Shown here piece by piece: positions 1-64,000 of a stretch of DNA of 64,000 nt. The notes below the pieces were generated by a model. It searched no databases and had not been told where the DNA came from. It saw only the letters and a list, made by a program, of their open reading frames with translations. The DNA is taken from the NCBI RefSeq assembly GCF_027497215.1, contig NZ_CP114904.1, positions 3,494,001 through 3,558,000 on the forward strand. The letters are read 5' to 3'. This DNA comes from Micromonospora sp. WMMD812. Its GTDB lineage: Bacteria > Actinomycetota > Actinomycetes > Mycobacteriales > Micromonosporaceae. The translations under genes were made by a program, and so were the position numbers. The stretch's first letter is position 1; each line of letters begins with the position of its first letter.

Positions 1-242
1 GCCGTCTGCTCGGCGACCAGCAGCTCGACCTGGCGGTCCGTGAGGCCGCGCTGGTCCAAGACCCGCCAGCCCCAGCGGTGCAGCCGGCACGGATGCGGGG
101 CACGATCGTTACGGCACCGTAGGCCGTCGGGCCACTGCTCGGCGGCGTGCACGGTGACCGCCCTGATGGCGAAGCCAACGTCCTCGGCGGTCACGTAGGG
201 CGGCAGGGGTAGCTCGCCGAGGATCTCGTCAATCGAGTCCAT
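1..242 (-). CDS. Small hypothetical protein, 3' end cut by window edge
   Basis: The minus strand opens with ATG at 242 and stays open for 80 codons to the window edge, so the C-terminus is missing. The start reads MDSIDEILGELPLPPYVT and continues with a Trp/Arg/Cys-rich stretch (LRCRNDRAPHP, then CRLHRWGWRVLD) and an acidic helix (DRQVELLVAEQ). Codon use is typical of the region, with strong third-position GC. I do not recognise a named domain. It is transcribed away from the XRE regulator at 501, so the two share the 243-500 intergenic region, an arrangement common at the ends of actinobacterial integrative elements. That last point is inference. Confidence 0.6.
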   Translation of the reverse strand, partial: MDSIDEILGELPLPPYVTAEDVGFAIRAVTVHAAEQWPDGLRCRNDRAPHPCRLHRWGWRVLDQRGLTDRQVELLVAEQT

Positions 243-460
243 GGCCCTCCTTGGTCGGTCGGCAGCGCCGTTTCTTTGTCAGGTGGCGCCGAGGCGGGTG
301 GGGTCGCCCGGTACGGCCGCGCGCCCGTACCGCCCGGAGCCCAGCACCCGCCCCGGGCCTGTGACCCCCACTCTGAAACCGGCCGTGAGCAGGAACTACA
401 GCGCTAGCGGCGCTCAAATGAGGCAAAACTGAGGCACTGCCCGTCACGTGGACGGCGACG

Positions 461-476
461 CACTCTCACTAGAGTG
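461..476. promoter_or_regulatory. Inverted repeat upstream of the XRE regulator
   Basis: CACTCT and AGAGTG form a perfect 6-bp inverted repeat with a 4-bp spacer, ending 24 bp before the preferred GTG of the regulator. Position and symmetry fit an autoregulatory operator; this is inferred from sequence only. Confidence 0.4.
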
Positions 477-500
477 ACGTCATCCCGGGAGGATGGACGA

Positions 501-1751
501 GTGGCTCTCAAGCGTTACCGGCTGGTGCAGCGACGCAAGATGCTCGGATTCAGCCAGGAGCGACTGGCCGAGGCCCTGGGCGTGGAGCGGTCCACCGTCG
601 TGCGGTGGGAGCGGGCCGAGAACGACCCCCAACCGTGGCACCGGATCCGGATCGCCGATGCCCTCCAGATGCCCCTAGACCAGCTTCAGGAGATCCTCGA
701 TGATGTCTCCGTCGCGACGCCCCGAGGAAGCATCATGGGAGACAGCACCGGTCATACCCCGCCCGCAACCCGCGCCGACCTACTCGCTGACCTGCGCGCC
801 TTCCTCACGCGCTACCTGCCGAACCACACCGCCGGAAGCCCCTCCGCCTCACTGCCCGAAGTGCGACGCGCCGTTGCCCGGGTGCACGGGCTGTATCAGC
901 GAGCCAGCTACGTCCCCGCCTCGCGCCACATCACGGATGTCCTCCGTGTCGCGACCGGGCTAACCCGATCCGGATCAGGCATCCATCGGGCGACGGCCTT
1001 CAAGATGCTCGCCGCCGCATACGTCGCCGCCTCCAAGATCGGATGCAAGGTCGGTGACGGTGAGACGGCGCTCCTCGCCGCCGACCGGGCCGCGACCTCG
1101 GCGCAGCTCGCCGACGATCAGGCACTGGCGGCGGTCGCCGCCTACCAGGCCGCGTGCGCCCTACTCCGGTTCCCGGATCGCATCGCCGAGGCTGAGGCGG
1201 TCACCGACGCCAACATCGACCACTTGGCGCGACTGCGGTCGTCGCCCCACCCGGACCTGATATCCGCGCAGGGCGCGCTTCTGCTTCTGGCCGCCATCAT
1301 CGCGGCGCGACGGGGTGACACGAAGCGGGCTGGACGTCACCTCTCGCAGGCACAAACAGTCGCCAACGACCTCGGATCCGACCAGAACCGATTGTGGACC
1401 GGATTCGGGCCAACCAACGTCACGATCCACGCGGTGTCCGCAGCCGTGGCGGCCGGCAATGCCGAACGTGCCATCGACATCGGTAGTCGGCTGGATACCT
1501 CCCGGCTGCCAATCGCTTTGGTCGGGCGACGGGCACAGGTTCACCTCGACCTCGCAGAGGCAAGCGCGACGGGCAGCGACGGCAGCTCGCTCGCCGTCCT
1601 CCACCTCCTGGAGGCTGAGCGCGTCGCGCCTGAGGTGCTCGGCGCCAACGTCCAGGCACGATCGCTGCTGCTCAACCTGCTGTCCAAGGAACGCCGATCG
1701 GCGACACCCGGCCTGCGACCGATGGCGGTACGCGCCGGGCTGCTCACATGA
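501..1751 (+). CDS. XRE-family helix-turn-helix regulator with long helical C-terminus
   Basis: About 416 residues. The N-terminal ~60 residues are a classical XRE helix-turn-helix (motifs GFSQERLAEALGVERS and VVRWERAENDPQP). The remaining ~350 residues are Ala/Leu-rich helical sequence resembling TPR-like sensor regions of actinobacterial regulators. I chose GTG at 501 because GGGAGGA (487-493) sits 7 bp upstream; an earlier in-frame GTG at 474 would bury that ribosome site. The stop overlaps the next start (ATGA at 1748-1751), so regulator and flavoprotein are translationally coupled. Family-level assignment is firm; the ligand or signal is unknown. Confidence 0.85.
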   Translation: MALKRYRLVQRRKMLGFSQERLAEALGVERSTVVRWERAENDPQPWHRIRIADALQMPLDQLQEILDDVSVATPRGSIMGDSTGHTPPATRADLLADLRAFLTRYLPNHTAGSPSASLPEVRRAVARVHGLYQRASYVPASRHITDVLRVATGLTRSGSGIHRATAFKMLAAAYVAASKIGCKVGDGETALLAADRAATSAQLADDQALAAVAAYQAACALLRFPDRIAEAEAVTDANIDHLARLRSSPHPDLISAQGALLLLAAIIAARRGDTKRAGRHLSQAQTVANDLGSDQNRLWTGFGPTNVTIHAVSAAVAAGNAERAIDIGSRLDTSRLPIALVGRRAQVHLDLAEASATGSDGSSLAVLHLLEAERVAPEVLGANVQARSLLLNLLSKERRSATPGLRPMAVRAGLLT

Positions 1752-2269
1752 CCGACGAGAGGGTCATGTACCTCGTCGTCTGCGCCGCGCCGCCGGCCCT
1801 CCAAATAGGCGAACTCATCGAACTGCTGCTGGCAGACGGCTGGACCGTCTGCGTGATCGCGACACCGACAGCGGCGACCTGGATCGACACGGAGGCCCTG
1901 TCCGCGCAGACCGGCTACCCGGTCCGCTCGGAGTGGCGGCGGCCGGGCGAGCCGGACGTGCTGCCCAAGGCGGATGCCGTAGTCGTCGCCCCCGCCACCT
2001 TCAACACGATCAACAAGTGGGCGCTCGGCATCAGCGACAACCTCGCCCTCGGCATCCTCAACGAGGCGCTGGGGCTCCACCTTCCGGTCCTGGCCGCGCC
2101 GCATCTGAAACAAGCTTTAACCACACACCCGGCTCATGCCCGAAGTGCCGAGCTTCTTGTGACCAGTGGAGTGACGCTCTATCAGGGGGCGGAAGCGCAG
2201 AAACCTGCCCCCGCTGGTCTGGCGCCTTGGGCCCCTATTGCTGAAGCGATTGGGCGGCTTGCGAGTTGA
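1748..2269 (+). CDS. Flavoprotein (PPC-decarboxylase-like fold)
   Basis: 173 residues, with the FMN-binding flavoprotein fold seen in phosphopantothenoylcysteine decarboxylases and related enzymes. Visible motifs are an N-terminal beta strand with CAAPPALQIGELIELL and the APATFNTINKWALG...DNLALG signature that contacts flavin. It is shorter than CoaBC and lacks the synthetase half, so it is not the housekeeping coenzyme A enzyme. ATG overlaps the regulator stop by four bases. Stand-alone flavoproteins next to XRE regulators occur in many actinomycete genomes, but the substrate is not known to me. Confidence 0.8.
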   Translation: MTDERVMYLVVCAAPPALQIGELIELLLADGWTVCVIATPTAATWIDTEALSAQTGYPVRSEWRRPGEPDVLPKADAVVVAPATFNTINKWALGISDNLALGILNEALGLHLPVLAAPHLKQALTTHPAHARSAELLVTSGVTLYQGAEAQKPAPAGLAPWAPIAEAIGRLAS

Positions 2270-2484
2270 CGTCTCCATTATGCAGAGCTGCCAGTCATAT
2301 GGCGGGCTACTTGAGACGGTTGCCGAACCCTCCAGATGGGCGCATTTCGAGGCGGATGGTCGCCGCCGGCCGACCGATCGCGGAGGTCGCCTCCGTACAC
2401 GGTCGGGCGCATGACGACGAGCGGGTCCGCATCTTGGCCGTCGATGGGGTGATGGACGAGCGGCCGGCTGGTTAACGTCACCGA

Positions 2485-5400
2485 GTGACGGATCTTGAGC
2501 GGGGCATCTATGAACACCTGATCACGGAGAATCTGGCTCAGCGGCTTAGCACGATGGATGCCGCGCGTATCCAGCGCGGTGGCCTCGACTCTGCCGATGC
2601 GCCCGACACTCTCGCGCATCACGTCGCCGCCCTGGCCCGGCGTGCCCTCCAGGCCGTCGGTGGTGGCGACGACAGGTTCCGGCGCCAAATTGAGCTGGCA
2701 AACCGTATGGCCGACGCCATCGGTGCGTTAAGCCCGCAGGCGGCAAATCAGCAGGATCAGATTGCCGACGCCGAGCAACTCCTGCACGCCATCGCCGCAC
2801 CCCCCATCCCACCCGCTCAGCCCGTCTTTCCGCCGCGCCCAACCACCCCGCTCTCCAGCGGCGCCCTCCTGGTCAACGGCCGGCACCAGCCGCGGATTGG
2901 GCACGAGGTCACGCGCGAGATGGCCTCGGCCGACCAGGTCGACCTGCTCTGCGCGTTCATCAAGTGGCACGGCCTGCGCATCGTTGAGTCGGCCATCCGC
3001 GAGCTGATCGCCCGCGGTGGCCGGCTGCGAATCATCACCACGACGTACCTGGGTGCGACCGATCAGCGGGCCCTCGACCGACTTGCGGAACTCGGCGCCG
3101 ACATCAAGGTCTCCTACGAGACCCGGACCACGCGGCTGCATGCCAAGGCGTGGCTGTTCCGCCGTAACAACGGCACCAGCACCGCGTACGTCGGATCGTC
3201 GAACCTGTCGAGGACCGCCCTGATCGACGGGGTGGAGTGGAACGTCCGCGTATCCAACCTGGAGCAGCCGTACGTCATCGACACGTTCACCGCGACCTTC
3301 GAGGATTACTGGAACGATCCGGCCTTCGAGGCGTATGACCCGGCCAGGGATGCCGACCGGCTCCGGCACGCCCTCAGTGGGGAGCGTCCCGGCGACGCAC
3401 CGACCGAGATAGCGAACCTGGACGTGCGGCCGTACGGGTATCAGGCGGAGATCCTGGCGGACCTGGACGCCGAGCGTCAGGTCCACGGCCGGCACCGAAA
3501 CCTGGTTGTCATGGCCACCGGCACCGGGAAGACCGTGGTTTCGGCGCTGGATTACCGGCGGCTACACCGCGCAGGCACGGTCGACTCGCTGCTCTTCGTC
3601 GCCCATCAGGAGCAGATCCTGCGGCAGAGCCTGTCGACGTTCCGGCAGGTGATGGGGGACGGCAGCTTCGGTGAGACGCTGGTCGGCGGCCGGGAGCCAC
3701 AGCACTGGAAGCACGTCTTCGCCTCGATTCAGTCGCTGCATCGGCGGGAAATCAACCCCGAGGCGTACGACATGGTGATCGTGGACGAGTTCCATCACGC
3801 CGAGGCACCGACGTACGCCCGCTTGTTGGAGCGGCTGCGGCCGCGCGTACTGCTGGGACTCACCGCGACCCCCGACCGGGCCGATGGCGGCGACGTGCGC
3901 CGGTGGTTCGACGGCCATGCGGCCGTGGAGCTGCATCTGTGGGAGGCACTCGAACGGCAATTGCTGGCGCCGTTCCAGTACTTCGGGCTGCACGACGACG
4001 TGGACCTGTCGCAGCTCCGGTGGAAGCGCGGGCAGGGGTACGACCCGACGGAGCTGGACAACCTCTACACCGGCAACGACGCGCGGGCGCGGGCAGTGCT
4101 GCGGGCGGCTCGGGACCTGGTCGACGTAGCGCGGATGCGGGCGTTGGGCTTCTGCGTCAGCATCGGGCATGCCGAGTTCATGGCGGGGTGGTTCACTCGC
4201 AACGGCGTACCGTCGGCGGCGGTGACCTCGCGGGTCGATCCTGCTGGTCGGCAAGCCCTGCTCAGGGACTTCAAGAGCGGGGCGCTGCGAGTTCTCTTCA
4301 CGGTCGACCTGTTCAACGAGGGCGTCGACCTGCCGATGGTCGACACGATCCTGATGCTGCGGCCTACCGAGAGCGCGACGATCTTCCTTCAGCAGCTCGG
4401 CCGTGGGCTGCGCCTGGACGACGACAAGCCCTGCCTGACCGTGCTCGATTTCATCGGCGGGCAGCACGCGAACTTCCGCTTCGACCTGCGCTGGCGGGCC
4501 CTAGCCGGGGTAAGCCGGCGGGTGATCCGGGAGACCGTCGAGCAGGACTTTCCGTCGCTGCCGAGCGGCTGCCACGTACAGCTGGACCGGGTGGCGAAGG
4601 AGATCGTGCTTAGCAACCTGAAGTCGGCGCTGCCGACCTCGAAGCCCGGACTCACCGCCGAGCTGCGGCAGCTCGGTGATGTGAGTCTGGCGGAGTACCT
4701 GCGGGAGAGCGGTTTGGAGATCGAGGACGTCTACCGGTCGGCGGGCATCGGCGGATGGACCGGGTTGCGGCGGCTCGCCGGCTTGGACAGCTCGGCGCCC
4801 GGGCCGGACGACCGCGAGCTGAGCCGGGCCATCGGGCGAATGCTGCACATTGACGACCCCGACCGGCTGGACCTGCTGATCCGGGTCACAGGCGGTGAGC
4901 GGCCCGAGGCGGGGCGCCTATGGGACCTGCTGCACTTCGACCTGTGGGGGCCGCACGCTCCGCTGACCTCGCGGGACGAGCGGCTGGCGCGGGTCTGGGC
5001 CGACCCGGCACGGTGCACCGAGCTGCGGCAGGTGGCGGAGGTGCTGCGGGACCGAATCCACCGGGTCACCGAGCCGGTCGGTCTCAAAGAGGTGCCGCTG
5101 CGGGTGCACGCCCGGTACAGCCGGAACGAGGCGTGCGCCGCGTTCGGGATGCCGAACCCGGGCTCGCTGCGCGAGGGGGTGAAGTGGCTGCCGGACGCCC
5201 AGGCTGACCTCTTCTTCGTCACCCTGGTCAAGTCCGAGACGCACTACTCCCCGACCACGATGTACGCCGACCGGGCCATCACCGAAAGGCTCTTCCAGTG
5301 GGAGTCACAGAGCACCACGTCGGCTGCCTCGGCGACCGGGCAGCGCTACATCCAGCACGCCGAGCGCGGCTCGACGGTGCACCTGTTCGTCCGGGAAACC

Positions 5401-5559
5401 AAGATCGGCGACGGCGACCTGGGCGCGCCCGTCTACCTCTATGCCGGCCCCATGACGTATGAGTCGCACACGGGCGACCGTCCGATGCGCATCCTGTGGC
5501 GTATGCAGCACGCGCTGCCCGCCGAGATGTACGCCGCCGCCCGAGCAATCGCCGCATGA
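2485..5559 (+). CDS. PLD-nuclease/DEAD-DEAH helicase/DUF3427 protein
   Basis: 1024 residues. Order of domains: N-terminal helical region; a phospholipase-D-like nuclease domain (~140-270) with HAK (H219, K221) followed by GSSNLS; a superfamily 2 helicase with Walker A ATGTGKT (~345), Walker B DEFH (~434), motif III-like LTATPDR (~460) and motif VI LGRGLRL (~645); then a long C-terminus of DUF3427 type containing a DUF3427-like YSPTTMYADRAI stretch. Only one HKD motif is visible. This is the COG1061-like helicase architecture, implicated in DNA processing and often found in defence or mobile regions. No methylase or other partner gene adjoins it here. GTG start without an obvious ribosome site. 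Confidence 0.85.
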   Translation: MTDLERGIYEHLITENLAQRLSTMDAARIQRGGLDSADAPDTLAHHVAALARRALQAVGGGDDRFRRQIELANRMADAIGALSPQAANQQDQIADAEQLLHAIAAPPIPPAQPVFPPRPTTPLSSGALLVNGRHQPRIGHEVTREMASADQVDLLCAFIKWHGLRIVESAIRELIARGGRLRIITTTYLGATDQRALDRLAELGADIKVSYETRTTRLHAKAWLFRRNNGTSTAYVGSSNLSRTALIDGVEWNVRVSNLEQPYVIDTFTATFEDYWNDPAFEAYDPARDADRLRHALSGERPGDAPTEIANLDVRPYGYQAEILADLDAERQVHGRHRNLVVMATGTGKTVVSALDYRRLHRAGTVDSLLFVAHQEQILRQSLSTFRQVMGDGSFGETLVGGREPQHWKHVFASIQSLHRREINPEAYDMVIVDEFHHAEAPTYARLLERLRPRVLLGLTATPDRADGGDVRRWFDGHAAVELHLWEALERQLLAPFQYFGLHDDVDLSQLRWKRGQGYDPTELDNLYTGNDARARAVLRAARDLVDVARMRALGFCVSIGHAEFMAGWFTRNGVPSAAVTSRVDPAGRQALLRDFKSGALRVLFTVDLFNEGVDLPMVDTILMLRPTESATIFLQQLGRGLRLDDDKPCLTVLDFIGGQHANFRFDLRWRALAGVSRRVIRETVEQDFPSLPSGCHVQLDRVAKEIVLSNLKSALPTSKPGLTAELRQLGDVSLAEYLRESGLEIEDVYRSAGIGGWTGLRRLAGLDSSAPGPDDRELSRAIGRMLHIDDPDRLDLLIRVTGGERPEAGRLWDLLHFDLWGPHAPLTSRDERLARVWADPARCTELRQVAEVLRDRIHRVTEPVGLKEVPLRVHARYSRNEACAAFGMPNPGSLREGVKWLPDAQADLFFVTLVKSETHYSPTTMYADRAITERLFQWESQSTTSAASATGQRYIQHAERGSTVHLFVRETKIGDGDLGAPVYLYAGPMTYESHTGDRPMRILWRMQHALPAEMYAAARAIAA

Positions 5560-5789
5560 CTCGGCCCTACTGGATGTCGTGGGCCAGACTTGCCTCACTC
5601 AAACTCCATCAGCCTTCATGGACGACGCGCCCCGTACGATCGAGTGCCGCGGGCTGCAGGACTTAGCACAGACGATTGCTGTGGAACCGCTTGGCGGTAA
5701 CCAATACATAAATCACCCCTGTCCGAATTTATCGAAAGGAGCGGAAGATAACCGCTTCCAACGCGGGTATCGACTCTGATACCTGGGTC
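5560..5789. other. Low-GC spacer before the intein-derived gene
   Basis: This stretch is noticeably AT-richer than its neighbours. It contains GAAAGGAG at 5734-5741, a perfect ribosome-binding site, but no ATG, GTG or TTG at the right distance; the in-frame codon there is ATA at 5748. The reading frame of the downstream gene is open from 5712, and the residues encoded just before 5790 (SDTWV) match the start of intein block A. Confidence 0.5.
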
Positions 5790-6824
5790 ATGACTTCGGG
5801 CGGCGCGCGTCCAGCACGTGATTTGATCAACGTTCCGTTTTTAGCGATCCTGGACGGAAAGCCTCACATGACATTGTCCGAAGGCTTCTTTCCGGCTGGA
5901 CCCAAACCTACTGTGGAGCTGATTACACGGGATGGCTATAGGGCAAACATCGGGGCGGACCAGGTGGTCAGAACGGCAACTTCTTGGTTGACCGCACAGA
6001 AACTTCGAGCTGGTGATAAGGTCGTCTTGTCGGATCACGACGATGTCGCCCCTTGGAACGGTGAGGGCTCAGAAGCCAACGGCTACCTGATCGGCCACCT
6101 GGTCGGGGATGGAACCTTCGGCCCTGGCGGCCGCGCCTACTGTGCAATTTGGGACAACGATGGCGATCAACCGGTCTCGGAGTACATCGAGCGTGCGATA
6201 CGCGATCTTGGTGTGGGTCCTACTTTCAAGGGCTGGTTCAGCACCAGTAACCAACGACGGATCGGCACCAAAGGGCTTGCGGCCCTAGCTCGGGACTTCG
6301 GCATCGTGCGAGGCAACAAGACCGTGACGAGTCATGTGGAGCGGAGCTCCTCTGACTTCTATCGCGGCTTTCTACGTGCATTGTTCGATACGGATGGTCA
6401 CATCGAAGGTCAGTCAACCGGGAGCGGCGTCTCCATAAGGCTGACCTGGATTGACCTGGACGGGCTGCGGGCGGTTCAGCGGATGCTCGCCCGCCTCGGC
6501 GTCCGTTCGGTTATCCGTGATTGCCATCCCGCAGGCCGTGAAAGCTTTCACGGTTACGCCTCCCAGGCCTCCTACCGGCTCATCATCACGGGCGCCAACG
6601 CCGCCCGTTTCATACGGGAAGTAGGCTTTCTTGACCGCCGCAAGGCCGAATCCTGGACGGAGGCTACTCGGGACATGAGGCGTGGCTTTTATCGAAAGCC
6701 CTGCACAGCCGAGGTGAAGTCTGTAACTCCGCTCGGGGACCGACCTGCCTACGGCGTTTCGGTGGCAGATGTCCACTCCTACGACGCAAACGGCATTGTG
6801 ATGCGCGACTGCGATGGCCAATAG
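5790..6824 (+). CDS. Free-standing, splicing-dead intein with LAGLIDADG homing endonuclease
   Basis: 344 residues from the first ATG, although the intein-like frame begins earlier (SDTWVMTSGGARPARDL spans the nominal start, block A). Residues 99-108 (YLIGHLVGDG) and 193-203 (GFLRALFDTDG) are the two LAGLIDADG helices, both with their catalytic Asp. The end, VHSYDANGIVMRDC, matches intein blocks F/G. Splicing residues are lost: the expected first Cys is Gly, block B has ADQ where TxxH is expected, and the terminal His-Asn is Arg-Asp. No extein coding sequence flanks it. Family knowledge says such inteins sit in conserved enzymes such as ribonucleotide reductase; here it stands alone. GC is lower than neighbours. 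Confidence 0.75.
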   Translation: MTSGGARPARDLINVPFLAILDGKPHMTLSEGFFPAGPKPTVELITRDGYRANIGADQVVRTATSWLTAQKLRAGDKVVLSDHDDVAPWNGEGSEANGYLIGHLVGDGTFGPGGRAYCAIWDNDGDQPVSEYIERAIRDLGVGPTFKGWFSTSNQRRIGTKGLAALARDFGIVRGNKTVTSHVERSSSDFYRGFLRALFDTDGHIEGQSTGSGVSIRLTWIDLDGLRAVQRMLARLGVRSVIRDCHPAGRESFHGYASQASYRLIITGANAARFIREVGFLDRRKAESWTEATRDMRRGFYRKPCTAEVKSVTPLGDRPAYGVSVADVHSYDANGIVMRDCDGQ

Positions 6825-6901
6825 TGAGCCAAGGCGCCAGGCCGTCGGCGAGCAGCCATGGCCAGCTACGTGAACAGCTGAGAACTATTCGGTCAGCGGA
6901 T

Positions 6902-7040
6902 CAGCTCCATGGTCACGACGGTGGGTCCGCCGGGCGGACTCATCACGGTCATCGTGCCACTGCGGTAGAAAATGGCGCGCAGGGCACCGTCGAAGAGCGT
7001 TGCGGCCCTGGCCGCCGGGCCGGTCCCGGCGGCCAAGGCC
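6902..7040 (-). pseudogene. Relic of a histidine-kinase 3' end
   Basis: Bases 6902-6959 match 13846-13903, the 3' end of the intact kinase gene, with one mismatch in 58. Read on the minus strand they encode MTVMSPPGGPTVVTMEL, against MTVTSPPGGPTVVTMEL in the intact kinase. Further upstream (to about 7040) the match continues weakly after an insertion (AGTGPAARAATLFDG against AGTGLAGVRRRLAAFDG). No kinase body remains. Confidence 0.7.
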
Positions 7041-7080
7041 GACCCACGACACGCCCTGACGGTCGCGGCGCGCAGCCGCC

Positions 7081-7977
7081 TCAGCCAAGGTGCCGGTGCA
7101 GGAACGCGGCTGCGGCGTCCGCCGCGTCGGTCACGTACGGCTCCTCGTCGTAGAGGTCGATGTGCCGGGTAGCGTCGAGCCATACGATCTCCGTCTCGCC
7201 GGCGGCCCGGTCGTGCAGTTCGGCGGCGAGTTCGGGCGCGCAGTAGGCGTCGACCGTGCCGTGCACGACCAGCAGCGGAGTCGCGGCGAGCAGCGGGGCC
7301 GCGCCGAGCGCGTCGAACGTCATCAGCGTGTGCAGGGAGCCGCGGGTCACCTGGTTGACCCAGTGTGGTGAGGCGGACCGGCTGGTGCCGTAGTAGGCGT
7401 AGGGTTCGTCGCCGCCCATCGCCGCTTCCGCGCCGCCGGGTGCCACGGCGGGAAGGACACCGTCGTACGCGTCGAGGAACCCGGCGAGGGCTGAGCGGTA
7501 GGTGTCGATCCCCATCCGCGAGGCGAACCAGGCCGGGCTGTTGTAGCCGCCGCCGATGCCGACGACCGCCTTGACCCGCGGGTTCTCCGCCGCCGCCCGT
7601 ACCGCGTAGCCGCCGCCGAGACAGACGCCGACCAGTCCGATCCGGTCTGGATCCACCTCGGGCCGGAACCGCAGCAGCTCGACCGCGGCCCGCAGGTCGG
7701 CGAGCTTGCCCTGGCTGTCCTCGTGCCCCCGGCGACCTCCGCTCTCGCCGAAGCCGCGATGGTCGAAGGCGAGGGTGACGAACCCGGCCCGGGCGAGCCG
7801 TTCGGCGTACGCCCCGGCGACCTGGTCCTTGACGCCGGTGAACGGCCCGGTGAGGGCGAGCGCCGGCGCCGGCCCGTCGCCGGGCGGCAGCCGCAGCTCG
7901 CCGACCAGGTCGATGCCGTCGCTGGTGAACGTGACGCGTTCGGCGGCGGTGTGGGTGTTGGTCCGGAACTCGGTCAC
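7081..7977 (-). CDS. Alpha/beta hydrolase of dienelactone-hydrolase type (Cys nucleophile)
   Basis: 298 residues from GTG at 7977. The alpha/beta-hydrolase core is clear: strand and oxyanion region (PALALTGPF), DHRGFGES, the nucleophile elbow GVCLGGGYAV, an acid in HGTVDAYC and a late His in DATRHIDLY. The nucleophile position is Cys rather than Ser, as in dienelactone hydrolases. It is divergent from an HxlR regulator 192 bp away, which probably controls it. The frame stays open far upstream, but the protein homology begins at about MTEFRTNTH, which decides the start. Substrate not predictable. Confidence 0.85.
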   Translation of the reverse strand: MTEFRTNTHTAAERVTFTSDGIDLVGELRLPPGDGPAPALALTGPFTGVKDQVAGAYAERLARAGFVTLAFDHRGFGESGGRRGHEDSQGKLADLRAAVELLRFRPEVDPDRIGLVGVCLGGGYAVRAAAENPRVKAVVGIGGGYNSPAWFASRMGIDTYRSALAGFLDAYDGVLPAVAPGGAEAAMGGDEPYAYYGTSRSASPHWVNQVTRGSLHTLMTFDALGAAPLLAATPLLVVHGTVDAYCAPELAAELHDRAAGETEIVWLDATRHIDLYDEEPYVTDAADAAAAFLHRHLG

Positions 7978-8169
7978 GACTACGTCCGATCGGCTTCGGC
8001 GAATTAGGGTTGGGCCTGACGGTAGGGCGGCGGAGCCGGCACGGACCAGAAGGCACTTCGCGGTGCCCATGCCACGGCCGGGAACTGCGCGAGTTGTGCG
8101 CGCCCGGACGGTACGGCGCCGACGCCGCGACCGGCTATCGACAGCAGCGCCGAACGACCGGGAGATCCG

Positions 8170-8505
8170 ATGGTTCTCGTCATTCCCGACGTACTCGAGG
8201 AAAGCTGCTCGACGCGGCAGGCGTTGGAGCGGTTCGCGGCGAAGTGGCGGGTCCTGCTGATCTACGCGCTGCTGGCCGGTCCGCAGCGGCACGCGCAGCT
8301 GCGCCGCCGCCTGCCGGGGATCAGCCAGAAGGTGCTGACCGAGACGTTGCGCGGGATGGAGGCCGACGGGCTCGTGCGGCGCCGTGTGGTCAAGGCGAGC
8401 GCGCCGCAACACGTCGAGTACGAGCTCACCGACCTCGGGCACACGCTGGAGAAACCTCTCACGGCGATCTGCGAGTGGGCCGCGACGAGCCAGTCAGCTC
8501 GTTGA
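8170..8505 (+). CDS. HxlR-family winged-helix regulator
   Basis: 111 residues, the normal HxlR length. Winged-helix features: LERFAAKWRVLLIYALLAG, then LRRRLPGISQKVLTETLRGME (recognition helix) and VEYELTDLGHTLEKPL (wing and dimer helix). A Cys near the N-terminus (ESCSTRQAL) sits where redox- or aldehyde-sensing members of the family have theirs. It is divergent from the alpha/beta hydrolase, the usual layout for HxlR and its target. The hydrolase as target is inference. Confidence 0.85.
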   Translation: MVLVIPDVLEESCSTRQALERFAAKWRVLLIYALLAGPQRHAQLRRRLPGISQKVLTETLRGMEADGLVRRRVVKASAPQHVEYELTDLGHTLEKPLTAICEWAATSQSAR

Positions 8506-8529
8506 AACAACTACGCGGGGGGTTGGTTG

Positions 8530-9078
8530 TCAGCGCGACCGCGGGACGGTCGGCGGCTGGGCCGTCAGCCGGGGTTCCACATCCTCGGGCAGCTCGGCGC
8601 CGCAGAGCGCGCATATGTAGTCGTCGTCGCGGACGACGTTGCGCTCGCCGCAGGCGAGGCAGCGCCGGAAGACGACCGCCGCGGTGAAGCCTTCCGGGCG
8701 GCCGACACCGGCCCGGTCGAGGGCGTCCGCCACCGCCGCCCAGGAGGCGGGGTCGGGGCAGTAGCCGGTGGACTGGTTGCTCACCTCGGTCACGACCCAG
8801 CCGTCCCGCTCGCGGGCGAAGGCGATCTCCCCCGCGCCGAGGACGTCCCCGCCGCCGGCGCAGGCGACGTGCTCGCTGCGTCGCGGCGCGAGCCGCAGCG
8901 TGCCGTCGGGGTCGATGACGTAGGTGAACGGCTCGTCACGGTCGCGCGGATCCGCGGCCGCCAGGTAGGCGTCGAGGTCGACCGCTGATCGGATGGGCGC
9001 GCCCGCGGGGGCGTCGCCGACCGACGCCCGCACGTCCGCCGGGCCGACGTACCGGTATCGACGCCCCGTCGCGACCAC
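8530..9078 (-). CDS. Hypothetical protein with C-terminal zinc-ribbon motif
   Basis: 182 residues from GTG at 9078. The N-terminal part has beta-rich segments (RRYRYVGPADV, FTYVIDPDGTLRLAPRRSEH). The C-terminus has two CxxC pairs, CLACGERN and CALCGAEL, arranged like a rubredoxin-type zinc ribbon. A further CxxD-like segment (YCPDPASW) precedes it. It lies between the HxlR gene (convergent) and the MMPL gene (same strand, 67 bp away). I do not recognise a named family; function unknown. Confidence 0.7.
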   Translation of the reverse strand: MVATGRRYRYVGPADVRASVGDAPAGAPIRSAVDLDAYLAAADPRDRDEPFTYVIDPDGTLRLAPRRSEHVACAGGGDVLGAGEIAFARERDGWVVTEVSNQSTGYCPDPASWAAVADALDRAGVGRPEGFTAAVVFRRCLACGERNVVRDDDYICALCGAELPEDVEPRLTAQPPTVPRSR

Positions 9079-9145
9079 GGCACCGAGCGTACGCCTGTGC
9101 GGCCGCCGCCGCGGTCAACCGCGCCGGCCCGACGGCCTCGACCGG

Positions 9146-11290
9146 CTATCCCGGCTGGTTGACGGGCCGGGCGTGCCGCCCGGTGGTCGGCCGTTCGTCG
9201 CCGTGGCCCGGCCACCACGCCTTGTGTCCGATCAGCGCGGTCAGGGCGGGGACGAAGAACATCGACATGACGAACGCCGACAGCACGATGCCGATCGCCA
9301 CGGCGAAGCCCATCTGCTGCAGGAACGAGATGGGCGCGAGGATCAGCACCGCGAACGTCCCGGCCAGGATCAGTCCGGCCGCGGCGACCGTCGGGCCGGC
9401 GTGTTCCACGCCGATGGCGGCTGCCTCGTGTGGCTCGTTGCCTTCCCGCGCCTCCTCGCGCAGCCGGGCGATCATCAGGATGTTGTAGTCGGTGCCGATC
9501 GCCACCACGAAGAGGTAGAGGATGATCGGCAGCTGGAAGGTGACGCCCGGCTCGCCCTGGATGCTCTGGAAGAGGTAGACCGTGGCGCCCAGCGTGGCGG
9601 CGAAGTTGAGCAGCACCGCGATCACGAGGTAGATCGGCGCGACCAGGCTGCGCAGCAGTAGCGCGAGGATGAGCGCGATCAGGCCGGCCGCGACGGGCAG
9701 GATCACCGACAGGTCGCGGTTGTTCGCCGAGTTGATGTCCGCGAAGATCGCGGTGGACCCGCCGACCAGCGCCCGGGTGCCGGGCGGGGCCGCCGTGTGC
9801 ACGGCGCCGCGCAGGTCCTCGCGGACGAGGGTGATCGCCTCGTTGGAGACCGGGTTCTCGTTGAGCAGCAGGTTGACCCGGGCGACGCTCGGGTCGGTGC
9901 TGCGTTCCGGGGGCTGCGCCTGGCCCACTCCCGGGGCTTTCGCCACGGCCGCCGCGAAGTCGTTGACCTGCTGGTCGGTCAGCGGCGACCCGTTATCCGT
10001 CTTCAGGTAGACCTCGGTGGGGGCGAGCGCGCCGGCGGCGAAGCCGCGCTGCAGGTCTGCCGCGGCCTTCGCCGACTCGGTGTCCTGCGGGAAGCCGGCG
10101 CTGAAGTCGTAGTCCGCCTTGTAGAACAGCGCGCCCGCGGCGAGCGCGACCAGCAGGACGCCGGAGGCCGCCGCGACGAGGGCCGGCCGGCGCCCGACGG
10201 CGGTGCCGAGCCGGTGCGACACGGTGGCCTTGGGCGTACGCTGCCACGCCTTCGACGGCCAGAAGACGTACCGGCCGAGCAGCGAGACGACCGCCGGGAT
10301 GAGGGTGAGCGAGGTGACCAGCATGACGGCGACCGCGATCGCGAGCGCCGGGCCGAGCGAGCCGAAGAAGCCCAGGGAGGCGAGGAGCAGCACGAGGAAC
10401 GCGACGATGACCGCTCCGGCGGCCGACGTGATGACCTCGCCGACCCGCTGGACGGAGACGATCATCGCGGTGCGCTTGTCGTCACCGGCGCGTAGCCGCT
10501 CTCGGTAGCGGAAGAGCAGGAACAGGATGTAGTCGGTGCCGATGCCGAACAGCACGATCAGCAGGATCGTCTGCAGATCCTGGCTGACGCTGAGGTCGAA
10601 GGCCTTGCCGGCGGCGGCGACGAGACCGGTCGTGATGCTGAGGACGACGCCGACGACCACCACGGGCAGCAGCGCGGCGATGGGGCTGCGGAAGATGATC
10701 AGGATCAGGCCGATGATCAGGATGATCGTGGCGATGCCGACCACGGCGAAGGCGTCGTTGAAGGTGTCCTCGTTGTCGACGAAGCTCGCCACGTCGCCGG
10801 CCACGCCCGCGGTCAGCCCACTGTTCGCCAGTTCCGGGCCGATGTCCGCCCGCAGGTCGCGTACGGCGTCGAGCAGCGCCGGGTCGTCCGGGGTGGGGGC
10901 ATCGAGGCCGACGTTGACCACCTGCACCGACTTGTCCGGCGCCACCGCCTGCGGCCCGGTCAGGTAGCCGGAGGTGTGCGGGATGTTCTTGGCCTTGAGC
11001 GCCTGGGCGAGCTGGCCGACCCTCGCTTCGTCGGCCGGCGTGAGCTTCTGCCCGTCGGCGCGCTTGACGACGATGATCGCTGTCGCGGTGGCCTGCTGCG
11101 GGAACGCCTTCTGCCCGAGCTCGGTGGCCTGCACCGACTCGTAGGAGCGGGGCAGGAAGCTTTCCTGGTCGGCGGAGGTGATGTCGCTCAGCGACGGTGT
11201 GGTGGCGATGATGGCGATCGCGGCGACCACCCACCCGGCGATCACCCACCACGCTCTGCCTACGACGAATCTGCCCAGCCGCTCGAACAT
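9146..11290 (-). CDS. MMPL/RND-family membrane transporter (copy 1)
   Basis: 714 residues from ATG at 11290 (MFERLGRFVVGRAWWVIAGW), preceded by a purine run. It has the MMPL layout: one N-terminal TM helix, an extracytoplasmic loop, about five TM helices including the DYILFLLFRYRE motif, a second loop, then TM helices with the paired TDYNILMIARLREE motif. These Asp-Tyr pairs are the proton-relay signature of the family. MMPL proteins export lipids, siderophores or hydrophobic compounds. A second paralogue lies at 15208-17343. The relic of a response-regulator gene sits 160 bp upstream in the same direction. Confidence 0.9.
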   Translation of the reverse strand: MFERLGRFVVGRAWWVIAGWVVAAIAIIATTPSLSDITSADQESFLPRSYESVQATELGQKAFPQQATATAIIVVKRADGQKLTPADEARVGQLAQALKAKNIPHTSGYLTGPQAVAPDKSVQVVNVGLDAPTPDDPALLDAVRDLRADIGPELANSGLTAGVAGDVASFVDNEDTFNDAFAVVGIATIILIIGLILIIFRSPIAALLPVVVVGVVLSITTGLVAAAGKAFDLSVSQDLQTILLIVLFGIGTDYILFLLFRYRERLRAGDDKRTAMIVSVQRVGEVITSAAGAVIVAFLVLLLASLGFFGSLGPALAIAVAVMLVTSLTLIPAVVSLLGRYVFWPSKAWQRTPKATVSHRLGTAVGRRPALVAAASGVLLVALAAGALFYKADYDFSAGFPQDTESAKAAADLQRGFAAGALAPTEVYLKTDNGSPLTDQQVNDFAAAVAKAPGVGQAQPPERSTDPSVARVNLLLNENPVSNEAITLVREDLRGAVHTAAPPGTRALVGGSTAIFADINSANNRDLSVILPVAAGLIALILALLLRSLVAPIYLVIAVLLNFAATLGATVYLFQSIQGEPGVTFQLPIILYLFVVAIGTDYNILMIARLREEAREGNEPHEAAAIGVEHAGPTVAAAGLILAGTFAVLILAPISFLQQMGFAVAIGIVLSAFVMSMFFVPALTALIGHKAWWPGHGDERPTTGRHARPVNQPG

Positions 11291-11607
11291 GGTTTCCCCC
11301 GCGTGTTCGGCACCATCGACGTCTGGGGCCTGGAGCGCCCCGCGCACCGGCCTCGTCACTCTGCCGGCATCCTTCGCTACCCGTCGTGCAGAATACCGTC
11401 GCGTGGCACTCCTTCTCGGATGCTTGGGCTCCGAGGGCTGCGCGAGTTTCAGCTGTTCACATACGCGAGCACCGCGAGCACCCGCCGGTTGTCGTCATCG
11501 GACCGCGGGCATCACGCGCGCCTGGTGCTCCGAAGATTTCGTTCTGCGGAGCAACCCCCGCAGACCCACCCCGCGTGACTATCCCGAACCGGGGATCGGA
11601 GGCTTGA
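11291..11607. other. Intergenic region between MMPL copy 1 and the SigE-type sigma gene
   Basis: About 317 bp separating two divergent genes. Apart from the response-regulator relic (11449-11511) and the ribosome site CGGAGG (11598-11603) of the sigma gene, I see no coding signal. Confidence 0.4.
11449..11511 (-). pseudogene. Relic of a LuxR-type response-regulator 3' end
   Basis: Bases 11449-11511 align with 13199-13261, the end of the intact response-regulator gene, with only a handful of mismatches and the same in-frame stop. The minus strand encodes SDDDNRRVLAVLAYVNS, against SDDDNRRVLAVLAYLNG. The helix-turn-helix that should precede it is absent. Confidence 0.65.
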
Positions 11608-12117
11608 ATGGGCGACCGCGATGCGGCGTTCGCGGAGTACTTCGCGGCGAGGTCGGGCGCGATGCGGGGCACCGCGTACCTGCTCTGTGGTGACTGGCAT
11701 CGGGCGGAGGACCTGGTCCAGACCGCGTTCACGAAGCTCTACCTGGTCTGGAACCGGGTCTCCCGGCACGAGGTGCTCGACGCCTACGTGCGACAGATCC
11801 TGATCCGGACCTTCCTCGATGAGCGGCGCCGCGGCTGGTGGCGCCGAGAGCGAGTGGGCGGGGAGGACACCGAGCGGCCGACACCGCCCGACTCTCCGGA
11901 GAACCGGTTGGTGCTGCTGCAGGCGCTGGCCGCCGTGCCGCCACGCCAGCGGGCCGTCCTGGTTCTCCGGTACTGGGAGGACCTGTCTGTTGAGGAAACC
12001 GCGGCGCTCCTGGGCTGCTCACCTGGGACGGTGAAGAGCCAGGCAGCCCGCGGCCTGGATACGCTGCGCGGCCTCCTGTCGCCCGCGCACGTCGGGATCG
12101 AGAAGGGGGAACTATGA
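11608..12117 (+). CDS. SigE-family RNA polymerase sigma factor (ECF type)
   Basis: 169 residues. Region 2 is seen in FAEYFAARSGAMRGTAYLL and AEDLVQTAFTKLYLVW; region 4 in LPPRQ-like VPPRQRAVLVLRYWED and LSVEETAALLGCSPGTVKSQ. Length and motifs match the actinobacterial SigE subfamily of ECF sigma factors. A good ribosome site (CGGAGG) precedes ATG 11608. The stop overlaps the following gene by four bases (ATGA), so the two are coupled; the downstream membrane protein probably regulates the sigma factor. Confidence 0.9.
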   Translation: MGDRDAAFAEYFAARSGAMRGTAYLLCGDWHRAEDLVQTAFTKLYLVWNRVSRHEVLDAYVRQILIRTFLDERRRGWWRRERVGGEDTERPTPPDSPENRLVLLQALAAVPPRQRAVLVLRYWEDLSVEETAALLGCSPGTVKSQAARGLDTLRGLLSPAHVGIEKGEL

Positions 12118-12965
12118 ACGGAGAACAGCTGCGCGATGCCCTGCGCAGCGAGATGGCAGTCACCACCCCGCCGCCACCGTTGGACACGGCCGCCACGCTC
12201 GCCGCCGCGCGACGGGCCGTCGTCCGCCGCCGTGCCGCCTGGGCCTGCGCCGGATCCGCGGCCGTGGTTCTCGCGGTCACGGGCATCGCGGCCATCGGGG
12301 CACCGGGCGTCGACGGGTCCAATGGCGTGAGCCCGGCGGGTCCCGGGCCGCTGGCCACGCCGCAACCGTCGTCGCAGACGAAGGAGCCGTGGCCGACCGG
12401 AGCGGACGGCCGGCCCCAGGAGGACCGGACCGCGCGGGCGGGTTCGCGGTACGACCAGGGGGTCCGGCTGCTCGACGAGATCGTCTCGATCGTGCCCGCC
12501 GGTTACACCGTGCCGGAGAACCCGCCGGACCAGCCCGCTGACGAGATGCTGTTGCGGGCCCACCAGGCGCAGTTCGACGCCAAGGTGAACGGCGTGGAGG
12601 CGTGGAGTTACATGTCCTCGGCCGCCCTGGCGCAGGGCGAACGGATGGGGCTCTTGCTGGTCGAGGTGCACACCGTGGGCAACCAGCTGCCGACCGAGCC
12701 GTGCGCGCTGGCCCGGCAGTTCTGGGGCATGCAGGGCGAATGTCAGCCGGTGACCGTCGGCGCGGCACAGGTCGGGGTGGTGGTCCGACCGGGCCGTGAC
12801 GACCGGTTCGACCAGTGGGCGGCGTACCGGCACCCGGACGGTGTGGTGGTCTACGTCGCGCAGCGCGCGAAGCTGGGCGACGACCGGCCGGGGCTGACCA
12901 CGCTGCCGTTCTCCGTGCCGCAGCTGGCGGCCCTCGCCGTCGATGAACGGTTCCATCTGCAGTGA
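12114..12965 (+). CDS. Single-pass membrane protein, probable sigma-factor partner
   Basis: 283 residues. A cytoplasmic N-terminus (MNGEQLRDALRSEMAVTTP) is followed by Arg-rich sequence and one TM helix (~42-62, WACAGSAAVVLAVTGIAAIG), then a Pro/Gly-rich linker and an extracytoplasmic domain of ~190 residues with a Cys pair (TEPCALA, QGECQPV). Genes of this form commonly follow SigE-family sigma genes in Micromonosporaceae. No zinc-binding anti-sigma motif is visible, so anti-sigma function is inferred from coupling and topology only. Confidence 0.75.
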   Translation: MNGEQLRDALRSEMAVTTPPPPLDTAATLAAARRAVVRRRAAWACAGSAAVVLAVTGIAAIGAPGVDGSNGVSPAGPGPLATPQPSSQTKEPWPTGADGRPQEDRTARAGSRYDQGVRLLDEIVSIVPAGYTVPENPPDQPADEMLLRAHQAQFDAKVNGVEAWSYMSSAALAQGERMGLLLVEVHTVGNQLPTEPCALARQFWGMQGECQPVTVGAAQVGVVVRPGRDDRFDQWAAYRHPDGVVVYVAQRAKLGDDRPGLTTLPFSVPQLAALAVDERFHLQ

Positions 12966-13026
12966 CAGGCCACCGCACGGGCTACCGAAGCGACAATTAG
13001 CGCCGCCAATCCCCATGCGATGTCTG

Positions 13027-13056
13027 GGAGGGCCGGTCGGGAGCGACCGGCCCTCC
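13027..13056. terminator. Hairpin terminator after the SigE operon
   Basis: A perfect 13-bp stem (GGAGGGCCGGTCG and its complement) with a GGAG loop. It lies 61 bp after the stop at 12965 and between convergent genes, so it may serve both directions. No U-tract, as is usual in this GC range. Confidence 0.7.
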
Positions 13057-13198
13057 GCGTTCCCTGGTCAGCAGTCCTGGCTGGCGGCGCGGTGAGCGAG
13101 CAGAGCCTGCCCGCGCCGGCATCGCCGAGCCGGGCGCAAAAGACGCAGCGAGTGCCGGGCGTTGACCAGTCCGGCCGCGAACGATGTCGGTGGCTGCC

Positions 13199-13843
13199 TC
13201 AGCCGTTCAGGTACGCGAGCACCGCGAGTACCCGCCGGTTGTCGTCATCGGACGGTGGCATCCCAAGTTTGCTGAGGATGTTGTTGATGTGCTTGCTGAC
13301 GGCCTTTTCGGTGACGAACAGCCGCCCGGCGATCGCCGCGTTCGACCGTCCTTCGGCCATCAGCCCCAGCACCTCCCGTTCCCGGGCGGTCAGCTCCCCC
13401 AGCCGCTGCGCGCCGGTGTTGCGGGCCAGCAGCTGGGAGACCACCTCCGGGTCCATCACCATGCCGCCGCCGGCGACCCGGCGGAGCGCGTCGATGAACT
13501 GGCCGACGTTGGACACCCGGTCCTTGAGCAGGTAGCCGACTCCCCCGCTGCGATCGGCGAGGAGTTCCCGGGCGTACAGCTGCTCGACGTGTTGGGACAG
13601 CACGAGGATCGGCAGCCCCGGCAGCTGGGCCCGGGCCGCGAGGGCGGCCTGCAGGCCTTCGTCGGTGAAGGTGGGTGGCAGGCGTACGTCGACGACGGCG
13701 ATGTCGGGGCGGTGGCGGGTGAGGGCCGGCAGCACGGACGGCCCGTCGGCGACGGCCTCGACGACCTGGTGTCCGTAGGCGTCGAGGATGTGCGTCAGCC
13801 CGTCCCGGAGGAGGGCGAGGTCCTCCGCGATGACAACGCGCAC
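13199..13843 (-). CDS. LuxR/NarL-type response regulator
   Basis: 214 residues from GTG at 13843. The receiver domain begins VRVVIAEDLALLRDGL (acidic pocket), phospho-acceptor Asp in DIAVVDVRLPP, conserved Lys in YLLKDRV. The C-terminal GerE helix-turn-helix reads LTAREREVLGLMAEGRSNAAIA, then KAVSKHINNILSKLG. Its start lies inside the 3' end of the kinase gene (49-bp overlap), so the pair is translationally coupled with the kinase first. The last 20 codons are duplicated as a relic at 11449-11511. Confidence 0.92.
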   Translation of the reverse strand: MRVVIAEDLALLRDGLTHILDAYGHQVVEAVADGPSVLPALTRHRPDIAVVDVRLPPTFTDEGLQAALAARAQLPGLPILVLSQHVEQLYARELLADRSGGVGYLLKDRVSNVGQFIDALRRVAGGGMVMDPEVVSQLLARNTGAQRLGELTAREREVLGLMAEGRSNAAIAGRLFVTEKAVSKHINNILSKLGMPPSDDDNRRVLAVLAYLNG

Positions 13844-15099
13844 GGCAGCTCCATGGTCACGACGGTGGGTCCGCCGGGCGGACTCGTCACGGTCATCGTG
13901 CCATCGAAGGCTGCCAGGCGGCGTCGCACACCCGCCAGGCCGGTCCCCGCGTCCGGTGTGGCGCCGCCGCGGCCGTCGTCGCCGACCACCATCGCCAGCA
14001 GGCCGTCGCGGTGCGCGACGGAGATCCAGGCGCGCGCGGCGCCGCTGTGTTTGGCGACGTTGGTGAGCGCCTCGGCCACGGCGAAGTAGGCCGCGGATTC
14101 GACCGCCGCAGGTGGGTTGCCGGGTAGCCGCACGTCGACGTCCACGGGCAGCGGCGCGGTCAGGGCGAGGGCTTCCACCGCGCCGGGGAGGCCGCGTTCG
14201 GCGAGCACCGGCGGGTAGATGCCGCGGACGAGGTGGCGCAGCTCGGCGAGGGCGTGGCCGCTGGTTTCCTGCGCCTCGCTGAGCAGTCGCGCCGCCCGTG
14301 CCGGGTCGTCGGCCATGAGCTTCTCGGCCAGGCCGATGCTCATCCGCAGCGCGACCAGTCGGGCCTGTGCCCCGTCGTGCAGGTCGCGTTCGATCCGGCG
14401 CAGCTCGGCGGCCTGGGTGTCGATGGTGTCGGCGCGGGTGGCGGCGAGGTGCCGGACCCGCAGCGCCAGCTCCTGCGCGCGGGTGGGGGCGAGGAAGAAG
14501 CCGGCGAATCGGAAGTGCAGCCACACCAGCCAGTGCGCGGCGGCCAGGCCGCCGGCGAGGAACAGCCAGCCCTGCGGGGCGGCCAGCCACGCCTCCGCGA
14601 AGGTGTCCATCGGCCAGAAGACGCCGTAGCCGTACCAGCCGATGGTCAGGTGGAGCACCAGCGGCACGAACAGGACGCCCTCCAGCCCGTACGCCGGCAG
14701 GACGAACGCGAGCAGGCAGACGCCGCCGGTGACCGTGCCCGGGATCAGCCAGGCGAAGTCCCGCCAGGTCGCCGGGTCGGCGACCACCCAGCGGAACCGC
14801 TGCCAGGTGCCGAGCCGGGCGCCGGCGGGCACCGGCGCGTACGGCGAGGCGATGGGCACCCCGGCGGCCCGGCTGAGCCGGCGTTGCAGCGTCAGCGACT
14901 GCCGTACGAGCACGGTGACCGCCGGGAAGAGCGCGAACCCGATGCCGAGCGCGGGAATGAGCGCGAGGGAGACCACCGACAGCGCGAACAGCGCCACGTT
15001 GGTGGTCAGGGTCAGCAGGGCCACGGCCAGGCCCTGCACGGCGGCGAGCGCGCCGGGCCGGATCTGCCGCCAGACGATCGAGCGTACGGAGCTGTCCAC
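13795..15099 (-). CDS. Membrane histidine kinase (NarL/DesK-like)
   Basis: 434 residues from GTG at 15099. N-terminal half: several TM helices (LALIPALGIGFALFPAV, WLIPGTVTGGVCLLAFVLP and others). Dimerisation/phospho-acceptor segment is HisKA_3 type with IERDLHDGAQARLVALRMS (His in DLHDG). ATPase domain: AEALTNVAKHSGA (N box), GDDGRGGA (G1) and GTGLAGVRRRL (G2). This is the usual architecture of kinases paired with LuxR-type regulators. It is divergent from MMPL copy 2 with 108 bp between starts, making that exporter the likely target. The final ~58 bp recur at 6902-6959. Confidence 0.9.
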   Translation of the reverse strand: MDSSVRSIVWRQIRPGALAAVQGLAVALLTLTTNVALFALSVVSLALIPALGIGFALFPAVTVLVRQSLTLQRRLSRAAGVPIASPYAPVPAGARLGTWQRFRWVVADPATWRDFAWLIPGTVTGGVCLLAFVLPAYGLEGVLFVPLVLHLTIGWYGYGVFWPMDTFAEAWLAAPQGWLFLAGGLAAAHWLVWLHFRFAGFFLAPTRAQELALRVRHLAATRADTIDTQAAELRRIERDLHDGAQARLVALRMSIGLAEKLMADDPARAARLLSEAQETSGHALAELRHLVRGIYPPVLAERGLPGAVEALALTAPLPVDVDVRLPGNPPAAVESAAYFAVAEALTNVAKHSGAARAWISVAHRDGLLAMVVGDDGRGGATPDAGTGLAGVRRRLAAFDGTMTVTSPPGGPTVVTMELPCALSSRRTSPSSGTG

Positions 15100-15207
15100 G
15101 GCGTCATTCTCCGCCCGGCGTCCACGGGAATCGGTGGTGCTACCACCACCCGCTTTCGGGACCTGCCACCCCTGTCTTCGAGCCGCGCGGGCCGAAGGAT
15201 CGATGGC

Positions 15208-17343
15208 ATGACCAGGAAAAACGAAACCACGCGACACCGGCTGGCGGGTCTGCCGTCGGGCCGCCGCAGCAAGTATGTGATGCTCGTCTTCTGGCTTGTC
15301 CTCGTCGCGGCGGCCGGGCCGCTGGCGATCAAGCTGACCGAGGTGCAGGACAACGACAGCCTCGGCGCGCTGCCGGCCAGCGCCGAGGCGAGCCGGGCGG
15401 TGCAGCGGGCGGAGGAGGCGTTCCCGGACTCGCAGGAGCCCCTCGCCGTCGCCGTCTACGTCCGCGAGGCCGGGCTCACCGACGCCGACCGCGCCCGGGT
15501 GGACGCCGACCGTGCGGCCTTCGCGCCGTACGCCGACGGCGGTCAGGTGTCCCCGCCGGTGCCCAGCGACGACGGGCGGGCGCTGCTGCTCTCCTTCCCC
15601 GTCGCCGGGGACGCCGACCAGCGCGCCGACGCCGTGGCCGCCGTCAAGGATCGCCTGACCGCCGACGTGCCCGACGGTTTGCGGACCGCGCTCACCGGCC
15701 CGGCCGGCGGGGAGGACGACGTCTTCGACGCGTTCGCCGGCATGGACACCGCGCTGCTGCTGGCGACCGCGGGCACCGTCGCGTTGCTGCTGCTCATCAC
15801 GTACCGCAGCCCGGTGTTGTGGTTGATCCCACTGATCACGGTAGCGCTGGCCAACCAGCTCGCCAGCGCGGTGGTGTACCTGCTGGCCCGGTACGCCGAC
15901 CTGGCCGTGGACTTCCAGAGCCAGAGCATCCTGACCGTGCTCGTCTTCGGGGTCGGCGTGGACTACGCCCTGCTGCTCATCGCCCGCTACCGGGAGGAGC
16001 TGCGCCGGCACGCCGACCGGCACGCGGCGATGGCCGTGGCGCTGCGCCGGTCGATCGGCGCGATCGCCGCGTCGGCGGCGACCGTCGCGCTCGGCCTGCT
16101 GTGCCTTCTCGCCGCGCAGTTGCCCTCGACTCGGGGGCTCGGGCCGGTCGGCGCGGTCGGGATCGTGGCGGCGCTGCTGGCCATGACCACGCTGCTGCCG
16201 GCCGTGCTGGTCATCTTCGGGCGGTGGCTGTTCTGGCCGTTCGTGCCCCGGTACGCGCCCGACGCGGTCGGGCTGGACGTGGCGGCCGAGCATGGGCTGT
16301 GGCGCCGCATCGCCGGGTTCGTGGGCCGGCTCCCCCGCGCGGTGTGGCTGGGTACGGCGGTGGCGCTGGTCGCGCTGAGCTTCGGCATGGTCAACCTCAG
16401 CATCGGCATGCCGCACGACGAGTCGTTCACCAAGGAGGTCGGCTCGGTCACCGGCCAGCGGATGATCGAGGCGCACTACCCGCGGGGGTCGGTCGCGCCC
16501 GCCGAGATCGTCGCCGCCGCCGGCCCGGCCGAGCAGGTGGCGGCCGCCGCCCGTACCGTGCCGGGGGTCGCCGAGGTGGGCGCGCCGGAACGGTCGCCGG
16601 ACGGCCGGTGGGTACGCATCGCCGCGGTGCTGGCCGACACGCCGGACAGCGACGCGGCGATGGACACGGTCGAGCGGCTCCGCGCGGCGGTGCACGCCGT
16701 GCCGGGCGCGCAGGCGCTGGTCGGCGGGGACACCGCGTACCTGATCGACGAGGAGCGGACGGTCGACCGGGACAACCGGGTGGTGGTGCCGCTGGTGCTG
16801 GCGGTCGTCCTCGTCATCCTGGTGCTGCTGCTGCGGGCGCTGGTCGCGCCGCTGCTGTTGCTGGCGAGTGTGGTCCTGTCCTACGTCGCCGCGCTGGGCG
16901 CGGCCGGGCTGATCCTCGACGCGATGGGCTACCCGAACCTGTTCGTCGGGATCCCGCTGCAGACGTTCCTGTTCCTCGTGGCGCTCGGCGTGGACTACAC
17001 CATCTTCCTCAGCACCCGGGCTCGGGAGGAGGCGGCGCGGCTCGGGCACCGCAACGGGGTGCTGCACGCGTTGACCGTCACCGGTGGGGTGATCACCAGT
17101 GCGGGCGTGGTGCTGGCCGCCACGTTCGGTGCGCTGAGCGTGCTGCCGCTGGTGCCGTCCGTGCAGACGGCGGTCATCATCGGGGTCGGCGTGCTGCTCG
17201 ACACGTTCCTCGTCCGCACCCTGCTCGTGCCGGCGCTGGCGCTGCATCTCGGCTCCCGCACCTGGTGGCCGAGCCGCCTGGCCCGGACCGCACGCCGGTC
17301 GGTCGCGGCCCCGCCGGTGGAGCGGGCGCCGGCGGTGTCGTAG
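15208..17343 (+). CDS. MMPL/RND-family membrane transporter (copy 2)
   Basis: 711 residues from ATG 15208, with GAAGGAT 8 bp upstream. Same architecture as copy 1: N-terminal TM (KYVMLVFWLVLVAAAGPLAI), first loop, TM bundle with GVDYALLLIARYREE, second loop, TM bundle with LGVDYTIFLSTRAREEA. Both halves retain the Asp-Tyr proton-relay pair. Related in layout to copy 1 but clearly diverged. It sits back to back with the kinase/regulator pair, which suggests induction by that system (inference), for example by membrane-active compounds. Confidence 0.9.
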   Translation: MTRKNETTRHRLAGLPSGRRSKYVMLVFWLVLVAAAGPLAIKLTEVQDNDSLGALPASAEASRAVQRAEEAFPDSQEPLAVAVYVREAGLTDADRARVDADRAAFAPYADGGQVSPPVPSDDGRALLLSFPVAGDADQRADAVAAVKDRLTADVPDGLRTALTGPAGGEDDVFDAFAGMDTALLLATAGTVALLLLITYRSPVLWLIPLITVALANQLASAVVYLLARYADLAVDFQSQSILTVLVFGVGVDYALLLIARYREELRRHADRHAAMAVALRRSIGAIAASAATVALGLLCLLAAQLPSTRGLGPVGAVGIVAALLAMTTLLPAVLVIFGRWLFWPFVPRYAPDAVGLDVAAEHGLWRRIAGFVGRLPRAVWLGTAVALVALSFGMVNLSIGMPHDESFTKEVGSVTGQRMIEAHYPRGSVAPAEIVAAAGPAEQVAAAARTVPGVAEVGAPERSPDGRWVRIAAVLADTPDSDAAMDTVERLRAAVHAVPGAQALVGGDTAYLIDEERTVDRDNRVVVPLVLAVVLVILVLLLRALVAPLLLLASVVLSYVAALGAAGLILDAMGYPNLFVGIPLQTFLFLVALGVDYTIFLSTRAREEAARLGHRNGVLHALTVTGGVITSAGVVLAATFGALSVLPLVPSVQTAVIIGVGVLLDTFLVRTLLVPALALHLGSRTWWPSRLARTARRSVAAPPVERAPAVS

Positions 17344-17366
17344 GAACGCGAAGAGCGACGATTGTC

Positions 17367-17395
17367 GGCGCCGGCCGTGCCGCACGGCCGGCGCC
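17367..17395 (+). terminator. Hairpin terminator after MMPL copy 2
   Basis: A perfect 13-bp GC stem (GGCGCCGGCCGTG with its complement) and 3-nt loop, starting 24 bp after the stop codon. Confidence 0.7.
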
Positions 17396-17523
17396 CGCCG
17401 CCGACCGGTCGACGGCCGACGCCCTTGACCAGCGCAAACGTCGGGGATGGACATTGACACGGCGACTGCCGGGGCGTCACAGTGGGTAGTGAGCGGATCC
17501 ACCCGAGCCACCGGGAGGAAGCT

Positions 17524-17781
17524 GTGGGCCCCTATCTGAAAGCGGTCTGGTCGGCGGTGGCCAGCGGCATCATCGCCTTCCTGTCGTCGCTGTTGACCGC
17601 GCTGCAGGGCGAGAACACCGGTTGGGAGACGATCACGGCCGGGCAGTGGGTCACCGCCGTGCTGGCGTTCGTGGTCGCGGCCAGCGGCACCGGCGCGGTC
17701 ACTTACCGGGTGCCGAACCGGTCGCGCGCCCGGTCCGTCACCACCCCGACGCCCCTGGCCGACCCGCCCCGCACCGCCTGA
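17524..17781 (+). CDS. Small holin-like membrane protein
   Basis: 85 residues from GTG 17524, chosen because GGGAGGAAG (17513-17521) precedes it closely; an upstream in-frame start at 17482 would lack this. Two hydrophobic segments (VWSAVASGIIAFLSSLLTAL and WVTAVLAFVVAASGTGAVTY) and a TYRVPN tail resemble phage r1t-type holin-like proteins common in actinomycete chromosomes. No lysin or phage genes flank it, so a lysis role is unlikely. Function unknown. Confidence 0.65.
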   Translation: MGPYLKAVWSAVASGIIAFLSSLLTALQGENTGWETITAGQWVTAVLAFVVAASGTGAVTYRVPNRSRARSVTTPTPLADPPRTA

Positions 17782-17911
17782 CCAGGACGGTCGGTGCCGC
17801 GACCGCAGGTGCCGGCCTGAGCCGGCGCTGCGGGTCCGCGCGGCGCGGGCGCGGCTCCGGCCGGGGCCCTTTGGGGCGACTCCGCGATTAGCCGTCCTAT
17901 CGAGATCCGCC

Positions 17912-17933
17912 GTTCATCTCGCGTTCTTTCCGC
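17912..17933 (+). promoter_or_regulatory. PHO-box-like direct repeat upstream of the VWA/TelA operon
   Basis: Two adjacent 11-bp units, GTTCATCTCGC and GTTCTTTCCGC, lie 85-106 bp before the first gene of the operon. The streptomycete PhoP box is built from 11-bp direct repeats beginning GTTCACC; the first unit matches 6 of those 7 bases, the second only 4. This suggests, but does not show, phosphate-responsive control. Confidence 0.35.
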
Positions 17934-18017
17934 CGGCCGGTGCTGTGGCTTGGTCCTGCTACCAAGAGATCGGCCACCGGATGCGGTGGCCGGGGCCGGG
18001 CAGATCGGGGAGCGCGG

Positions 18018-19652
18018 GTGCGGGGCAGAGGACTGGTCGCGGTCGGGGCGGCGGCGCTGATACTGGTCGCGGGATGCACCACCGGTGGGAAGTCGGATGG
18101 GCCGCCGGAGCGCCGCGACGGTGCCACGACATTGCGCATCGTCGCCGGCTCGGAGCAGGAGAAGGTGCTGGCCACCATCGTCCGGCCCTGGTGCGAGTCG
18201 AAGGGCTACCGGTGCGAGACCACCCTCAAGGGCTCCGTCGACCAGGCGCGGTTGCTCTCCGCCGGCGACAAGGCCTTCGACGCGTACTGGTTCGCCAGCA
18301 GCGTCTTCCTTCAGGTGGGTGACAAGTCCAACGCGCTGCAGGACGTCAAGCCGATGTTCCTCACCCCCGTCGTGTACGCCGGTTGGCGCGGCGAGATGCA
18401 GCGGCTGGGCCTGGCCGGGCGCACCGACGTGTCGATCAGCGACATCCTCACGGCGGTGGAGTCGGGCAAGACCCGGGTCTGGGCGACGAATCCCACCCAG
18501 TCCAACTCCGGGGCGACCGTCCTGTTCGGGTTCCTGAACCACTTCGCCGGCAACGGGCCCGGCAAGACCCTGACCCGGGAGCAGTTGGACCTGCCCGCCG
18601 TCGACACCGGAATCAGCCGGTTCATCAAGGCCATGGACCAGACCCCGCCGTCGACCGGCACCCTCATGAACGAGTGCGTGGCCCGCCCCGACGACTGCAA
18701 GACCCTCTTCACGTACGAGGACCTGGTCATCGAGAAGAACCAGGAGCTGGTCAAGGCCGGTCGGGAGCCGCTGGTGGTGGCGTACCCGCGGGGGTCGCTG
18801 GCCATCAGCGACGCCCCGCTGGGCTTCCTGCCGCACCACGACGACTCCGACGCCGGGAAGCGGCGGATCCTCACCGAACTGCAGGACTACCTGCTCACCT
18901 CGCCGGAGGCGCAGGCGAAACTGCTGGGGTTGGGGCGGCGGCCGGCCAGCAGCATCGGGCTGACCCTCGACAAGCCCGACCTCGCGGTGTTCAACCCCGA
19001 CTGGGGCATCCAGGCGACCGTCAACGAGCAGGGCATCCAGTTCCCGGCGGCGCCGGTGATCGAGGCGGCGCTGAACCGTTACCAGACCCACTACCGCCGC
19101 CCCGTCGCGGCCCACTACTGCCTCGACGGCAGCGGCTCGATGGGCGACAACGACGGCTGGACGGGGGTCGAGGCGGCCGCCCGCCAGATCTTCGACGCCG
19201 ACCAGGCGGCGGCGAATTTCCTGCAGACCCACCCGGAGGACACCACCACCGTGACGGTCTTCAGCCGCGGGATCACCGCGGGACCGTGGACGGTCAACGG
19301 CAACGACGCCACCGCCCTGCACGGCCTCACCGAGAAGATCAACGAGTACGCGCCGGGCGGCGGCACGAACATGTACGAGTGCCTGAACCGGGCCGCCGAC
19401 GAGCTGAGCAGATCGCCGTCCGGCGACCGGAAGCGGCTGCTGGTGCTGATGACCGACGGCCTGTCCGAGCGGAACGGACGCGAGGCGGCGCTGGCGGCGC
19501 TGAAGTCGGCGAAGGTGCCGGTGGTGGCGATCGCGTTCGGGTCGGACGCCGACCCGTCCCAGCTGAAGGAGGTCGCGAACGCGACCGGCGGCGCCTTCTT
19601 CGAGCAGGACGACCTGGTGGCGGCGCTGCGCCAGGCCGCCGGATACAAGTAG
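18018..19652 (+). CDS. Lipoprotein: solute-binding domain fused to VWA domain
   Basis: 544 residues from GTG 18018. Signal peptide with lipobox (LILVAGC, lipid Cys at ~20). Residues ~35-330 form an extracellular solute-binding domain (TTLRIVAGSEQEK, WATNPTQSNSGATVLFG, FLPHHDDSD). Residues ~365-540 form a von Willebrand A domain with an intact MIDAS: DGSGS (D370, S372, S374), the Thr in GGGTNMYE, and the Asp in MTDG. It should be tethered outside the membrane and bind metal through the VWA domain. First gene of a four-gene operon; the next start is 10 bp after its stop. No ABC permease accompanies it, so transport in the classical sense is unlikely. Confidence 0.85.
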   Translation: MRGRGLVAVGAAALILVAGCTTGGKSDGPPERRDGATTLRIVAGSEQEKVLATIVRPWCESKGYRCETTLKGSVDQARLLSAGDKAFDAYWFASSVFLQVGDKSNALQDVKPMFLTPVVYAGWRGEMQRLGLAGRTDVSISDILTAVESGKTRVWATNPTQSNSGATVLFGFLNHFAGNGPGKTLTREQLDLPAVDTGISRFIKAMDQTPPSTGTLMNECVARPDDCKTLFTYEDLVIEKNQELVKAGREPLVVAYPRGSLAISDAPLGFLPHHDDSDAGKRRILTELQDYLLTSPEAQAKLLGLGRRPASSIGLTLDKPDLAVFNPDWGIQATVNEQGIQFPAAPVIEAALNRYQTHYRRPVAAHYCLDGSGSMGDNDGWTGVEAAARQIFDADQAAANFLQTHPEDTTTVTVFSRGITAGPWTVNGNDATALHGLTEKINEYAPGGGTNMYECLNRAADELSRSPSGDRKRLLVLMTDGLSERNGREAALAALKSAKVPVVAIAFGSDADPSQLKEVANATGGAFFEQDDLVAALRQAAGYK

Positions 19653-19661
19653 GAGCCGGCG

Positions 19662-20258
19662 GTGCGACACAAGCTGGCCGCTCCGGCCGGGCTGATCACG
19701 GCCGTCGTGGTCTTCGTCGGGATCTTCGCGTTCACCGGTAGCCTGGTGTGGTCGCCGCTGCTCGCCGTCGCCGCCGCGCTCGGGGTCTACCTCATGGTCG
19801 ACGACCGCACCGCGGCGCGGGTGGACGACGACACCTACGCCGAGGACGCCCAGCGCCGGGTGGAGGCGGCCCTGCGCACCGTCCGGGACGTGCGACGACT
19901 CAGCCGCGAGGTGAACGCCCCGGCGGCCCGCGCGGCGCTGGAGGACGCCTGCCGCTACGTGCCGGAGCTGCTGGAGCGGGTGCGGGCCACCGCACCGGAC
20001 AGCCTCTACTCGACGGCGAGCCAGATCGGCGGGCACCTGGAGAGCCTGGACGGGGCCGTCCGGCAGTACCTCGACGTGCAGCGCGACCCGGTGCTCTACC
20101 GGGACGCGGGCACCCTGCGGGCGAGCGGCGAACAGGCGTTCCAGCGCTTCGCCGAGTTCGCCCTGGACAGCGTGCGGCTGGTCAACCAGGGAGACATCGT
20201 GCGCTACCGCGCGAACCTGGAGACCGTCGCACCGCCGAAGCTACCCGAGCTGGGATAG
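19662..20258 (+). CDS. XpaC-like membrane protein
   Basis: 198 residues from GTG 19662 with AGGAG 6 bp upstream. Two N-terminal TM helices (LITAVVVFVGIFAFTGSLVW, LLAVAAALGVYLMV) are followed by a long helical cytoplasmic region (AEDAQRRVEAALRTVRDVRR..., LESLDGAVRQYLDVQRDP). This matches the XpaC family (5-bromo-4-chloroindolyl phosphate hydrolysis protein), which is nearly always encoded beside TelA. Here TelA is two genes downstream in the same operon. The biochemical role of XpaC is not established; a membrane scaffold for TelA is the usual proposal. Confidence 0.75.
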   Translation: MRHKLAAPAGLITAVVVFVGIFAFTGSLVWSPLLAVAAALGVYLMVDDRTAARVDDDTYAEDAQRRVEAALRTVRDVRRLSREVNAPAARAALEDACRYVPELLERVRATAPDSLYSTASQIGGHLESLDGAVRQYLDVQRDPVLYRDAGTLRASGEQAFQRFAEFALDSVRLVNQGDIVRYRANLETVAPPKLPELG

Positions 20259-20268
20259 AGGAGTTCGC

Positions 20269-21405
20269 GTGAGACTGCCAAGTGCCCGGTTCCTCATCGG
20301 CCTGGTCACCGTGGTCGCGGTCTGCGTCGCGACCGCGGTCCTGGTGCAACGGTTCAGGCCGGTCGCCACCGCCGCGCCCATGACCGTCACCTGCATCGGC
20401 GGCTCGGAGAAGTCCGAGCTGATGGCCGACCCCGAGGTCGAGCGGATCCTGCGCGACCGGCACCAGCTCGACGTCAACTTCGAGCCGCTCGGGTCGTACG
20501 ACCAGGTCCAGCTCTCCGCCGACGACCTGAGGGCCCGGCAGATCGACTGCCTGTGGCCGTCGAGCGCCAGCGCGCAGAGCGTCTTCGAGTCCCTGCACCA
20601 GGGGGCGTTTCCCGACTACCGGTGGGAGAACGTCCTGCAGTCCCCCGAGGTGGTCTACGCCGGTCCGCGCGGCACGGATGCCCTGGTCAAGGCCGGGCTC
20701 GTGCAGCAGCGCGACGGCCGCTACTACATGGTCGACGTGAAGTCGCTGCTGCTGGACTACGTCATCAAGCGCAAGACCTGGGAGTCGATCGGCGCCGCGG
20801 ACCTGCGCGGCCCGATCGCGGTGTCCAGCACCGACCCGGCGAAGTCCAACAGCGGGTTCGTCCTCGCCCAGCTCGAACTGAGCATCCTGGCCACCTCCGA
20901 CGTCTTCTCCGCGCCCAACCTTCAGCAGGCGCGCACGGCGTTGCCGACGATGCGGGCGCTCTACGACGCGCAGGGCCTGCAGGCGCGCGGCTCCGACGCC
21001 GGGTTCCGGGAGTGGCTCACCCAGGGCGGCGAGTTCAAGGCGCCGCTCTACGCCGGCTACGAGAACCAACTCATCCAGCAGGTCGTCGCGGCGGGCGACG
21101 CCAGCGCGTCCCTGCTCAAGAACGTGCGGATCCTCTACCCCGACCCGACCATCTACAGCGACCACCCGATCCTGGCGCTCGACGCGGACGCCGGCCGGTT
21201 CATCGACGCGATGAAGGACCCGGAGATCCAGACGATCGCCTGGCGGAAGTACGGATTCCGTTCCGCCGTCCAGGTCGGAATCAACGACCTGACGACCTTC
21301 AAGGACCTGCCGCTCGCCGAGCAGATCCGGACCACGCCGGCGCCGGCCGCCGACGTCACGCTCGCCCTCCTGAACTGCCTGAAAGACGCCAAGACCTGCG
21401 CCTGA
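20269..21405 (+). CDS. Second solute-binding protein, membrane-anchored
   Basis: 378 residues from GTG 20269 (GAGGAG 5 bp upstream). One N-terminal TM helix (FLIGLVTVVAVCVATAVLV) acts as an uncleaved anchor; there is no lipobox Cys. The rest is a periplasmic-binding-type domain. It shares motifs with the first gene: GSEKSE against GSEQEK near the start and TDPAKSNSG against TNPTQSNSG mid-domain, so the two binding domains are homologous. It lacks the VWA domain. Two Cys near the C-terminus (LLNCLKDAKTCA) could form a disulphide. Operon position between XpaC and TelA suggests a shared extracytoplasmic sensing role. Confidence 0.8.
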   Translation: MRLPSARFLIGLVTVVAVCVATAVLVQRFRPVATAAPMTVTCIGGSEKSELMADPEVERILRDRHQLDVNFEPLGSYDQVQLSADDLRARQIDCLWPSSASAQSVFESLHQGAFPDYRWENVLQSPEVVYAGPRGTDALVKAGLVQQRDGRYYMVDVKSLLLDYVIKRKTWESIGAADLRGPIAVSSTDPAKSNSGFVLAQLELSILATSDVFSAPNLQQARTALPTMRALYDAQGLQARGSDAGFREWLTQGGEFKAPLYAGYENQLIQQVVAAGDASASLLKNVRILYPDPTIYSDHPILALDADAGRFIDAMKDPEIQTIAWRKYGFRSAVQVGINDLTTFKDLPLAEQIRTTPAPAADVTLALLNCLKDAKTCA

Positions 21406-21417
21406 ACGGAGATAGCC

Positions 21418-22734
21418 ATGACCGATGCCACGGCTCTGCAGATCGACTTCGGCAGCATCGTCGGCGGGTCGGCCAACCCGCCGGCCGGCGCCGCGGACAC
21501 CGCCGTCTCCACCGCCCTCGCCGCCACCGGGCCACGGCAACTGGTCTGCAAGGACCTGCTCACGCCGGCGCAACGCGAACAGGCGCAGGCCGCCGCGGCC
21601 CAGCTCTACCCGACCATGCTCGCCAACACCGAGCAGCTCGCCACGTTCGGCAACACCGCGATCGACCAGGTCAACGCCCAGGTCAACCGGATCTTCCGGG
21701 AGGTCGGGCAGGTCAACATCCCCGAGCTCACGACGATCATGCGTGACCTCAACGACCGGATGCGCACCTTCCGCCGCAAGTACGACCCCAGCGACCCGAA
21801 GGTCCGGGAGGCGTTCAACCGGTTCATGGACGCGGTGGCCGGCATCTTCCGCAAGGGCCGCGACATGCTGCAGATGCTCTTCGAGGAGGCGCGGTCGGTC
21901 GAGCGGCAACTCGACCGGGTCGCCGGCCAGCTGGCCGACAAGCAGCAGCAGCTCAAGCGCAACGTGGTGCTCTGCGACGAGCTGTACAAGGCCAACGAGG
22001 CGTCGATCGCGCAGCTCATCGGGGCGATCGCGGTGATGGAGCTGGTCCGCGACGCCGCGGTCGCCGACGCCGCCACCATCACCATCAACCCCGGCGACGT
22101 GGATCAACGCGACAAGCAGGAGCGGCTGTCCCGGGTCACCGAGTTCATCCAGGCCATCGAGGTACGCATCAACGAGTTCCAGCAGCGCCTCTTCGTGGCC
22201 TGGTCGACCTCGCCGCAGGTACGCAACATTCGCACCCTCAACTACGGCCTGGGTCAGCGGCTCGCCCTGCTGATGAACCTCACCATTCCCACCATGAAGC
22301 TGACCATCGCGCAGTGGGCGCTGCTGTTGCAGAGCAGCCAGGCGGCCGACATGCAGCAGGCGGTGGCAGACGGCGCCAACGACGTGCTGTCGGCGTACGC
22401 GCGGGCGTCGCAGACCGCGGTGCCGGAGATCGCGCGGGTGATCCAGACGCCGACCATCCGGCCGGAGACGATCCTGGAGGTGGCCGAGTCGATCGACGCC
22501 CAGGCGCGGGGGATCGAGGACGCGGTCCGGTACGGCCAGCAGAAGCGCGCCGAGGTGGTCACCGCGATCGTCACCGCCAACGAGTCGATGTCGGCGTCGG
22601 CTCAGCAGCTGAGCCGTACGGTGGTGGAGCTGGTCACCCGGGCCAAGGAGCCGGTCGCGCTGCCGGCTGGGCCGGCGCTGCCCGACTCGATCCTGGCGAA
22701 CGCGCCGGGGGTCGTTCCCAGCCAGCAGCGGTGA
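21418..22734 (+). CDS. telA: TelA-family protein (toxic anion resistance)
   Basis: 438 residues from ATG 21418 (GGAGATAGCC before it). The whole protein is helical with long coiled-coil stretches (VERQLDRVAGQLADKQQQLK; EFIQAIEVRINEFQQRL) and the family-typical TIPTMKLTIAQWALLLQ. TelA proteins (PF05816) were named from tellurite resistance and also appear in Ter-type stress loci and peptide-antibiotic tolerance. No membrane segment is present, so it likely works at the inner face with XpaC. The last 30 residues are a low-complexity tail. It closes the operon. Confidence 0.88.
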   Translation: MTDATALQIDFGSIVGGSANPPAGAADTAVSTALAATGPRQLVCKDLLTPAQREQAQAAAAQLYPTMLANTEQLATFGNTAIDQVNAQVNRIFREVGQVNIPELTTIMRDLNDRMRTFRRKYDPSDPKVREAFNRFMDAVAGIFRKGRDMLQMLFEEARSVERQLDRVAGQLADKQQQLKRNVVLCDELYKANEASIAQLIGAIAVMELVRDAAVADAATITINPGDVDQRDKQERLSRVTEFIQAIEVRINEFQQRLFVAWSTSPQVRNIRTLNYGLGQRLALLMNLTIPTMKLTIAQWALLLQSSQAADMQQAVADGANDVLSAYARASQTAVPEIARVIQTPTIRPETILEVAESIDAQARGIEDAVRYGQQKRAEVVTAIVTANESMSASAQQLSRTVVELVTRAKEPVALPAGPALPDSILANAPGVVPSQQR

Positions 22735-22932
22735 GGCGGTTGACGTCAGTGACCGCCCGATCCTCACTGGGCCGAGGAGGACAGCGTCGCGAGACTGTTT
22801 CCAGTTGCAGCCGCCAGGCAGGGTTCGATGAAGCTTCCCCAAGCCGGTCGACACTGATCTCTCTGGCAGCGCGCAGTCTGTGCGCCGCCGCCGGGTCTGC
22901 GGTGGGCCTGTGTAGGCAGTAGCCTCCTCCTC

Positions 22933-23298
22933 ATGCCGGAGGTCGAAGTCGCCGAACTGACGCACATCGGCAGGCTCGATCGGCGTCGTGATCTCGCCGG
23001 GTGGTTGTTCACCCCGCTCGTCACGCTCCTGGCAGCCCCAGTGATAGCTGGCTGTGTGGGGATGGTCGTAGTGCTCGGTGCCGATAAGCCACCGGCGCTC
23101 TGCGCGTCATCCTCGACTGACAACAGGTGCGAGGAGACCACCCTCGCCATGTGGGGCGAGCACGCGGCGCTCTTCGCCGCGGCGTGGCTGTTGCTTTGGC
23201 TGGTGCCGTGGTGGCGCGGGCTACGCGTGCCGCGTGTTCTGTTGGCCATCATCGCTACCGCCGTGGTCGTAGCCGTGCCCATACGAATGTCCGGCTAA
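22933..23298 (+). CDS. Small membrane protein, unknown function
   Basis: 121 residues, ATG 22933. Three hydrophobic segments: FTPLVTLLAAPVIAGCVGMV, AALFAAAWLLLWLVPWW and VLLAIIATAVVVAVP. A loop with two Cys (ALCASSSTDNRCEE) lies between the first two. Codon use fits a real gene. It lies 198 bp after TelA, so membership of that operon is uncertain. Confidence 0.65.
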   Translation: MPEVEVAELTHIGRLDRRRDLAGWLFTPLVTLLAAPVIAGCVGMVVVLGADKPPALCASSSTDNRCEETTLAMWGEHAALFAAAWLLLWLVPWWRGLRVPRVLLAIIATAVVVAVPIRMSG

Positions 23299-23687
23299 TC
23301 AATTGACAGTGTGGGACGTTCATCGCCGTCACCATACAAACCTTCGGCGGGACGCCGCGGCTACCCACCTCGCCACCCAGTACGAGGTTCAGCCTGTCGA
23401 TCTTGCCGGCACGGTTTTGGCCGTTGCCGTCATACACGGCATTAGTAAGCACCGAGATCGCTACGCGCTTGAGGGCAAGTTGCAGATGAATGATCCCCGT
23501 GTCGGGCAGCCGACTTTGCCCCCCACAGATCACGGAACTCCGTTGGGTACTTCTGAGGCCGGTACACACAGCCCTGTCCCCAGATGCGCCGCAGGACTGG
23601 CGATGATGGGTGACAGCTGGACTCGGCGGGACTAAACAAGATCGGCCCCTAGCCGCATCTCTGCTGGCTAGAGGCCGTTCTCGCACC
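23299..23687. other. Non-coding, degenerate stretch
   Basis: About 390 bp of lower GC with no convincing coding signal on either strand. Open frames here have poor codon bias and no ribosome site. It ends at the tRNA-like relic, which suggests a scar left by a mobile element (inference). Confidence 0.4.
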
Positions 23688-23775
23688 TGGTTGCGGGTGG
23701 GGGATTTCGAACCTCTGTAGCTTTCGCGACGGATTTAGAGGCCGCTCCTGTGCGGGCCGCCGGCGACGGCCGACG
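23688..23775 (-). tRNA. tRNA-like relic with CUA anticodon, probably a pseudo-tRNA
   Basis: The minus strand contains an anticodon arm GGAGCGG-CCTCTAAA-TCCGTC (loop 23734-23740, anticodon CTA at 23736-23738), a variable arm CGCGAAAGC, a T-arm GAGGTTCGAAATCC and a 3' end ACCCGCAACCA at 23688. Size and long variable arm fit a type II tRNA, and the anticodon region resembles bacterial tRNA-Tyr. Defects: an extra A in the T-loop, mismatches in the T-stem, a C-U pair closing the anticodon stem, and no 5' strand able to pair with the acceptor 3' strand. Best read as a decayed tRNA or attachment-site remnant. Confidence 0.5.
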
Positions 23776-23826
23776 GACTGGCGAGGAGGTCAATCACGCC
23801 GCATGCCCGGGCGGGTACGGAAACGA

Positions 23827-24084
23827 TCAACGGATCCCGATGGCGAGCTGCGTGTTGACCTGACGCACCTGGCTCGGCAGCGTGAACAGGTCGATTAGGA
23901 CACCCACGCCGAAGATGCCGACGGTGAACAGGTACAGCAGGCCACGTCCGGTCTTGCCGAGGTAGAACTGGTGGCCGCCGAAGACACCGAGCAGGAACCA
24001 GAACAGGTAGGCGGTACCGGTCTGCTTCTGGCGAACCTGCACGAGGATCGGCTGCTGCTGCGGCGAGGCGGTCGGCTGAGACAT
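23827..24084 (-). CDS. TM2-domain protein
   Basis: 85 residues, ATG 24084 with AGGAG 7 bp upstream. An N-terminal Gln/Pro-rich cytoplasmic tail (MSQPTASPQQQPILVQV) precedes the TM2 domain: two helices around FWFLLGVFGGHQFYLGKTGRG and LLYLFTVGIFGVGVLIDLF. The GxHxFYLG and the Asp after the second helix are the TM2 signature. Role in bacteria is unknown. Monocistronic. Confidence 0.88.
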   Translation of the reverse strand: MSQPTASPQQQPILVQVRQKQTGTAYLFWFLLGVFGGHQFYLGKTGRGLLYLFTVGIFGVGVLIDLFTLPSQVRQVNTQLAIGIR

Positions 24085-24583
24085 GGAAGTACTCCTGATC
24101 TATGAGGGGGGTGTAGGCAGCGCCGACGCACGGGTGCCATTCGGTGCCGAGTGCTGCGCGCTTGGGGGAACTGTTTGTGCTGGCCAGATGGCCCAGAGTG
24201 CAGCAGGAGATTAGTTGGAAAGATCAACGCCGTGATATCGGCCGTAGGGGCTGCGAGACCTCGGATACCGGTGGGCCAAGATCAGCTAGCGGGCGGAACT
24301 TGTGGACAGCTGGTCCGTATGCGTTGACCGATCCGGCGATAGCACGGGCGCGCTTGAGATCCACATGATTTCCGTCGCCAGCCACGGCACCGCAGGGGCA
24401 TGCGGGAGGGAGGCAGCAAACTCGCCGGCAAGCAAGGGACGCGACAGGACGGCAAACATCCGGACGACGCGCAGCCCGGAGCGACAGACGGCATCTGTTG
24501 CCAAACCGTCACAGCGTCCGAGACGAGCGCTCCAAGCTCCCCGACATGTCGTTCCGTCGCCGGCTGCGCCGCCTGCTCCTTGG
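24085..24583. other. Intergenic stretch without recognisable genes
   Basis: About 500 bp with mixed composition. Open frames on both strands lack codon bias and ribosome sites; I see no repeats or RNA gene. Confidence 0.4.
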
Positions 24584-24727
24584 CTAGTCGTCGATGATCC
24601 ATCGCAGCGCCGACACGGCGGTGGAGTACCGGAGGTACCGAGGATCTTGGTTGGCCTTGGGCTCGCACTGCTCAGGCATCCGTCGGAGCTCCTCAATTAT
24701 TCGCTGCGACCGGTCCCCATGATTCAT
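24584..24727 (-). CDS. Possible 47-residue small protein
   Basis: ATG 24727 to TAG 24584 encodes a charged, plausibly folded small protein (MNHGDRSQRIIEELRRMPE, then YLRYSTAVSALRWIIDD). The amphipathic helices and Arg/Glu pattern look natural, and the frame ends with a compact acidic tail. There is no strong ribosome site, and I do not recognise a family. It lies 59 bp downstream of the stop of the MerR-type gene on the same strand. Confidence 0.35.
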   Translation of the reverse strand: MNHGDRSQRIIEELRRMPEQCEPKANQDPRYLRYSTAVSALRWIIDD

Positions 24728-24786
24728 GGCCGACAGCGTGCCACCGGTAGCGATCTGGGCGGCAGTAAGGATCCGGGACGTGTGGT

Positions 24787-25902
24787 TCAGGCTACGAGCA
24801 GGCGGAGCCCGAGCTCTGCCGTTTCGAGGGCGATGAGGTCACGGTTGCGCTCGGCCCATCGGCCTGAGGAGAGGTCTTCGCGGAGTGTGCTGACTGCCCG
24901 TTGCTCGGCCTGCGGTCCGACTCTGGTCCATACCGAGACCGCGCGGCGTACATGGTCGTCCAGGTATGCCTCAGGCCGGCGCCAGTGCGCCTCGAAGAAG
25001 CCGTCAGCGCAGTCCCACGGGACGAGCACCGGTTCCGCGCGTCCTCCGATCGCGCGGGTCAGGTCGGCCAGGGACGGCCAGCCGATGAGAAGGTCCGCGA
25101 ATTCGGGCAGGTAGTCGCGGGTGAGCCAGAACCGCTGACGCCAGCCGGTGTCATCGGCGTCGTACGTGAACACGACCACGCGGCGGGCCACACGCCGCAT
25201 CTCACGCAGCCCGGCGACCGGGTCCGGCCAGTGATGGACGGTGCTGACCGCCATCGCGGCGTCGAAGGACTGGTCCTCGAACGGCAGGCTCTCCGCGGCG
25301 GCGGCCACGCACGGCGCCGCGCCCGCGGGACGCTGCGCCCGCATGACGGCCGACGGTTCCACCGCCGTGACGTCGCGGTCGGGTGGTTCGTAGGAGCCGG
25401 TGCCGGCTCCGACGTTCAGTACCGTTCGTGCGTCCCCGAGCGCCTCCCAGATGCGCGCGGCGATGCGTGGCTCGGTGCGCCGCGTGGCTGGGTATGCGGA
25501 TCCGATGGCGTCGTACAACTGCGCGCCGAACACTTTCAGTTGCTCCTCGGGCGTCGTCCTGATTCCCATTGCTCGTGCCTCCAGTTCCCGGTCGATGGCC
25601 GTCACCATGGCAGCGGCGCGGTCGCGTTGGTCCATCAGCAGGCCGCGCAGCCGGCACAGGTGCGCGACCGCGTCGGTGGCCGGGTCGTCGATCAGATCCG
25701 CGATCTCCCGCAGTCCGAAGCCGAGTCGCCGGTAGGCGAGCACCTCCCGGAGTCGCTCCACGTCGTCCGAGGAGTAGGCCCGGTGCCCAGCCGCGGTCCG
25801 CATGGACGGCTGCAGGAGGCCGATCTCGTCATAGTGATGCAGCGTGCGGACGCTGATGCCGGCCAGCTCGGCCACACGCCCCACGGTCAGGTGCTCCTCC
25901 AC
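24787..25902 (-). CDS. MerR-type regulator fused to a SAM-dependent methyltransferase
   Basis: 371 residues. Residues 1-75 are a MerR helix-turn-helix (LTVGRVAELAGISVRTLHHY, then AYSSDDVERLREVLAYRRLG), followed by the dimer coiled coil to ~125 and a TipA-like hinge (IRTTPEEQLKVFG). From ~150 a class I methyltransferase follows: motif I VLNVGAGTGSYEP, motif II acidic AVEPS, motif IV ESLPFEDQSFDAAMAVSTVHHW. The effector domain expected in TipA-like proteins is thus replaced by an enzyme. GTG 25902 lies 7 bp below a good -10, so the mRNA may be leaderless; an internal GTG at 25884 has GGAGGAG upstream and is the alternative start. Confidence 0.82.
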   Translation of the reverse strand: MEEHLTVGRVAELAGISVRTLHHYDEIGLLQPSMRTAAGHRAYSSDDVERLREVLAYRRLGFGLREIADLIDDPATDAVAHLCRLRGLLMDQRDRAAAMVTAIDRELEARAMGIRTTPEEQLKVFGAQLYDAIGSAYPATRRTEPRIAARIWEALGDARTVLNVGAGTGSYEPPDRDVTAVEPSAVMRAQRPAGAAPCVAAAAESLPFEDQSFDAAMAVSTVHHWPDPVAGLREMRRVARRVVVFTYDADDTGWRQRFWLTRDYLPEFADLLIGWPSLADLTRAIGGRAEPVLVPWDCADGFFEAHWRRPEAYLDDHVRRAVSVWTRVGPQAEQRAVSTLREDLSSGRWAERNRDLIALETAELGLRLLVA

Positions 25903-25909
25903 GTCACCG

Positions 25910-25940
25910 ACTATGTGCCATGACGTCGCGTGAGGAGCAA
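25910..25940 (-). promoter_or_regulatory. MerR-type promoter with 19-bp spacer
   Basis: On the minus strand TTGCTC (25940-25935) and CATAGT (25915-25910) are separated by 19 bp, the over-long spacing that MerR-family regulators correct by DNA distortion. It lies directly before the MerR-methyltransferase start, implying autoregulation. Confidence 0.45.
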
Positions 25941-25962
25941 GCGGTTCGCTGCCGCGACGAGG

Positions 25963-25994
25963 AGCGGGGCCAGTCCGATCGGACCGGCCCCGCT
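25963..25994 (-). terminator. Hairpin terminator of the metallophosphoesterase gene
   Basis: AGCGGGGCC pairs with GGCCCCGCT over 9 bp, and an inner palindrome GTCCGATCGGAC extends the stem past one mismatch. It starts 16 bp beyond the stop of the gene at 26011. Confidence 0.65.
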
Positions 25995-26010
25995 CACGCG
26001 TACCGCTTGA

Positions 26011-29000
26011 TCAGTGCCGGCGGTCGACCACCTTCAGGGTGAAGTCGTCGTACGACGGCGCGTACTTCTTGTCGCCGCCGTAGACCGCCCGTACCCGGTG
26101 GGTGCCGGGCCGGGGCAGCCGGTCGACCGTGCAGCTGGCGACGCCCTTCTTCAGCGTGGCCTCGCACAGCACGTCCTCACCGATGAGGAACTGCACGGGA
26201 CCGGTCGCCGAGCTGGGCTTGACCGTGGCGGTCAGCTTCGCGCTCTTGCGCCAGGTCGCCGTCACGTCGTCGGCGCGGACCGACGTCGGGATGAGCACCT
26301 CGGTGGGGGTCTTCGTCACGGTGACCACGCGGCTGGCGACCGCCTGGTTGCCGTTGGTGTCGGAGACCAGGTAGGTGAGCGCGTAGCTGGCCGGGGTGTT
26401 GGTGTCGACGGTGCCGACCACCTGGATCCGGTCGGTGACGTCGCCGGCGGTGTTGTCCACCGCGGTGACCCCGGCGAGCGGGTCGAAGGGCTCGCCCTGC
26501 TTGACGGTGGTCGAGACCGGGACGGTCAGCACCGGCGGGGTGACGTCCGTGCCGGCCGCGGTGGCCACGAAGACGCCGCCGAACTGGTCCGCCGAGCCGA
26601 CCTGCTCACCGTCGCCGGTGCTGCTGGTGCTGGTCCAGGCGTACAGCTCGCCCTCGGTCAGGCCCTTCCACTCGACGCTGGCGGGCCAGCCCGACTTCGC
26701 GGTGCCCGTCCCGATCACCGTGTCGGTGGGGGTGACCACGACCAGGCTGTCCGTGCCGAAGCTGGTGGTCCGGCTGGACAGGTCGATCGGCAGCACCATG
26801 TTGTCCTCGGCGCCGTTGTAGCGCCGACGGTCGTCGTACTCCGTGGCCCCGAAGTTGTTGAGCATCGGCGAGTAGGTGTCGATGCTCATCTCGGACCGGT
26901 CGACGTCGATCTGCAGCAGCCGCAGGAAGCTGGCGCCGAACTGGAGCAGGTCGTCCTTCTTGTGGTCGACGGTGCCGTCGCCGTTGAGGTCGAGGTTGCC
27001 GTTGGCGTCGACCTTCTCCGGCCACAGCTCGCCCGCGGTCATCTTGTAGAACTGATAGTCCGCGAGCAGCTCGACCACGTCGTGCGCCACCGTCACGCCG
27101 ACCCCGGTCTTGAGGTTGGTGCCGACGCCGTGCTCGTGGCCGGCGAGGACCAGGAACACGTTCGGGTTGGACGCGACGATGGTCGAGAAGGCCCGGGAGC
27201 CGTCGGTGGAGAAGTTGGCGCCCCGGCCGTCCGGCGCTCCGGACGGCGCGAGGTAGGCGTGGGTCAGCAGGATGCCGTTGCGGTCGTGGTACCGCTGGAA
27301 CACCGAGCTGGCCCAGTCGGCCTCGGCCTGCGTCACGCCGTACGACAGGCCCACCGCGACGAAGTCCAGCCCGCCGGCGGAGAACAGGACATAGTTGTTC
27401 TGGTTGTCCTTGCCCCGGGTGACCGTGTTGCCCGCCGCGTCGGTGGTCTCGTCCCACGCGTGGTACGACGCCTTGGACACGGTCGGCCACTTCTGCGAGC
27501 CGTCGTAGTAGCGGTCCGGCCCGTAGTACTGGTTGAAGCGAGACGTCGGGCCGGTCTCGTTGCCGCCCTGGTTGTCGTGGTTGCCCGCGACGACCTGGTT
27601 GACCACGCCGGCGTCGTCGAGGGTCCGCTGCGCCTCCGAGGTGAACTGGAACTCGCGGGTCACCTGCTCGTCCAGGCCCGGGTAGAGCAGGTTGCCGCTG
27701 GAGTCCTTGGCGAGCGGGTCGGAGTAGTCGTTCTCGATGACGTCACCGGTGTGCGCGGTGTAGGCGATCTTCTTGCCGCCGGCGTTCTGGGCCAGCCACT
27801 GGGTGGTGTCCTTGTAGGACTTCTGCCAGAGCGCCCGCTCCTCCATCGTCATCTTGTCGGTCGGCTCGTCGACGCCGTCGAAGTCGTCGTACGTGCCGCC
27901 GGCCGCGCCCTCGGCGAGGTACTGGGTGTCGGTGAAGTGGGCGAGCGAGAAGTCGTACGTCGACGGGTCGTCGAAGTGGTCCCGGTTCGCCGGGTCGTTG
28001 GCGGACCCGTCGCGCGGCGCGAGGTCGTCGGCGAACGGGTCCTCGCCGAGCACCAGGACGTGGACCGCGCCGTTGTCGACCAACTCGGGCCGTACGGCGG
28101 CCTTCAGCGTGGTGTCACCCTCGGCCTGGCCGCGCGCGGTGGCCAGCTCGGTCCACGCCCGCGTGGTGGTGTTCCACGCGTGCAGGGAGACGGCCCGCTC
28201 GGGGTCGACCACGCCGCTCCACAGGATCTGGCGGCGCTCGGCCGACGCCGGGACCTGGACGTCGAACCGCTGGAACGGGATGTTGCCCGTGGACGGGCTG
28301 TTCGCCAGGTTGCCGTCGGGGCGCGGGCTCGCGCCGATCTGGCTCCCCTCGGTGTACGAGAAGTCCAGCGTGGACGGCATCACCGGGACGACGCCCTGGA
28401 AGCCGCCCATCGGCACGCTCGGGGTGGCCTGCTTGAAGGTGGTGGTCACCGGACCGCCGTCGGGGTTGTGGGCGATCGCCGACAGCGTGACCCGGCCGCT
28501 GCCCTGGCCGACGTCGGTGCCGCCGCCCGTCGGGATGGCGTCGGAGGTAAACCGGACCGTCTTGGCGACCGACTTGCCGAACACGTCGGTCGCCGAGATC
28601 TCCAGGGTGTGGTTGCCGGACTTCAGGCCGGCGCCGACCTCCTGGCCGACCTGGACGGGCTGGCCGTCGAGCAGGTACCGCCAGCCGGTGGCGTTGCCCT
28701 GGTTGGTCACGCTGACCTGCAGCTCGGTCGGGCGGCTGAGGTGGGCGCCCTCGGCCGGCACGGTCGCGGTGACCGCGACACCCGCGTCCCGGACGTCACC
28801 GAGCGCGGCGACGTTGAGGGCCTGCACCTCGTCCAGGGTGAGCACCCGGGAGAAGATGCGGGCGTTGCGCACCGTCGCCGGCGCCCAGAACTGGTTGACC
28901 GAGTCGGCGCCGACGTAGAAGTTGTTGCGCGCGGCGCCGCCCGGCAGCCCCAGCGGGGCGGGCGCGGCGACCGAGGCGGCCAGCACGCCGTCGACGTACA

Positions 29001-30216
29001 GGCGGGCGGTGGCGCCGTCCCACGTGCCGACGGCGTGGTACCAGCGCCCGGAGGAGATCGGCACCTGCGCGTTGCGGTACGCGCCGTTGGCGTACACGGC
29101 GAACGTCAGCTTGTCGCCGTACACGACGATCGAGTAACCGCCGCTCTCCTTCTCGGAGCAGACCGAGTGCTCACCGGAGTTGGGCAGGGTGCCGTTGTCC
29201 TTGAACGTGCACTCGATCGAGACCTGGTTGCGGATCTTCGCCCACTGCGTGTCGCCCATCGCGTACGCGTACGCGTCGTTGGCGCCGTCGAAGGACGCCA
29301 CCGGCACCTTCACCGCGGAGTCCTGGGCGATCACCGGCTCGCCGACGGTGGTGACGGCGAGGTTCTGCGCGTCGTCCTTCGGGGTGCTGTCGTCGAAGTC
29401 CACGTCGAGGACGTCGGCGACCGGCACCGGCGGCTTGAGGCCGTACGCCGACGCCAGCTCGGCCGCCTGGGCGGCGTCCAGCGGCCGGCTCCAGACCTTG
29501 CTGGCGGCGAAGGAGGCCGGCGGGGCGACCTGTCCGATGCCGGAGGGAGCCGCGTCGGCGCCGATCACGAACCGGCGCGCGGTGGCGGCCGGCAGCGCGA
29601 GCGCGCCGCTGGCGGCGCTGGAGCCGGCCAGTTGGCCGTTGAGGTAGAGGCGCAGCGCCTGGCCGTCCCAGACCGAGACGGCGTGGTACCAGCGGTTGCC
29701 GGTGATCGGGGTCAGCACCGACTTGTAGCCGCCGCCGATGTGGGCCATCGTGCCCAGGTTGCCGCCGTTGACGTAGACCGAGAAGCCGCCGCCCTCCTTG
29801 TCGGAGCAGAGGTCCTTCTCGCCGCTCACCGGCATGGCGGTGTCGACCCGGAAGACGCATTCGATGGCGAAGCCGGTGGAGAAGCGGCTCCACTGGTCGG
29901 CGAAGTCGAAGGAGACGGCGTCGTCGACCCCGTCCACGGTGAGGAGGTCGTGGCCGAACGTCGCGTCGGTGGTGTAGGTGGGGGCGCCCCAGGTGGTGGC
30001 GGCGAGGCTCTGGGCCCGGTCGGTGGCGGCGCCGCCGGTGAACGCGACGTCGAGCACGTCGGCGGCCGGAACGGCCAGGGCCACCGGGTTGACGCCGCCC
30101 AGGGTCGGCGCGTCCTGGGCGGGCAACAGCAGCGTGCCGCCCGCCACCACGAGCCCGAGGGCGGTCGCGCCGAGGCGGCGCCACCCTCGGGCGATCGGAT
30201 GGAGTCGTGTCGTCAC
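26011..30216 (-). CDS. Large secreted metallophosphoesterase with two LamG domains
   Basis: 1401 residues, GTG 30216 with AAAGGAG 6 bp upstream. Signal peptide (LGATALGLVVAGGTLLLPA). Two LamG/concanavalin-like domains follow (~50-265 and ~270-475; each has RWYHAV..WDG and a Cys pair), then Ig-like repeats (~480-570) and a metallophosphoesterase domain (~770-1090) with FTDTQY, HTGDVIEND, VAGNHDNQG, LLTHAYL and LAGHEHGVG metal-binding motifs. The C-terminus has DUF5011/Ig-like modules (GEPFDPLAGVTAVDNTAGD). An exported carbohydrate- or matrix-binding phosphoesterase is likely. It follows the NicO gene after 51 bp on the same strand. Confidence 0.88.
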   Translation of the reverse strand: MTTRLHPIARGWRRLGATALGLVVAGGTLLLPAQDAPTLGGVNPVALAVPAADVLDVAFTGGAATDRAQSLAATTWGAPTYTTDATFGHDLLTVDGVDDAVSFDFADQWSRFSTGFAIECVFRVDTAMPVSGEKDLCSDKEGGGFSVYVNGGNLGTMAHIGGGYKSVLTPITGNRWYHAVSVWDGQALRLYLNGQLAGSSAASGALALPAATARRFVIGADAAPSGIGQVAPPASFAASKVWSRPLDAAQAAELASAYGLKPPVPVADVLDVDFDDSTPKDDAQNLAVTTVGEPVIAQDSAVKVPVASFDGANDAYAYAMGDTQWAKIRNQVSIECTFKDNGTLPNSGEHSVCSEKESGGYSIVVYGDKLTFAVYANGAYRNAQVPISSGRWYHAVGTWDGATARLYVDGVLAASVAAPAPLGLPGGAARNNFYVGADSVNQFWAPATVRNARIFSRVLTLDEVQALNVAALGDVRDAGVAVTATVPAEGAHLSRPTELQVSVTNQGNATGWRYLLDGQPVQVGQEVGAGLKSGNHTLEISATDVFGKSVAKTVRFTSDAIPTGGGTDVGQGSGRVTLSAIAHNPDGGPVTTTFKQATPSVPMGGFQGVVPVMPSTLDFSYTEGSQIGASPRPDGNLANSPSTGNIPFQRFDVQVPASAERRQILWSGVVDPERAVSLHAWNTTTRAWTELATARGQAEGDTTLKAAVRPELVDNGAVHVLVLGEDPFADDLAPRDGSANDPANRDHFDDPSTYDFSLAHFTDTQYLAEGAAGGTYDDFDGVDEPTDKMTMEERALWQKSYKDTTQWLAQNAGGKKIAYTAHTGDVIENDYSDPLAKDSSGNLLYPGLDEQVTREFQFTSEAQRTLDDAGVVNQVVAGNHDNQGGNETGPTSRFNQYYGPDRYYDGSQKWPTVSKASYHAWDETTDAAGNTVTRGKDNQNNYVLFSAGGLDFVAVGLSYGVTQAEADWASSVFQRYHDRNGILLTHAYLAPSGAPDGRGANFSTDGSRAFSTIVASNPNVFLVLAGHEHGVGTNLKTGVGVTVAHDVVELLADYQFYKMTAGELWPEKVDANGNLDLNGDGTVDHKKDDLLQFGASFLRLLQIDVDRSEMSIDTYSPMLNNFGATEYDDRRRYNGAEDNMVLPIDLSSRTTSFGTDSLVVVTPTDTVIGTGTAKSGWPASVEWKGLTEGELYAWTSTSSTGDGEQVGSADQFGGVFVATAAGTDVTPPVLTVPVSTTVKQGEPFDPLAGVTAVDNTAGDVTDRIQVVGTVDTNTPASYALTYLVSDTNGNQAVASRVVTVTKTPTEVLIPTSVRADDVTATWRKSAKLTATVKPSSATGPVQFLIGEDVLCEATLKKGVASCTVDRLPRPGTHRVRAVYGGDKKYAPSYDDFTLKVVDRRH

Positions 30217-30235
30217 GACATCTCCTTTGGTTGGG

Positions 30236-30253
30236 GGTGTTCTGTTGGTGTTC
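30236..30253 (-). promoter_or_regulatory. 11-bp-spaced direct repeat in the phosphoesterase leader
   Basis: Read on the minus strand, GAACACC occurs twice exactly 11 bp apart, ending 20 bp before the GTG. The spacing equals that of PHO-box units, but bases 2-3 differ (AA for TT). Confidence 0.25.
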
Positions 30254-30267
30254 GGCTGGGTCGCTGG

Positions 30268-31101
30268 TCAGGTCCCGGGGAGGCCGGCCACGGCGGCGGC
30301 GGAGATGCCGACGCCGATGAGGGTGATCCCGCCGGCGGCCAGCACGGGGGCCACCCGCGCGCCCAACTGCAGGAGCGCGCGGGACGAGGCGGCGCGGGCC
30401 ACGAGGGAGCGGCCGGTGAGGGCCAGGAGGCCGACGGTGAAGAGCACCGCGGCGAGCCCGAGACCGAAGCAGGCCACGAGGAGCAGGGCGAACCCGGCCC
30501 GGCCGGCGAAGATGCCGGTCACCAGCACGAGGAAGGCCGCCGGCGACGGCGTCAGGCCACCGGACACGCCCAGCAGGAGCAGACCGGGGCGGGAGGTGTG
30601 GGTATGGCCGTGGCTGTGGTCGTGAGTGTGGCTGTGGTCGTGGCTGTGGCCGTGCGCGTGGTGATGACCGCGCCGGCGCAGGTGGCGCAGCAGCAGCCAG
30701 AGCCCGACGGCGACGACGGTCAGGCCGGCCGCGAACTGCAGGCCGGTGGTCAGTCGCTCGAGGCTGACCAGATCGGAGAGGGAGAAGAAGGTCCAGGCGA
30801 CCGCGATGGCCAGCACCGAGACGCTGTGCATCGCGGCCACCGACAGACCCAGCCAGGCGGCGTCGCGGACCCGGCCGCGGGAGCCGATCAGGTACGCCGC
30901 CGCGAGACTCTTGCCGTGGCCGGGCGCGAGCCCGTGCGCCGCCCCGGCCACGAACGCGATCACCAACGCCACCGGCACGAAACCCGGCGACTGCACGATC
31001 TCGATCAACCGATCGCCGAACCCGGCGGCGCCGAAGAAATCGCCGCTGAGGAGGCGGTCGAAGAGGCCGGAAGCAGCGCCGAGGCTCGTGGCGACGTCCA
31101 T
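30268..31101 (-). CDS. NicO-family nickel/cobalt transporter
   Basis: 277 residues with six or more TM helices. Signature GLAPGHGKSLAAAYLIG in an early helix, and a His-rich cytoplasmic loop (~144-167; alternating His, Asp, Ser, Thr) followed by a second signature region GGLTPSPAAFLVL. These match the NicO/RcnA family of Ni2+/Co2+ permeases. The upstream gene ends 4 bp before this one starts, and the phosphoesterase gene follows. The metalloenzyme downstream might use the metal handled here, though such phosphoesterases normally use Fe, Mn or Zn. Confidence 0.88.
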   Translation of the reverse strand: MDVATSLGAASGLFDRLLSGDFFGAAGFGDRLIEIVQSPGFVPVALVIAFVAGAAHGLAPGHGKSLAAAYLIGSRGRVRDAAWLGLSVAAMHSVSVLAIAVAWTFFSLSDLVSLERLTTGLQFAAGLTVVAVGLWLLLRHLRRRGHHHAHGHSHDHSHTHDHSHGHTHTSRPGLLLLGVSGGLTPSPAAFLVLVTGIFAGRAGFALLLVACFGLGLAAVLFTVGLLALTGRSLVARAASSRALLQLGARVAPVLAAGGITLIGVGISAAAVAGLPGT

Positions 31102-31104
31102 GGG

Positions 31105-31812
31105 TCAGGCCGCTCGCCGACGCCGGCGGTACCAGAAGATCCCGGCCGCGGCGGCGGCCAGCACGACACCCCCGATGATCAGGAGCTGCCGGGCGCTCTC
31201 GTCCGCCGACACCGCGGCCACCGTCCGGGTCGACGCGGCGCCGGAACCGGCGTCCGTGCCGCCGGCGATGCTCCAGTCCGCCGACTCGTGCTTGGCGTCG
31301 TACACCGCCTTCTGCCCGTCGGGGCCCCGGGCGAGCGTCCGGTACGCCTCGTGCAGGTCGGTGAGCATCCGGGACGTCACGGTCACCGTGCTCACCGGCC
31401 CGGGGCAGCTGAACAGCACGTCGGCGCCGTCGGCCGCCAGATCGTCGGTGACGTCGACCTTTCCCGCGCACGCCCGCCCGCCCTGCGTCACGGCGATCCG
31501 CTCGGTCAGGTAGCCCGCGAACTCCGGAGCCGTGGCCATCGCGGCGGCGTCGGAGTCCTCGTAGGTCACCGCGCCGTCGAGCATCACCCGGTCCTTCGGC
31601 AGCACCCCGAGGTCGATGCCGAGCAGGGTCAGGTCGTCGGTGCCGCCGACGCGCCAGCGGACCCGCACGCCCTGTTCGCCGTCGCCCGCGACCTCGATCT
31701 GCTGTGGAGCGCCGAACGGATGCGCCGAGGCCGGATCCGGGACGAGCCCCACGATCAGCGCCAGCGCGAGCACTCCCAGGGAGCATCGCCGGGCGTGGCG
31801 CAGGGAAAACAC
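31105..31812 (-). CDS. Exported membrane-anchored protein upstream of NicO
   Basis: 235 residues from GTG 31812. Signal peptide (LGVLALALIVGLVPDPASAH), extracytoplasmic domain of ~160 residues with two Cys (GRACAGK, LFSCPGP), a low-complexity linker, then one C-terminal TM helix (LLIIGGVVLAAAAAGIFWY) and an Arg-rich stop-transfer tail. Proteins of this form are regularly encoded beside NicO transporters in actinomycetes and may present metal to them. I know of no assigned activity. Confidence 0.75.
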   Translation of the reverse strand: MFSLRHARRCSLGVLALALIVGLVPDPASAHPFGAPQQIEVAGDGEQGVRVRWRVGGTDDLTLLGIDLGVLPKDRVMLDGAVTYEDSDAAAMATAPEFAGYLTERIAVTQGGRACAGKVDVTDDLAADGADVLFSCPGPVSTVTVTSRMLTDLHEAYRTLARGPDGQKAVYDAKHESADWSIAGGTDAGSGAASTRTVAAVSADESARQLLIIGGVVLAAAAAGIFWYRRRRRAA

Positions 31813-31871
31813 AGTGGACTCGCAGTTCGCTCGGAGGTCAGGCGGAAACCCAGTGATCGTTTCGGCCGCAG

Positions 31872-31888
31872 GTGACCAGCGAGGTCAC
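31872..31888. promoter_or_regulatory. Inverted repeat upstream of the NicO cluster
   Basis: GTGACC and GGTCAC, 6 bp each with 5-bp spacer, 60 bp upstream of the first gene of the cluster. Flanking GTTCGCTC and GAGCGAAC can also pair. Candidate operator or leader structure; no riboswitch class is recognisable. Confidence 0.3.
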
Positions 31889-31978
31889 GGAAACTGAGCG
31901 AACGTTGACAGCGAGATTGCCGGACTCCGAAGACTGCCGAGCCCGGTCGGGCCGGGTGGCGGACGGCCGTGACGGCGC

Positions 31979-32016
31979 GGACGAGGGCGCGGACCGTCAC
32001 GTCCGCACCCTCGTCC
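31979..32016 (-). terminator. Hairpin terminator after the DGPF gene
   Basis: GGACGAGGG pairs with CCCTCGTCC and GCGGAC with GTCCGC around one mismatch and a short loop, beginning 30 bp beyond the stop at 32047. Confidence 0.5.
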
Positions 32017-32046
32017 CGCGTGCGCCCGGCGTCTTCCCCGGCCGGG

Positions 32047-32418
32047 TCAGGCGGGTTCCGGCCCCTCGAAGACCCGCCGCACGTCGACCTCGACGTCGAC
32101 CCCGGACTCGATGAAGAGGTCCACGAACCGCCGCGCCCACTCCATCGCCTCGTCCTTGGATCGCACCTCCATCAGCGCGAACCCGGCGATGAGCTCCTTC
32201 GTCTCGGTGAACGGGCCGTCGATGACAGTGACCTTGCCCTTCTCGGCGGTGATCCGGCCCGACTCCTTGCTGCTCTTCTCGAGCCCCTCGCCCGCGAGCA
32301 GCACACCCGCCTTCGCCGCCTCGCCGACGAAGGCGCCCATCCGCTCGATGAACTCGGGGCTCGGGTCGAAGGTGCCGGGCTGGTCCTCGTCGAGCTTGTG
32401 CATCAGCATGTAGCGCAT
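32047..32418 (-). CDS. DGPF (YCII-related) domain protein
   Basis: 123 residues. Starts MRYMLMHKLDED and contains the diagnostic IDGPFTETKELIAGFALMEV (DGPF motif). The fold is the YCII/ferredoxin-like domain. These proteins accompany ECF42 sigma factors, and the sigma gene lies upstream on the same strand. Between them is a promoter matching the ECF42 consensus, so this is the likely direct target. Molecular function of DGPF proteins is unknown; an effector in redox or antibiotic stress is suspected. Confidence 0.9.
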   Translation of the reverse strand: MRYMLMHKLDEDQPGTFDPSPEFIERMGAFVGEAAKAGVLLAGEGLEKSSKESGRITAEKGKVTVIDGPFTETKELIAGFALMEVRSKDEAMEWARRFVDLFIESGVDVEVDVRRVFEGPEPA

Positions 32419-32479
32419 CTCAAGGTTCCTTCCAGATACCGGTCCGCGCGGGCGGGCCGTGGTGACTTCTCACTGACGC

Positions 32480-32506
32480 GTCGATCGGGTCCACCGGGAT
32501 CCGACA
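32480..32506 (-). promoter_or_regulatory. Candidate ECF42-dependent promoter
   Basis: On the minus strand TGTCGG (32506-32501), a 17-bp spacer, then CGAC (32483-32480), 61 bp before the DGPF start. It resembles the published ECF42 promoter (TGTCGA at -35, CGA/TC at -10). Confidence 0.5.
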
Positions 32507-32570
32507 TCCGTCTTCAAGATTTTTTCTGAGCTTTCGACGAGGGCCCGATCGAACCGCCCGGCGACCCCCT

Positions 32571-33824
32571 CTAGCCGCACGCGGCGGCCCGGTCGAGCAG
32601 CAGCGCCCGCTCGCGCGCGTTGCCGGCCAGCGACGCCGCCCGCTCGAACTCGCGCCGCGCCTCGTCGCGCCGGCCGAGCTTGGCGAGCAGGTCACCGAGC
32701 ACGGTGGGCAGCAGGTGGTACCGCGCGAGCGCCGGGTCGTCGGCCAGCGCCCGGGCCATCTCCAGGCCAGCGGCGGGGCCGTCGGCCTGGGCGACCGCGA
32801 CGGCCCGGTTCAGCTCCACCACGGGCGAGGGCACGAGCCGGGCCAGCTCCGCGTAGAGGGTCGCGATCCGCGCCCAGTCGGTCTCCTCGGGTGTACGCGC
32901 CCGCGCGTGGCAGGCGGCGATCTCGGCCTGGACGGCGTACGGGCCGGGGTGCTCGGTGCGGGCCCGGTCGAGGGCGGCGAGGCCGCGGCGGATCAGCAGT
33001 TGGTCCCAGCGGCCCCGGTCCTGGTCGTTGAGGAGGATCGGCTCACCGTCGGGGCCGGTGCGGGCGCGGATCCGGGACGCCTGGATCTCCAGCAGCGCGG
33101 CGAGGCCGTGCACCTCCGGCTCGCCGGGCATCAGACCCTGCAACTGCCGGGCCAGGCGCAGCGCCTCCTGGGTGAGGGCGGGGCGCGTCCAGTCGTCGCC
33201 GGCGGTGGCCGCGTACCCCTCGTTGAAGATCAGGTAGACGACCTCCAGCACCGAGCCGAGGCGTTCGGCGCGGTCGGCCGGGTCGGGCACCTCGTACGGC
33301 ACCCTGGCGGCGGCGAGGGCCTGCTTGGCGCGGGTGATCCGCTGGCCGATGGTGGGCTCGGTGGTGAGGAACGCGCGGGCGATCTCGCCGGTGCTCAGGC
33401 CACCGAGCAGTCGCAGGGTGAGCGCGGCCCGCGCGATCGGGGAGAGCACCGGGTGGCAGGCCACGAAGATCAGCCGGAGCAGGTCGTCCTCGATGCGGTC
33501 CTCGACGGCAGCGTCGAAGTCGGGGGTGTGGTGCTCGTCGAGGTCCCGGCCGAGCGCGTCCACCACCCGGTCGCGGGTCTGCTCGCGGCGGACCAGGTCG
33601 ACGGCCCGCCGCTTGCCCACGGTCGTCAACCACGCGCCGGGGTTGGCCGGCACGCCGTCGCGGGGCCACTGTTCGAGGGCGGCGACCAGCGCGTCCTGCG
33701 CCAACTCCTCGGCCAGCCCGACGTCCCGGACGGTCCCGGCGATGCCGGCGACGACCCGGCCGGCCTCCATCCGCCACACCGTCTCGACGGTGCGCCGCAC
33801 CTCGGTCTCCCCCACGGAGCACAT
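32571..33824 (-). CDS. ECF42-type RNA polymerase sigma factor with TPR-like C-terminus
   Basis: 417 residues from ATG 33824. Region 2: VVAGIAGTVRDVGLAEELAQ and AQDALVAALEQWP; region 4: LLGGLSTGEIARAFLTTEP with IGQRITRAKQ. A C-terminal extension of ~240 residues (LGSVLEVVYLIFNEGY, GLAALLEIQASRIRAR, RAVAVAQADGPAAGLEMAR) is the DUF6596/TPR-like region characteristic of ECF42. No anti-sigma gene is nearby; in this group the extension itself is thought to control activity. An alternative GTG start is at 33815. Operates with the DGPF gene downstream. Confidence 0.9.
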   Translation of the reverse strand: MCSVGETEVRRTVETVWRMEAGRVVAGIAGTVRDVGLAEELAQDALVAALEQWPRDGVPANPGAWLTTVGKRRAVDLVRREQTRDRVVDALGRDLDEHHTPDFDAAVEDRIEDDLLRLIFVACHPVLSPIARAALTLRLLGGLSTGEIARAFLTTEPTIGQRITRAKQALAAARVPYEVPDPADRAERLGSVLEVVYLIFNEGYAATAGDDWTRPALTQEALRLARQLQGLMPGEPEVHGLAALLEIQASRIRARTGPDGEPILLNDQDRGRWDQLLIRRGLAALDRARTEHPGPYAVQAEIAACHARARTPEETDWARIATLYAELARLVPSPVVELNRAVAVAQADGPAAGLEMARALADDPALARYHLLPTVLGDLLAKLGRRDEARREFERAASLAGNARERALLLDRAAACG

Positions 33825-33898
33825 CTCAGCAGCCCAGACCGCCGTCCGCCAACACGGCCAGCGCAACCAGTCGTCCCTGCCACGGAGGGCCGGCGTTG

Positions 33899-34207
33899 TC
33901 AGGCAGCGTCCGACTTCGGCGCGAATCGGACATCCAGCGTCATCTCGAGGGCTCGCGCCAGCCGCTCCAGCACCACAAGGGTCGGCACCGTCCCGCCCGC
34001 CTCGAAGCGGGCCACCGCCGACTGCGTCATACCCGCCGCTCGCGCGAGCCGGCTCTGACTCCAGCCGTGGTGTTCCCGCAGCTGCCGCACCTCCTGGCCG
34101 AGCTCGAACGCGATCCGGGTGGCCTCGTACGCCTCAGCCGCCCCTGGCTCGGCCATCCGACGGTCGCGCAAGTCGTTCCAGTCGATCCGATCGCCCCTCA
34201 AGCCCAT
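33899..34207 (-). CDS. Orphan XRE/HigA-like helix-turn-helix protein
   Basis: 102 residues from ATG 34207. The HTH (~39-94) reads LGQEVRQLREHHGWSQSRLA then AGMTQSAVARFEAGGTVPTL. Size and motif match antitoxin-type HTH proteins such as HigA/MqsA partners, but no toxin gene adjoins on either side. ATG 34207 coincides with one arm of a perfect 20-bp palindrome; an in-frame GTG at 34237 would read through it. The palindrome argues for autoregulation, and for the downstream start. Confidence 0.8.
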   Translation of the reverse strand: MGLRGDRIDWNDLRDRRMAEPGAAEAYEATRIAFELGQEVRQLREHHGWSQSRLARAAGMTQSAVARFEAGGTVPTLVVLERLARALEMTLDVRFAPKSDAA

Positions 34208-34223
34208 AGCATCGATGCTATGG
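34204..34223. promoter_or_regulatory. Perfect 20-bp palindrome at the HTH gene start
   Basis: CCATAGCATCGATGCTATGG is fully self-complementary with no spacer and covers the ATG. A dimeric HTH protein binding here would block both promoter clearance and translation start of its own gene. Confidence 0.6.
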
Positions 34224-34301
34224 CGTTCGGTGGACACTCCGCAGCTCTCGGCTGTGCGTGTCGCGGTGGTTCGGCAGGCACCGCCCGCCCTACGGCCTCC
34301 G

Positions 34302-35237
34302 CTAACCGGTGATCGTCACCGGGACCGGCATGCCCTGCTGCACCTCGAGGACGGCCCGCTCGCCGAGCGGACGCGCGAGGTCCAGCGTGGCGGTGCGGCC
34401 CGCGCCGATCGCCGGACAGACCTGGTCGTCGCGGTTCCGGTGCTCGACGACGATGACGACGACGGCGTTCGCCGACTCGACGGCCTCGCCGGTGTAGTCG
34501 ACCCCGCACGGTTGGCTCGCCGGCCCGGGTGAGCCGGTGAACGCGACGGTCAGCCGCGTGCCGGGCCGGGTGATGGTGGCCGACTGGATGCCCAGCCCGC
34601 CGGGCGCGTGGTGGGGGTCCCAGGACGGCGGGGTGACGGTGACCGTGGCCGAGTCGGCGACGGCGACCCGGGTCAGCCGCACCGCGGTTTCCTCGAGGTC
34701 GTACTCCCAGGCCGGCACCGTCGCCGGACCGCGAGAGGTCTCGATGCGCACGGTGGTGGCGCGGGCCGCGGTGACCTTCATGGGTACGCAGCCCGGGCAC
34801 TCGCCGGCCCCGGCGGCCCGCAGCCGGTCGAGGGTCGCGGTGGCCGAGAGCAGCGGGACCTGCTTCGTCTCCCCGCTCACCCAGCGCACCTCGCCGGTCG
34901 GCCGGGGGGTGTCGGGCAGCGGCCCGGCGGCGACGACCTGGCCGGAGAGCAGTTTCAGCTTGTTGTCCTCGTGGGCGGGTTCCCAGTCGCCGAGCTGGCC
35001 GGTCAGCTCACCGACCGGCACGAACCGTGGGCTGTCGCCCGCCCCCGCGACCGCCGTGTCGTACCGGGCCAGCGCCTCCCGCGCCTGCTGGCGCAGCTGC
35101 TCGATGCTTTCCCCGACGGGAGCGCCGCCGATGGGAGTCTCCACCTCGGGACCGGCCGCCGGGCCGCAGCCGGCCAGCGCCACCGCCGCCGTCGCGCAGA
35201 CCAGCCACCGGCGTACGAGCCTTCCGCTGAGCGTCAT
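34302..35237 (-). CDS. Secreted lipoprotein, unknown function
   Basis: 311 residues. Lipobox VALAGCGP places the lipid Cys at ~24. The mature part has a helical N-terminal stretch (IEQLRQQAREALARYDTAV) and a beta-rich remainder with a CPGC pair and DQVCPAIGAG. I do not recognise a domain. The first ~38 codons and upstream region are part of the duplicated segment 35124-35337; the second copy at 36340-36440 is a broken version of this start (AGCGPAAGPEAETP). Confidence 0.75.
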   Translation of the reverse strand: MTLSGRLVRRWLVCATAAVALAGCGPAAGPEVETPIGGAPVGESIEQLRQQAREALARYDTAVAGAGDSPRFVPVGELTGQLGDWEPAHEDNKLKLLSGQVVAAGPLPDTPRPTGEVRWVSGETKQVPLLSATATLDRLRAAGAGECPGCVPMKVTAARATTVRIETSRGPATVPAWEYDLEETAVRLTRVAVADSATVTVTPPSWDPHHAPGGLGIQSATITRPGTRLTVAFTGSPGPASQPCGVDYTGEAVESANAVVVIVVEHRNRDDQVCPAIGAGRTATLDLARPLGERAVLEVQQGMPVPVTITG

Positions 35238-35337
35238 ACCCCTTGGACGTTCAGCGCCGCGCCCCGGTTGCCGACAGGTGGGCCCGCACCGTGCACTTCC
35301 ACGAGCGCGAAGTGCACGGTGCGGCCGGTCCCGCCGC
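35124..35337. repeat. Direct repeat copy A (about 210 bp)
   Basis: Aligns with 36340-36547. Contains the intact 5' end of the lipoprotein gene, the intergenic region, and a dead 3' fragment of the PPOX gene (minus-strand GRTVHFALVEV against GRTVHFALVAV). Shared blocks include the TCGGGACCGGCCGCCGG and CACGAGCGCGAAGTGCACGG stretches. Confidence 0.7.
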
Positions 35338-35345
35338 GCTCGAGG

Positions 35346-36230
35346 TCAGCCGGCGGCGCGCCAGCTGCTCGGAACGCCGTGCACGCCGATCGGGTGGGGC
35401 CGGCCGCCGGTCCGCGTCATCAGCCAGATCTGCGGATCGATCGCCGCGGAGTTCGGGTCCCCGGCCTCGGGGTCGTTCGGGCCGCGGCCATACGCCAACC
35501 AGCGCCCGTCCGGGGACCAGGTAGGGCTCAGCTCCGTGATGTCCGGCGTATCGGTGAGCCGCCTGGTGCTGCCGGTATCGGCATCGACGAGCCACAGGTC
35601 GCCGTCCGCTTGGACGGCAATGCTGCGGCCGTTGGGGTTCCAGTCGAGGTGCCAGGCCCCCGGCAGGTCGGTGAGTGTGCGCGAGCGGGAACCGTCCGTG
35701 CGATAGATCTGCACGCCAGCCATGGTCGCTGTCGCGAAACGTTTGCCGCCGGGAGCCCACGACGTTTGCAGGTCATTGAATTCGCTCTCGGTCGCGTTAC
35801 GCAACGAGGGACCGTCGCTGCTGGCGACGTAGATGTCGCCGCACGACTCGAAGCCGACCTGCGTGCCGTCCGGCGACCAGCGCGGGCTGGCCGGGGCGCA
35901 CGGCCCGTCGATCAGCCACCGGTCGTCCGAGCCGTCCTGCGCCGACATGGTGCGCACGCTGAATTGTGAGACGTAGGCGATCCGGGTGCCGTCCGGCGAG
36001 TAGTCGGGGTACACGAAGGCGCCAGGAGGCAGGCTGTAGACGTACATCGCCGTCCCGTCCGGTCGGACGCTGCGCAACTCTCCGTGAACGCCGGAGGTGC
36101 TGCCGACGGAGTGTGTGTAGAGGATCCGGCCGCCGGGCGTGGCGGTCGCAGCGTTGGCCACCGAGGTCGGCAGGGCGATCACCAACATGACGACCGTCCC
36201 CATGGTCATCCAGGTGCGGCGTCGGCGCAT
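35346..36230 (-). CDS. Secreted TolB-like beta-propeller protein
   Basis: 294 residues from ATG 36230 with AAGGAG 6 bp upstream. Signal peptide (MGTVVMLVIALPTSVANA). PD40/WD40-like repeats follow: YPDYSPDGTRIAYVS, SPRWSPDGTQVGFES, QTSWAPGGKRFATA, HLDWNPNGRSIAVQ, SPTWSPDGRWLAYG, i.e. five visible blades of the TolB-type propeller. Likely an extracytoplasmic binding protein; no Tol-Pal system exists in actinobacteria. It is flanked by a long direct repeat and appears inserted between the lipoprotein and PPOX genes. Confidence 0.85.
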   Translation of the reverse strand: MRRRRTWMTMGTVVMLVIALPTSVANAATATPGGRILYTHSVGSTSGVHGELRSVRPDGTAMYVYSLPPGAFVYPDYSPDGTRIAYVSQFSVRTMSAQDGSDDRWLIDGPCAPASPRWSPDGTQVGFESCGDIYVASSDGPSLRNATESEFNDLQTSWAPGGKRFATATMAGVQIYRTDGSRSRTLTDLPGAWHLDWNPNGRSIAVQADGDLWLVDADTGSTRRLTDTPDITELSPTWSPDGRWLAYGRGPNDPEAGDPNSAAIDPQIWLMTRTGGRPHPIGVHGVPSSWRAAG

Positions 36231-36339
36231 GGAGCGCTCCTTCCGTAGAAATCGACTCGTACCTGTCTCCGGATTGTTGTCGACTCGTACAAGCCGGAAA
36301 CTGACCTCAGCCGCGCCGGCGCGAGGCGTACGCAGCCCT

Positions 36340-36547
36340 GCCGCCGATGGGGTCTCCGCCTCGGGACCGGCCGCCGGACCGCAGCCGGCCAACATCGCTG
36401 CCGCACAGTCCGGTCACCGGCGGACGAGTCCTCCGCTGAGCGTCAGGCTCCTTGGACGTTCACGGCCGCCCCCTGGTCGCCGGCACGTCGACGCGAGCCG
36501 GCACCGCCACGAGCGCGAAGTGCACGGTGCGGCCGGTCCGGCCCCGG
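36340..36547. repeat. Direct repeat copy B (about 210 bp)
   Basis: Second copy of the duplication. Here the PPOX 3' end is intact and the lipoprotein start is broken: the minus strand keeps CGPAAGPEAETP but the signal-peptide region carries deletions and changes. Confidence 0.7.
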
Positions 36548-37272
36548 CCGAGCCGGTGGGTGAGCGGCACCACCACGCCGTGCAGCAGCGGGTACTTGCG
36601 GCGCAGCGCCCGCCGGGCCGTCGCGTACTCCTCGCCGCTGAGCGGGCGGGCCGTGGCCTGGACGGCCGGGCCGGTCGGCGTGCCGCGCCCGGTGGACGGG
36701 GCCACCTCGACGGCGGGGTTGTTGCGGATGCGCCGGGACTTCCACGCCCGCTCGTAGCTTCGCACGTACGCCTGTTCCCCCACGACGGCGATGCTCACCG
36801 GTGTGGCGACCGGGGTGCCGTCGCGGCGAAACGTGGTGAGCGCGACGGTCTTCTGCCGGATGAACGACGCCCACTGCGGCGACCCGGCCGGCTCGACCGG
36901 GCCGAGCACCCAGCCCAGCTCGCGCCAGCGCTCCACCAGCGCCACGGCGGCCAGTAGCGACGACACCCCGATGATCAGGGTCTGTCCGGCGCTGCCGCCG
37001 AGGTCGTGGTCGGCGACGTGCACGATCGTGTGCGCGACGCTGCCGACCAGGTAGCCGGCGAGGCCCACGGTGAACGCGTCGGCCCAGACGGTGGCCAACA
37101 GCAGGGTCGCCCCGATGCCGAGTTGGAACGAGCCGATGTCGTGCACGAAGTGCCGGTGCGGCGGGAAGTTGACGGCCTCGGCGAACGAGGCCGGTGCGAA
37201 CAGCGCCCACACCCCGACGGCGACGGCCGACAGGCCGAGCAGGACCGCGATGGTACGGATCATTCGTGTCAT
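36460..37272 (-). CDS. Membrane domain fused to F420-type PPOX oxidoreductase domain
   Basis: 270 residues. N-terminal ~130: four TM helices (TIAVLLGLSAVAVGVWALF, HDIGSFQLGIGATLLLATV, LAGYLVGSVAHTIVHVAD, LIIGVSSLLAAVALVERW), resembling DUF4383-type membrane modules. C-terminal ~135: split-barrel PPOX domain (FIRQKTVALTTFRRDGTPVA, TPVSIAVVGEQAYVRSYE, KSRRIRNNPAVEVAP), closest in pattern to the Rv2061-type F420-dependent family. The fusion puts a flavin/F420 barrel at the membrane. Substrate unknown. Confidence 0.8.
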   Translation of the reverse strand: MTRMIRTIAVLLGLSAVAVGVWALFAPASFAEAVNFPPHRHFVHDIGSFQLGIGATLLLATVWADAFTVGLAGYLVGSVAHTIVHVADHDLGGSAGQTLIIGVSSLLAAVALVERWRELGWVLGPVEPAGSPQWASFIRQKTVALTTFRRDGTPVATPVSIAVVGEQAYVRSYERAWKSRRIRNNPAVEVAPSTGRGTPTGPAVQATARPLSGEEYATARRALRRKYPLLHGVVVPLTHRLGRGRTGRTVHFALVAVPARVDVPATRGRP

Positions 37273-37381
37273 GCCAGCGGGACGCGGCGGCGTCCGGCCC
37301 TGTGACGGTCCGGGGCCGAATCCCGCCGCAGGTCACACCCGGGGCCTACCGTGAGGCGGACGACAGCCCGGAGGAGCAGTG

Positions 37382-37447
37382 ATGATCGACCTGTCCATCC
37401 AGGTCCGCGACGCGGTGCGGGCCTTGCCAGGAATGATCGGGGTGTGA
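37382..37447 (+). CDS. 21-codon upstream ORF before the VOC gene
   Basis: ATG 37382 is preceded by GGAGGAG at 37370-37376, the best ribosome site of this locus. It encodes MIDLSIQVRDAVRALPGMIG(V) and stops (TGA 37445-37447) two bases before the VOC ATG. The VOC gene itself has no separate ribosome site, so translation is probably coupled through this leader. Confidence 0.45.
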   Translation: MIDLSIQVRDAVRALPGMIGV

Positions 37448-37449
37448 CG

Positions 37450-37887
37450 ATGGAGCAGCGGATCAGCCTGGTCACCCTCGGCGTCGCCGACCTGCCCCGG
37501 TCCCGGGCGTTCTACGAACAGCTGGGCTGGCGCGGCCAGGAGGTCGAGGAGACGGTGTTCTTCCAGGCCGGCGGTCTGGCGCTGGTGCTGTGGGGGCGGG
37601 CCAAGCTGGCCGCGGACGCGGGCGTCGACGACGCGGGCGGCGACGGGTTCGGCGGGATGACACTGGCGCAGAACGTCCGGTCCCGCGGCGAGGTCGACGA
37701 GCTGATGGCAACGGCCGCCGCGGCCGGCGCGGCGGTCACGCAGCCGGCCCGAGAGACGTTCTACGGCGGCTACGCCGGCTGCTTCGCCGACCCGGACGGT
37801 CACGTCTGGGAGATCGCCTGGAATCCCGGCTTCCCGCTCGGCCCGGACGGCGCGCTGACCCTCCCCGACTTCGGCGCCACCGGCTGA
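37450..37887 (+). CDS. VOC-superfamily (glyoxalase/bleomycin-resistance-like) protein
   Basis: 145 residues. Two beta-alpha-beta-beta-beta modules: SLVTLGVADLPRSRAFYEQL and later TFYGGYAGCFADPDGHVWEI. The DPDGHVWEI motif supplies the conserved metal-ligand Glu. Related proteins are dioxygenases, glyoxalases or antibiotic-binding proteins; which applies is not evident. The start is fixed by the conserved MEQRISLVTLGV opening. Confidence 0.88.
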   Translation: MEQRISLVTLGVADLPRSRAFYEQLGWRGQEVEETVFFQAGGLALVLWGRAKLAADAGVDDAGGDGFGGMTLAQNVRSRGEVDELMATAAAAGAAVTQPARETFYGGYAGCFADPDGHVWEIAWNPGFPLGPDGALTLPDFGATG

Positions 37888-37993
37888 GCCCTGCCCAGCG
37901 GCCCGCGCGAGCGCACGACGCCGCAGGCCAGCCGCCGGCGTCCGGCGGAGCAGGCCGCTGCCCTGCGCGTCAACGCTCGGGCCGCGCCGAGGG

Positions 37994-39283
37994 CTACTCC
38001 GGGCGAGGGCATAGCAGCGGGTCCAACAGCGGCAGCTGGATCGGGTCGAGGCAGACGGTGAGCAGCCGCGCCTCCGGCGATGCGGGCGGCGTGGTCGGCG
38101 CGGGGGCCGCGGTCGGCGGTGGGCTGCTGGGGGCCGGCGGGGTGGTCGGAGTCGGCGTCGGGGCAGGGTGGGCCGGCGTCGTGCCGCCGGTGGGCGGTGC
38201 CGGTGCGGTGGTCGGGCCGGGCGCCGGGGCCACGCCGGGGCCGGACCCACCGCCCGCTCCCGGGGCCTGCGGGCGGCGGGTCGGCTCGGTGCGCGGGGTC
38301 GGCGCCGTCTCGGCCGGCCCGGTCGGCGCATCGCCGACGGTGGGCGGTGACACCGGGTCGCCGCCGGGCGGCGTCGCACCGGTGTCCGGCGCGGTCGGTG
38401 CGGCGGTGAGGGTGGGGATGACGGCTCCGATCGCCCAGGGCCCGTCGGTGTCCGCGGCGCCCGCTTCCACCTGGTAGCGCGGTCCGCTCTGCTCCGAGCC
38501 GATGGCGGTCGCGCTCAGCGTCGCGAATGCCATCGCGGCGGCGGCGGTGACGGCGACCGCGCGCCGCTCGGGACGTATCGCGGTCAGGGGCGCCTGGTGC
38601 GGGCCCGCCAGCGGCGGCGGGGGCGGCCGGTGGCGCTGGTGGGCCTCGGCGAGCGCGTCGAGTTCCGCGACGACGAAGGCGCGTTCCCCACGGTCGTGGG
38701 CGACGGCGAGGGTGAGGTAGAAGCGGGTGTTCGCGGCGGTCGTGGCCGGCACCAGCAGCCCGGCCAGCCGACCCGCCTCGCTGGTGTGCAGCAGGGTGAG
38801 CGGCACGTCGGGGTGGTGGGCGGGGCCGGTCAGGTCCGCGTACCGCCACTCGCGCCGGTGCTCGCGGCCGCCGAAGGCCACGCGGTGGTTGGTGACCACG
38901 GCCAGGCCGGCGTCGACGACCCGCAGTCCCCTGGGCAGCGCCCGGCCGGTCGCGTCGGGCGGCCCGACGGTGAGGTCGGGTGCGGGCAGTCCGGGTACGT
39001 GCCTGGCGACGGCCTCCACCAGTTCGACGTGGGGCAGGACCCGGTAGACGAGTTCGTCGTGGTCGAGTTCCACCGGAAGGCCGGTGCGGGGCTGGGTGGC
39101 GCCGAGGAAGCCGGCGGCCTCGATCCGCTGCCGCGCCAGCTCGTCGGCGCGCCGGCTCCAGGCTTCGACCTCGGCCCGGTGGGCGCCGCGCCGCCGCTCG
39201 TTCTCGCGTTCCGCCCAGGCGACCCGCCAGGCGGGAGGTCGCGCGGTCGCCGGTGCAGTGCTGCCGGGTGATGTGATGGTCAC
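37994..39283 (-). CDS. Hypothetical protein with TM helix and Pro-rich tail (paralogue 1)
   Basis: 429 residues. N-terminal charged coiled-coil segment (WAERENERRRGAHRAEVEAW), a beta-rich domain (~70-210: PAPDLTVGPP, GLRVVDAGLAVVTNHRVAFGG, LTLLHTSEAGRLAGLLVP), one TM helix (~250, RRAVAVTAAAAMAFATLSAT), and a ~130-residue Pro/Thr/Ala-rich tail ending in a Cys-containing segment. It is homologous to the gene at 40929-42083 over the N-terminal 270 residues. The beta domain, with its VxTxxRxxFGG pattern, resembles bacterial PH-like domains (inference). Function unknown. Confidence 0.75.
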   Translation of the reverse strand: MTITSPGSTAPATARPPAWRVAWAERENERRRGAHRAEVEAWSRRADELARQRIEAAGFLGATQPRTGLPVELDHDELVYRVLPHVELVEAVARHVPGLPAPDLTVGPPDATGRALPRGLRVVDAGLAVVTNHRVAFGGREHRREWRYADLTGPAHHPDVPLTLLHTSEAGRLAGLLVPATTAANTRFYLTLAVAHDRGERAFVVAELDALAEAHQRHRPPPPPLAGPHQAPLTAIRPERRAVAVTAAAAMAFATLSATAIGSEQSGPRYQVEAGAADTDGPWAIGAVIPTLTAAPTAPDTGATPPGGDPVSPPTVGDAPTGPAETAPTPRTEPTRRPQAPGAGGGSGPGVAPAPGPTTAPAPPTGGTTPAHPAPTPTPTTPPAPSSPPPTAAPAPTTPPASPEARLLTVCLDPIQLPLLDPLLCPRPE

Positions 39284-39403
39284 ACGCGGTACAACAGCTC
39301 GTGTTCGGGACAGGTCACGCGTCAGGGATCGATGCTTCCCTTTGTTCCCGATAAGAGAGAATTGGCCCGCACCGATGCCGGCCCCGTCCCCGGAAGTGGC
39401 CGA

Positions 39404-39910
39404 TCAGGAGATGACCCGATGGGGGTACGCCTCGACCTCCTGCGTCCAGTGCTCGGCGGCCAGCGCCAGCGCGTCGGCGGAGACGGTCAGCGGCAGGCGG
39501 TACACGGCGGTCAGCGGACGGCGCATCCACGGCGGCAACGACTCGTAGGAGAACTCGACGGTCAACTCCAGCCGCCGGCGGCGGATGACCTGGGTGCGGA
39601 ACGCCAGGTTCGGCTCGGTGAAACGCAGCAGGGCGGCCGGCGCTCCCGCGCCCGCGGCGCTCTCGGCCTGCCACCGCAGCCAGTCGGCGAGCATCCCCGC
39701 CTCGGTCACGGTCAGGCTCGGGTCGCAGTGCGACCAGGCCTGGCCGTCGGCGGTGCGGGCGTCCGCCTCGATGAGCAGCCAGTCGTCCCAGTCCGCCGCC
39801 TCCTCCGGATCGACCGGCGGCTCGACGCCCGGCTGGTAGCCGACCGGCCGGATCCTCAGCCGCGCACCGTCGTCGGAGCGTATCTCCATGCCGGTCATCA
39901 TCTCGGACAT
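39404..39910 (-). CDS. WapI-like immunity-family protein
   Basis: 168 residues, no signal peptide. Opens MSEMMTGMEIRSDDGARLRI and contains DWDDWLLIEADARTADG, LRFTEPNLAFRTQ and LTVEFSYESLPPW, a pattern seen in the WapI/Imm family of small soluble proteins. No polymorphic toxin gene is adjacent, so an immunity role is doubtful; orphan copies are common in actinomycetes. Confidence 0.6.
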   Translation of the reverse strand: MSEMMTGMEIRSDDGARLRIRPVGYQPGVEPPVDPEEAADWDDWLLIEADARTADGQAWSHCDPSLTVTEAGMLADWLRWQAESAAGAGAPAALLRFTEPNLAFRTQVIRRRRLELTVEFSYESLPPWMRRPLTAVYRLPLTVSADALALAAEHWTQEVEAYPHRVIS

Positions 39911-40049
39911 CAGCTACCAATTGGGTTGAAACCGGGTGATGATCGGATAGCTCACATCCAGCCCCTGACCTGCTCCGGGGTGGCGTTTCCGGGTCGACTG
40001 CGGGGAGACCCGGATGCCGGGCCGCTCGTGGAGCTGTCAGGCTAAGACA

Positions 40050-40634
40050 ATGATTGCCACCGATGCGCGCATTTTCGCGCCGATCGTTCCCGCGCTCCGG
40101 GTGGCCTCTCTCGGCGCACCCGTGCTGCTCCTGCTCTACGGGATCCTGCGGCTGCTCGACGGCCTGGACGGCGGCCACGGGCCGGGCTGGGCGTGGAACG
40201 TCGGCCACACACTCTTCTTCGCCTCGATCGCGCTCTTCGCCGTCCTGGCCGTGGGTCTGCGGCGGATGCTGCTGGCCGCCACACCCCGCCTGCGCGTCCT
40301 CACCGAGGTGGCCACGGCGGCGGCGCTGTCGGGGTCCGCGGCGTTCCTCTGGGTGATCCTGGGTGATCTCGTCGCCGGCCTGGCCGACGCGGCACCCCTG
40401 CCCGATCCGCTGCTCCTCGTCGGGCCGCTGCTGTTCCAGCTCGGCCTGCTGACGTTGCTCGTCCAGGCCGCCACCGTCCGGCCCCGCCGGCTGCCGCGCT
40501 GGGCGCCACCGGTGGTGCTGCTCGGCTTCGCCGCGATCGCGGTCAACCTCGACCTGCTGCCGATCGCGGGCGCGCTCATCTTCGCCGGGCTCCTGCCCCT
40601 GCGCGGCCACCCGCTCACTGACGACGGCCGCTGA
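40050..40634 (+). CDS. Six-helix membrane protein, unknown function
   Basis: 194 residues from ATG 40050; an in-frame ATG at 40014 lacks homology-like sequence. About six TM helices (VASLGAPVLLLLYGILRLL, HTLFFASIALFAVLAVGL, VATAAALSGSAAFLWVIL, LLLVGPLLFQLGLLTLLV, WAPPVVLLGFAAIAVNL, IAGALIFAGLLPL). No family recognised. Monocistronic. Confidence 0.7.
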   Translation: MIATDARIFAPIVPALRVASLGAPVLLLLYGILRLLDGLDGGHGPGWAWNVGHTLFFASIALFAVLAVGLRRMLLAATPRLRVLTEVATAAALSGSAAFLWVILGDLVAGLADAAPLPDPLLLVGPLLFQLGLLTLLVQAATVRPRRLPRWAPPVVLLGFAAIAVNLDLLPIAGALIFAGLLPLRGHPLTDDGR

Positions 40635-40928
40635 ACGCCGGGGCCAGTGGACGAGACAGCGGCCCGCGCACGGTGCGGGTCATTTCCTGGGTTGCGCACG
40701 GCGGAATTCACGCCAGCGCCCGGCTCGGGTGGGCATCCCGCATCGCACGTGGCGCCATGGTCCGGGCGGGCACCCGACGAGCGTGCGTGCGGGCCGCGGT
40801 CGGTGGCGACCGTAACCACTGCTCAACTTCGACAGCGACGCCCCGGCCGCTCACCCGCGCACAACGGGCGAGCGAGGCCGCCGGTCGGTGGCGGTCTCGG
40901 CCAGCTCGGCGGCGAGCCGGGCCGCCGG
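40635..40928. other. Intergenic region between convergent genes
   Basis: About 290 bp; no gene, strong hairpin or repeat recognised. Confidence 0.35.
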
Positions 40929-42083
40929 TCAGGTCCAGACGGTGCGGCGCACGCCGCTGTGCCCGGCGCAGGCGCTGCGCTGACCGCCGGTCAGGCTGAC
41001 CACGCCGTCGCGGCACTGCACCAGGTAGCCCCGACCGGCCCAGAACTCCTGGGCGCAGTCGAAGAAGTCGCAGACCTCGGCGGCGGGTTTGCGGACCCGG
41101 TAGCCGCCGCAGAAGTCGTACCCCATGGGGTTGACCGGCGCCCCGCAGCGCCGCTCGGCGCTCGGTGTCGGCGACGGCGTGGTGCGCTTGGGCTTCGGCT
41201 CGGTCGGCTTCGCCGTCGGGGCGGCCGGGACCGAGGCCGCCGGGCGGACCAGCGCCGGGACCGGACTGGCGCTCGGCGCGGGGGTGGCCGCGACGGCCCG
41301 CTCCCCCGCCGGGTCGGACGGGCTGGATTCGATGAGCGCGGCCGGCACCAGCAGGGCGATCGCCGCGGCGACCGCGACGGTCCGCCGGCCGCCGGGCACC
41401 AGCGCGGACAGCCGGGCCTGCCCCGGGGTGGCGACCGCCGGCCGGAACGGCTTGAGCTGGGCGTGTTCGGCGATCAGCTCGTCGAGCTGGGCGAGCACCG
41501 CCGGGCGCTGCTCGATGGCGTCGGCGAACGCCAGGGTCAGCGTGAACCGGAAGTCGGCCGCCGCGTCGACCGGCACCATCAGCCCGGAGGTGCGGCGCCG
41601 GTCCAACACCTGCATGAGGGTGACCGGCGCCGCCGGGTCGTGGGCGAGCCCGGTCATCTTCCCGTACGCCCAGTCGCGCCGGCCGCGCCCGCCGAGCAGC
41701 ACCAGGCGGCGGCTGGTGATCACGGCCATTCCCGCGTCGGTGACCCGGACCCCGTCCGGGCGGCGTGGACGCAGCGACGTCGCCGTCTCCGGCTGGACGG
41801 TCAGGTCCGGCGCGGGCAGCACCGCGGTGTGCCGGACCTCGACCAGTTGCGCGGCGGGCAGCACCCAGAGGACCACCTCGTCGGCGGCGAGTTCCAGCGG
41901 GAGACCGGCGCCGGCCGCCGCGGAGCCCTGGAAGTCGGCGGCGAGGGCCCGCAGCCGGCGCAGTTCGTCGTCGCGCCGCCGCCAGGCGGCCTCGGCGCTG
42001 CGGTACGTCCGGTGTCGGCGCTCGTTCTGCCGGTGCGCCCACCGGTACCGCCATGTGGAACCCGTCGAATCAGTCTTTGCCAC
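40929..42083 (-). CDS. Hypothetical protein with TM helix (paralogue 2)
   Basis: 384 residues from GTG 42083, AAGGAG 5 bp upstream. Same plan as the gene at 37994: charged N-terminal coiled coil (HRQNERRHRTYRSAEAAWRR), beta domain (LPAPDLTVQPE, GVRVTDAGMAVITSRRLVLL, GLMVPVDAAADFRFTLTLAF), TM helix (RRTVAVAAAIALLVPAALIE) and Pro/Ala linker. The C-terminus differs: ~90 residues with eight Cys (GAPVNPMGYDFCGG, EVCDFFDCAQEFW, GYLVQCRDG), probably a disulphide-bonded extracytoplasmic module. Shared core, swapped tails. Confidence 0.78.
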   Translation of the reverse strand: MAKTDSTGSTWRYRWAHRQNERRHRTYRSAEAAWRRRDDELRRLRALAADFQGSAAAGAGLPLELAADEVVLWVLPAAQLVEVRHTAVLPAPDLTVQPETATSLRPRRPDGVRVTDAGMAVITSRRLVLLGGRGRRDWAYGKMTGLAHDPAAPVTLMQVLDRRRTSGLMVPVDAAADFRFTLTLAFADAIEQRPAVLAQLDELIAEHAQLKPFRPAVATPGQARLSALVPGGRRTVAVAAAIALLVPAALIESSPSDPAGERAVAATPAPSASPVPALVRPAASVPAAPTAKPTEPKPKRTTPSPTPSAERRCGAPVNPMGYDFCGGYRVRKPAAEVCDFFDCAQEFWAGRGYLVQCRDGVVSLTGGQRSACAGHSGVRRTVWT

Positions 42084-42301
42084 GCCGACTCCTTCGCCGC
42101 GCAGGCCACCAACCGGGGTGTCACTCGGGACAACTGCGGCGGTGTGCGGCGCGGACACGCCGGCACCGGACGAATTGGCCAATCGGCGGAGCAAGTTGGA
42201 CGATAGGGCGGTATTGCCGCGTCGATTTCTGCCCCTCGGGCGTGTCGCGTCGCGCCCGCCGATCGACGGGCGATCCGGCGGGCGCGACGGGACGGGACGG
42301 G

Positions 42302-44686
42302 TCAGCGGTGCCAGTGGCGGCGGCCCTCCCCCACCCGGTAGGTGCGCAGGTTCGGGTCGGCCTTGATCTGCGCCTCGGTGTACTTGATGGTGTCCCAGCC
42401 CTTGCCCGAGTAGAGGGCCGTCTGGTCGGCGTACCAGGGGGAGTTCGGGTTGGTCGACTGGGAGTAGGTGAGGATCTGCCGCCCGGACGGGCCGTGCGGG
42501 CCCAGTTCGACGGCCATCACGAACGACGAGCCGTGCACCACCTTCGGGTAGCCGACGCCGGGCACCCGGTTGTTGATGATCATGTTGAAGACGCCGGCCT
42601 CGGCGCGGCCGCCGTGGATGGGGATGCGCCGGTCGCCGCGCGGTTCGGTCTGGACGTCGCCGAGCCGGGCGTCGAGGGGGATGCCGGCGAGGCGCTGTAC
42701 CGCGTCGGCGAGCGCGGTGCGTACCCGCGGGTCGGTGGTGGCGAGCCGGCTCGGGGTGCGTACGGGGTCGGTGACGCTGAAGGAATCGGCGAAGCGCAGC
42801 CCGCCGGCGAGCACGAACTCGGTGAACAGGTGGGCGCCGCGGCTGTCCAGGTCGACGTGCTGATCCCAGCCCCTCAGGGCGGCGCACGCGTCGCGCAGGT
42901 CCACGGTCGCGCCGTTCGAGGCGGTCGCCGTGGGCTGCGCGGTGCAGAGCCCCACCAGGTCGTCGCGGACCAGCTCGCCGCCGTACGCCCGGTTGCCGAA
43001 CACCGTGCGCCACAGCCGCTCGGCGGTGAACCCCCGGCCGGGCAGCCCGTCGGTGCCGGCGAGACGCTGCCGCACCTGGTCCAGACCGAGCCGGGTCCGC
43101 AGGCTGCGCGCCGTGCCCTCGTCCCCGATGATCCGCGGGTAGCCCTGCAGCGGCGACTGCGGGTTGGCCAGCCAGTAGCTGTCGTTGGAGTTGGTCACGT
43201 AGTCGTCGCGGAAGCGGACCGGCAGGTTCCGCGGGCCGAGGATGCCGGGCACCACGGCGTCCCGGTCGGCGCCGAGCGCGCAGGCCGACCGGGAACCGTC
43301 CAGCACGGCCTGGCCGCTGCTCGCGTAGAGCGGCTGGAACGGCGCGGGGATGCAGGCGGCGGCGAGCGCGTCGGTCACCCGGGGCACCACCGAGTGGTCG
43401 GCGTAGAGCGCCTCGCCCCGGGAGTCGGCGGCGATCACGTTCACCCAGGGCAGGAACTGGTAGCGGTCGAGCACCCGCTCCAACTCCCGGACCGTCGAGG
43501 CGCGGCCCATCTGGAGCCACCCGTCGAACGCCCGGTTGTTGGTGGCGTTGACGTCGGTGATCGCGTACGCGGTGTCGGCGGTCCAGTCGAAGGTGCCGGG
43601 CACCACCACGACCGGCCCGAAGTGGGTGTCGTGGAAGGTGCGGCTGACCGGCACCAGGCCGCCGGCCGGGCCGGGCACCTGGACGGTGACGGTGCGGATG
43701 GTCATCTTCCGGGTCCGGCCGTCGACGTAGTAGGAGGTGGGGTCGCCGGGGACCAAGGTAAGGCGGTGCCAGACGAACCGGCGGGCGGTGGAGACGGTGT
43801 GACTCCAGGCGAGCGTGCGGTTGTGTCCGATCTCGACGATCGGGTCACCGATCAGCGCGGCGCCCTCCACGTCGTAGCGGCCCGGGACCTTGAGGTGCAT
43901 CCGGTAGAAGCGCTCCGCGCCGTCCCACGGGAAGTGCGGGTTGGCCAGCACCATCCCGCCGCGGTTGGCGGTCGCCTGCTCGCCCAGCCCGTACGCGTTG
44001 CTGCCCACGCCCGCGGGCGCGCCGTCGGCGGCGGCGACGACCGCGGCCGCGCCGGGCGCGTCCTGCACGGCGGCCGGGCCGGTAGCCGTGGGCGGGGCGG
44101 CGGCGACGATCCCGTCCAGCATCGCCCGCGAGCCGGCCCGGACCATGCTGGCCCAGGTGGTACGCCAGATGTCCAGTTCGGTGAGCGGACGAACCCAGGG
44201 CCGGGCCCGGCACGCCGGGTCGGTCAGGTTCGCCGCGCCGGTGCGGCGCAGGTAGGAGTTGTAGCCGGCGACGAAGCCGCGGATCTGGTCGCGCACGTCG
44301 TCGGACGGCGAGTGCACGCCGTCGCGGCGGCCGTCGAGAAGCCGCTCGACGGCCCGGTCGTCGATCGCCTTGCGGAAGAACAGGTCGCTGCGCACGTTCG
44401 GGTCCGTCGCGCCGGTGGCGCCGAACCACCGGGACCGCTCGGCGCTGACCGTCACCACCTTCTCGGCGATGACGCAGAGGTTGTCCTCGGCCTGCACGTA
44501 GCCGACGCCGAAGCCGAGGTCGGCGAAGCTGGCAGCGGTGATGTGCGGAACCCCGTACGACGCGCGTCGGATCTCCGCCGAGTAGCCCCCGTCCCGCTGG
44601 TGCGCGCCGGCCGGTGCGGCGCCGAGCCCGGTCACGACCAGCCCCAGGGCGGCCACCGCCGCACCGAGGCGTGTGGATGGTTTCAC
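42302..44686 (-). CDS. aac: Aculeacin-A-acylase-type penicillin acylase (Ntn hydrolase)
   Basis: 794 residues from GTG 44686 (GGGGGGAGG upstream). Signal peptide (AAVAALGLVVTGLGAAPAGA), alpha chain, spacer, then the autocatalytic cleavage site G228/S229 in GVGSNAYGLG, where Ser becomes the N-terminal nucleophile of the beta chain. Extensive similarity from memory to Actinoplanes utahensis aculeacin A acylase (about 786 residues): RRASYGVPHIT, VGYVQAEDN, LANPHFPWDGAERFYRMHLK, DDYVTNSNDSYWLA, GPHGPSGRQILTY. That enzyme removes the fatty acyl chain from echinocandin-type lipopeptides and also cleaves acyl-homoserine lactones. Exported, probably monocistronic. Confidence 0.93.
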   Translation of the reverse strand: MKPSTRLGAAVAALGLVVTGLGAAPAGAHQRDGGYSAEIRRASYGVPHITAASFADLGFGVGYVQAEDNLCVIAEKVVTVSAERSRWFGATGATDPNVRSDLFFRKAIDDRAVERLLDGRRDGVHSPSDDVRDQIRGFVAGYNSYLRRTGAANLTDPACRARPWVRPLTELDIWRTTWASMVRAGSRAMLDGIVAAAPPTATGPAAVQDAPGAAAVVAAADGAPAGVGSNAYGLGEQATANRGGMVLANPHFPWDGAERFYRMHLKVPGRYDVEGAALIGDPIVEIGHNRTLAWSHTVSTARRFVWHRLTLVPGDPTSYYVDGRTRKMTIRTVTVQVPGPAGGLVPVSRTFHDTHFGPVVVVPGTFDWTADTAYAITDVNATNNRAFDGWLQMGRASTVRELERVLDRYQFLPWVNVIAADSRGEALYADHSVVPRVTDALAAACIPAPFQPLYASSGQAVLDGSRSACALGADRDAVVPGILGPRNLPVRFRDDYVTNSNDSYWLANPQSPLQGYPRIIGDEGTARSLRTRLGLDQVRQRLAGTDGLPGRGFTAERLWRTVFGNRAYGGELVRDDLVGLCTAQPTATASNGATVDLRDACAALRGWDQHVDLDSRGAHLFTEFVLAGGLRFADSFSVTDPVRTPSRLATTDPRVRTALADAVQRLAGIPLDARLGDVQTEPRGDRRIPIHGGRAEAGVFNMIINNRVPGVGYPKVVHGSSFVMAVELGPHGPSGRQILTYSQSTNPNSPWYADQTALYSGKGWDTIKYTEAQIKADPNLRTYRVGEGRRHWHR

Positions 44687-44811
44687 GCGTCCTCCCCCCG
44701 TCGCGTCCCTCGAACGCCGTTGCCCGAGGGACATTCACGTTGGTCGGCATTCTCGTCGCCGCCGCGTCGCGGCGTACACCCCCGGCGCGCCGACCGTCCG
44801 ACCCGGTGCGG

Positions 44812-46002
44812 TCAGCGGCTGTCCGGCGGCGCGCAGCGGCGCAGCCGGTCGGCCGACATCTTCCACGCGTACGCCTCGTCCACCAGGAGGCCGGCGAGCA
44901 GCTTGCGGCCCCGAGCCCGGACCGCGGCGGCGTCGGGGTGCCCGGGAAGCCACTGCTCCGGCTGCCCGACGGTCAGCTCGGCCCGCCCCTCGGGCAGCGG
45001 CGTAGCGCCGGGCGGGAGCCCGCCGAGCCGGTCGAGATGCCCGGCCGAGAGGACCTGGAACCACATGGCGTCGGGGACCAGCTCGTCGGCGAGCACCTCC
45101 ACCCCGGGTCGGCGGCTGACCGGCGTCCGGCCGGCCTCGGGCCGCTGCGACCACTGCGGCACGAGCACCCGCCGGCTGTCCGGCTCGACGTCCACGCCCG
45201 CCCACAGCAGCGTCGCCGCGTGCGCGCACAGCAGGTCCCGCAGTCGGCGCATCCGCCCGGTCAGGTCGGCGGGGTCGCCGCGCGGCGACACGACGCTGAG
45301 CGCCGCCGCAGGCGGGGCACCGTGCTGGGTGCTGCCGACCGTTGCCGCCGCCAGCCGGTCGGCGCCGTCGCCGGCGAGCAGCGTCACCGCGGTGGCCGTC
45401 GGCAGGGTGGACAGCACGGCGGCGGCGGCCGGACCGGCCGTCTCGGCGGTCAGCGGCACCTGGACCCCGAGCACGGCGGCAGACACCGGGTCGGTGGGGT
45501 GGCGCTCGGCGTGCCACCAGTGCAGCGCCATGTCGAGCAGGGGCAGTGGTAGCCGCGCCGACGGGCTGCCGGCCGAGACCTCGGCCACGCGCCGGTCGCC
45601 GAAGGGCATGCCGAGCGGACCGCGCAGGTAGGCGCGGGCCGACGGGCCGAGTTCCTCGACGGCGTCGACCGGAGCAGGCCGGACCACCGAGACGACGGCG
45701 TCTCGCACCCCCGCGTCCCGCAGCTGCCAGGCCAGCAGCTCCGGTACGGCGAGGATGTTCTCGGCGGGGAGCGGGCCGAGGTCGACGAGGAGGAGATGCG
45801 CGCCGGGCAGGGGGATCGGCGCCGAGACGAAGGCCGGGCCCAGCAGCTCCCCGCCGACGCCTATCGCCTCGAGTCGAAGGAGCGCGTCCCGAAGCGCGGC
45901 CATCCCGGTGGGAGCCCGCGCGTCGTCGGAGCGCACCTCGATCGTCAGGCTCTGCCGCTCGGGCACGGTCTCATCAATGTCGAGAACGACGACGACAGCC
46001 AC
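44812..46002 (-). CDS. Hypothetical cytoplasmic protein
   Basis: 396 residues from GTG 46002 (GGGGGGAT upstream). Begins VAVVVVLDIDETVPERQSL and carries segments LRDALLRLEAIGVGGELLGP and WVSG-free, mixed alpha/beta sequence with no signal peptide or TM helix. I recognise no family. A 430-bp divergent region with an inverted repeat separates it from the kinase gene. Confidence 0.65.
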   Translation of the reverse strand: MAVVVVLDIDETVPERQSLTIEVRSDDARAPTGMAALRDALLRLEAIGVGGELLGPAFVSAPIPLPGAHLLLVDLGPLPAENILAVPELLAWQLRDAGVRDAVVSVVRPAPVDAVEELGPSARAYLRGPLGMPFGDRRVAEVSAGSPSARLPLPLLDMALHWWHAERHPTDPVSAAVLGVQVPLTAETAGPAAAAVLSTLPTATAVTLLAGDGADRLAAATVGSTQHGAPPAAALSVVSPRGDPADLTGRMRRLRDLLCAHAATLLWAGVDVEPDSRRVLVPQWSQRPEAGRTPVSRRPGVEVLADELVPDAMWFQVLSAGHLDRLGGLPPGATPLPEGRAELTVGQPEQWLPGHPDAAAVRARGRKLLAGLLVDEAYAWKMSADRLRRCAPPDSR

Positions 46003-46433
46003 AGATCCCCCCGGCGATAACGCATGAGCGGTGGGGGTCGCCGAACCCATTCCCGACTTCCCGTTCCGCGTTGACTGGGACGAAGGAAGAACATTGGACT
46101 TCCTCTATTGACAGAGGAAGGGGACTGCCGGGCAGCATATGAGCATCGCCAGTCACCGGGCACCCCGTGAGGTCCGCTGCGTTCCCGGCCGGCCGATCCG
46201 TCTTATTCGCTTGAATACGCGGAACGTGAAAAGGCGCGGCCGAAGCCACGAGATGTAACAGAACCAAGCATTCCGACGCTGTTCGCGAAACCGGCCTGCC
46301 GTTGCCGGACCGTCCCGGCCGACCGTGCCGGGGCGAGCCGCGTGATCCCCGTACGGCGTGCCGGGTGTGTCGGTAATGTCGGCCGCAGCGGGGGTGGCGT
46401 CGCCCACCGGTCCGGTGCGAGGGGGTGAGCGTC
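46003..46433. promoter_or_regulatory. Divergent intergenic region with inverted repeat at 46099-46120
   Basis: About 430 bp of lower GC between divergent genes. CTTCCTCT and AGAGGAAG (46099-46106, 46113-46120) form a perfect 8-bp inverted repeat with a 6-bp centre. No gene is visible; promoters for both flanking genes must lie here. Confidence 0.45.
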
Positions 46434-47987
46434 GTGGCCGACTCGGGCGCAGCCCCGGAAGTGGTGATCGGCGTCGACATCGGCACCACCAGCACCAAGG
46501 CCGTCGCCTACGACACCCGCGGCACGCAACTCGCCGCGCACTCCGCCGGCTACCCCCTCGACGAGCCGCAACCCGGGTACGCCGAACAGGACCCGCAGCA
46601 GATATTCGACGCCGTCCTGACCGCGCTCCGCGCGACGGTCGCCGACCTGGACCGGCCGGTCGCCGGGCTGTCGCTCAGCGGCGCGATGCACAGCCTGATC
46701 GGCCTCGACGCCGACGGCAATCCGCTCACCACGTCGATCACCTGGGCCGACTCGCGCTCCAGCCGACAGGCCGAACGACTCCGCGCGGTCCCCTCCGGGC
46801 TGGCGCTGCACCGCCGCACCGGCACGCCGGTGCACCCGATGTCCCCACTGCCGAAGCTGCTGTGGTTCGCCGAGCAGGAGCCGCGGCTCTTCGAGCGGGT
46901 CGCGCACTGGGTCGGGATCAAGGACTGGGTGCTGCTGCGCCTGTGCGGGACGCTGGTCACCGACCATTCACTCGCCTCGGCCACCGGGCTGTTCGACATC
47001 CACCGGCTGGACTGGGACACCGAGGCCCTCGCCATCGCCAGCATCACCGCGGAGCAGCTTCCGCGGCTCGTCTCCACCACCACCGTGCTGCCCGGGCTCA
47101 CCGCGCGGGCCGCGGCGGCCACCGGACTGCCCCAGCGCACCCCCGTGGTGGTCGGGGCCGGCGACGGCCCGCTGGCCAACCTCGGGCTCGGCGCGGTGCA
47201 TCCCGGCGTGGTGGCCTGCTCGATCGGCACCAGCGGCGCGATGCGGGTGATGGTGGAACGCCCCGGCGTCGACCCGCTCGGCGGAGTCTTCTGCTATGCG
47301 CTGACCGAGGACCGTTGGGTGGTCGGCGGCGCGATCAACAACGGCGGCGTCGTGCTCCGGTGGGCCGGCGACGCGCTCGCTCCGGACCTCGGCGCACACT
47401 CCGAGAAGGAGTTGACCGCGCTGGCCGCCCGCGCCCCGGTCGGCTCCGGCGGGCTGATCATGCTGCCGTACCTGCTCAGCGAACGCGCGCCGAACTGGAG
47501 TGCGCTGCCCCGCGGCGCGTACGTGGGACTGACCCACGGACATCGCCGCGAGCACCTGATCCGCGCCGCGCTGGAGGGCGTGTGCCAGCAGCTCGCGCTG
47601 GTGCTGGCCTCGGTCCGCGCCGCCGGCAACGAGGTGCACGAGGTGCGGGCCAGCGGCGGGTTCGCCCGCAGCGGCCTGTGGCGACAGATGCTCGCCGACA
47701 CGCTCGGCATGCCGGTGAGCTTCCCCACCGGCCCCGAGGGCTCCAGCTTCGGCGCCGCGCTGCTCGGCATGCAGGCGCTGGGCCTGATCTCCTCCATCGA
47801 CGTGGCCGCCGACCTGGTCCACATCGAGGAGACCATCCGCCCCGACGCGGCCGCCGCCGCCACGTACGCCTCGCTGCTGCCGCTGTTCGCCGAGCTGTTC
47901 GACGCGCTCGTGCCCACCTTCACCTCACTGCGCCGGCTGGCGCCGGGCCTGCCCCCGGAACCGCACCCCGCCCCACCGCCGACGTGA
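46434..47987 (+). CDS. FGGY-family carbohydrate kinase, probable gluconokinase
   Basis: 517 residues from GTG 46434 (GAGGGGG 8 bp upstream). ATPase core motifs: VIGVDIGTTSTKAVAYD (phosphate 1), substrate region LSLSGAMHSLIGLD and ITWADSRSSRQA, catalytic Asp in VVGAGDGPLANLG, SIGTSGAMRV, and adenosine motif VRASGGFARSG. The overall pattern (HPMSPLPKLLWF, HWVGIKDWVL, VVGGAINNGG) fits actinobacterial gluconokinases better than xylulokinases. It would feed 6-phosphogluconate into the pentose phosphate pathway. No permease or dehydrogenase adjoins. Confidence 0.88.
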   Translation: MADSGAAPEVVIGVDIGTTSTKAVAYDTRGTQLAAHSAGYPLDEPQPGYAEQDPQQIFDAVLTALRATVADLDRPVAGLSLSGAMHSLIGLDADGNPLTTSITWADSRSSRQAERLRAVPSGLALHRRTGTPVHPMSPLPKLLWFAEQEPRLFERVAHWVGIKDWVLLRLCGTLVTDHSLASATGLFDIHRLDWDTEALAIASITAEQLPRLVSTTTVLPGLTARAAAATGLPQRTPVVVGAGDGPLANLGLGAVHPGVVACSIGTSGAMRVMVERPGVDPLGGVFCYALTEDRWVVGGAINNGGVVLRWAGDALAPDLGAHSEKELTALAARAPVGSGGLIMLPYLLSERAPNWSALPRGAYVGLTHGHRREHLIRAALEGVCQQLALVLASVRAAGNEVHEVRASGGFARSGLWRQMLADTLGMPVSFPTGPEGSSFGAALLGMQALGLISSIDVAADLVHIEETIRPDAAAAATYASLLPLFAELFDALVPTFTSLRRLAPGLPPEPHPAPPPT

Positions 47988-47994
47988 CCCGCCG

Positions 47995-48279
47995 TCAGGG
48001 CGCCTCGACGGCGGAGATGCGGTAGCGGTGCACCTCGGCGCCGAGGATCGCCACGGTCTGCTCCTCGGCCGGCCCCGAGCCCCGGAAGGCGAGCAACTGC
48101 TCGTCGGACTCCCAGCGTTCGTAGACGTTGATCCGCCCCGGCTCGACCGGGTCCGGACTGATCGCGAAGTCGACGCAGCCCGGCGCGGACCGCGCCTGCC
48201 GGACCGTCTCGAGGCAGGTGGCCAGGTAGGCGTCCCGCCCGGCCGGATCGACGTACAGGCTGCCGGCGACGATGAGCAC
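47995..48279 (-). CDS. Antibiotic-biosynthesis-monooxygenase (ABM) domain protein
   Basis: 94 residues. Ferredoxin-like ABM fold: MLIVAGSLYVDPAGRDAYLA, CVDFAISPDP, RINVYERWESDEQLLAF. The motif pattern matches YgiN-like quinol monooxygenases and heme-handling relatives. Convergent with the kinase gene (7-bp gap). Probably a small cofactorless oxygenase; substrate unknown. Confidence 0.88.
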   Translation of the reverse strand: MLIVAGSLYVDPAGRDAYLATCLETVRQARSAPGCVDFAISPDPVEPGRINVYERWESDEQLLAFRGSGPAEEQTVAILGAEVHRYRISAVEAP

Positions 48280-48417
48280 TGTGGACCTCCGGGTCGGTGA
48301 TATCGGTGACCCGGTGATACTCCCGCAGTGTGACGTTTTCGCGCCGTCGCCACCCTCGGACGGGTGACACGGTCGGCACGCGCGCCATCCGATCCGTGCG
48401 CTTCATATCGTACAAAC

Positions 48418-49692
48418 GTGAGTAAAACCGACAAGAGGCGCTCATCTTCCCGGGGCGCGGTGTCCCGCGTACGACTGGCGGGCCTGACCGCCGCGGGCCT
48501 CGCGCTCGCGCTGCTGGCCCCCGAGCCGGCGGCGGCCGACGGCGGCGGCCCCGCGGCACCGCGACCGCCGGCCAGCACGCTCGCCTGGCTGGCCTTCCCC
48601 GGCGGGGTGTTCTCGGTGGACAGCGAATCACGCACCGTGCGCTACCGGGCCTGCGACGGCGACACCGGCCGGATCGCCGACCCCGACATGCGCGTAGACC
48701 ACCGGATCGCCAGCGGCGAGGTCACCGTCGACGGTACGACCTACGCCTACGACGTCCCGCTGGTCGGCCGCACCCGGGGCATCGTCGAGGTGACCCGGCC
48801 CGACGCCGAGCCCGAAGGGCTGGTCGGCGACGTGGTCACCGAACCCCAGCCACCCACCGACCCGATCGCCGGCCGGCGGCTGCTCCCGCTCACCGGCCAA
48901 CTGCGCGAGGTGGTCGACGCCTCCACCGCAAACCCGGCCGGCGTGACCGTCCGAGACCTCTCCGGCCGGTACGGCGACCAGCAGGTCGCGGTGAACGCCA
49001 CCTTCCGCCCGAAGGCCGCCAGCGTGATCAAGCTGTGGATCCTCGTCGAGCTGCTGCGCCGCGTGGACTGCGGCCAGGTGTCGCTGGACGACGGAGTCCT
49101 GGTCACCCCGGCCCAGGTGGTCGACGGCACCGGCGAGCTGCAACACGAGACCTTCCCGCAGGTCGTCACCCTGCACCGGCTCGCCGAATACATGATCAAG
49201 TACAGCGACAACACGGCCGCGAACGTGCTGATCGACTACTTCGGCGGCTTCGCGCCGGTCAACGACCTGATCGACTCGATGAACCAGCGGGCGACGATCC
49301 TCGCGCGCAAGATGCTCGACACCGAGGCCGCCATGCGCGGCGAGGAGAACTACACCAGCCCCGACGACGTGGTCGCGCTGCTCGGCGCGGTCTGGGACGC
49401 GCAGATCCTCACCCCGGCCTCCCGGGACCTGATGATCAGCTTCATGGCCGAGCAGACCCTGAACACCAAGATCCCGGCCGCGCTGCCGCCCGGCGTGCCG
49501 GTGGCCCACAAGACCGGCGACCTGCCGGACGCCTCGCACGACGTCGGCTACTACCTGATCCCCGGCTCGCAGGTCGCGGTCGCGTTCCTCACCTCCGGCC
49601 CGATGGCCGGCGGCGACGAGACAGTCCGCCAACTGGCCCGCACCGTCTACGACTACCTCGACGGCCCACTGCCCGGCGCCGTCGAGGAGTAA
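48418..49692 (+). CDS. Exported class-A beta-lactamase-like serine hydrolase
   Basis: 424 residues from GTG 48418. Signal peptide (LAGLTAAGLALALLAPEPAAA), a ~130-residue N-terminal domain, then a beta-lactamase/transpeptidase fold with S202-V-I-K205, S263-D-N265 and K365-T-G. The spacing (163 residues from Ser to KTG) equals that of class A enzymes. The omega-loop region (KMLDTEAAMRGEENYTSP) is of the Beta-lactamase2 type rather than of classical TEM type, so lactamase activity is not certain. It could be a peptidoglycan-active hydrolase. Confidence 0.85.
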   Translation: MSKTDKRRSSSRGAVSRVRLAGLTAAGLALALLAPEPAAADGGGPAAPRPPASTLAWLAFPGGVFSVDSESRTVRYRACDGDTGRIADPDMRVDHRIASGEVTVDGTTYAYDVPLVGRTRGIVEVTRPDAEPEGLVGDVVTEPQPPTDPIAGRRLLPLTGQLREVVDASTANPAGVTVRDLSGRYGDQQVAVNATFRPKAASVIKLWILVELLRRVDCGQVSLDDGVLVTPAQVVDGTGELQHETFPQVVTLHRLAEYMIKYSDNTAANVLIDYFGGFAPVNDLIDSMNQRATILARKMLDTEAAMRGEENYTSPDDVVALLGAVWDAQILTPASRDLMISFMAEQTLNTKIPAALPPGVPVAHKTGDLPDASHDVGYYLIPGSQVAVAFLTSGPMAGGDETVRQLARTVYDYLDGPLPGAVEE

Positions 49693-49701
49693 CCCCCCGG
49701 T

Positions 49702-49733
49702 GGCGGGCCGCGCCCATCCGGGCGCGGCCCGCC
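49702..49733. terminator. Bidirectional hairpin terminator
   Basis: Perfect 14-bp stem (GGCGGGCCGCGCCC with complement) and ATCC loop between convergent genes, 9 bp after one stop and 16 bp from the other. Confidence 0.8.
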
Positions 49734-49749
49734 GGACCGGTCGGCGCCG

Positions 49750-50508
49750 TCAGGCGCGACCGATCGCGTTGGCGTGGATCGCCTCGTTGAGGTACGCCGC
49801 CAGGCCGGCCGCGATGTTCTCGTAGTGCGCGGTGAACCGCGGATCCGCCAGGTACATGTCGGCCAGACCCGTCTGGATCTCGTACGAGCACTCGTAGAAC
49901 CAGCGGCTGATGATCTGCCGGTGCTCCTCGGCCAACTCCATCGCCTCCGGGCTGTCCGCCGCCGCACCGGACGACATGACCGCCACCATCCGCCGGCCCC
50001 AGTCCTCGTTCTCCTCCTTGATCCGCAGCCAGTCGTCCTTGCCGTACCGGGCCACGCGGCGGTTCGACTCGCGGTACGCGTCGGACCCGCCCCACCGCTG
50101 CTCCGCCTCCTCGGCGTGCGCGTCCGGGTCGAAGTCCCCGAACACCTCGAACCGCTCCTCCGGGGTCAGCCGAATGTTCACCTTCCTCGCCTCCATCGCG
50201 AACTCGATCGCCGTGACCATCTCCTGCAACCGCTTCACCCGTACCGTCAGCAACTCGTGCTGACGGCGCAGGTGCGCGGCCGGATCGGCCGCCGGGTCGT
50301 CGAGGATCGCGGCGATCTCCTCCAACGGGAACCCCAGCTCCCGGTAGTAGCGGATGAGCTGCAACCGCTCCAGGTCCGCGTCGTCGTAGCGGCGGTAGCC
50401 GGCCGCGGTACGCCCACTCGGCGACAGCAACCCGATCTCGTCGTAGTGGTGCAGCGTCCGTACCGTCACGCCGGCGACCTTCGCCACCTGGCCCACCGTG
50501 TACGCCAT
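49750..50508 (-). CDS. TipA-type MerR regulator
   Basis: 252 residues, ATG 50508. MerR HTH (YTVGQVAKVAGVTVRTLHHY, RRYDDADLERLQLIRYYREL), dimer coiled coil (~75-120), hinge NIRLTPEERFEVFG, and a C-terminal TipAS domain (~140-252: EQRWGGSDAYRESNRRVARY, EEHRQIISRWFYECSYEIQ, YLADPRFTAHYENIAAGLAA). This is the full TipAL architecture: thiopeptides and other cyclic ligands bind the TipAS part and activate transcription. Compare the fusion at 24787, where a methyltransferase replaces this domain. Confidence 0.92.
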   Translation of the reverse strand: MAYTVGQVAKVAGVTVRTLHHYDEIGLLSPSGRTAAGYRRYDDADLERLQLIRYYRELGFPLEEIAAILDDPAADPAAHLRRQHELLTVRVKRLQEMVTAIEFAMEARKVNIRLTPEERFEVFGDFDPDAHAEEAEQRWGGSDAYRESNRRVARYGKDDWLRIKEENEDWGRRMVAVMSSGAAADSPEAMELAEEHRQIISRWFYECSYEIQTGLADMYLADPRFTAHYENIAAGLAAYLNEAIHANAIGRA

Positions 50509-50530
50509 GGTTCCCTCCCTTCCGGAAACC

Positions 50531-50561
50531 AGGCTCCCGCCTGCCGCTACGTGAGGGTCAA
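50531..50561 (-). promoter_or_regulatory. MerR-type promoter of the TipA gene
   Basis: TTGACC (50561-50556) followed after 19 bp by GAGCCT; the spacer carries an imperfect dyad (CCTCACG / CGGCAGG). The -35 overlaps the stop codon of the GGDEF-EAL gene. The -10 is weak, as expected for an activated promoter. Confidence 0.4.
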
Positions 50562-52837
50562 GTCCGATTCTGGCCCACCGCGGCGGGCTGGTCCGGCCGC
50601 CCGTAGAGGTAGCCCTGACCGCGTGGGCAGCCGATCGCCGCGATCGCCGCGTGTTGCCGCTCGGTCTCCACCCCCTCGGCCACCACCGACAGGTCGAACG
50701 CGCCGGCGAGCCGGGTCACCATCTCGACCGTCGCGTATGCCCGGTCGTCGGCGGAGTCGAGCCGGGCCACGAACGAACGGTCGATCTTCAGCTCGGTGGC
50801 CGGGATGCGGTGCAGGTAGCTCAGCGACGAGTAGCCGGTGCCGAAGTCGTCGATGGCGATCCCGATCCCCAACTCGCGCAGCTGCCGCAGCCGGTCCAGG
50901 ACAGTGTCGCTCCCCTCGATCAACGCCGACTCGGTCAGCTCCAGCGTGAGCGCGCGGGGCGCCAGGCCGGCGGCCGCGGTCGCGGCGGTGACCGTGGCGA
51001 TCAGATCCGGCCGGCGCAGGTGCGCGGCGGAGATGTTCACCGCGACGGTCGCGTCCGGCGCCCGGCCCCGCCAGGTCGCGGCGGCCCGACACGCCTCGTG
51101 GATGACCCACCGGTCGATCGGCAGGATCAGGCCCGCCTCCTCGGCCAGCGGCAGGAACCGGGCCGGGGTCAGCACCCCCAGCCGTGGATGCCACCAGCGC
51201 ACCAGCGCCTCCGCGCTGCGCACCGTCCCCGTCGCGACGTCCACGATCGGCTGGAACTCCAGGCGAAGCTGCCGCTCGTCGACGGCCCGGCGCAGGTCGG
51301 CGATCAGCTCGGCCCGGGACACCGCCGACTCGCGCAGCAGCGGCGTGCAGATCCGGTACGCGGACTTGCCCGCCGCCTTGGCCGCATACATCGCGATGTC
51401 CGCGTCACGCAGCAGGTCGGTGTGGGACGCGTGCTGCGGGCCGTACTCGGCGATGCCGATACTCGCCGACGGGTGCACCCCGACGTCCTCGTCACCGTCG
51501 GAGGGTTGCAACGCGTCGAGCAGCCGTTCGGCCAGCCGCTGCGGCGACACCGCCCGTACGCCGTCGACCAGCACCGCGAACTCGTCGCCACCGAGCCGCG
51601 CGATGGTCCCGTCGCCGTCGACCGCGGTCTGCATCCGAGCCGCCAACCCGGTCAGCAGCGTGTCGCCGGTGGCGTGCCCGAACCGGTCGTTGACCTGCTT
51701 GAACCCGTCCAAATCGAGCAGCAGCACGGCCACCCGGCCGTCGCCGCGCAGCGCCCGGCGCAGCCGCCGGGTGAACAGGAGCCGGTTCGGCAGCCCGGTG
51801 AGCTGGTCGGTGTACGCGAGCCGCCGCAGCCGGGCCACCAGCCACAGGTTCTCGTTGGCGGCCAGCCCCTGCCGCACCGCGAGTGCGGCCAGCAGCGCCA
51901 TCATGCCGACGAAGATCAGCTGTGGGGTCTGCCCGGTCGGCTGTCTGGCCAGTACCACGGCCACGATCGCCCCGCCGACCGGCAGGTACGGCAGCGCCAC
52001 CCGCCACCACGGCGGCAGCGGCACGTCCGCGGTGTCGTCCGTGTCGGGGCACGTCGGCGGGGGTGGGTACCGGGTGGCCGCGACGATCAGCAGGTAGCTG
52101 AGCGGCCAGCAGACGTCGACGGGGTGGCCGGAGAAGTAGTCGCCGCGCACGGCGAGCGACACGTACGCGGTGTCGGCCAGCGCCCGGGTGGCCAGGCTCG
52201 CCGCGATGAGCGTCATCGGCCGCCACATCGGCCGAACCGGACCGGCGACCGCCACCAGGATGGTGAGCTGCATCAGGTCGAGCATCGGGTAGAGCAGTCC
52301 CAGGGTGCGGACCGGATCCGCCAGGTCGGCCTCGGCGACGTCCCGGAACACCACCACCCAACCGATCGGCACCAGGGCCAGACCGACGATCACCCCGTCG
52401 AGCAGGGTGCGGGCCCGGCCGACCGCGGTGCGGGGCGCGGTGAGCGAGCAGAGCAGCGCGGCGGTCCCGGTGAGGATGCCGGCGGTGAACACCGCCCCGA
52501 TCAGCGGGGTGTGCGGCAGCTCGCCGCCGGCGACCCGCTGCACCGTCCACAACACCCGGCCGGCCGCGGCGAGCGCCATGGTGGCGGCCAGGAGCACCCA
52601 GAACCGCCGCAGCGAGGGCGGGTGCCGATGGGCGGCGTCCAGGCAGGCCGCCGTGGCCACACCGGCCACCAGCAACGCGCCGAGATCGCTGACCAGGGCC
52701 GCGCCGGGAAGTGCCGCCACCAGCCAGAACGCCTCGAGGAGGACGACGGAGCCGGCGGCGAGGAGACCCGCGCGGCCGGCCGCGGCGACCCTGGACGGCG
52801 CGCTGGCCGGCGAAGGCTCAAGCTCCTGCGGCGACAC
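50558..52837 (-). CDS. Membrane GGDEF-EAL protein (c-di-GMP turnover)
   Basis: 759 residues from GTG 52837 (GGAGC upstream); an earlier start at 52900 is possible. N-terminal ~300 residues hold about ten TM helices (e.g. WVLLAATMALAAAGRVLWTV). GGDEF domain ~340-510: YTDQLTGLPNR, LLLDLDGFKQVND and intact RLGGDEFAVLV. EAL domain ~525-755: SAEALVRWWHP, NISAAHLRRP, IDDFGTGYSSLSYL, KIDRSFV and VAEGVETERQ. Both active sites look intact, so it may be bifunctional or one domain regulatory. Ligand sensed by the membrane part is unknown. Confidence 0.92.
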   Translation of the reverse strand: MSPQELEPSPASAPSRVAAAGRAGLLAAGSVVLLEAFWLVAALPGAALVSDLGALLVAGVATAACLDAAHRHPPSLRRFWVLLAATMALAAAGRVLWTVQRVAGGELPHTPLIGAVFTAGILTGTAALLCSLTAPRTAVGRARTLLDGVIVGLALVPIGWVVVFRDVAEADLADPVRTLGLLYPMLDLMQLTILVAVAGPVRPMWRPMTLIAASLATRALADTAYVSLAVRGDYFSGHPVDVCWPLSYLLIVAATRYPPPPTCPDTDDTADVPLPPWWRVALPYLPVGGAIVAVVLARQPTGQTPQLIFVGMMALLAALAVRQGLAANENLWLVARLRRLAYTDQLTGLPNRLLFTRRLRRALRGDGRVAVLLLDLDGFKQVNDRFGHATGDTLLTGLAARMQTAVDGDGTIARLGGDEFAVLVDGVRAVSPQRLAERLLDALQPSDGDEDVGVHPSASIGIAEYGPQHASHTDLLRDADIAMYAAKAAGKSAYRICTPLLRESAVSRAELIADLRRAVDERQLRLEFQPIVDVATGTVRSAEALVRWWHPRLGVLTPARFLPLAEEAGLILPIDRWVIHEACRAAATWRGRAPDATVAVNISAAHLRRPDLIATVTAATAAAGLAPRALTLELTESALIEGSDTVLDRLRQLRELGIGIAIDDFGTGYSSLSYLHRIPATELKIDRSFVARLDSADDRAYATVEMVTRLAGAFDLSVVAEGVETERQHAAIAAIGCPRGQGYLYGRPDQPAAVGQNRT

Positions 52838-53001
52838 GGTCGCTCCGGCTCCCTCCCGTGCGGGCACCTCGACGGCACGGACCGGTCCCCGGCAAACCAC
52901 CGCAGCCTAGCCAGCCCGTGGGTGCGCTCGCCAGGGCCGACCGGCGCGTCCGGTGTTGTCGGAGGTCGCATCCCCGACACCGGGGCGAAAGGACGGTCCG
53001 T

Positions 53002-53529
53002 TCAGGACGGTGGCGGGGTGCCCTGCCGGTAGAGGCTGACCAGGACACCGTGGCGCGGCTCGTCGTCGCCGGCCTCCTCGGCGTCCTCGACCAGAGCGAG
53101 CAGGGCGGCGCGCAGCCGCTCGGCCTGGGCGGCGGTCAGCCGCAGGTGCCGCAACTGGAGCAGCGGTTCGTCGGGGGCGGCGGCGATCTCCTCGGCGACG
53201 GCGCCCAGCAACGCGGCGGTGGCGCCGGGGTGGCCGGGCGCGACGCTGAGCCGCCGGGCGCAGCGCTGGTAGTACTGCTCGGTGCCGCCGCGCACCGGCC
53301 GGGTGTGCACCACCCGCACCATGCCGGCGTCCCGCAGCACCTTCAGGTGGTGGGCCACATTGCCCTTGGCCGCGCCGAGCGCGGCGGCGAGCTGGCTGAT
53401 CGTGGCCGGCCGCTGGCCGAGCGAGAAGAGCAGGCGCTGGCGGAACGGGTGGCCGAGCGCTTTGAACTGCTCGGGAGTGGTGACTTCCAGCAGCTCGTCG
53501 AGCGGACGGTCGGGAAGCGGGTCGGCCAT
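53002..53529 (-). CDS. ArsR-type winged-helix repressor
   Basis: 175 residues. HTH: EQFKALGHPFRQRLLFSLGQ, ATISQLAAALGAAKGNVAHHLKVL, RDAGMVRVVHTRPV with wing EQYYQRCARRLSV. The C-terminal ~90 residues are helical and carry LRLTAAQAERLRAAL. Divergent from an S41 peptidase gene; the shared 99-bp region contains TTGAC-N5-GTCAA over the probable -35 of this gene. Hence likely autoregulated and controlling the peptidase (inference). Confidence 0.88.
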   Translation of the reverse strand: MADPLPDRPLDELLEVTTPEQFKALGHPFRQRLLFSLGQRPATISQLAAALGAAKGNVAHHLKVLRDAGMVRVVHTRPVRGGTEQYYQRCARRLSVAPGHPGATAALLGAVAEEIAAAPDEPLLQLRHLRLTAAQAERLRAALLALVEDAEEAGDDEPRHGVLVSLYRQGTPPPS

Positions 53530-53550
53530 GCCAGAAAGTGTCTAGCCCTC

Positions 53551-53565
53551 TTGACGCTTTGTCAA
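53551..53565. promoter_or_regulatory. TTGAC-N5-GTCAA operator between ArsR and S41 genes
   Basis: Perfect 5-bp dyad with 5-bp centre, overlapping a TTGACA -35 for the minus-strand regulator. Typical spacing for winged-helix dimers. Confidence 0.5.
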
Positions 53566-53628
53566 TCGTCCTGATCTACTGCTCAGCACCACAACGGACC
53601 GGACATCGCCGACAGGCAGGAGACCGCC

Positions 53629-54564
53629 ATGCGCCAGGCCGAGATCACCGAGGTCGTCGAGCGGACCGCGACGCTGGTCGACGAGCACTACGTCTTTCCC
53701 GACGTCGCGGCCCGGCTGGCGAGCCTGCTCACCGACCACCTCGCCGCCGGGCATTACGCCGCCGCCGAGGACCCCCGCGCACTCGGGGAGCTGGTCACCG
53801 CGGACCTCCAGTCCGTCAACAACGACCTGCACCTGCGGCTCAAGCACCACGACGAGCCACTGGCCGACCGGGATCGGGACCCGGACGACGACCGCATCAT
53901 CCGGCTGGCCGCCAGCACCATGGGCGGGATCGGGCGGGTGCAGCTGCTGGCGGGCAACGTCGGCGTGCTGGAGATCCGGCCGTACCTCTTTCCGCCGCAG
54001 CTCGCCGGTGACCAGATGACCGCGGCGCTGCGGCTGCTCGCCGGCACCGACGCGCTTCTGATCGATCTGCGCGAGAACGTCGGCGGCACCCCCGAGATGG
54101 TCGCGCTGCTCTGCGGCTGGCTCTTCGACGAGCCGACCCTGCTGCACACCATGTACGACCGTGCCGGCGACCCCGTCCGCCAGTCCTGGAGCGCCGCCTA
54201 CCTGCCGGTCCCCCGATACGCCCCGGACAAGCCCGTCCACGTGCTGACCAGCCGCCGCACCTTCTCCGGCGGCGAGGAGCTGACCTACAACCTCCAGCAG
54301 TTCGGCCGGGCCACGGTGGTGGGCGAGCGGACCGGTGGCGGGGGGCACCCGCGGATCGGCTTCCGGGCGCACGCCCATCTGGAGGTCACCGTCCCGGTGG
54401 CCCGGCCGGTCCACCCGGTCACCGGCACCAACTGGGAGGGCACCGGCGTCACCCCCGACATCGAGGCGCCGGCCGCCGAGGCCCTCGACGTGGCACACCG
54501 GGCCGCGCGGGCCCGCCTCGACGCGGTGTCGTCCACCGCGCCGCTGGCCACCGCCCCACGCTGA
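53629..54564 (+). CDS. S41-family (C-terminal-processing-type) peptidase
   Basis: 311 residues, ATG 53629 with AGGAG 6 bp upstream. Begins with the helical cap (ITEVVERTATLVDEHYVFPD) typical of retinol-binding-protein-like S41 members. Core motifs: GVLEIRPYLFPP, LLIDLRENVGGTPEMV, and the nucleophile region TSRRTFSGGEELTYNL followed by VVGERTGGGGHP. No PDZ domain and no signal peptide, so it is probably cytoplasmic. The ArsR-type gene is divergent. Confidence 0.88.
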   Translation: MRQAEITEVVERTATLVDEHYVFPDVAARLASLLTDHLAAGHYAAAEDPRALGELVTADLQSVNNDLHLRLKHHDEPLADRDRDPDDDRIIRLAASTMGGIGRVQLLAGNVGVLEIRPYLFPPQLAGDQMTAALRLLAGTDALLIDLRENVGGTPEMVALLCGWLFDEPTLLHTMYDRAGDPVRQSWSAAYLPVPRYAPDKPVHVLTSRRTFSGGEELTYNLQQFGRATVVGERTGGGGHPRIGFRAHAHLEVTVPVARPVHPVTGTNWEGTGVTPDIEAPAAEALDVAHRAARARLDAVSSTAPLATAPR

Positions 54565-54693
54565 GCCATCGCCCGATGAACCAGCGCGCCGCACCGCCCG
54601 GTCGCACGGGCAGGATCGCACGGCTGCGGCGACGGCCGGGAGAGAGACCGCGCCCCTGGCCGACGCGGTCGTCGGCTCGGCCGGTTCACCAGA

Positions 54694-54725
54694 GTGCGGG
54701 CCGCCCGTGATCGGGCGGCCCGCAC
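54694..54725. terminator. Bidirectional hairpin terminator
   Basis: Perfect 14-bp stem (GTGCGGGCCGCCCG and complement) with TGAT loop, lying between two convergent genes. Confidence 0.8.
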
Positions 54726-54752
54726 CATCACTGCGGTCGGTCGGTCAACACG

Positions 54753-56963
54753 TCACCAACGGCGGGTGCTGTCCGGCCAGGAGTCGTACGGGCGGGCGGA
54801 GAGGATCGGGTCCCAGCCGCCGCTGACGGTGCCGGCCGGCACGTACGCCGCCACGTCGCTGCCGTTGCGGTCGTAGGGGGTGCGGTCCAGCCAGCCGGTC
54901 AGCACCCCGTTCGCGTCGCGGCGGTAGTAGTGGCCGCCACCGGGCGAGAGGAGCGAGGTGTATCCGCTCCACCCGGTCGTCACGAGGTTGGTGCGGCGCC
55001 AGATGTTGCTCGCGTCGATCTCGTACTGCACGAGGTTGGTGCCCGCCGTGGCGATCAGCTGGTTGCGGCCGGTGGCGCCCAGCGTCGGCAGGCTGAAGCC
55101 GTCCGCGGGGGTGCCGTCGCCGTTGTAGACCGGCCACCCCGGCAGGTCGGCGGCGACCGGCTTGGCCTTGTTCACCTTGTAGCGGCGCAGGAACCCGCCG
55201 GCGGTGCCGAAGAGGGCGCCGTTGCCGTCGTACACCAGCCGGTCGTGCGTCCAGCCGCCGGCGAGCGACTCGGTGCGGGTGAAGACCAGCGGGTCGAAGC
55301 TGGTGACGTCGACCCGGTAGACCTGGCTGGCCGTGCTGGTGACCAGCAGGGTGTCCGAGTTCAACGTGGCCATCGCCTTCGGCGTGAAGCCGAGAGTCTG
55401 CTGCGACACCGTGGCGACCCGCTTGAGCCCGGTGACCGGGTCGAAGGCCGTGTACGACAGCCGACCGTCCGCCTTCGTGCCGAAGACCGAGACCAGACCG
55501 GCCCACGGCCGGGCGGACAGCAGCACCTGGTTCCAGCCCGAGGTGCTCACCGGGTCCGTCGGGAAGCTCTGGAGGTCGGCGCCGCTGCCGTCGACCGGGT
55601 TGGCGTCCCGGTAGCGGTCCAACCGGCCGGTGGCGGTGCGGGCGTAGTAGAGGCCCCCGCCGGGGGAGACGACCTGGGTCGGGCCGGCCCACCCGGTGGT
55701 GGCCAGCGGGCTGACGGTCCAGCCGACGCCGGTCGTGGCGTTGCCGTAGACCCGGTAGGAGAGCAGGCGCCCGTCCGAGGTCGTGCCGAGGATTCGGCCG
55801 GCGGCCGGGGACGTGATGGTCTTCTGGCTGAACCCGGTGTCGATGGCGGTGGCCCAGGTCAGGTCTGCTCCGGTCGGCTTGGCGCTGGTGATGGTGCGCC
55901 GGTAGAGCTGGTTGCTGGTGCCGTTGATGTAGTAGAGCGAGCCGTAGCCGTCGTAGGTCAGCCGGTTGTAGGCCGACCAGCCGTCCGCGATGTCCGTGGC
56001 GGTGAAGGTCAGCGGGTCGTTCCCGGTCACGTCGATCCGGTACAGGTTGCCGGCGGCGTCGTTCATGAGGATGGTGTCCGCGTTCAGCGTCGCCATCGCC
56101 TTCGGCGTGAAGCTCAGGGCCGCGGTCGAGGTCCGGTTGGCGCGCAGGTCACCGGTGACGGAGTCGATCACGCCGTAGGTCAGCCGGTTGTCGGAGTTGA
56201 CGCCGAAGATCTGCACGTCGGCGAGTTGCTCGCGCACCCAGGCGCCGAGGTCGTCGACCCGGGTGGCGGTGGCCCCGTCGCGAGTCTCCGTCTCGCCCAG
56301 GCAGCCCTTCTGCCAGGAGGACGCGGCGACCGCGACCAGCTCGACAGTGCCGGCGTTGTCGCGGAACGCCGGCCCGCCGGCGTCGCCCTTGCAGAGGGTG
56401 GCGCCGGCGGACGCCCCGAGCAGGCCGATCGAGCCGCCGGTCACCTCCTGGACGGTGAAGGAGCCGCGGTGCAGCCGGTCCGGCACCCACTCGGTGGATG
56501 TCCGGCCGTAACCGGTGACCGTGAGCGTCTCGGTGGCGGTGGGCGCCGTGGTGGACAGCGCCACCGGCGGGACGTCGGTCACCGGCGCGGAGAGCCGGGC
56601 CAGGGCGAGGTTCCGGCCGGGGTGCGGCACCACGTGGGTGACGGTGCGCTGTTGGCCGGCGGTGCCGGTGAGGTCCGTCCGGCCGACGACCGCGGTGGTC
56701 GGCCGGGCCGGCGCGCCAGGCGCGGTCGGCGGGGTGTCGACGGCGAAGCAGGACCGGGTGGTCAGCAGCCAGTTCTGGTCGACCAGCGCCCCGGAGCAGG
56801 AGCGCAGGTCACCGAAGGTGATCTTCGAGCTGAAGCGGTACGTGCCGTCCGGCACCGGATCGGCGGCGGCGATCGCCGAGGCCGATCCGCCACCGAGCAG
56901 TCCGGCGGCGAGGGTGGCGCCGACCAGGGCGGCGCCCCAGCGGCGGGCGCGACGAGCTGACAA
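54753..56963 (-). CDS. Secreted pseudo-protease: inactive trypsin fold plus tachylectin-like repeats
   Basis: 736 residues; the frame starts at TTG 56963. Signal peptide (WGAALVGATLAAGLLGGGSASA). Residues ~38-250 follow the S1 trypsin fold (SCSGALVDQNWLLTT, GYGRTSTEWVPDRLH, CKGDAGGPAF), but the catalytic triad is replaced: S71 for His (TTRSC), N118 for Asp (RNLALARL) and A195 for Ser (GDAGGP). Residues ~250-736 are two rounds of tachylectin-like repeats; FTPKAMATLN(A/S)DT occurs twice. Cys pairs for disulphides are retained. A secreted binding protein, not a protease, is the best reading. Confidence 0.85.
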   Translation of the reverse strand: MSARRARRWGAALVGATLAAGLLGGGSASAIAAADPVPDGTYRFSSKITFGDLRSCSGALVDQNWLLTTRSCFAVDTPPTAPGAPARPTTAVVGRTDLTGTAGQQRTVTHVVPHPGRNLALARLSAPVTDVPPVALSTTAPTATETLTVTGYGRTSTEWVPDRLHRGSFTVQEVTGGSIGLLGASAGATLCKGDAGGPAFRDNAGTVELVAVAASSWQKGCLGETETRDGATATRVDDLGAWVREQLADVQIFGVNSDNRLTYGVIDSVTGDLRANRTSTAALSFTPKAMATLNADTILMNDAAGNLYRIDVTGNDPLTFTATDIADGWSAYNRLTYDGYGSLYYINGTSNQLYRRTITSAKPTGADLTWATAIDTGFSQKTITSPAAGRILGTTSDGRLLSYRVYGNATTGVGWTVSPLATTGWAGPTQVVSPGGGLYYARTATGRLDRYRDANPVDGSGADLQSFPTDPVSTSGWNQVLLSARPWAGLVSVFGTKADGRLSYTAFDPVTGLKRVATVSQQTLGFTPKAMATLNSDTLLVTSTASQVYRVDVTSFDPLVFTRTESLAGGWTHDRLVYDGNGALFGTAGGFLRRYKVNKAKPVAADLPGWPVYNGDGTPADGFSLPTLGATGRNQLIATAGTNLVQYEIDASNIWRRTNLVTTGWSGYTSLLSPGGGHYYRRDANGVLTGWLDRTPYDRNGSDVAAYVPAGTVSGGWDPILSARPYDSWPDSTRRW

Positions 56964-57107
56964 AGCAGGCCCCCGTGTCTCGAGTCATGAGCCCCGGACG
57001 GACCGTTCGTCCGGGCCAGCGAATGTTATCGAGAGATGCGAATTCGTGTGGCTCCCGCGTGCATAACACCCACTCCTGGCGATCTCCACACACTGCGCAC
57101 CGGAGCG

Positions 57108-58607
57108 TCAGGTCCACTCCTCCGCCGGGTCGCCGTCACCGCTGCCCACGCCCGACGGCGGGCCGCCGTGCGTCCACGGTGTCTCCTCCGGCGCCGGGAA
57201 GGCGGCGGACGGCAGGAACGCGTCCGACAGCGTCGTGTAGCAGAGCCGCTCCCCCACCTCCGGCACGCTGCCTGGCGCCGCGGTCAGCCCGCGCCCCATC
57301 CCGCCGGAGAGCTCCAGCACCACCTCGGTCTTGCCGTCCGCCGGGGTCACGAACACGACCCGGGCCTTCTGCCCCGGCCGGGCCGGCGAGGAGAGCGCCG
57401 CGCCGACCGGCACCAGCACCGGTTCGGTGGTAACCAGCTGGATCCGAGGACGCAGCACCGGGCGCTTGCCGCTGTCGTCGACCCGCTTCGGGTCGGCCAG
57501 GGTCACCTCGCCGACGAACGCCTCACCGGTCAGCCGGTGCTCGGCCATCACCAGCGGGTCGTCGTAGGCGCGCTGGACCGCGTACGAGGTCAGGGCCCGT
57601 TCCAGCCGGTGCAGCCGGGCGGCCGCGGCCACCGGGCCGTCCCGGCGCGGTTGCGGGCCGCCGCCCGCGTCGACGTGCTCCGCGTGACCGGTGAACGCGT
57701 CCCGGTCGCCGGCCCACCGGCCCTCGATGCGGGCGCCCGGTGGCAGGCCGCGCAGCAGTCCCACGCCACGCCACATCAACTCCCAGGTGGGCGTCAGCTG
57801 GTCGCGGAGCAGGCCCTCCAGCGCCGCGTACGCCTCGGCGCGGGCGCTCGGGTCGTCGTCCGCCTCGGCGTACGCGGTGATGGCCGAGGCGAGGCGGTGG
57901 TTGTCGAAGTCCGGGTCGGTCGCCGGGCCGGCCGGCGGGTGCGTGTCCGGGTCCTCGGCGCGGGCCGCCGCCTCGGCACCGCTGAGCCCGGGCGGCGGGT
58001 CGATCCAGCCGAGCAGGGCCGGCAGGTGCAGGTCCTCCACCGCGCTCTGCCCGGTCGCCCAGTGCAGGGTCATCGCGTCGGTCATCGCCAGCAGCGCCGA
58101 CGAGCCGGGATGCTCGGCCCGCTCGGCGAAGAAGGTCAGCCAGCGCCCGAGCAGCGGCACCGACGGGGGCACCGGGTAGTCGCCGTCGGTGCGGCGGAAC
58201 CGGGTGGAGCGGCCGAGCAGCCGTAGGAAGGTGATCCCGGCCGGGTTGGGCACCAGCAGCTGCGGGGCGTCCACGTACCGGTGGCGGACGTCCCGGCCCC
58301 GGTCGACCGGCACCGCCTCGCTCACCCCCCGGTGCGCGTCCAGGTGCGGCAGGACGATCGCGGCCAGCTCCGCGGCGAACCGGTAGCGGTGGTCCCGGTT
58401 GCGGGGCTGCGGCACGACCAGCAGCCGCGGCTCGTCGGGCGTCGCCCCGACCAGCGCGGCGAGTGGGGCGTTGGCCTCGCCGGCGAGGGCGAGCGGCACC
58501 AGCACCAGGGGCCGGTCGTGCAGGTGCAGGTGCCGGACGGTGGCCACCGGTTGGGCCACCCCGGCGGCGACGGCCTGGGCCTTCGCGAGCGCGCGCAGCG
58601 TACTCAT
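57108..58607 (-). CDS. Unknown protein coupled to a Cas4-like nuclease
   Basis: 499 residues; ATG 58607 overlaps the nuclease stop by four bases. No signal peptide or TM helix. Segments: LVLVPLALAGEANAPLAALV, HRYRFAAELAAIVLPHLDAH, FLRLLGRSTRFRRTDG, LTFFAERAEHPGSSALLAMT, LTPTWELMWRGVGLLRGLPP, and a C-terminal beta-rich part (RPRIQLVTTEPVLVPVG, GQKARVVFVTPADGKTEVVL). I recognise no domain. The tight coupling to a nuclease suggests a shared complex or pathway. Confidence 0.75.
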   Translation of the reverse strand: MSTLRALAKAQAVAAGVAQPVATVRHLHLHDRPLVLVPLALAGEANAPLAALVGATPDEPRLLVVPQPRNRDHRYRFAAELAAIVLPHLDAHRGVSEAVPVDRGRDVRHRYVDAPQLLVPNPAGITFLRLLGRSTRFRRTDGDYPVPPSVPLLGRWLTFFAERAEHPGSSALLAMTDAMTLHWATGQSAVEDLHLPALLGWIDPPPGLSGAEAAARAEDPDTHPPAGPATDPDFDNHRLASAITAYAEADDDPSARAEAYAALEGLLRDQLTPTWELMWRGVGLLRGLPPGARIEGRWAGDRDAFTGHAEHVDAGGGPQPRRDGPVAAAARLHRLERALTSYAVQRAYDDPLVMAEHRLTGEAFVGEVTLADPKRVDDSGKRPVLRPRIQLVTTEPVLVPVGAALSSPARPGQKARVVFVTPADGKTEVVLELSGGMGRGLTAAPGSVPEVGERLCYTTLSDAFLPSAAFPAPEETPWTHGGPPSGVGSGDGDPAEEWT

Positions 58608-59704
58608 GCCGGTGCGGCGAGTGCGTCGGCGCGCAACCGGGCGGCGGCGCGCAGCAGCGCGGCGGCCTCGGCCTGTTCCGGGTCGGGGGTGCGCTCGCCG
58701 GCCGCGAGCGCCAGCGCCTCCGCCACGGTGGCGATCCCGCCGAGCGACTCGCGGACCGGCCGGCCGAGCACGCCGGTGCCGCCCCGCGCCTCGTGCCGGC
58801 AGAAGTACGCCAGCTCGCACGCGGCCAGGCACTCCGGCGCGTAGCGGGCCTCCACGGTGGACAGTGCGGCGAGCAGCGTCGCCGGCTCGGCGGTCAGGTC
58901 GGCGGTGAAGTCCTCCGGCACCGTCGCCAGCAGGTCGTCGAGCCGGGCCATCCGGTCCAGCTGGCGGCGCAGCACCAGCAGCTGCTTGCGCACGTCGAGC
59001 AGGCTGGCGACCGGCCGGTTGGCGAAGTCGCGCGGGCAGACCAGCACGACCTCGTGCGACACCAGCTCCCGGTCGTGGCCGGCCGAGGCCAGCAGCTCGC
59101 GCAGCGCCAGCACGTACACGGCGGACTGGATCGCGGCCGCGGACACCTTCGCCGGGTCGGCCTGCCCGTCGATGACCGGGAACGACTTGACCTCCACGAC
59201 GTGGAACCGGCCGGCGAGGCGAGCGGCGACCAGGTCGGGTTCGAGGTGCACGCGCCGGCCGGCGACCTCCAGGCCGAGCAGCGGGTGGTCGAAGAGCGCC
59301 GCCGGCTGGTCCGCGCCGGCGGGCACGGCGGCGGTCAGCAGTTCCCGCGACCGGGCGTGCCGCTCGGGCAGGTCGTCGTCGGCGCCGAGGTCGGTCCAGT
59401 CGGCCCGGTCGCCGGGCTCCACACCGAGCCGCTCCGCCACCAGCCGGAGGAGTTCGGCCCCACCGTCGGCCTTGACCTGCGCCTCGAACGCGTTGCCCCG
59501 GGTGATGGCGAACCGGGACTGACCGAAGCGGGCGGGAAAGCCGATCCGCTCGGCGAGCTTCGGCTTGTCCACGCCCGCGCCGTCCAGCACCGCACGCCGG
59601 GTGCAGCCCGGGTTGCCGGTCAGCGCGGCGATCGTCCGCGCGTTGTGCCGCCGGGGCGCCGCGCCACCCCGGATGGCGGCCAGTCGCTGCTCGCTGCTCG
59701 TCAT
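58604..59704 (-). CDS. PD-(D/E)XK nuclease with Cas4/RecB-like Fe-S Cys pattern
   Basis: 366 residues, ATG 59704. The nuclease core is visible as D157 (LEPDLVAARL), then E171-V-K173 (VVEVKSFPV), followed by AAIQSAVYVLALRELL (the QxxxY-like helix of RecB-family nucleases). Cys34 (NPGC) plus Cys292, Cys296 and Cys302 (ECLAACELAYFC) reproduce the one-plus-three Cys arrangement that holds an iron-sulphur cluster in Cas4 and AddB. No CRISPR array, helicase or cas gene is nearby. Its ATG overlaps the stop of the MFS gene and its stop overlaps the next ATG, so it is the middle of a coupled trio. Confidence 0.82.
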   Translation of the reverse strand: MTSSEQRLAAIRGGAAPRRHNARTIAALTGNPGCTRRAVLDGAGVDKPKLAERIGFPARFGQSRFAITRGNAFEAQVKADGGAELLRLVAERLGVEPGDRADWTDLGADDDLPERHARSRELLTAAVPAGADQPAALFDHPLLGLEVAGRRVHLEPDLVAARLAGRFHVVEVKSFPVIDGQADPAKVSAAAIQSAVYVLALRELLASAGHDRELVSHEVVLVCPRDFANRPVASLLDVRKQLLVLRRQLDRMARLDDLLATVPEDFTADLTAEPATLLAALSTVEARYAPECLAACELAYFCRHEARGGTGVLGRPVRESLGGIATVAEALALAAGERTPDPEQAEAAALLRAAARLRADALAAPA

Positions 59705-61107
59705 GATCCGCCACGATAGGCGGTCAACGCCCCTTCGGCCGGTGTGGCGCTCCGCCCGCGCAGCAGCAGCGCCGTGACCGCCGCCGCGAGCACCGCGAGG
59801 CCGGCCATCACCCAGAGCACGGTCCGCAGGCCGCCGGTGAAGCCGGGGTCGGCGAGCCGGCCGGCGGTGGTGCTGGCGAGGACCGCGCCGGCCACGGCGA
59901 TGGCGATGGTCTCGCTGGCCAGGCGGGCCGTGTTGATCATGCCGGCGCCGGTCGCCGCGCGGCTCGGCGCCACGCTGCCGATGGCCAGCTGGTCGAGCAG
60001 TCCGATGGAGAGGCCGACCCCGACGCCGATGCTGAGCAGCGGGCCGGCCAACCCGGCGGGGTGGCTGTGCGGGCTGAGCACCGTGGCCCAGGCCGCGCCG
60101 AGCGCCACCACGGCCACCGACACGACGATCACCAGCGCCGCCGGCACCAGGCGGGTCAGGACCCCGGTCAGCAGTGGCAGGACCAGGGTCGGCGCAGTGA
60201 GCAGGATCAGCGTCATCCCGGCCGCGCCGGGCGTCAGCCCGACCACCGTCGTGAGGTACGACGGCAGGTAGACCAGCAGCGGCACCAGCACGGCGACGAT
60301 GGTGGCCGCCGCCAGGCAGATGCCGAGGAAGCGGTGGCTGGCCAGCAGGGCGAGGTCGAACATCGGGTCGGCGCGCCGGCGCTCCACCCGCACGAAGAGC
60401 GCCAGCAGCACGCCGGCGCCGACGAACGCGGCGACGATGCGGGGGTCGGACCAGCCGAACTCGGGCCCCTGCACGAAGCCGAAGATCAGCAGCAGCAGCG
60501 CGGCGGTGAACGAGACGGTCCCCGGCCAGTCGATCCGGCCGGCCTCCGGCGCCCGCGACTCGGGCAGCAGCGGGACCAGGGCGAGCACCACCACCCCGGC
60601 CAGGGCCGGCACGGCGAACACCGCCCGCCAGCCGATGGTGTCGATGAGCAGCCCGGCGATGGAGGGGCCGAAGGCGAGGCCGACACCGATGGTCGTACCG
60701 AAGATGCTGAACGCGCGGGCCCGCGCCCGGCCGTGGAACGTGCCGGCGAGCAGCGCGGACGCGCTGGTCGCGGCGGCGGCCGCGCCCACACCGGCGAGCG
60801 CCCGTGCGGCGTCCAGCAGCATGATGTCGCCGGCCGCCGCGCCGAGCAGCCCGGATCCGGCGAAGATCGTCACCCCGACGGCGAAGACCCGGCGCCGGCC
60901 GAGCAGGTCGGCGAGCGCGCCGGTGGCGAGCATGAAGCTCGCGAACGTGGCGTTGTAGCCGTTGACCACCCACTGCACCGCGGCCAGCCCGGCGTCGAGG
61001 TCGCGGCCGATGTCCGGCAGGGCGACCGACGCGCCGGTCAGGGACACCGGCAACGACAACGTGGACAGCAGGACGGCGACCAGCACGACGGCCGGGTGGT
61101 TGCGCAA
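59701..61107 (-). CDS. MFS drug-efflux transporter (DHA2/EmrB type)
   Basis: 468 residues with 14 predicted TM helices. Motif A GALADLLGRRRVF, motif C-like FGPSIAGLLIDTIGWRAVF, N-terminal ALPDIGRDLDAGLAAVQWVV with NGYNATFASFML. This is the DHA2 drug:H+ antiporter pattern. It is the first gene of the trio with the nuclease and the unknown protein, joined by ATGA overlaps. The functional link is not obvious and may be only co-expression. Confidence 0.88.
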   Translation of the reverse strand: MRNHPAVVLVAVLLSTLSLPVSLTGASVALPDIGRDLDAGLAAVQWVVNGYNATFASFMLATGALADLLGRRRVFAVGVTIFAGSGLLGAAAGDIMLLDAARALAGVGAAAAATSASALLAGTFHGRARARAFSIFGTTIGVGLAFGPSIAGLLIDTIGWRAVFAVPALAGVVVLALVPLLPESRAPEAGRIDWPGTVSFTAALLLLIFGFVQGPEFGWSDPRIVAAFVGAGVLLALFVRVERRRADPMFDLALLASHRFLGICLAAATIVAVLVPLLVYLPSYLTTVVGLTPGAAGMTLILLTAPTLVLPLLTGVLTRLVPAALVIVVSVAVVALGAAWATVLSPHSHPAGLAGPLLSIGVGVGLSIGLLDQLAIGSVAPSRAATGAGMINTARLASETIAIAVAGAVLASTTAGRLADPGFTGGLRTVLWVMAGLAVLAAAVTALLLRGRSATPAEGALTAYRGGS

Positions 61108-61290
61108 CGATTCTCCCCGTTTGGACGGCAGCCCCTGAGCGTAAGCGCCGCAGGTGGTGGCGAGCCCGATGCGGGTGGAAGATCACACCCTTGCTGGGGC
61201 TGCCAGTCGGCGGCCGCTCAGCCAACGGGGGAAAGCGGGCGCCCGGTCACCCGGGCTGCCTCCGCAGCGCTGACGCCGCGTACGGCTGAG

Positions 61291-61318
61291 CGCCCGGCCC
61301 GTAATGCCGGGTCGGGCG
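61291..61318 (-). terminator. Hairpin terminator after the CHRD gene
   Basis: Eleven-base-pair stem (CGCCCGGCCCG with CGGGTCGGGCG, one G-U) and TAATGC loop, 27 bp beyond the stop at 61345. Confidence 0.65.
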
Positions 61319-61344
61319 TTCAGCCGATCGGGTGAGCGCGACGG

Positions 61345-62250
61345 TCAGCCGTTGCTCTTGTCCTTGCCGTGGTCGTCCTTGTCCTTGTCGTCCTTGCCGT
61401 GGTCGTCCTTGTCCTTGCCGTGGTCGTCCTTGTCCTTGCCGTCCTTGCCGTGGTCGTCCTTGCCGTGGTCGCCCTTGTCGCCGTGGTCGCCCTTGTCGCC
61501 GTGGTCGTCCTTGTCGCCGTGGTCGTCCTTGTCGCCGTGGTCGTCCTCGCCCCGGCCCCAGTCGTCGTCGTTCCAGCCCCAGTCGTCGTCGTGACCCTTG
61601 TCCCGGTCGTCGCTCTCGACCTGACCGCGGATCTCGCCGTTCGGGTACTTCTTGGTGTGCACGTTGATGTACGTGACGCCGGCCTTGATCGCGTCGACGA
61701 GCTCGTCGAACTCGCCCGGCTCGATGCCCTGGTCGGCGGGGCCGACCACGTCATCGGGCTTGATGGTCCCTTCGATCTTGGCGGGCGCCTCGGGGCAGGA
61801 CTGGGTGTCCTTGGACGCGTGGCCACCCTTCATGTCCTTCAGGTTCGAGCACAGGAACACGGCGATGCCGCCGCTCTGGTGCCGCCCACCGAAGTGGATG
61901 TGCGCCTGCTGGACATCCTTCAGGTCCTCGTAGCTGAGCAGGAACTTGATCTCCTTGTCCCGCTCGTCAATCTTGGCCTCGAATCGGCCGGAGCCCGGCG
62001 TCGAGATCGTCTTCGGGTCCTCTTCGTAGCCGCTGAGCTTCGCCCGCACCGTCTCCAGGTCGTCCCGTTCGTCACCCCGGTCCCGCCCGTCCCGGTTGCC
62101 CGCGTCTCGCCAGTCGAAAGAGTCGTGCGAGTCGTGCGAGTCGCGGGAGTCGCTTCTTCCGTCGCCCATGGCCGCACTTCCCACGGCGGTGGCCGCCACC
62201 GCGGCGCTGACCGCCATCGCCACCGCCCACAGTCGGGTACGTCCCACCAT
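61345..62250 (-). CDS. Secreted CHRD-domain protein with Asp/His/Lys-rich tail
   Basis: 301 residues from ATG 62250 (AAGGAG 8 bp upstream). Signal peptide (LWAVAMAVSAAVAATAVGSA), Ser/Asp/His linker, then a CHRD domain (~70-215: VRAKLSGYEEDP, AHIHFGGRHQSGGIAVFL, YINVHTKKYPNGEIRGQV). The last ~80 residues are a low-complexity run of DDHG(D/K)KD-type units encoded by imperfect tandem DNA repeats. The HIHxG and NVHTKxxPxGExRGQ motifs are diagnostic for CHRD. The tail should be highly charged and may bind metal or cell wall (inference). Confidence 0.88.
   Translation of the reverse strand: MVGRTRLWAVAMAVSAAVAATAVGSAAMGDGRSDSRDSHDSHDSFDWRDAGNRDGRDRGDERDDLETVRAKLSGYEEDPKTISTPGSGRFEAKIDERDKEIKFLLSYEDLKDVQQAHIHFGGRHQSGGIAVFLCSNLKDMKGGHASKDTQSCPEAPAKIEGTIKPDDVVGPADQGIEPGEFDELVDAIKAGVTYINVHTKKYPNGEIRGQVESDDRDKGHDDDWGWNDDDWGRGEDDHGDKDDHGDKDDHGDKGDHGDKGDHGKDDHGKDGKDKDDHGKDKDDHGKDDKDKDDHGKDKSNG
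61366..61560. repeat. Imperfect tandem repeats encoding the charged tail
   Basis: Units of TGGTCGTCCTTGTCC/GCC type recur with 12-, 15- and 18-bp periods across about 195 bp inside the CHRD gene. All period lengths are multiples of three, so the frame is preserved. Confidence 0.8.
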
Positions 62251-62556
62251 CACTGCTGCTCCTTCCCTAGATGACGCCTGGGCCCGGATTCGCCGACGGC
62301 GATGACCATCCGTGGGGCGCGCAGGCGTGAAGGCGCCGTTCACCGTGGATTGGGAGTCCTTGAGAACTTCGGCACTCGGCCGGGTCGACGCCCCCTTTGG
62401 TGAAAGTTTCCCACGTTTTGGCGGATACGGGTGGCGGCTTCCCTGATCCGATGGTCAGGGGTAATAAGGCACCGGATCAGGTGATATGCCGCTGCTCATG
62501 CCACAAGGAGTGCGCCGGGACGGTAAGGGCGACCCCAACCGGTGCCCGAAAACGCA

Positions 62557-62597
62557 TCGCCCCCTGCCACCACAGCGAATGCGGTGACAGGGGGCGA
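62557..62597 (-). terminator. Hairpin terminator after the SRPBCC gene
   Basis: TCGCCCCCTG pairs with CAGGGGGCGA over 10 bp and, past one mismatch, CACC with GGTG, 11 bp beyond the stop at 62608. Confidence 0.75.
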
Positions 62598-62607
62598 GGC
62601 CCACACC

Positions 62608-63489
62608 TCAGCCGGCGGCGGCCGCCGTCTCCGGCTGCGCTCCGGGAACCTCCTCGGCGAGCCAGATCGGAGTCCAGTCCGCCATCTCGTGGTAGCGGCG
62701 CAGCTCGGCCAGGCCCGCCACCGACCCGGCCCAGGCCGCGTACGGCGGGTTGGTCTCGTCGAAGCCGCTCTGCACGAACGTGAGCTTGGTCTTCCCGCCG
62801 GACTCGGCCAGCTCCCAGGTGGTCACACCGGTCGGGCCCCAGTCGACCGAGACCTTGCGGCCCGGGTCCACGTCGATGACCTTGGCCGCGTAGCCGGCGT
62901 CGAAGCCACCCATGGCGTAGCGCCCGCCGACCCACGGCTCGATCCCGATCGGGTAGCCGAACCACGCGCTGGCCTGCTCGGAGTCGGTCAGCGACTCGTA
63001 CACCGTGGCCATCGGCGCGTCGATCAGCAGCTCACCCCGGAAGTCGGCGGAGGTGAAGTCGACCTTCGGCAGCTGCGGCCGGCCCTCCAGGTGGGCAGCG
63101 AGATTGGCGATCGACAGGCTCCAGTACGTCTGGAGCACACCCCGGATGCTTCCGGTGCCGCTGATCGCCTCGGCGAAGTCGAAGTGGCTCTGGCTGAGCG
63201 TGAGGATGGTCGCCTCGGCGCCGTCGGCGCGCAGGTGGAGCTCGCTGGTGGTCTCGACGCCGCCCAGCAGCCAGGCGAAGCGCACGGTGTCGTCGTCGGC
63301 GTGCAGCAGCCGCTGGTGCGGCGCGTCCCCCTCGGGCGTGTAGCGGCCCCAGAACTCGTACCGGCGCGGCAGCTCGACCTCGGCGTGCTCGGCCAACCAG
63401 ACGCGCAGCTCCGCGGGGTCGGTGACGGCCCGGCGGACGGCCTCGATCGGGGCGGCCAGGCGGGCGCTCAGCTTCATCGGTTCACTCAC
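62608..63489 (-). CDS. SRPBCC (AHSA1-like) protein with two domains
   Basis: 293 residues from GTG 63489. Two START-like/AHSA1 domains in tandem: the first from KLSARLAAPIEAVRRAVTDP to SHFDFAEAISGTG, the second from GELLIDAPMATVYESLTDSE through VDWGPTGVTTWELAESGGKT and FVQSGFDETNPPYAAW. AHSA1-like proteins bind hydrophobic ligands or act as stress co-factors. The start overlaps the ArsR-type stop by 8 bp, and ArsR-SRPBCC pairs are a common toxin- or solvent-responsive arrangement. Confidence 0.9.
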   Translation of the reverse strand: MSEPMKLSARLAAPIEAVRRAVTDPAELRVWLAEHAEVELPRRYEFWGRYTPEGDAPHQRLLHADDDTVRFAWLLGGVETTSELHLRADGAEATILTLSQSHFDFAEAISGTGSIRGVLQTYWSLSIANLAAHLEGRPQLPKVDFTSADFRGELLIDAPMATVYESLTDSEQASAWFGYPIGIEPWVGGRYAMGGFDAGYAAKVIDVDPGRKVSVDWGPTGVTTWELAESGGKTKLTFVQSGFDETNPPYAAWAGSVAGLAELRRYHEMADWTPIWLAEEVPGAQPETAAAAG

Positions 63490-64000
63490 GGTCTTTCCCC
63501 TTCGGGTAACAGGCCACGGCGAGCTTGAAGGCGTCTCCCTCGGCGCCGCCGTAGCGGGTGAAAAGGTCCTGCAGAGCGGTCTGCAGGTCGTGCAGGAACT
63601 GCTGGCGTTGCTCCGCCGGCACCCGGATCTCGCCGGACACCCCGACCGAGGGCAGCTCGGGCGCGGCGCGATCGAGCGCGGCGATGTCGGCCTGGACCTC
63701 CTCCATCAGGTCGAGCAGGTAGCCCAGGCTCAGTTCGTCGCGCGCCCGGCGTAGCCCGATCCGGCCGACGAGCCGGGGCGAGAGCCAGTAGGACCGGGCG
63801 GCGGCCTGGTAGATGCCCTCGGTGATGCCGCGGACCTTGCGCTCGGCGACGAGGTCGACGAGGCCGGCCGCGACCAGTTGCTTGACGTGGTAGTAGACGC
63901 GCTGCGGCGTCTGCTCCAGCCGGGCCGCCACCTCGGTGCAGGTGCGCGGCTCGGCCAGCTGCCGCAGCACCTCCACGCGCTGCGGCTTGAGCAGGGCCTC
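63482..64000 (-). CDS. ArsR-type winged-helix regulator, 5' end beyond window
   Basis: At least 172 residues; the frame is open through 64000 (EALLKPQRVEVLRQLAEP), so the true start lies outside. HTH: CTEVAARLEQTPQRVYYHVKQL with AAGLVDLVAERKVRG wing. The C-terminal half is helical (RARDELSLGYLLDLMEEVQA) and typical of ArsR_2-like regulators. Coupled by overlap to the SRPBCC gene it probably controls. Confidence 0.85.
   Translation of the reverse strand, partial: EALLKPQRVEVLRQLAEPRTCTEVAARLEQTPQRVYYHVKQLVAAGLVDLVAERKVRGITEGIYQAAARSYWLSPRLVGRIGLRRARDELSLGYLLDLMEEVQADIAALDRAAPELPSVGVSGEIRVPAEQRQQFLHDLQTALQDLFTRYGGAEGDAFKLAVACYPKGKDRE

Follow-up and report, generated by a model that had tools for sequence, protein, structure and literature searches.

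The four genes at positions 18018–22734 of a 64,000-nucleotide stretch of Micromonospora sp. WMMD812 DNA (the whole stretch being the window referred to below) raise the question of what two solute-binding proteins do in one operon with members of the XpaC and TelA families. The reading that we favor, tentatively and on the strength of gene sequences, is that they encode a permease-free sensor of an extracytoplasmic ligand or metal, which a membrane protein would couple to TelA.

Layout and products of the cassette

The genome that holds the window is a single contig of 7.13 Mb. The cassette comprises, on the + strand and in this order, V (18018–19652, 544 aa), a lipoprotein that joins a solute-binding domain to a VWA domain; X (19662–20258, 198 aa), of the XpaC family; S (20269–21405, 378 aa), a membrane-anchored solute-binding protein; and T (21418–22734, 438 aa), a divergent TelA. 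The gaps V–X, X–S, and S–T measure 9, 10, and 12 bases, respectively, and a purine-rich stretch resembling a ribosome-binding site can be read ahead of every start. For V, the longest open reading frame begins at 17940, and the alignment of orthologues favors a start at 18018. A scan of the cassette for promoters of the sigma-70 type found none, and the terminator-like sites (three near 23.2 kb, against 1.5 expected) do not lie at the operon end. Neither the list of open reading frames nor Pfam gave an ABC permease or ABC ATPase within the operon, the nearest transporter seen being an MMPL gene that ends at 17343. The topology predicted from hydropathy, with the two binding proteins outside, X in the membrane, and TelA inside, is consistent with the sensor that we propose.

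Pfam matches VWA (E = 2.3e-13) and SBP_bac_11 (E = 1.2e-7) in V, in which a type II solute-binding domain spans approximately residues 35–310 and a VWA domain with an intact MIDAS is C-terminal. This VWA domain is of the MIDAS type, with DxSxS, Thr, and Asp all present: D370, S372, S374, T450, and D480, which we take to fill these roles in the metal site, show no variation across the 35 V proteins aligned. In the same 35-row alignment, Cys20 is kept at 90% or more, and the cleft motifs described below are invariant too. A strict lipobox pattern was found in 43 of 50 V proteins, the exceptions being six full-length proteins with a visible Cys and the N-terminally truncated V of locus L048, which was excluded from the V alignment (A1) and is the sole V of the 50 without DxSxS, because the pattern window missed that region. 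Among solved structures searched by sequence, the 55 V matches listed all fall within the VWA part.

In S, for which Pfam gave no family, a hydrophobic segment at residues 8–26 is predicted to form an N-terminal membrane helix that anchors the protein. We note that V and S are homologous, with a profile comparison giving a probability of 99.3 and E = 4.5e-20 over some 300 positions, and that GSE and SNSG motifs are present in both; the S family alignment has 39 rows. AlphaFold2 models of V and S have mean pLDDT values of 87.7 and 90.2, and the leading Foldseek matches of both, at a probability of 1.00, have the type II binding-protein fold. The best 50 matches include ferric-binding, AfuA, and ModA proteins as well as VWA domains for V, and ferric-binding, sulfate-binding, and ModA proteins for S; ferric-binding proteins rank first for both, with sulfate, molybdate, and sugar-phosphate binders close behind. 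Five corresponding motifs, each with invariant residues (GSE, G(S/T), WxxS or P, SNS(G), and YE), sit at matching strand-to-helix junctions in the alignments and models, positions that line the cleft in this fold. Each protein further has two invariant acidic residues in its predicted cleft, namely E46 and E234 in V, and E47 and E265 in S.

X begins with a hydrophobic segment (residues 11–29), followed by a charged domain. Its match to Halogen_Hydrol (XpaC, PF10112), at E = 0.0031 and 18 bits, falls under the cutoff of 29.8, and no protein in the 197 genomes of our class survey, the window's own X included, exceeds that cutoff. At E ≤ 1, PF10112 is matched by 15 of 15 members of the X family (best E = 7.7e-10); judged from these matches, the X family is probably XpaC. 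T, the sole TelA match in its genome, belongs to TelA (PF05816) at E = 2.7e-29 and is divergent, scoring 102.8 bits (cutoff 30) against about 280–306 for the V-linked TelA proteins and others in the class survey. It is conserved across orthologues in the family and has no hydrophobic segment, and thus no predicted transmembrane helix. By sequence, we found no convincing relative of X, S, or T among solved structures, no match of S among phages, and none of T among plasmids. The idea that a TelA like T is confined to this one genome, taken from a single-protein search of the 197 class genomes, was rejected, since the Pfam model places 32 of the 197 above cutoff; the search result reflects low sensitivity rather than absence.

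An earlier note on this DNA had described four adjoining genes, two homologous binding domains with shared motifs, the fusion of one of them to a VWA domain with an intact MIDAS, and an operon free of ABC permease and ATPase genes, and this description holds throughout.

Conservation in the family and related sets beyond it

Profile searches find V-X-S-T, in one order and on one strand, at 14 of the 14 named Micromonosporaceae loci (those obtained from a search of genome contigs with S), with V truncated at one of them, L048. Because order and strand are identical at all 14, the grouping is not a matter of chance. Seven further loci (L078–L084) also have the full set, L079 apparently repeating L047. 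T was found in 20 of 150 sampled genomes of the family, near full length in 18 (its own included) and partial in 2.

Our class survey covered 197 genomes, the window's own among them, and located V, with matches to just part of the protein left uncounted, at full length at 25 loci in 22 genomes, to which profiles add one locus (L092) in a genome already counted. Strong S matches (>150 bits) occur at 28 loci, with V adjoining at 26 and S alone at L090 and L091; the S-V pair is the core of the set. TelA exceeds the cutoff in 20 of the 22 genomes with V compared to 12 of the 175 without (Fisher p = 4e-17, with kinship among genomes ignored). Of the 26 S-V pairs, 14 have TelA next to V, and two genomes with V (G037 and G180) have no TelA match at all. 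At 19 of the 25 pairs other than that of the window, a gene for a different small protein, which we denote X1, lies beside V, and at six it is missing. X1 resembles XpaC in size, position, and hydrophobic N-terminus, and we term it a counterpart of XpaC, rather than XpaC, because their profiles, compared with each other (probability 52), give no firm sign of homology; none of 16 X1 proteins matches PF10112 at E ≤ 1. The profiles of the two TelA branches, set directly against each other, likewise give none. These gaps in adjacency, the two V genomes without TelA, the two solitary S genes, and both profile comparisons count against a sensor, as does the outcome of the sequence searches for solved relatives of S, X, and T.

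The order S-TelA-V-X1 was found at 13 loci of the class survey, in Nonomuraea gerenzanensis, and, among betaproteobacteria, in Variovorax sp. SRS16 and Sphaerotilus sulfidivorans, while Deinococcus taeanensis has S-V-X1. We note that S-T-V-X and V-X-S-T are one cyclic order, as if the V-X and S-T gene pairs had swapped places. On the Variovorax and Sphaerotilus plasmids, where the set is identified by profile, V has the same architecture as in the window, whereas the gene order differs and X1 stands in place of XpaC. The automatic NCBI names on these plasmids are "substrate-binding and VWA domain-containing protein" for V, "toxic anion resistance protein" for TelA, and "hypothetical" for S and X1, and the set is thus easily overlooked as a unit. 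The literature that we searched, mostly without subscription papers, contained no published description of V-X-S-T; the parts are known, and their combination is apparently widely conserved and undescribed. The recurrence of related sets in other bacteria suggests a surface-sensing system, likewise undescribed.

At 17 of the 19 TelA loci that lack V (L058–L076), X1 adjoins TelA. Judged by a hydropathy window, 21 of 22 V-linked X1 proteins carry a hydrophobic segment at the N-terminus, compared to 0 of 17 V-less copies; among the latter, X1 of L063 has a hydrophobic stretch that is internal, and X1 of L076 is like the V-linked kind in sequence, yet falls below the hydropathy threshold. At 6 of the 19 V-less loci, the genes that come next form a common run, in which Pfam recognized, each in a single representative, a PknG-like kinase, an SBP_bac_3 protein, and an AAA ATPase. 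With their SBP_bac_3 and PknG-like cluster, these TelA-X1 loci resemble the GlnH-GlnX-PknG system, and by this analogy a second permease-free binding-protein sensor appears to be linked to TelA-X1.

Neighbors, mobility, and other explanations

The flank scan covered 140 of 157 proteins at 20 loci (Pfam, E ≤ 1e-5), leaving out eight near-duplicates of L057, seven of L079, and two very long proteins. BPD_transp_1 and ABC_tran each occur in 4 of the 140, and no single family in more than five; no ABC permease or ATPase is conserved beside the cassette across the 20 loci. TerB, TerC, TerD, and metal exporter families are absent from the 25 commonest flank families. PADLOC finds its commonest family in 3 of the 140 flank proteins, with no defense pattern in what are raw counts without background control, and on these counts the idea of a defense island was rejected for want of a pattern. 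The earlier note had named a neighborhood survey beforehand, holding that genes rarely found together, or a linked permease or ATPase elsewhere, would speak against it; the four genes proved to stand together at all 14 named loci, and neither transport component is conserved beside it.

Mobility was assessed in 61 genomes of the genus (own included), using 17 kb around the cassette as the query. Among the matches listed, the cassette is present in at least four other genomes of the genus at 78–80% identity, with match edges at 18008–18228 on the left and 22712–22734 on the right, and in genome G370 some 67 kb separate the left flank of the window from the cassette, the two being on opposite strands. 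For a concatenated-protein tree of 20 rows, the grouping of the 10 rows assigned to the window's genus into a single clade is rejected (p-AU = 2e-5, or 2e-4 with the window removed), and Plantactinospora groups with two of these rows. Because occurrence is patchy, sites differ, and the tree conflicts within the genus, we consider that the evidence points to horizontal movement, to which losses could contribute.

The same patchiness, differing sites, and tree conflict would suit a mobile conflict cassette for surface protection or exclusion, in which V and S recognize or soak up a bacteriocin, an antibiotic, a metal anion, or part of a phage, and TelA strengthens the membrane. In keeping with this, a Wadjet JetA gene is found 2.4 kb from the copy in Variovorax. 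In Ter systems, TelA and a vWA protein are proposed, in the excerpted text of PMC7824862, to act beneath the membrane as barriers to phage or xenobiotics, and mutation of lmo1967 is reported to raise sensitivity to nisin and tellurite by an unknown mechanism (PMC12791056, in excerpt). However, when the four window proteins and their four L006 counterparts were compared with PADLOC, the best E was 0.019 and no anti-phage family fitted, the flank counts above show nothing more frequent than 3 of 140, and groups of loci in other families have common flanks, as under vertical inheritance. Taking both sides into account, we regard protection as unlikely.

Ordinary transport, in which V and S would supply an ABC permease encoded elsewhere or retain nutrients at the cell surface, with X and T as unrelated stress genes, strikes us as improbable. 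The folds of V and S are those of classic type II binding proteins, and there are orphan binding proteins that work with a shared permease encoded at a distance; however, S-V is repeatedly linked to TelA and/or to X or X1, permease matches are as rare in the flanks as given above, and a VWA domain is not known as a usual part of transport systems. A last reading involves metals, and here YceF and YceH are presumably TerC-like and TelA-like, respectively. That the two flytraps (binding domains) bind a metal or metal complex outside the membrane, and that the set helps exported proteins to acquire metals or the cell to resist them, draws on the first rank of ferric-binding proteins, the invariant cleft glutamates, the intact MIDAS, and the single operon of yceF, yceG, and yceH (PMC3498285, in excerpt), but is the least likely explanation, as TerC and metal exporter families are missing from the commonest flank families and likeness of fold does not give the ligand, with binders of sulfate, molybdate, and sugar phosphates ranking near.

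The proposed sensor and its relation to known systems

The ligand or metal sensor that we favor can be set against three known systems. According to excerpts of the sources, XpaC-TelA genes belong to envelope-stress regulons in Firmicutes (PMC3498285, PMC12791056, PMC10269926): xpaC-yaaN of B. subtilis form one operon in the core sigma-W regulon (PMC3498285), lmo1966 and lmo1967 of L. monocytogenes are modestly upregulated with bacteriocin (log2 values of 0.63 and 0.61, PMC12791056), and a liaR mutation in E. faecium raises xpaC about 7-fold (PMC10269926). The Firmicutes pair thus shares with the window an operon of XpaC- and TelA-family genes, whereas the window has S between X and T and a divergent TelA, and the excerpts of PMC3498285 and PMC12791056 name no flytrap or VWA partner. 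GlnH-GlnX-PknG, of mycobacteria and corynebacteria, uses a binding protein for signaling rather than transport, and, as proposed for the cassette, a binding lipoprotein signals inward via a membrane protein (PMC6069109, in excerpt); it differs in having one flytrap, of the SBP_bac_3 type, no VWA domain, and a kinase output. Ter systems (TerB/C/D/F and TelA) combine TelA with a vWA protein, as does the window (PMC7824862, in excerpt), whereas the VWA domain of the window is predicted to be extracytoplasmic and is fused to a binding domain, and TerB, TerC, and TerD are not among its commonest neighbors.

It is from the envelope-stress regulons and the GlnH-type sensor that we infer sensing on the outside, which X or X1 would pass on to TelA as the effector. 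V, as a flytrap and MIDAS VWA lipoprotein, and the anchored flytrap S would bind small ligands, identical or related, outside the membrane, and ligand closure together with the MIDAS metal could alter the pairing of V, be it with S or with a different partner in the envelope. X, an XpaC in this branch and X1 in others, would then relay the signal inward to TelA, which, as a helical scaffold on the inner membrane face, may alter envelope robustness under stress. In favor of the sensor stand the recurring gene order, the adjacency of S and V, the co-occurrence of TelA with V, the kept cleft and MIDAS residues, the N-terminal segment of V-linked X1, the lack of a conserved permease, and the GlnH-like run at V-less TelA loci. 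The analysis shows the genes, their families, predicted folds and topology, conserved residues, joint conservation, and patchy occurrence; we infer that ligands and metal are bound, that the products associate physically, that signaling runs inward, and that the output concerns the envelope. The earlier note had proposed a sensor acting through XpaC on TelA; the conserved unit and the fitting topology agree with this, but "through XpaC" is limited to the Micromonosporaceae branch, because X1 takes its place elsewhere and has no PF10112 match, and TelA adjoins only about half of the S-V pairs.

A broader claim, which we put forward as a possibility with some doubt, is that of a new kind of surveillance across the membrane, found in several phyla, in which two homologous flytraps on the outside, one of them bearing an integrin-like, metal-dependent VWA domain, would act on a TelA scaffold inside via an interchangeable XpaC or X1. 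TelA and XpaC are recurrent stress genes of unknown mechanism, as the excerpted text of PMC12791056 has it for Lmo1967, and a conserved set in which TelA goes together with two extracytoplasmic binding proteins offers a first testable input for TelA. If true, the surveillance reading would account for the stimulus behind the TelA response in these bacteria.

Genes beside the cassette and incomplete or lone copies

Just upstream of the cassette lie genes for a response regulator, a sensor histidine kinase and an MMPL transporter (window 13202–17343), and this block has matches in several genomes of the genus, at sites without the cassette. The gene for V, the VWA-containing binding lipoprotein, in Micromonospora haikouensis (L048, about 5700–7391) gives a match limited to V residues 206–544, and is either truncated or the product of an assembly error. 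The membrane-anchored binding protein S was found at two loci (L090, 6425–7504; L091, 6442–7533) with no V, X or TelA next to it, and the second of these matches contains an in-frame TGA.

X1 and the presence of V

Among the X1 proteins compared (L005–L024, L058–L077, L085–L087, L093 and L094), this small protein, which replaces X outside Micromonosporaceae, carries an N-terminal membrane segment in 21 of the 22 copies adjoining V, versus none of the 17 copies without V. On plasmid 2 of Variovorax sp. SRS16 (L086, 3106–13470), an annotated Wadjet anti-phage system lies 2.4 kb from an S-TelA-V-X1 set.

TelA-X1 and a sensor-like gene run

At six loci without V (L058, L059, L061, L062, L063 and L066), a shared run of genes comes after TelA-X1. 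It includes genes for an AAA ATPase, for a membrane protein labeled GlnX-like from gene position alone, for an SBP_bac_3 protein of lipoprotein type and for a kinase resembling PknG. At these loci TelA seems to be linked with a binding-protein sensor of a known kind.
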